Below are positions 1 to 64,000 of a DNA stretch of 64,000 nt, piece after piece. Under the pieces are notes generated by a model. That model saw only the letters and a list, made by a program, of their open reading frames with translations. It did no database searches and was not told where the DNA came from. The number at the start of each line of letters is the position of its first letter. Position 1 is the first letter of the stretch. This DNA is from Anas platyrhynchos (lineage: Eukaryota > Chordata > Aves > Anseriformes > Anatidae): the NCBI RefSeq assembly GCF_047663525.1, contig NC_092603.1, forward strand, positions 351,501 through 415,500. The letters are read 5' to 3'. The position numbers and the translations under genes were made by a program.

Positions 1-696
1 TCACCGGCACAACCCCGACCCCCCAAAACCCCCAAAGCCCCCCCAAATCCACCCAAACCCCCCAGCACCCCCCAAATCCCCCCCAGTGTCTCTAAATCCC
101 CCCCAAATCCCCCCCAGCACCCCCAAATCCCCCCAAATCCCCCCAACCCCCCCCAGCACCCCCCACCCCCCCCAGTGTCCCCAAATCCCCCCCAATCCCC
201 CCAAAGCACCCCCAACCCCCCCAAGCCCCCCCCCAGACATTCAAGACCCCCATAACCCCCCCCAAAACACCCAGGACCCCCATGAGCCCCCCCCAAGACC
301 CCTCCCAGCAACCCCAAAATTCCCCCCCCAAGCCCCCCAAACCCCCCTCAATGCCCCCCCAAATCCCCCCCAGTGCCCCCCTCAAGACCCCCCCCCATCC
401 TAAAATCCCCCCAAAAGCACCCAGGACCCCCAGGAGCCCCCCCAAACCCCCAAATCCCCCCCCAAATCCCCCCAAACCAACCCCATAACCCCCCCCAACA
501 CCCCCAGTACCCCCCAGGACCCCAACTCCCCCCCCCCAATATCCCAGACCCCCCCCCATGAGCCCCCCCCAAGCCCCCAAACCAACCCCAAAACCCCCCC
601 CAAATCCCCCCAAACCCCCCCCAAACCCCCACCAAACACCCCCAGCCCCCCCCCAGCCCCCCCCAGGACCCCCCCAGGACCCCCCCAGCCCCCCAC
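1..696. repeat. C-rich low-complexity block, CFB intron
   Basis: Runs of CCCCCCAAATCC and CCCCCAGCACC with no coding signal. On the gene strand this is G-rich (TTTGGGGGG) and could form quadruplexes. Long reading frames here are Gly/Trp/Val or Pro repeats made by the sequence bias. Confidence 0.8.
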
Positions 697-798
697 CCAG
701 GAAATCCTCGCGGTCGTTGCGGGGGTCCCGGCCGATGCTCAGCAGCTCCCGGATCTGGTGCAGGACGGGCACCGGGGACCCCCCCATGTTCGCCCGGC
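697..798 (-). CDS. CFB: CFB exon 9, vWA domain
   Basis: Encodes RANMGGSPVPVLHQIRELLS and ends RNDREDFL, matching the NMGGDP...REDYL segment of mammalian factor B. This is the last CFB exon in the window. The next should start with the D of FLDVY left of position 1. Confidence 0.9.
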
Positions 799-3700
799 CT
801 GGGGGGGGCAAAAGTGGGGGGGGGTCACTGAGAGGGTGGGGGGTTCCTGGGTATATGGGGGGGGGGCCTGGGGGGGTCCCAAAGGGGTCCTGGGGGTCCC
901 AGGGTATATGGGAAGGGGTCCTGGGGTGGGATTGGGGGTTTTGGGGGGGGTCCCAGGGTATTTGGGGGGGTCCCTGGGAGGGGGATTTGGGGTTTTTGGG
1001 TGGGTTCCATGGGTGGGACTTGGGTTTTGGGTTCCTTAGGGGAGGATTTGGGGTTTTGAGGTCCCTGAGGGGGGGGGGGGGGATTTGGGGTTTTGGGGGG
1101 TGTCCCTATGGGGTTGTGGTTCTGGGGGGGGGGGATTGGGGTTTTTGGGGTCCCTGGGGGGGGATTTGGGGTCCCTGGGGGTGGGACTTGAGGTTTTTGG
1201 GCTCCCTGGGGCGGATTTGGGTTTTTGGAGTCCCGGGGGTGGGGATTTGGGTTTTTGGGGTCCCTGGGGGGGGGGATTTGGGGTTTTTGGGGGGTCCCTA
1301 TGGGGTTGGGGTTCCTGGGGGGGGTTCTGGGGTCCCTGGGGGAGATTTGCGGGTCCTGGGGGTGGGATTTGGGGTTTTTGGGGTTCCTTGGGGGGGTATT
1401 GGGGATTTTTGGGGTCCCTGGGGGGGGGATTTGGGGTCCCTGGGGGTGGGATTTGGGATTTTTGGGGTCCCAGGGGTGGGATTTGGGGTTCTGGGGCTCC
1501 CTGGGGTGGGTTTTTGGGGTCCCGGGGGTGGGATTTGGGGTCCCTGGAGGGGGGATTTGGGATTTTTGGGCCCCCACCGTCGGTGGTGATGACGATGACG
1601 TGCCGGGTGCTGTTGGTGACGGGGGGGGGCCGCAGCCCCTGCATCTCCTCGCTGCGCTCCTGCTGCACCAGCAGCTCGTAGACGGCTCGCAGCGCCGCGT
1701 GCAGGTTGGTGCCGGGGCGCTGGGCGTGGGCTGCGGGAACAGCGCCCCACGGCTGCCCCATAGCGCCCCATAACCAACCCATGGCTGCCCCATAGCGCCC
1801 CACGGCTGCCCCATAGCGCCCCATAACCAACCCATGGCTGCCCCATAGCGCCCCACGGCTGCCCCATAGCGCCCCATAACCAACCCATGGCTGCCCCATA
1901 GCGCCCCACGGCTGCCCCATAGCGCCCCATGGCTGCCCCATAACTGCCCCATAACCACCCCACAGCGGCCCCATAACTGCCCCATAGCAGTCCCATGGTG
2001 ACCCCATAACTGCCCCATAGTGGCCCCATAGCGCCCCACGGCTGCCCCATGGCTGCCCTATGGCTGCGCTATAGGTGCCCCATAACCAACCCATGGCTGC
2101 CCCATAGCGCCCCACGGCTGCCCCATAGCGCCCCATAGCTGCCCCACAGGTGCCCCATAACCACCCTATGGCTGCCCTAGAGGTGCCCCATAACTGCACC
2201 ATGGCTGCCCCATAGCGCCCCATAGCTGCCCTATAGGTGTCCTATAGGTGCCCCATAGCAACCCCATAACTGCCCCATAGCGCCCCATGGCTGCCCCATA
2301 GCGCCCCACGGCTGCCCCATAGCACCCCATAACCAACCCATGGCTGCCCCATAGCGCCCCACGGCTGCCCCATAGCGCCCCATAGCAGTCCCATGGTGAC
2401 CCCATAACTGCCCCATAGTGGCCCCATAGCGCCCCACGGCTGCCCCATGGCTGCCCTATGGCTGCGCTATAGGTGCCCCATAACCAACCCATGGCTGCCC
2501 CATAGCTGCCCCACAGGTGCCCCATAACCACCCTATGGCTGCCCTAGAGGTGCCCCATAACTGCACCATGGCTGCCCCATAGCGCCCCACGGCTGCCCCA
2601 TAGCGCTCCATGGCTGCCCCATAGCGCCCCATAGCTGCTCTATAGGTGTCCCATGGTGACTCCATAACTGCCCCATGGCTGCCCCATAACTGCCCTATAG
2701 GTGCCCCATAGCGCCCCATGGCTGCCCCATGGCGCCCCATAACTGCCCCATAGCGCCCCATAACTGCCCTATAGGTGCCCCATAGTGGCCCCATGGCTGC
2801 CCCATAACCACCCCACGGCTGCCCTATAGCAGTCCCATGGTGACCCCATAACAGTCCCATAGCACCCCATGGCTGCCCCATAGCTGCCATATAGTGGCCC
2901 CATAGCTGCCCCATAACTGCCCCATAGGGACCCATAACTGCCCCATGGCACCCCATAGAGCACCCCACAACTGCCCCATAGAGCCCCATAACCACCCCAT
3001 AGCTGCCCCATAACCCCCCCATACCCCCCCATACCCCCCAAGGACCCCATAAACCCCCCCAGGACCCCCCCGGGAACCCCCAAACCCCCCCAGCCCCACC
3101 TCTGTGCGTGAGCCCCCCCAGGATCTCGACCACCTGGGCGCCGTCGGTGGCCCTGGGGTCCGTGGGGTTCAGCTCCACGATGGCGTCGGTGCCGAAGGTC
3201 ACGACCCCATAGCGGGGGCTGGCCCCATAGCTGGCGATCTGGGGGGGGGGCACGACATGGGGGGGTCCCCACCTGCTCGGAGGGGCCCTGGGGGCGTTTG
3301 GGGAGGATTTTGGGGGGATTCAGAGGGGTTTAGGGTGGTTTGGGGGGATTTGGGGGAGGAAATGTGTTTTGGGGAAATTTGGGGGGATTTGGGGAAAAAG
3401 GGTTTTGGGGGTATTTGGGGAGATTTAGGGGGATTTGGAGGATTTGGGCGATTTAGGGATGAAGATGTTTTGGGGAGGATTTGGGGGGGGAATGTGTTTT
3501 GGGGGAGTTTGGGGTATTTTGGGGGATTTGGGGGAGAAGGGTTTTGGGGGGGATTTGGGGAAATTCTGGGGGATTTGGGGCGTTTGGATGGGAAGGATTT
3601 TGGGGGGGCATTTGGGGGATTTGGAGTGGATTTTTGGGGGAGATTTGGGGGGTTTGGAGTGGAATTTTTTTGGTGGGGATTTCAGGGATTTAGGGGGGAT

Positions 3701-6700
3701 TTGGGGCACTTGGGGGAAGGTTTTGGGGGAGATTTGGGAGGATTTGGGGGATTTGTAGTGGATTTTTGGGGGAGATTTGGGGGGTTTGGAGTGGAATTTT
3801 TTGGGGTGATTTCAGGGATTTTGGGGGCTCTTGGGGGGAGGTTTTTGGGGTGAATTTGGGGGATTTGAGGGATTTAGGGCACTTGGGGGGAGGTTTTTTG
3901 GCGGTGATTTGGGGCACTTGGGGGAACGTTTTGGGAGAGATTTGGGGGGTTTGGAGTGGATTTTTTGGGGATGATTTCAGGGATTTTGGGGGCTCTCGGG
4001 GGAGGTTTTTGGGGAGATTTGGGAGGATTTGGGTGATTTGGAGTGGATTTTTGGGGGAGATTTGGGGGCTTTGGAGTGGATTTTTTTGGGATGATTTCAG
4101 GGATTTTGGGGGCTCTTGGGGGGAGGTTTTTGGGGTGAATTTGGGGGATTTGAGGGATTTAGGGCACTTGGGGGGAGGTTTTTGGCGGTGATTTGGGGCA
4201 CTTGGGGGAACGTTTTGGGAGAGATTTGGGGGGTTTGGAGTGGATTTTTTGGGGATGATTTCAGGGATTTTGGGGGCTCTCGGGGGGAGGTTTTTGGGGT
4301 GATTTGGGGTGTTTTTGGGGGCGCGGCACCTTCTCCACCAGCTGCTGCAGGGCCTCGCGCGCCTCCTGGAAGCGCCGGGGCTCGATGCTGTGCGAGGCGT
4401 CCAGCACCAGGAAGATGTTCAGCGCCGCGCCGGGGCCCAGCCGAATGCTGCGCTTCTCCGTCGTGCCTGCGGGACCCACAGCTGCCCCACGGCTGCCCCA
4501 TAGCGGCCCCATAGCTGCCCCATAACCTCCCCATAGATGGCCCATAGATAGCCCATAGCCACCCCATAACTGCCCCACGGCTGCCCCATAGAGACCCCAT
4601 AACCACTCCATAACTGCCCCATAGAGACCCCATAACCACCCCATAACTGCACCATGCCTGCCCCATAGATAGCCCATAGCCACCCCATAGATGGCCCATA
4701 ACCGCCCCATAGCTGCCCCATAGATAGCCCATAGCTACCCCATAACCGCCCCATAGCTGCCCCACAACCTCCCCATAGATGGCCCATAGATAGCCCATAG
4801 CCACCCCCATAACTGCCCCACAGCTGCCCCACAGAGACCCCATAACCACCCCATAACTGCACCATGGCCGCCCCATAGATAGCCCATGGCTGCCCCATAG
4901 AGACCCCATAACTGTCCACGGCTGCCCCATGGCTGCCCCATAACCATCCCATAACCACCCTATGGCTGCCCCATAGAGACCCCATAGAGACCCCATAGCC
5001 ACCCCCAGAACCACCCCATAGCTGCCCCATAGATGTCACATAGTCACCCCATAGAGACCCCATAACCGCCCCATAGCTGCCCCATAGACAGCCCATGGTG
5101 GCCCCACAGCTGCCCCATGGCTGCCCCACTGCTGACCCATAGCCGCCCCATAGATGTCACATACCTGCCCCATAGTGACCCCATAGCCCCCCCACGACCC
5201 CCCCATTCCCCCCATAGCCTCCCCATAGCCGCCCCATAGCCGCCCCACAGCTGCCCCATAGCTGCCCCATAGCCGCCCCATAGCCCCCCCCATAGCCGCC
5301 CCATAGCCGCCCCATAGCTGCCCCATAGCCCCCCCCTACTGAAGCTGTCGTTGGCCTCCGAGGCCTCCACGGTCTCGGTGAGGGAGGCGAGGAAGGAGGC
5401 GGGCCACGTCCTCGGGGGCGTCAAACGAGCTGGGGTCTGGGGGGGGGGGCAGGGGGGGGGCGTCACCCCCATAACACCCCCATATGGACCCCCCCACCCC
5501 CACCAGGGAGCCCCCCCAGGACCCCCAAAAGACCCCAGGGACCCCCCAAAGCCCCCCAGAGTCTCCCCCAAGATCCACCAGGGACCCCCCAAAACCCCCC
5601 AGGACCCCTCAAAGCCCCCCAGGGACCCTCCCAAGACCCCCAGGGACCCCCTCAAGACCCCCAAAAGCCCCCCAAAGCCCCTCAGGGACCCACCCAAGCC
5701 CCCCAGGACCCCCCCAGGGGACCCTCCCAAGCCCCCCCAAAGCCCCCCAGGATCCCCCCAGGGACCCCCCAGGACCCCCAAAGCCCCTCAAGACCCCCCC
5801 ACAGCCCCCAGGGACCCTCCCAACACCCCCCAGACCCCCCAGGCCCCCCCAGAAACCCTCCCAAGCCCCCCCAAGCCCCCCCAGGACCCCCCAAAGCCCC
5901 CCAGGACCCCCCCAAGGGACCCTCCCAACCCCCCAGGACCCCCCAAGACCCCCAGGGACCCCCCAGGACCCCCAAAGCCCCCCAGGGACCCCCCAGGGAC
6001 CCCCAAAGCCCCCCAGGACCCCCCTAGGACCCCCCCAGGACCCCCAAAGCCCCCCAGGGACCCCCCTAGTGACCCTCCCAACCCCCCCAGGACCCCCCCA
6101 GGACCCCCCACCTCTGCAGCGGGGCTCGGTGCCGCTCCAGACGCCCCCCTCGAGGCAGCGGCGCTCGGCCGAGCCGATGAGCGTCAGCCCCGGGCGGCAG
6201 CGGTACCGGACCCCGCGCCTCCACCTCCGACCCCGAGCCCTCCTTCGTGGCCCCCGGGGGCACCGCCGGCGCCGGGCACGCCCCGGCTGGGGGGAAAAAG
6301 GGGGATTTTGGGGCGTTTCGGGGCGTTTCGGGGCGTTTGGAGGTCATTTGGGGTCATTTGGGGTCATTTGGGGGTCACTTGGGGTCATTTGGGGGCATTC
6401 TGGGGGCTGGTTTGGGGCCATGTTGGGGTTTTGGGGACATTTTGGGGTCATTTGGGGCCGTTTTGGGGTTTGGGGGCCATTTTGGGGTTTTGGGATCATT
6501 TTGGGGTCAGTTAGAGGCCATTTGGGGTCAGTTGGGACAGGCCCCGGCTAAGGGGGAAATGGGGATTTTGGGGCATTTTGGGGCGTTTCGGGGCGTTTGG
6601 AGGTCATTTAGGGTCATTTGGGGTCACTTGGGGGTCACTTGGGGTCATCTGGGGGCATTCTGGGGGCTGGTTTGGGGCCATTTTGGGGTCGGTTGGGGCC

Positions 6701-9700
6701 ATTTTGTGGGGTTTGGGGGCATTTTGGGGTTTTGGGGGGCATTTGGGGGCATTTCGGGGGATTTTGGGGCCATTTGGGGGCATTCTGGGGACTGGTTTGG
6801 GGCCATGTTGGGGGTTTGGGGCCATTTGGGGGTCACTTGGGGGCATTCTGGGGGCTGGTTGGGGCCATTTTGGGGTTTTGGGGTCATTTTGTGGCCATTT
6901 GGGGTTATTTGGGGGTTTTGGAGGTCATTTGGGGGCATTCTGGGGGCTGGTTTAGGGCCATTTTGGGGTTTTGGGGCCATTTGGGCCTATTTGGGGGTCA
7001 CTTAGGGTCATTTTGGGGCCATTTTGGGGGTTTTGGGGGCCATTCCTGAGCCATTTTGGGGTCATTTCGGGCCATTTCTGGGCCATTTTGGGGCTGTTTT
7101 AGGGCCATTTCTGGGCCATTTTTGTCCATTTTGGTGCCAATTTTGTTTTTTTTCCCCCCCCCCCCACCTCACCTCCATCATCGCAGACGGGCATGGAGCC
7201 CCCCCAGCGCCCCCCCGGGCCGCAGGTTCGGTTTCGGGGCCCCCTGAGGACGAAGCCCTCGAAGCAGCCGAATTCCAGGCGGGAGCCGGGGCGGTGCCGC
7301 CCCCCCCGCGGCCAGAACCAGCCGTGGTCGAACTCCAGGGGGGCCGGGCACCACACGGCTGGGGGGGGGCGCGGGACCCTCAGGGGATGGACCCAGACCC
7401 CCCCCAGGTCACCCCAAAGACCCCTGAGAGAAGACCCCCAGAAACCCCCCCAGGACCCCAAGGGACCCCCTAGACCCCCCCAGGTCACCCCAAAGACCCC
7501 CCAGAGAAGGCCCCCAGAACCCCCAGACCCCCCCCCAAAGACCCCCCCCCAGACCCCCTAAGGGACCCCCAGACCCCCCAGGACCCCCAAGACCCCCCCA
7601 GGTCACCCCAAAGACCCCTGAGAGAAGACCCCCAGAACCCCCCCCAGGACCCCAAAGACCCCCCCCAAACCCCTTAAAGAAGACCCCCAGACCCCCCCCA
7701 GGTCACCCCAAAGACCCCTCAGAGAAGACCCCCAGAACCCCCCCCCCAGAACCCCAAGGGACCCCCAAGACCCCCCCCAGACCCCTTAAAGAAGACTCCC
7801 GGAACCCCCCCCCCAAGCCCCCAAGGGACCCCCGAACCTCCAGGACCCCCAAGACCCCCCCAGACACCCCAAAAGACCCCTTAAAGAAGACCCCCAGAAC
7901 CCCCCCCCAGGACCCCAAAGACCCCCCCCAGACCCCTTAAAGAAGACCCCCAGACCCCCCCTTGACCCCCAACCCCCCCCATTGATCCCCTATAGACCCC
8001 CAACGCCCCCCAATGACCCCAAAACCCCCCCAAAGACCCCCCCTTGACCCCCCACAGACCCCTTCCTTGACCCAAAAGCCCCCGAAAGCCCCCCCCATTG
8101 ACCCCCAAAGCCCCCCCAAAGACCCCCCCGACCCCCTATAGACCCCTAAAGCCCCCCCCATTGACCCCAAATCCCCCCAACCCCCTCCCACTGACCCCAA
8201 ATCCGCCCCCACTGACCCCAAATCTTCCCCCACTGACCCCAAATCCCCCCCCAATGACCCCCAAATCCCCCCAAATGCCCCCCAACCCCCCCTATTGACC
8301 CCCAAATCCCCCCCAGTGACCCCAAAGCCCCCCAATTGACCCCCTATAGACCCCTAAAGCCCCCCCCATTGACCCCAAATCCGCCCCCACTGACCCCAAA
8401 TCCCCCCCCAATGACCCCAAAGCCCCCCCCATTGACCCCAAAGCCCCCCCTATTGACCCCCAAAGCCCCCCAAATGCCCCCCAACCCCCCCCACTGACCC
8501 CAAATCCCCCCCAATTGACCCCCAAATGCCCCCCCCCAAGGCCTCACCTCGGCAGTGGGGGGTGACCCCCCCCGGCAGGGGCTCCCAGCCCTTCCCGGGG
8601 GTGCAGCGGCGGAGGCTGCTGGGGGCGGGGGCGGTGCCGGGGGGGCAGTGGTAGCGCAGGGCCTCGCCCCCCCCCACCAGCTCCCACGAGCCCCCCTTGA
8701 TGGGGGCCAGCGCCGGGTCGCAGGGGGGGGGGGGCTCCAGGGTGGCCGGGGGGGTCGTGGGGGGAGCCGGGGGGGGCGTGGGGGTGGCTGTGGGGAGAAG
8801 GGGGGGGGGCGTTAATTGGGGTGGGGGGCGGTTGTGGGGGGGCTATGGGGGGTTATGGGGTGGTTATGGGGCGGTTATGGGGCAGCCATGGGGCAGGGGA
8901 CACCAGGATGTGGGGCAGCTATGGGGCAGAGGGGTTGGGGGGTGGTTATGGGGCAGCTATGGGGGGAGTTATAGGGGGCTATGGGGCAGCTATGGGGGCG
9001 TTGTGGGGCGGTTATGGGGCAGCTATGGGGCAGGGGACACCAGGATGTGGGGCAGCTATGGGGCAGAGGGGTTGGGGGGTGGTTATGGGGCAGCTATGGG
9101 GGGAGTTATAGGGGGCTATGGGGCAGCTATGGGGGCGTTGTGGGGCGGTTATGGGGCAGCTATGGGGCAGGGGACACCAGGATGTGGGGCAGCTATGGGG
9201 CAGAGGGGTTGGGGGGTGGTTATGGGGCAGCTATGGGGGGAGTTATAGGGGGCTATGGGGCAGCTATGGGGGCGTTGTGGGGCGGTTATGGGGCAGCTAT
9301 GGGGCAGGGGACACCAGGATGTGGGGCAGCTATGGGGCAGAGAGGCTGTGGGGCAGTTATGGGGGGGTTCTGGGGCAGCTATGGGGCAGGAGACACCGGG
9401 ACGTGGGGCAGCTATGGGGCGGAGGGGTTGTGGGGTGGTTGTGGGGCAGCTATGGGGTGGTTATGGGGCAGCTATGGGGCACAGAGCTTGTGGGGCAGCT
9501 ATGGGGTGATATGGGGCAGGCAGGTTATGGGGCAGCTATGGGGCAGGGGACACCAGGACATGGGGCAGCTATGGGGGATTACAGGACAGCTATGGGGCAG
9601 AGGGGATGTGGGGCAGCTATGGGGGTTATGGGGCGGTTATGGGGCAGCTATGGGGCAGGGGATTTGGGGGGGGGGGGGCACCAACCAGCTGCGAGGGGGG

Positions 9701-9740
9701 GCAGCAGCAGCAGGAGGAGGGCGAGCAGGGCCGGGGCCAT
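697..9740 (-). CDS. CFB: complement factor B, 5' part of gene (9 exons seen; 3' end outside window)
   Basis: Factor B is a secreted plasma proenzyme. It binds C3b, is cut by factor D, and its Bb part is the serine protease of the alternative-pathway C3 convertase. Visible in order: signal peptide, CCP1, CCP2, CCP3, linker, and vWA up to REDFL. The protease domain would lie left of position 1. Diagnostic motifs are IKGGS in CCP1, FLASLTETVEASE in the linker, the MIDAS sequence DASHS, ASYGASPRYGVVTFG, and NMGGSPVPVL. These fit factor B better than C2, which has SFEI/SSFEV at the ASYG site. It sits tail-to-head behind C2 on the same strand, as in mammals. Frame breaks at 6211-6214 and near 5395 look technical because the protein is conserved on both sides. 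Confidence 0.93.
799..1577. repeat. G-rich minisatellite, CFB intron
   Basis: Imperfect units of GGGATTTGGGGTTTTTG plus GGGTCCCTGGGG. No gene feature seen. Confidence 0.8.
1578..1730 (-). CDS. CFB: CFB exon 8, vWA domain
   Basis: Encodes RPGTNLHAALRAVYELL, then NSTRHVIVITTDG, in one frame. GTN carries the MIDAS threonine and TTDG the MIDAS aspartate. Acceptor chosen at CGCAG to fit phase 1; a second AG nine bases on would also keep frame. Confidence 0.88.
1735..3060. repeat. 10-11 bp CCCCATAG minisatellite, CFB intron
   Basis: Over 100 imperfect copies of GCCCCATAGCG / GCCCCATGGCT / ACCCCATAACT. It translates to M-G-R-Y-G-type repeats in every frame. The same unit recurs at 4480-5335 and, inverted, at 8815-9660. 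Confidence 0.88.
3100..3238 (-). CDS. CFB: CFB exon 7, vWA domain
   Basis: 139 nt in one frame: IASYGASPRYGVVTFGTD and then VVEILGGLTHR. Same length as the C2 exon 20870-21008. The SYG.KPRYG.VTY-type motif is specific to factor B. Confidence 0.92.
3290..4320. repeat. G-rich repeat block, CFB intron
   Basis: Units of GGGGGATTTGGGG. A segment with GGCGGTGATTTGGGGCACT at about 3900 recurs about 282 bp later, so a longer duplication is nested in it. Confidence 0.75.
4330..4466 (-). CDS. CFB: CFB exon 6, vWA domain with MIDAS
   Basis: 137 nt in one frame: TEKRSIRLGPGAALN, IFLVLDASHSIEPRRF, then LQQLVEK. D-x-S-x-S (DASHS) is the metal-ion site that binds Mg2+ and C3b. The C2 counterpart exon (23673-23809) has exactly the same length. 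Confidence 0.92.
4480..5335. repeat. CCCCATAG minisatellite, second block, CFB intron
   Basis: Same family as 1735-3060: GCCCCATAGCTGCCCCATAG and AGAGACCCCATAACC units. It lies between CFB exons 5 and 6. Confidence 0.85.
5340..5436 (-). CDS. CFB: CFB exon 5, CCP3-vWA linker containing the factor D cleavage side
   Basis: Encodes DPSSFDAPEDVA followed, one base out of frame, by ASFLASLTETVEASEANDSF. The second part matches the FLSSLTETIEG stretch of mammalian factor B, the best CFB-versus-C2 discriminator here. Donor GTAGGG. Confidence 0.85.
5455..6108. repeat. C-rich minisatellite, CFB intron
   Basis: Units of CCCCCCAGGGACCCCCCAA, imperfect. No exon signal seen. Confidence 0.75.
6112..6286 (-). 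CDS. CFB: CFB exon 4, CCP3 domain (one frame break)
   Basis: Begins GACPAPAVPPGATKEGS and ends CLEGGVWSGTEPRCR, both strongly CCP3-like. The two halves are in different frames. The break falls at the four-C run 6211-6214, between EVEAR and VRYRC. Confidence 0.85.
6290..7150. repeat. GGTCATTTGGGG repeat, CFB intron
   Basis: Units of TTTGGGGTCATTTGGGG with a recurring GGGGGCATTCTGGGGGCTGG. No coding signal seen. Confidence 0.75.
7173..7358 (-). CDS. CFB: CFB exon 3, CCP2 domain
   Basis: 186 nt in a single frame: WCPAPLEFDHGWFWPRGG, then FGCFEGFVLRG, NRTCGPGGRW and MPVCDDG. The FDHGWFWPR stretch parallels FENGEYWPR of mammalian factor B. Donor GTGAGG; phase 1 joins to the CCP3 exon to give DDGAGACP. 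Confidence 0.9.
7375..8540. repeat. two C-rich minisatellites, CFB intron
   Basis: The first half repeats CCCCTTAAAGAAGACCCCC. The second half repeats CCCACTGACCCCAAATCC and CCCTATAGACCCC. No exon signal seen. Confidence 0.75.
8548..8787 (-). CDS. CFB: CFB exon 2, CCP1 domain
   Basis: Reads in one frame from a Pro/Thr-rich lead through CDPALAPIKGGS, EALRYHCPPG, LRRCTPGKGW and PHCR. The four cysteines have sushi spacing, and IKGGS recalls mammalian factor B CCP1. Acceptor CACAG and donor GTGAGG are both canonical. Confidence 0.88.
8815..9660. repeat. inverted CCCCATAG minisatellite with 137-bp higher-order repeat, CFB intron 1
   Basis: GGGGCAGCTAT units form a higher-order repeat. The tag GACACCAGGATG starts at 8899, 9036, 9173 and 9310, exactly 137 bp apart, with near-identical units between. 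Confidence 0.9.
9686..9740 (-). CDS. CFB: CFB exon 1, signal peptide
   Basis: ATG at 9738-9740 opens MAPALLALLLLLLPPLAA, a typical hydrophobic secretion signal. The donor is taken as GTTGGT at 9685-9684. It leaves phase 1, which is what the CCP1 exon needs. A second GT four bases on would give the wrong phase. Confidence 0.8.
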
Positions 9741-10378
9741 GGCTGTGGGTCCCGCTGTGGGTCCGGCCGTGGGGCTGGGTCCCGCTATGGGGCTGGGGCC
9801 GTGTCCGTCCCCTGGGCCGCTCGGTGCCGCTATGGGGCAGGGCTCGGGGGGGGGGGGGGGGGTTGCGAAACGAGGCCCCCCCGTGGGTTGCAGGAAATCA
9901 CTGGGGGGGGGGGGGGGTGAGGGGGGGGGGGGGGCAGGTGCTGCCCCATAGCGAGCTCCGGGGCCCCACCCCACAGCTGGGCCCCATTCACCTCATTAAG
10001 CTAATTAACGCTGCTGCTAATGAGCCTCCCGCCCTCCCCACCTGCCCCACTGCCCCCCCCCCCAACTTGGGCCTCCCCACCCAGCCCCACACCATTTTTG
10101 AGGCCCCCCCCCAGCCCCACATATTCCCCCCCAGCCCCACATATTCCCCCCCAGCCCCACATATCCCCTCCCTGCCCCACATATGCCCCACACATCCCCC
10201 CAGCCCCCCTGCCCCACACATTCCCCCCCCCCGGCAGGTGCCTTCACCTGCTCCCCCCCCCTTCTCCCCCCCCAATTTTGGGCTCCCGGCCAGCCCGCGG
10301 GGGGGGGCGGCCCCCGCTGTGCCGGGAAGGGGCGGCACCGTCGGGGAAGTTCACGGCAATGGGAGGGGGGGGCACGGC
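9741..10378. other. C2-CFB intergenic segment
   Basis: Non-repetitive to C-rich DNA holding the presumed CFB promoter. Apart from the HNF1-like motif, I see a CCCCACATATTCCCCC short repeat at about 10085-10215 and no clear TATA box. Confidence 0.5.
9995..10009 (-). promoter_or_regulatory. candidate HNF1-like element upstream of CFB
   Basis: Minus-strand GTTAATTAGCTTAAT is an AT-rich island about 260 bp upstream of the CFB start codon, inside otherwise GC-rich DNA. It resembles the liver factor HNF1 site GTTAATNATTAAC. Function is inferred from sequence and position only. Confidence 0.35.
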
Positions 10379-10384
10379 TTTATT
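10379..10384 (-). terminator. poly(A) signal of C2
   Basis: AATAAA on the minus strand, about 830 bp past the C2 stop and about 640 bp before the CFB start codon. It is the only clear hexamer in the gap and is probably the C2 polyadenylation signal. Confidence 0.65.
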
Positions 10385-10429
10385 GGGGGGCACGGGGGGT
10401 GGGAGATAACAGGGGGGCATGGGGGGCAT

Positions 10430-11209
10430 GGCGGGGGGGCCAATGTGGGTCACAGCTATGGGTCTGGCTATGGGTCTGGCTATGGGTTCCCCTATAGGAC
10501 TCGCTATGGGTCCGGCTATGGGTCCAGCTATGGGTCCAGCTATGGGTCCAGCTATGGGTCCGGCTATGGGTCCGGCTATGGGGCCCACCATGGGTCCTTT
10601 TGGGGGTCACAGTGAGGGTCCTGCTATGGGTCCAGCTATGGGTCAGGCTATGGGTCTGTTTGTGGGTCCCAGCATGGATCCCCCCATAGCTGCTGTGGGT
10701 CCGGCTATGGGTCCAGCTATGGGGCCCACCATAGGACTCAGCTATGGGTCCAGCTATGGGTCCGGCTGTGGGTCTGGCTATCTGTTCCCCTATAGGACTC
10801 GCTATGGGTCTGGATAAGGGTCTGGCTGTGGGTCCAGCTATGGGTCATGCTATGGGTCCCACCATAGGACTCGCTATGGGTCCAGCTGTGGGTCTGGTTA
10901 TGGGTCCCCCCGTAAGACTTGCTATGGGTCCGGCTATGGGTCGCGCTGTGGGTCCGGCTATGGGTCCCGCTGTGGGTCCCGCTGTGGATCACGCTATGGG
11001 TCGCGCTATGGGTCCGGCTATGGGTCGTGCTGTGGGTTGCGCTGTGGGTCCCGCTATGGGTCGCGCTATGGGTCCCGCTGTGGGTCCAGCTATGGGTCCC
11101 GCTGTGGGTCGCGCTGTGGGTCTGGTTATGGGTCCCCCTGTAAGACTTGCTATGGGTCGCGCTATGGGTCCAGCTATGGGTCTGGCTATGGGTCCGGCTA
11201 TGGGTCGCG
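10430..11209. repeat. 12-bp minisatellite making up the C2 3' UTR
   Basis: Plus-strand ATGGGTCCGGCT units (variants ATGGGTCGCGCT, ATGGGTCCAGCT) run from the C2 stop codon almost to its poly(A) signal. Being a multiple of three, the repeat leaves long open frames. Confidence 0.9.
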
Positions 11210-11420
11210 CTATGGGTCGCGCTGTGGGGCGCGCAGGGGGGCGAAGCGCAGCTGCCCCCCCAGGTGCTGGCGCAGCCAGGGCTGGACGCCGGAAGAGGCT
11301 GATGTGGAAGTCGCGGGGGCCGGTGGCCGGGGGGGGGGGGGCGCGCGCAGCAGCCGCCCCTCGGCGTCGCGGCCCCCCCCCCCGGCACGGGTCGAAGGTG
11401 CCCCAGCTCAGAACCCCCAC
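11210..11420 (-). CDS. C2: C2 last exon, C-terminus and stop
   Basis: Reads [22 protein letters not shown] and [18 protein letters not shown], each matching the C2 C-terminus. The three pieces are in different frames, with breaks at runs 11373-11383 and 11329-11341 and at 11287-11292. The stop TAG at 11212-11210 lies in the first unit of the downstream minisatellite. Confidence 0.85.
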
Positions 11421-14400
11421 CTGTGGGGCACGGATGGGGGGCGGGTTGGGGTCCCCATGGGGTTGGGGACCCCCATGTGGGACCCCCCATTTGGGGACCC
11501 TCATTTGGGGACCCCCAACTTAGGGACCCCCATTTGGGGACCCCCATGTGGGACCCCCAGGTTGGAGACCCTCATTTGGGGACCCCAAGTTGGGGACCCC
11601 CATTTGGGACCCCCCGTTTAGGGACCCCCAAGTTGGGGACCCCAGGTTGGAGACCCCCATTTGGGGACCCCCCATTTGGAGACCCCCATTTGGGGACCCC
11701 AAGTTGGGGACCCCCATTTGGGACCCCCCATTTAGGGACCCCCAACTTAGGGACCCAGGGTTGGGAACCCCAAGTTTGGGGACCCCCCATTTGGGGACCC
11801 CCAAGTTGGGGACCCCCCATTTAGGGACCCCCAACTTAGGGACCCAGGGTTGGGGACCCCAGGTTGGAGACCCCCAGGTTTGGGGACCCCCATTTGGGAC
11901 CCCCAAGTTGGGGACCCCCTGGTTTGGGGACACCCGGGGGGTCCCAGGGGGGTCCCGGGGGGGTCCCGGGGGTCGTTGTTGCCCCCCCCGGCGCTCACCT
12001 GGATGAAGCGGTGCCGGCGCTCGAGGAACAGCGAGCTGCCCGACTCCCCTGGGGGCGGGAGGGGGGTGTTGGGGACATCGGGGGGGGATTTGGGGATGTT
12101 GGGGGGGGATTTGGGGACACTGGGAGGGGGAAATTTGGGGACATTGGGGACATCGGGACAGGAAATTTGGGATTTGGGGACATTGGGACATGGGGACTGG
12201 GGAATTGGGGACATTGGGAGGGGGATTTGGGGACACTGGGGACATGGGGACAGGGGGACACCAGACACCGGGATTTGGGGTCAGGGGGTTATGGGGTCCC
12301 AGGGATTTGGGGTCAGGGGGCGTTGGGGACATAGGGACAGGGGACATGGGGTCAGGGGGATATGGGGACACCAGGCCAATGGATTTGGGGTCGGGGGGTT
12401 ATGGGGCCGTGGGGATTTGGGGTCAGGGGCCTTTTGGGGCTTTTTGGGCTTTTTGGGCTTTTTGGGACCTTTGCAGGCGGTGTCCTCGCGCTGGCCGCCG
12501 CTCTCCTGGCCGGTGCAGAGGAAGCGTGGGGTGAGCACGGCCCCCAGGGACGCGTTGGCCAGGGGGGTCCCCGGCTGCACCGCCCCCGCCTCGCAGGTGG
12601 CTCGCTGGGGGGCACAGGGGGACGGGGGTCATGGGGAGGTCACAGGGGGGTCACAGAGGGGTCACATAGGGTCACATGGGGTCACGGCTATGGGTCCAGG
12701 CTATGGGGCAGGATCCAAGCTATGGGGCAGGGTCTGGGCTATGGGTCTGGGCTATGGGGTGGGATCCAATCTATGGGTCCGAGCTATGGGGCAGAGCCCT
12801 GGGTATGGGTCTGGACCCAATCTATGGGTCGGGGCTATGGGGTAGGGCTATGGGTCAGGATCCAAGCTACGGGTCCGAGCTATGGGGCAGGACCCGATCT
12901 ATGGGTCTGGGCTATGGGGCAGGGCTATGGGTCGGGGGCTCAGCTATGAGTCTGGGCTATGGGTCTGGGTTATGGGGCAGGGCCCTGGCAATGGGTCTGA
13001 GCTATGGGGCAGGATTCAATCTATGGGTCTGGGCTATGGGTCCGAGCTATGGGGCAGGGTCTGGGCTATGGGTCTGGACCCAATCTATGGGTTGGGGCTA
13101 TGGGTCTGGGCTATGGGTCTGGGCTATGGGGCAGGGCCCTGGCTATGGGTCTGGCCCCGATCTATGGGTCTGGGCTATGGGTCTGGCCCCGATCTATGGG
13201 TCCGGGCTATGGGTCCGGCCCCAATCTATGGGGCAGGGCTATGGGTCTGGCCCCGATCTATGGGTCTGGGCTATGGGTCCGGCCCCGATCTATGGGGCAG
13301 GGCTACGGGTCCGGCCCTGATCTATGGGTCCAGGCTATGGGTCCGGGCTATGGGTCTGGCCCCGATCTATGGGTCAGGGCTATGGGTCCGGCCCCGATCT
13401 ATGGGTCCGGGCTATGGGTCCGGCCCCGATCTATGGGGCAGGCTATGGGGCAGGACCCAGTCTCTCACCGCCTCGTGCTCCTTGATGGTCACCCTCAGGC
13501 GCTGCCCCTGCAGGGACACGAACTCGGCCGGGACCCGCGGGCGGCCCAGGAGCTCAGCCTCTGGGGGGGGCAGGGGGGGGTCAGAGGCAGCCCCCGACCC
13601 CCGGGACCCCCCCAAAACCCCCCCGGCCCCCCCCCACCTTGCTCCTCGCAGCTGGTCCCGGGGGGCTTCCTCAGGGCTCTGTTGGCGTCCTCGGTGCAGG
13701 GGATGCAGACCCTCCTTTTTTTTGGGGGGGGGGGCACAAAATTTAGGGCTTTTTGGGGGGTCCCGGCTTTGTGGCCCCCCCCCAGCACCCCAAAACTCAC
13801 CGGGGGGGGCCCTGGGGGTCCCGGCTCGTCCTCCAGCTCCACCAGGGCCACGTCGTAGTCGTAGAATTCGGGGGACCCCCCCGCGCCGCCCCCCCCCGCA
13901 CGTCGAAGGCTTCGTGGGAGACCCAGGCCCGGATGGGGACCTGGCGGCCCCCCCCTGCACCCCACAGCACCGGGGGGGGGTCAGGGGGGGATTTGGGTCC
14001 CCAAGGGGATTTGGGGGGGGGATTTGGGGTCTCTTGAGGCACTGGGGGGGGGGGTCAGGGGGGGATTTGGGGTCCCCAAGGGAATGGGGGGGGTCAGGGG
14101 GGGGATTTGGGGTCCTCAGGGGGAATTGGGGGGGGTCAGGGGGGGGATTTGGGTCCTCAGGGGGAGTGGGGGGGGTTTGGGGGGGGGATTGGGGTCCCCC
14201 GAGGCATTGGGGTCAGGATTTTGGGGTCCCCTCTGTCATGGGGTCTGGGTTTTGGGGGTCCCCATGGGCATTAGGGTGGGGGTCCCAGGTTTTGGGGTCC
14301 CCAGGGGCTTTAGGGTCAGGATTTTGGGGTCCCCTGGGCCATTGGGATCCAGGTTTTGGGGTCCCCTGGGGTATTGGGGTGGGGGTTTTGGGGTGGGGGT

Positions 14401-17400
14401 TTTGGGGTCCCCTGGTCAATGGGGTCTGGGTTTTGGGGTCCCCTTGGGAATTGGGATCCGGGTTTTGGGGTCCTGTTGGTCAATGGGGTCAGGATTTTGG
14501 GGTCCCTTGGGCATTGGGGTGGGGATTTTGGGGTCCCCTTTGTCAATGGGGTCTGGGTTTTGGGGTCCCCTGGGGCATTAGGGTGAGGGTTTGGGGTCCC
14601 TTGGGAATTGGGATCCAGGTTTTGGGGTCCCTGGGGTATTGGGGCGGGGTTTTGGGGTCCCGTTGGTCAATGGGTTCTGGGTTTTGGGGTCCCCTGGGCA
14701 TTAGGGTCAGGATTTTGGGGTCCCCTTTATCAATGGGTTCCAGGTTTTGGGGTCCCCAGGGGCTTTGGGGTGGGGATTTTGGGGTCCCGTTGGTCAATGG
14801 GGTCTGGGTTTTGGGGTCCCCTGGGGCATTAGGGTCAGGATTTTGGGGTCCCCTTGGGAATTGGGATCCAGGTTTTGGGGTCCCGTTGGTCAATGGGATC
14901 TGGGTTTTGGGGTCCCCTGGGGTATTGGGATCCAGGTTTTGGGGTCCCATGGGGCTTTGGGGTGGGGGTTTTGGGGTCCCCTGGGGTATTGGGGTCAGGA
15001 TTTTGGGGTCCCCTTGGGAATTGGGGTGGGGGTTTTTGGGGTCCCCATGACCATTAGGGTGGGGGTTTTGGGGTCCCCTGGGGTATTGGGGTGGGGTTTT
15101 GGGGTCCCTTTTGTCAATGGGGTCAGGATTTTGGGGTCCCCTGGGCATTGGGATCTGGGTTTTGGGGTCCCCTGGGCATTAGGGTCAGGATTTTGGGGTC
15201 CCCTGGGGCATTAGGGTGGGGGTCCTGAGTTTTGGGGTCCCCAGAGGCTTTAGGGTCTGGGTTTTGGGGTCCGCTGTGAATTGGGGTGGGGGTTTTGGGG
15301 TGAGGATTTTGGGGTCCCCTGGGGTATTTGGGGTGTGGGTTTTGGGGTGAGGATTTTGGGGTGAGGATTTTGGGGTGAGGATTTTGGGGTGTGGGTTTTG
15401 GGGTGTGTGTTTTGGGGGTCCCGTACCCATCTCGGCGCTCCATGTTTGGGGTGGGGGCGCCCCCAGGAAGCAGTGCGCGGCCGTCAGCACCCAGCGGCCC
15501 CCCACCAGGGCCCCCCCGCAGCGCTGCTGCGCCCCCGTCTGGGGGGGGGGACACCACGGGGACCCCAATCACCCCAAAGGGTCCCCAAGGGGTCCCCAAA
15601 TCCCCCAGAGCCCCCCCAATGACCCCCAACCAACCCCAATGGCCCCCAAAGAGTCCCCAGGAGCCCCCCCAATGGCCCCCCATGACCCCAATGACCCCAA
15701 ATGGCCCCCAATGGCCCCCAAAGACCCCCGGTGGCCCCCAATGACCCCAAAGGTCCCCCCAATGACCCCAAATTGCCCCCAATGACCCCAAATGGCCCCC
15801 AATGGCCCCTGATGACCCCCAACCAACCCCAAATGGCCCCCAATGACCCCAAAGGGTCCCCCCAATGGCCCCCAAAGACCCCAAAGGCAACCAAAGACCC
15901 CAAAGAGTCCCCCAAGTGCCCCCCCAATGGCCCCCCATGACCCCAATGACCCCAAATGGCCCCCAATGACCCCAAAGGGTCCCCCCAATGACCCCCAATG
16001 GCCCCCAAAGGCCCCCAATGACCCCAAATGGAACCCAATGACCCCAAATTACCCCCAATGACCCCAAATGGCCCCCAATGACCCCCAGAAGCCCCCAAAG
16101 ACCCCCAACGTCCCCCAATGACCCCAAAGGTCCCCCCAATGACCCCCAACAACCCCCAATGACCCCAAATGGCCCCCAAAGACCCCCAACGTCCCCCGAT
16201 GACCCCAAATGGCCCCCAATGACCCCCAATGGCCCCCAAAGACCCCCAAAGGCAACCAAAGACCCCAAAGAGTCCCCAAGTGCCCCCCAATGGCCCCCCA
16301 TGACCCCAATGACCCCAAATGGCCCCCAATGACCCCAAAGGGTCCCCCCAATGACCCCCAATGGCCCCCAAAGGCCCCAATGACCCCAAATGGAACCCAA
16401 TGACCCCAAATTACCCCCAATGACCCCAAATGGCCCCCAATGACCCCCAGAAGCCCCCAAAGACCCCCAACGTCCCCCAATGACCCCAAAGGTCCCCCCA
16501 ATGACCCCCAACAACCCCCAATGACCCCAAATGGCCCCCAAAGACCCCCAACGTCCCCCGATGACCCCAAATGGCCCCCAATGACCCCCAATGGCCCCCA
16601 AAGACCCCCAAAGGCAACCAAAGACCCCAAAGAGTCCCCAAGTGCCCCCCCAATGGCCCCCCATGACCCCAATGACCCCAAATGGCCCCCAATGACCCCA
16701 AAGGGTCCCCCCAATGACCCCCAATGGCCCCCAACAGCCCCCAATGACCCCCAAAGACCCCCAAAGGACCCCGATGACCCCCAACAGCCCCCAATGACCC
16801 CCAATGACCCCAAATGGCCCCCAAAGACCCCCAGAAGCCCCCAACGCCCCCCAACGCCCCCCAACGCCCCCCAACCACCCCCAACGCCCCCAAATGCTGC
16901 CCCCCTCCCCCCCAGTCCCAAACCCACCCTCAGCACCACGTGCCAGGGGGGCGTGCGGCGTCCCCCCCCACCACGACCCCGCAGAGGTCGCCCACGGTGG
17001 CGAGGGCCAAGGCCCCCTCCAGGGTCCGGGCCAGGGCGGGGGCGTCCGGCAGCTTGAAGGCGTGGGGCTCCGGGCCCCCCGACGCCACCGCCGCCAGGGC
17101 CACCAGGTCTACCTCCAGCGCCCCCACCCCGAAGGCGTAGATCTCTTTGGGGGGGGAGAGGGGTGTGAAATTGGGGTGGGGGGGTAACGTGGGGGTGGGG
17201 GGGTGTGAAATGGGGGTGGGGGGGTAACATGGGGCTGGGGGAGGAAAAATGGGGCTGGGGAGGGGGCAATGGGGGGGTAAAATGGGGCTGGGGGGTGTAA
17301 AGTGGGGCTATGGGGGGGAGAAATGGGGGTGTGAAATGGGGCTGGGGGGTAAAATTGGGCTGGGGGGGGCTGAAATGGGGCTGGGGGGGTGTAAAGTGGG

Positions 17401-20400
17401 GCTGGGGGGGTGTGAAATGGGGGTTGGGGGGGCTAAAATGGGGCTGGGGGGGAACAAAATGGGGCTGGGGGGGTGTAAAGTGGGGTTATGGGGGGGCTAT
17501 GGGGGTGTGAAATGGGGCTGGGGGGGTAAAATGGGGCTGGGGGGGAAAAATGGGGCTGGGGGGGTGTAAAGTGGGGCTGGGGGGGTTAAAATGGGTCTGG
17601 GGGCACCGAGGGGGGGGTCTGGGGGTGCCCCCCCCCCGGGGGGGTGGGGGCGGGGGCCGGCTCCGTGCCCTGGCCCAGGCCAAGGCCGAGCGGGGGCCGC
17701 GACCGCGCGGGCGGGGGGGGGGGGCAGGGGGGGGGCAGGGGGGGGGGCACCCAAGGGTGGCGCAAGAGCAAACAGGGGGGGGGCAAAGGGCGGCGGGGGG
17801 GGGGAGGGGGCGGATTTTGGGACCCAAATCTGCCTGGAGGGGCCCGGGGCACAATTGGGACCCCCCCGGAGCCCCCCCCAAGACCCCCAGAGACCCCCCC
17901 AGAGCCCCCAAAAGCCCCCCAGGGACCCCAAACCCCCCCCAATTACCCCAAACCCCCCCCAATGACCCCAACCCCCCCCAAAAAAAAACAAAATCCCCCC
18001 CCGATGCCTCCCAAAGCCCCCAAAGCCCCCCCAATGCCCCCCAACCCCCCCGTGATGCCCCCCCCAAACCCCCCCAGCCCCCCCCGACCCCCCTTGCCCC
18101 CCACCCACCCAAAAACTCCCGGCGGTCCGGCTCCGTCTCCAGCGCGTCCTCGATCTTGGCCACCGCCTCGCGCGGGTTCCCCCCACGTTGAACCTCCCTG
18201 GGGGGGCACGGGGCGATGGAGACCCCCCAAAAAAAACCCAAAGACCCCCCAAAACTCCCCAAAGACCCCCAAAACCCCCAAAGACCCCCCCCAAAATAAA
18301 ACAGTGACCCCACGTCTCCAATCTTGACCTTCGCCTGCCGCGGGTTCCCGCCGACGTTGACCAACCCAGCGGGACCCCCCAAAACCCCCCAAAATCCCCC
18401 AAAATCCCCCTCAAAGTCCCCCAAAGACCCCTGAAGACCCCCAAAGACCCCAAATCCCCCCCCAAAACCCCCAAAGACCCCATATCCTCAATCTTGACCT
18501 CTGTCTACCACTCCCTCCAACGTTGACCAACCCAACGGGACGCAAGTCAACCGATACCCCCCGAAACCCCCCAAAACCCCCCAAAACCCCCCCAAATCCC
18601 CCTGTAAGCCCCCCTCAAAGACCCCTGAAGACCCCAAATCCCCCCCCCAAAAAAAAACAAGACCCCACATCCTCAACCTTGACCTCCACCTACCATGGTT
18701 TCCCTCCAACGTTGACCAACCCAACGGGACGCAACTCAACCGATCCCCCCCAAAACCCCCCAAAACCCCCCCTCAAAGACCCCCAAAGACCCCTGAAGAC
18801 CCCAAATTCCCCCCAAAACCCCCCAAAGACCCCCAAAGACCCCACATCCTCAACCTTGACCTCCACCTACCATGGTTTCCCTCCAACGTTGACCAACCCA
18901 ACAGGACGCAACTCAACCGATCCCCCCCAAAACCCCCCAAACCCCCCCAAATCCCCCCATAAGCCCCCCCCAAAGACCCCTGAAGACCCCAACTCCCCCC
19001 CAAAACCCCCAAGACCCCATATCCTCAACCTTGACCTCTGCCTACCGCTGTCTTCCTCCAACGTTGACCAACCCAACGGGACGCAAGTCAACCGATACCC
19101 CCCAAAACCCCCCAAAACCCCCAAAACCCCCCATAACCCCCCCCTCAAAGACCCCCAAAGACCCCTGAAGACCCCAAATCCCCCCCAAAGACCCCCAAAA
19201 CCCCACATCCTCAACCTTGACCTCCACCTACCACTGTTTCCCTCCAACGTTGACCAACCCAACGGGACGCAACTCAACCGACACCCCCAAAACCCCCAAA
19301 ACCCCCCAAAACCCCACCTCAAAGACCCCCAAAGACCCCTGAAGACCCCAAATCCCCCCCAAAGACCCCCAAAACCTCACATCCTCAACCTTGACCTCCA
19401 CCTACCATGGTTTCCCTCCAACGTTGACCAACCCAACGGGATGCAACTCAACCGATCCCCCCCAAAACCCCCCAAATCCCCCCAAAACAACCCTCAAAGT
19501 CCCCCAAAGACCCCTGAAGACCCAAAGACCCCAAATCCCCCCCCAAAGACCCCCAAAGACCCCACATCCTCAACCTTGACCTCCACCTACCGCAGTCTTC
19601 CTCCAACATTGACCAACCCAACGGGACACAACTCAACCGATCCCCCCCAAAACCCCCAAAATCCCCCAAAACCCCACCTCAAAGACCCCCAAAGACCCCT
19701 GAAGACCCCAAATCCCCCCCAAAGACCCCCAAAACCCCACATCCTCAACCTTGACCTCCGCCTACCGTGATTTCCCTCCAACGTTGACCAACCCAACGGG
19801 ATGCAAGTCAACCGATCCCCCCCAAAACCCCCCGAAACCCTCCAAAACCACCCATAACCCCCCCCCAAAGACCCCTGAAGACCCCAAACCCTCCAAAACC
19901 CCCCAAAGACCCCACATCCTCAACCTTGACCACCACCTACCACTGTTTCCCTCCAACGTTGACCAACCCAACGGGACGCAACTCAACCGACACCCCCCAA
20001 AACCCCCCGAAAACCCCCCAAACCACCCAAAACCCCACCTCAAAGACCCCCAAAGACCCCTGAAGACCCCAAATCCCCCCCAAAGACCCCCCAAGACCCC
20101 CCAAGACCCCCCATCCTCAATCTTGACCTCTGTCTACCACTGTTTCCCTCCAACGTTGACCAACCCAACGGGACGCAACTCAACCAATACCCCCCAAAAC
20201 CCCCCAAAACCCCCCGAAACCCCCCCAAATCCCCCCGTAAGCCCCCCCCAAAGACCCCCAAAGACCCCCAAAACTTCCCAAAGACCCCATATCCTCAACC
20301 TTGACCTCCACCTACCATGGTTTCCCTCCAACGTTGACCAACCCAACGGGACGCAAGTCAACCGATACCCCCCAAAACCCCCCAAAACCCCCAAAACCCC

Positions 20401-23400
20401 CCCTCAAAGACCCCCAAAGACCCCTGAAGACCCCAAATCCCCCCCAAACACCCTCCAAGACCCCCCAAGACCCCCCAAGACCCCACATCCTCAACCTTGA
20501 CCTCCACCTACTGCAGGTTCCCTCCAACGTTGACCAACCCAACGGGACGCAACTCAACCGATACCCCCCAAAAGCCCCCGAAACCCCCCAAAACCCCCAT
20601 AAATCCCCCCATAACCCCCCCAAACCCCCCCCAGAGCCCACCATCGGTCAGCAGGAACACCACGTGCCGCGTTTGGCGCCAGGCGTCGGGCTGGCCGGCC
20701 CGCGCCGCGCGCTCCTTGTGGTAGAGCACCATGTGGTAGACCTCCATCAGCGCCGCCCGCGCGTTGGTGCCCGTCGCGTTCCCGTGCTCTATTTTTTTGG
20801 GGGGGGGGACACAAAATCACGGGGGTCCCGGCCCCGTTGTCACCCCCCCCCACCCAAAAGGGGTCGTACCGGCCAGGGTGATGTTGTTGAGGCGCTCGAT
20901 GGCCTCGTCGGCGTCGGCCGAGGCGTCCTCGGCGGTGGAGAGGGCGACGCGCGCCCGGCTGCCGAAGGAGACGGCGGCGAAACGCAGCGGGACCTCGAAA
21001 CTGCTCAGCTGGGGGGGGGGCGGGAAATGGGGGGGGGGCTGGGACCGTGCTGGGGGGGGCTGGGGTCATTTGGGGGGGGGGCTGGCACCGTGCTGGGGGG
21101 GGCTGGGGTCATTGGGGGGGGGGCTGAGGCTGTTTGGGGGGGCTGGGGTCGTTTGGGTGGGTCCTGGGCTCATTTTGGGGGGTTCCGACCTCATTTGGGG
21201 GGTCCTGAGCTCATCTTGGGGGGTCCTGGGATCATTTGGGGGGGGCCCTGGTGCTGTTGGGGGGGGCTGGGATCGTTTTGGGGGGTCCTGATGCTCTTTG
21301 GGGGGGCCTGGGATCATTTTGGGGGGTCCTGGGCTCATTTTGAAGGGGTTCCGACCTCATTTGGGGGGTCCTGAGCTCATCTTGGGGGGGCTGGGATCAT
21401 TTTGGGGGGGTCCTGAGGCTGTTTGGGGGGGCTGGGATCGTTTGGGGGGGTCCTGATCTCATTTTGGGGGGTTCCGACCTCATTTGGGGGGTCCTGAGCT
21501 CATCTTGGGGGGGGCTGGGATCATTTGGGGGGGCCTGATGCTCTTTGGGGGGCCTAGAATCATTTGGGGGGGGTCCTGATACCATTTGGGGGGGCCTGGG
21601 ATCGTTTTGGGGGGATCCTGACCTCATTTTGGGGGGTTCTGAGCTCATCTTGGGGGGGGTCTGGGCTCATTTTGGGGGGGGCTGAGGCTCTTTGGGGGGG
21701 CCTGAGGTTGTTTGGGGGGGGCTGGGATTGTTTTGGGGTGTCCCAATCTCATTTGGGGGGTCCTGAGATCATTTGGGGGGGGTCCTGGTGCTGTTCGGGG
21801 GGGTCTGCGCTCATTTTGGGGTGCCCCAATCTCATTTGGGGGATCCTGGGATCATTTGGGGGGGGGCTGAGGCTCTTTGGGGGGGGCTGGAATCATTTTG
21901 GGGGGTCCTGGGTTCATTTGGGGGGGGCCCTGGTGCTGTTGGGGGGGGCTGGGATCGTTTTGGGGGGTCCTGATGCTCTTTGGGGGGGCCTAGAATCATT
22001 TGGGGGGGTCCTGATCTCATTTTGGGGGGTTCCAACCTCATTTGGGGGGTCCTGAGCTCATCTTGGGGGGGGTCTGGGCTCATTTGGGGGGGTCCTGATG
22101 CCATTTGGGGGGCCTGGGCTCATTTTGGGAGTCGACCCCGACTCCCCTTGACCCCAAATCCCCCCTGAAGCCCCCCAAAGCCCCCAGACTCTATTTAGAG
22201 CCCCCCAACCCCAACTGGAGACCCCAAAACCCAACTGGAAGCCCCCCAACCCCAACGCAACCAAGACCCAACACCCAAACCCCCAGCCCCAAGCCCCCCG
22301 CCCCCGACTCCCCTTGACCCCAAACCCCTCCCCAAATCCCCCCAAGCCCCCCCAAGGCCCCCAGACCCTATTTAGAGCCCCCAACCCCAACTGGAGACCC
22401 CCAAACCCAACTGGAGACCCCCAAACCCAACTGGAGATGCCCAACCCAAGACCCAACACCCAAACCCCCAAACCCAAACCCCCGCCCCGACTCCCCTTGA
22501 CCCCAAACCCCTCCCCAAATTCCCCTAAGCCCCCCCAAAGCCCCCAGACTCTATTTAGAGCCCCCCAACCCCAACTGGAGACCCCAAAACCCAACTGGAA
22601 GCCCCCCAACCCCAACGCAACCAAGACCCAACACCCAAACCCCCAACCCCAAACCCCCCGCCCCCGACTCCCCTTGACCCCAAATCCCCCCTGAAGCCCC
22701 CAGACCCCATTTGGAGCCCCCAGACCCAATTTAGAGCCCCCCAACCCCAACTGGAGACCCCAAAACCCAACTGGAGACCCTCAACCCCAACGCAACCAAG
22801 ACCCAACACCCAAACCCCCAACCCCAAACCCCCCGACCCCGACTCCCCTTGACCCCAAACCCCTCCCCAAATTCCCCCAAGCTCCCCCAAAGCCCCCAGA
22901 CCCTATTTAGAGCCCCCCAACCCCAACTGGAGACCCCAAAACCCAACTGGAGACCCCAAAACCCAACTGGAGATGCCCAACCTAAGACCCAACACCCAAA
23001 CCCCCAACCCCAAACCCCCCGACCCCGACTCCCCTTGACCCCAAATCCCCCCTGAAGCCCCCAGACCCCATTTGGAGCCCCCAGACCCAATTTAGAGCCC
23101 CCCAACCCCAACTGGAGACCCCCAAACCCAACTGGAAGCCCCCCAACCCCAACGCAACCAAGACCCAACACCCAACCCCCCAACCCCAAACCCCCCGACC
23201 CCAACTCCCCTTGACCCCAAATCCCCCCTGAAGCCCCCAGACCGCATTTGGAGCCCCCAGACCCAATTTAGAGCCCCCCAACCCCAATTGAAACCCCCAA
23301 ACCCAACTGGAGACACCCAAACCCAACTGGAAGCCCCCCAACCCCAACACAACCAAGACCCAGCCCCCAAACCCCCAACCCCAAACCCCCCGACCCCGAC

Positions 23401-31859: not shown

Positions 31860-32080
31860 GTTGCGGGGCGGGCGCCCGGCCCACCCCCCTCCCACACCGT
31901 GCCCCGGCACCGCTCAGGGTGGGCGCCCGCGCTCTCGGCAGCCAGGGTTTGGTGCTGCCGGGGGACGCTGCCGGCTTCGGGGCGGTGACATCAGGGCGAG
32001 GGGGGCTGCTGGGGGTAACTGACAACTCAAAGTGGTGCTTGGTGAGCAGGATGGTGGCGTGCAGACCGGACGTTGGCTGG
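31860..32080 (+). other. ZBTB12 3' flank, probable 3' UTR
   Basis: Non-repetitive GC-rich DNA after the stop codon. It passes into the 42-bp array without a poly(A) signal. Confidence 0.45.
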
Positions 32081-32084
32081 TGGG

Positions 32085-34430
32085 GGCGGCCAACTGGGAC
32101 GCTGTGGTTGGCCATCGGTTGATGGGTTTGGCCAACTGGAACGCTATGGTTGGTCATTGACTGAAGGGTTTGGCCAACTGGAACGCCATCGTTCCATCAT
32201 TGGTTGATGGATTTGGCCAACTGGGACACTGTGGTTGGTCATCGACTGATGGGTTTGGTCAACGGAACATTTGGCAATGGGTTTGGCCAACTGGAACACC
32301 ATGGTTGGTGATGGACTGATGGGTTTGGTCAACAGAACATTGGGCAATGGGTTTGGCCAACTGGAACGCTGTGGTTGATGATCGACCGATGGATTTGGCC
32401 AATCGAAACTCCATCGTTCATCATTGGTTGATGGATTTGGCCAAGTGGGACGCTGTGGTTGGCCATCGGTTGATGGATTTGGCCAACGGAGATGGTTGAT
32501 GGGTTTGGTCGACTGGAACGCCGTAGATTGATAATTGGTTGAAGGATTTGGCCAACTGGGCAGTTGTGGTTGGCCATCGGTTGATGGGTTTGGCCAACGG
32601 AACATTGGGCGATGGATTTGGCCAACTGGAACACCATTAGTGATCAGCTGAAGGATTTGGCCAACTGGGACAGTCTGGGTGTGCGACTGATGGGTTTAGG
32701 CCAACGGAACATTGGGCGATGAATTTGGCCAACTGGAATGCCATGGTTTGTCGTTGGTTGATGGGTTTGGCCAACTGGAACACCATGGTTGGTCATCGAC
32801 TGATGGGTTTGGTCAACAGAACATTTGGCAATGGGTTTGGCCAACTGAAAAACCGATGATTTGTGGTTGGCTTGATGGGTTTGGTCAAGTGGGCCACTGT
32901 GGTTGGCCATCAATTGAAGGGTTTGGCCAACTGGAACATTGGGCAATGGATTTGGCCAACTGGAAGGCTGTGGTTGGCCATCGGTTGATGGATTTGGCCA
33001 ATGGAACATTGTCCAATGGTTTTGACCAATTGAAACGCCATCGTTTGTCACTGGTTGATGGGTTTGGCCAACTAGATGGAACACTGTGGTTGGTCATCGA
33101 CTGATCAATTGGGCCAACTGGAACACCATCATTCGTCATTGGTTGAAGGATTTGGCCAACTGGGATGCTGTGGTTGGTCATCGGTTGATGGGTTTGGCCA
33201 ACGGAACATTGGGCAATGGGTACTAATTGGAACACCGTGGTTGGTCATTGACTGGAGGATTTGGCCAACTTGAACGATTTGGTTGCTCAACTGATGGGTT
33301 TGGCCAACGATGGGCGATGGGTTTGGCCAACTGGAACGCTGTGGTTGGCCATCGACGATGAATTTCGCCAACTGGAATGCCATCGTTTTTCGTTGGTTGA
33401 TGGGTTTGGCCAACTGGAAAGCGGTGGTTGGCCATCGGTTGATGGATTTTGGCCAACAGAACATGGGCGCTGGATTTGAACCACTGAGTGGAATGCTGTG
33501 GCTTGTGATTGGTTGATGGGTTTGGCCAAGTGGGATGCTGTGGTTGGTCACTGACTGATGGGTTTGGCCAACTGGAACACCACTGGTCATTGACTGATGG
33601 ATTTGGCCAAAAGAAGTCTGCCAAAAGGGTTTGGCCAACTGGGACGCTGTGGTTGGTCATCGACTATGGGTTTGGCCAACAGAAGATTGTCCAAAAGGGT
33701 TCAGCCTACTGGGACGCTGTTGGCGATTGGTCATTGGTTGATGGGTTTGGCCAACTGGAACGCCGTGGTTGGCCATCAGTTGATGGATTTGGCCAACGGA
33801 ACGCTGTTCCAATGGGTTTGGCCAACTGGAACGCCGTCATTCGTCACTGGTTGATGGGTTTGGCCAACTGGAACGCTGTGGTTGGACATCGGTTGATGGA
33901 TTTGGCCAACAGAACATTGGGCGATGGGTTTGGCTGTTGGGAACACCGGTTTTAGTCATTGGCTGATGGATTGGCCAACTGGAACACCAGCGTTTGTCAC
34001 TGGTTGATGGGTTTGGCCAACTGGAACGCCGTGATTCATCATTGGCCAATGGATTTGGCCAACTGGGACACCTCGGTTGGTCATTGGCTGATCATTTTGG
34101 CCAAAAGAACATTGTGCCGATGAGTTTGGCCAACTGGGAGCACCAGTTAGTCATTGGTTGATGGATTTGGCCAACAGGACATTGGGCGATGGGTTTTGGC
34201 CAACTGGAGCGCCGCGATTGGTCATCGACTGATGGGTTTGGCCAATCAGAACGCCGTGGCTCACCGTTGGCTCGTGGTTCGGCCAATCAGACGTTGACTG
34301 CGGGGTTTGGCCAACCCGTCATTGGCCGATGGGTTTCGCGTGCCTGCCACGCCGTGGCTTGTGATTGGCTGATGGGTTTGGCCAACTGAACTGTCCCTTG
34401 TGATTGGCCGATGGATTTGGGCAGCCAGCT
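32085..34430. repeat. 42-bp minisatellite between ZBTB12 and EHMT2
   Basis: About 55 imperfect units of GGTTTGGCCAACTGGAACGC plus TGGTTGGTCATCGACTGAT. Forty-two is a multiple of three, so frames on both strands stay open with a 14-residue period. Each unit has TTGGCCAA or GGCCAA, an NFI-like half site. It may be transcribed as ZBTB12 3' UTR. Confidence 0.9.
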
Positions 34431-34640
34431 GGATTGGATGGCCTGGGGCGGCTGCCCTTGCCATTGGACGGGGGCTCGGCCATCATGGTCCGAAGATCCT
34501 GATCTGGACGACGACCTCGGCCAGGTCTGGAGACCCTCGGCTTCTGACTGGACAACGGTTCAGCCAGGGGGCGTGGCTCACCTCAACAAGCCAGATGGCT
34601 ACATTGATGTCATCACAGGGGGGCGGGGCTTGGTTTTGGG
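34430..34640. other. non-repetitive segment after the 42-bp array
   Basis: Unique-looking sequence without recognisable gene content. Parts resemble decayed 42-bp units (GATTGGCCGATGG). Confidence 0.4.
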
Positions 34641-35165
34641 GATACCCAGGGGAGATTTGGGGCCCCCGAGTGGTGCCCCCCCCCCCGGTGGGCCCCCCAG
34701 GTTTTGGGGTGGGCCCCCCCAATTTTGGGGTGACCCCCCTCAATTTTGGGGTGCCCTCCCCCTGGGGGACCCCAAAATTTTGGGGTGGGCCCCCCAGATT
34801 TTGGGGGTGGCCCCCCACTGGCCCCCAGATTTTGGGGGTGCCCCCCTTGATTTTGGGGTGGCCCCCCATCTTGGTGGCCCCCAAATTTGGGGTAGATCCC
34901 CAAGATTTTGGGGTGACCCCAGATTTTGGGGTGCCCTTCCTGGGGCCCCCAGATTTTGGGTTGTGGCCCCCCCCAGTGGCCCTCCAGATTTTGGGGTGCC
35001 CCCCCCCAAATTTTGGAATGCCCCCCCACCCTTGGGGCTCCCACCTTTTGGGGTGCCCCCCAGATTTTGGGGTGCCCCCCCCAGTGGCCCCCAGCTTTTG
35101 GTGGGGGGGGGCTGGGACCCATCCTGGTGGGGGGGGTCCCCCAAAATTTTTAGGGGGGGGGGTTG
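34640..35165. repeat. CCCCCAGATTTTGGGGTG minisatellite
   Basis: Imperfect 20-25 bp units alternating C-run, ATTTTGGGG and GTGGCC. Self-complementary CCCC...GGGG pairs could fold. No gene signal. Confidence 0.78.
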
Positions 35166-35397
35166 GGGGGGGGTCCCCGTTTCTCCCTGTAGCTCGTAGT
35201 GACCGGGGGGGGGTCCTGGGGGGGCTCCGGTCGCGTAGAGGAACGGGGGGGGGGGGGGGGGTTTGGGGGGGGGGGCGGATTTTGGGGGGTGGGGGGAGAG
35301 ATTTGGGGGGGGGGCTAAGGGAGGGGCGTAGAGCTGGGGGGGGGGGTTGAGGGGGGGGTGGGGGAGGGGGCCGCGGCGCTGCTTTTAGAGATTTTGT

Positions 35398-35403
35398 AAT
35401 AAA
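35398..35403 (+). terminator. AATAAA poly(A) signal, candidate for ZBTB12
   Basis: AATAAA followed by an A-rich stretch, 330 bp before the EHMT2 start codon. It is the first plus-strand hexamer I noticed after the ZBTB12 stop, which would give a 3.5-kb 3' UTR containing the 42-bp array. Confidence 0.4.
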
Positions 35404-35504
35404 GGAAAGTGAAAAAAAAAAACACAAAAAAAATGAGGCGAAAACAGGCGAAAATGGGGCTGGGGGGGGGGGGAGGGGGAAAAGCGCGCGCTCCTCGCTC
35501 CCCC

Positions 35505-35732
35505 GCCCGCGGGAAAAGCCGCGTGGCCACGCCCCCCTCTAAGCCACGCCCCCCTCGGCCACGCCCCCTCAGCGCGGCCACCCTCACGTGGCCACGCCCC
35601 CTCCCCCGTGGCACCGCCCCCATGGGCGGGGCGAGCGGCTCGGCCACGCCCCCCTCCTCGTGGCCACGCCCACCCAGCGTGGCCACGCCCCCCGCGTTAC
35701 GCGGTGACGTCCGACGCAGCGCGCGCGGCGCG
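35505..35732 (+). promoter_or_regulatory. CpG-rich EHMT2 promoter and 5' UTR
   Basis: CpG-dense sequence just before the EHMT2 ATG, with about eight CCACGCCC boxes (KLF/SP type) and a TGACGT half-CRE at 35704. No TATA box. A housekeeping CpG-island promoter is inferred. Confidence 0.55.

Positions 35733-64000
<28,268 letters not shown>

What the first reader, a model, noticed from the sequence alone, without database searches (positions are those of the whole stretch)
18109..60800. Intronic arrays that repeatedly capture the edge of the neighbouring exon
Seven exons in two genes (C2 18109-18197; EHMT2 exons 11, 12, 14, 20, 21 and 22) have downstream or upstream tandem copies of exactly the exon part that faces the repeat-filled intron, usually with the splice site. 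3' ends are copied downstream, 5' ends upstream. This points to a local duplication process whose unit overlaps exon borders, giving ladders of potential alternative donors or acceptors.
Basis: partly seen in the sequence, partly recalled or inferred. Interest (0 to 1): 0.82.

Follow-up and report, generated by a model that had tools for sequence, protein, structure and literature searches.

The report
Exon edges copied into repeat-filled introns
In two genes of what looks like a bird's small GC-rich chromosome, the tandem repeats that fill the introns include copies of the neighbouring exon's edge; the pattern is real, but it is a fresh example of 'exon stuttering', described in chickens in 2026.

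Summary
Against 152 swapped edge sequences each ranks first, except E21, second to a C/G-run edge. Homology runs from 20-53 bp of exon on into the intron. Copies are diverged, so they are not simple assembly duplicates. Splice dinucleotides are kept in the six EHMT2 arrays (13 of 14 donors, 5 of 5 acceptors) but in none of 13 C2 copies. '3' ends downstream, 5' ends upstream' is what any tandem duplication across an exon border must give. A simple random-placement model expects 2.9-11.1 of 26 long introns; seven are seen, so no exon-seeking process is needed. The same phenomenon is published as 'exon stuttering' on chicken dot chromosomes (Hron et al. 2026, PMC12954441). Its main text names neither EHMT nor MHC; its supplements were out of reach. 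Verdict: new member of a known kind. Use of the copied splice sites is untested, and the species is inferred.

The parts
18109..18197 (-). C2 exon c8 (vWA part); its 5' 53 bp are the part copied
   Evidence: C2 identity
18313..20533 (-). 13 diverged copies of the c8 5' edge in the intron upstream of it (in gene sense), spaced 166-197 bp; none keeps the acceptor AG
   Evidence: (2 of 13 by BLAST)
42706..42845 (+).
42977..43341 (+). three downstream copies of the exon 11 3' end with donor GT (one, near 43140-43172, degenerate and seen only by alignment)
44991..45130 (+). EHMT2 exon 12; 3' 41 bp copied
45231..45760 (+). three downstream units with copies of the exon 12 3' end; donor GT kept in two of three (one copy found by BLAST, two by alignment)
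48896..49078 (+). EHMT2 exon 14; 3' 25 bp copied
49218..50380 (+). seven downstream units of about 165 bp, each with the exon 14 3' end and donor GT
54387..54418 (+). single upstream copy of the first 32 bp of exon 20 (32 of 32 identical), preceded by the copied acceptor
55754..55908 (+). EHMT2 exon 20 (ankyrin repeats)
56894..58315 (+). four upstream copies of the first about 20 bp of exon 21 with acceptor AG (at about 56894, 57398, 57918 and 58296; the first seen only by alignment)
58860..59027 (+). EHMT2 exon 21
60176..60320 (+). EHMT2 exon 22; 3' 20 bp copied
60724..60891 (+). single downstream copy of the exon 22 3' end (20 bp, 90%) with donor GT and following intron
10446..11228 (-).

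Best explanation
This is exon stuttering as described for bird dot chromosomes. In GC-rich introns filled with tandem repeats, local tandem duplications of tens to hundreds of bases arise with breakpoints placed more or less at random. Some units straddle an exon border. Such a unit leaves the whole exon intact on its outer side and puts a copy of the exon edge, with its splice site, on the intron side; later duplication and array turnover multiply and then degrade the copies. Shown here: the copies, their strand and place, the match across the borders, their divergence, and a frequency compatible with random placement. Inferred: the DNA process (slippage or template switching at G-rich DNA, unequal exchange or conversion between units), that the source is a bird dot chromosome, and that the copies are mostly neutral for splicing.
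For: Facing intron and same strand only for all seven edges; rank 1 of 152 in six and 2 of 152 in one; match from 20-53 bp of exon on into intron; the 26 introns of 300 bp or more are 87% covered by tandem repeats, length-weighted; seven of 26 against 2.9-11.1 expected from random placement; the C2 array lost its acceptor in 13 of 13 copies. Published chicken cases match in captured length (20-187 bp, median 36), copy number (1-44, median 4) and inclusion of the splice site.
Against: The species is not known, since the own-genome search did not complete. Length variation between individuals, a main feature of stuttering, is untested. Only three of 34 introns pass the published 42.1-bit cut. 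The E14 exon-derived stretch is the most conserved window of its unit (0.987), more than plain decay would suggest. The random-placement model rests on assumed founders and ancestral intron lengths.
Confidence: 0.87

Rival explanations
1. Assembly or polishing artefact: noisy long reads in G-rich repeats were mis-joined, making false copies of exon edges.
For: Several exons switch frame in this assembly (EHMT2 exons 12, 13, 14, 16, 17 and C2 c8, read against recalled or solved relatives), so the consensus has errors or real damage. The exon 20 copy is identical over its 32 exon bases.
Against: Units differ from one another (mean identity about 0.80 at E14 and 0.77 at C2 between neighbours), unlike read duplication. 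Exons 18-23, which include three of the seven edges, read as one unbroken 251-residue frame. The chicken authors checked one such gene, PHF8, in raw nanopore data.
Confidence: 0.06
2. Functional ladder: the copies are kept as alternative donors or acceptors that change the transcripts.
For: 13 of 14 copied donors keep GT and 5 of 5 copied EHMT2 acceptors keep AG, most with scores near the true site (the matrix includes the true sites, which favours their copies). Four of 13 donor extensions are multiples of three. The E14 exon-derived stretch is its unit's most conserved window.
Against: 0 of 13 acceptors kept in C2. The C2 exon-derived part is no better conserved than the 40 columns beside it (0.877 against 0.888). 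123 of 1042 GT sites in the EHMT2 region score >= 6, so the copies are not special. 4 of 13 is what chance would give.
Confidence: 0.04
3. An exon-seeking mechanism (for example RNA-templated or splicing-linked copying) starts duplications at exon borders.
For: Captured exon lengths are short (20-53 bp) and in the published screen over 90% of copied exon sources lie within one base of the border.
Against: The match runs well into the intron in all seven cases, as DNA-level duplication requires; the number of captured edges fits random placement; a unit straddling a border must touch it, and a unit holding a whole exon would probably be selected against.
Confidence: 0.02
4. Chance low-complexity matches.
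For: Nineteen of 76 edges give matches in other places or strands, and one of 11 proximal hits in the repeated screen is at shuffle level.
Against: None of the seven edges matches anywhere else; five of the seven exceed the maximum of 20 shuffles; ranks 1 or 2 of 152.
Confidence: 0.01

Closest known systems
Exon stuttering / sequence stuttering on avian dot chromosomes (Hron et al. 2026, Genome Biol Evol evag038, PMC12954441). Seen: abstract and outline, the repeat-expansion, discussion and screen-method sections, part 1 of 2 of the population section, and passages
   Same: Part of an exon edge with its donor or acceptor copied in imperfect tandem through the adjacent intron; repeat-filled introns; captured length and copy number in the published range.
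   Different: Other genes, perhaps another species (unknown here); length variation between individuals not tested; one array (C2) has lost the splice site in every copy; only three of 34 introns pass the published bit-score cut.
Intron gain by tandem genomic duplication (potato RdRp case, PeerJ 2016, PMC4974935; seen only as search listings with the start of the abstract)
   Same: A tandem duplication inside a gene has consequences for splice-site content.
   Different: By its title and abstract start that case makes a new intron; here existing introns grow and no new intron is shown.
Chicken dot chromosomes (Huang et al. 2023, PNAS, PMC9974502; passages seen)
   Same: GC-rich, gene-rich small chromosomes, the setting proposed here.
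   Different: The passages seen treat chromosome structure and satellites, not copies of exon edges; membership of this window in such a chromosome is inferred.

Membership tests
Exon stuttering (Hron et al. [quoted passage not shown]
   Seven edges, facing intron, same strand
Exon stuttering (Hron et al. 2026) | Copied source lies at the exon border and continues into intron | tested here: met
   All seven
Exon stuttering (Hron et al. 2026) | Proximal hit above the published 42.1-bit cut | tested here: inconclusive
   Met by E11, E14 and E20; E21 40.1 and E12 38.2 just below; C2 c8 and E22 not found by that screen
Exon stuttering (Hron et al. 2026) | Introns largely covered by tandem repeats | tested here: met
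   Length-weighted mean 87% over 26 introns of 300 bp or more
Exon stuttering (Hron et al. [quoted passage not shown]
   Six of seven edges: 13 of 14 donors, 5 of 5 acceptors; not met in C2, 0 of 13
Exon stuttering (Hron et al. 2026) | Intron length varies between individuals | not testable with these tools
   No reads or second individual available
Exon stuttering (Hron et al. 2026) | Location on an avian dot chromosome | tested here: inconclusive
   Mostly 58-70% GC per 2 kb up to 60000, with 0.516-0.547 in two bins and lower at the end; species and chromosome unknown because the genome search did not complete

The most novel reading that the evidence does not exclude
Intronic copies of an exon edge act as a store that can rewrite, or be rewritten by, the working exon through conversion. 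In EHMT2 the intronic copy ending at 45470 reads closer to the EHMT1/2 Cys-rich family than the assembled exon 12 edge does (78.7 against 63.3 bits in hand-joined proteins), as if the better version of the exon end now sits in the intron. Consensus error in the assembled exon is the simpler reason and is not excluded.
Probability: 0.05. Interest if true: 0.7.

Novelty: new member of a known kind. Interest (0 to 1): 0.35.

Why it matters
It adds two conserved genes, apparently in the class III neighbourhood CFB-C2-ZBTB12-EHMT2, to those whose exon edges are no longer unique in the genome. That bears on annotation, read mapping and polishing, and gives seven arrays of seemingly different age in which the fate of copied splice sites can be followed. 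It also shows that the striking direction rule and the frequency need no exon-seeking process. The strangeness of the phenomenon itself has already been reported.

Tried and rejected
Chance low-complexity matching: rejected for five edges by shuffles and for all seven by place and strand. Exon-targeted mechanism: not needed; that model assumes one founder per intron, the top-scoring tandem period, and ancestral introns of 80, 150, 300, 600 or 1200 bp (10.6, 11.1, 10.1, 5.9 and 2.9 of 26 expected). Recurrence of the first 60 intron bases at 68 intron edges: the captured edges are spread through the ranking and three of seven (C2 c8, E11 and, narrowly above zero, E12 aside) do not stand out, because intron sequence is so repetitive; to be exact, C2 c8 and E11 score better in other introns than in their own, so this test was dropped as uninformative. 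Higher-order repeats: E12 units look alternating and two E14 units share a variant, but identity by lag is flat (0.78-0.82 at E14, 0.77-0.79 at C2), so no claim is made. Selection on copied splice sites: no consistent sign. Junction microhomology: a G run at E21 and a shared GTT at E20 are visible, without count or control. Rfam: no match at gathering score. EHMT2 relatives in viral contigs: none confirmed. Not surveyed: EHMT2 exons before 39124, CFB exons between b2 and b5 and beyond the window edge, C2's first exon, ZBTB12. The comparison of 3 of 34 introns here with 190 of 5,572 in chicken is not a fair test, as this window was picked for the pattern.

Full report
What is there. By translation and position the window holds CFB and C2 on the minus strand and ZBTB12 and EHMT2 on the plus strand. 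The joined exons 18-23 (251 residues) match solved EHMT1/EHMT2 chains: EHMT1 ankyrin chain 6by9, E 2.6e-73 over residues 2-162, and EHMT2 chain 9lus, E 1e-49, 172.4 bits over 164-251, against 168 bits for the best EHMT1 chain there. The top rows of that listing are other ankyrin-repeat proteins (4rlv first, 8.4e-81), so EHMT2 rests on the pre-SET part and on the neighbours. The vWA exons match complement C2 best (2odp 1.5e-29; factor B 1q0p 1.1e-22). That CFB-C2-ZBTB12-EHMT2 is the order of the mammalian MHC class III region is recalled, not taken from a call. ZBTB12 rests on position, recall and C2H2 zinc fingers in one of two pieces scanned. That the source is a bird is inferred from base composition and repeat style; the genome search did not complete.

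Checking the observation. I defined 38 exons and queried 60 bp of each of their 76 edges against the exon-masked window. Nineteen edges had only hits in other places or on the other strand; 49 had none. In the swap control each of the seven introns was scored against 152 sequences (76 edges, both strands); the true edge came first in six and second in E21. The 13 C2 copies each ranked the true edge first, but they had been picked by a short motif from that edge, so this is partly circular, and one (18526) scores 21 against 20 for the next edge. Repeating the published screen's BLAST task gave three of 34 introns above 42.1 bits, two more above the 36.2-bit maximum of 20 shuffles, and one proximal hit, inside exon 13, at shuffle level.

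Anatomy. Exon 11 has three downstream copies, exon 12 three, exon 14 seven with a unit of about 165 bp, exon 20 one upstream copy with 32 of 32 exon bases identical, exon 21 four upstream, exon 22 one downstream, and C2 exon c8 thirteen upstream spaced 166-197 bp. Of these 32 copies, BLAST found 17; one of exon 11, two of exon 12, one of exon 21 and eleven of C2 were seen only by alignment, and the middle copy of exon 11 is degenerate. In all seven cases the match runs from 20-53 bp of exon into intron. The C2 copies are 0.58-0.67 identical to the exon edge, while that part is 0.88 identical among copies: apparently an old capture that later expanded by itself.

Splice sites. The copied donors keep GT in 13 of 14 cases and the copied acceptors keep AG in 5 of 5 for the EHMT2 arrays. 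Most score near the true site under a matrix built from this window's own sites, a measure that favours copies of sites in the matrix. In C2 none of 13 keeps the AG. Extension of the exon to a copied donor would be a multiple of three in 4 of 13 cases. The E14 exon-derived stretch is the most conserved window of its unit (0.987); the C2 one is not more conserved than the 40 columns beside it (0.877 against 0.888). I see no consistent sign of selection.

How it works. A tandem duplication that spans an exon's 3' border gives exon-end, intron-start, exon-end, intron-start, so copies lie downstream; at a 5' border they lie upstream. If the top-scoring tandem period of each of the 26 introns of at least 300 bp is placed at random, between 2.9 (ancestral introns of 1200 bp) and 11.1 (150 bp) are expected to capture 20 bp or more of exon; seven do. 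The DNA process behind the duplications is inferred, not shown.

What is known. Hron and colleagues (PMC12954441) describe this in chicken: a lateral part of an exon with its splice site copied through the adjacent intron; 1,345 hits in 236 introns of 115 genes, 190 of the introns on dot chromosomes; exon parts of 20-187 bp, median 36; 1-44 copies, median 4; more than 90% of sources within one base of the border; 183 of 192 such introns variable in length between birds. They saw local repeat expansions in some other birds too, and suggest replication stress at G-rich DNA or meiotic conversion as possible causes. EHMT2, EHMT and MHC do not occur in the main text; supplements were out of reach. 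A search for 'exon stuttering' lists only that paper; a search for EHMT2, ZBTB12, birds and MHC class III lists one zebrafish survey; searches list no other description of the phenomenon by title or abstract start.

Sequence quality. EHMT2 exons 12, 13, 14, 16 and 17 change frame within the exon when read against recalled relatives, and C2 c8 against the C2 alignment; exons 18-23 read as one frame. The copy ending at 45470 fits the Cys-rich family PF21533 better than the assembled exon 12 edge, 78.7 against 63.3 bits, in hand-joined proteins. Consensus error is the simplest reason; conversion between exon and copy is the bold one.

Noticed in passing
10446-11228 (C2 last exon 11210-11420, minus strand): The joined C2 reading frame ends inside a 12-bp satellite of about 65 copies, which seems to supply the last codons and the stop codon.
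   Followed up: partly
42706-53428: Several EHMT2 exons here (12, 13, 14, 16, 17) switch frame, while exons 18-23 (53515-61613) read cleanly: consensus errors seem clustered in part of the locus.
   Followed up: partly
45427-45470: The intronic copy of the exon 12 edge reads KHHCCPGCGHFCTA and scores 15.4 bits higher in the EHMT1/2 Cys-rich model than the assembled exon edge.
   Followed up: partly
30697-31860: A single-exon ZBTB12-like gene with zinc fingers whose reading frame appears to switch several times.
   Followed up: no
32050-34450: A long array after the ZBTB12-like gene built on 'TTTGGCCAACTGGAAC'-like units, lower in GC (0.516 in the 32001-34000 bin) than the surroundings.
   Followed up: no
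1744-3023, 4475-5329, 8825-9658, 12719-13458: Arrays sharing a CCCATAGC / GCTATGGGG-like core recur in separate CFB and C2 introns.
   Followed up: no
61700-64000: An AT-richer array of units like CTCCTTGAAACCCTCATTTTATTT fills the EHMT2 intron after exon 23 up to the window end.
   Followed up: no
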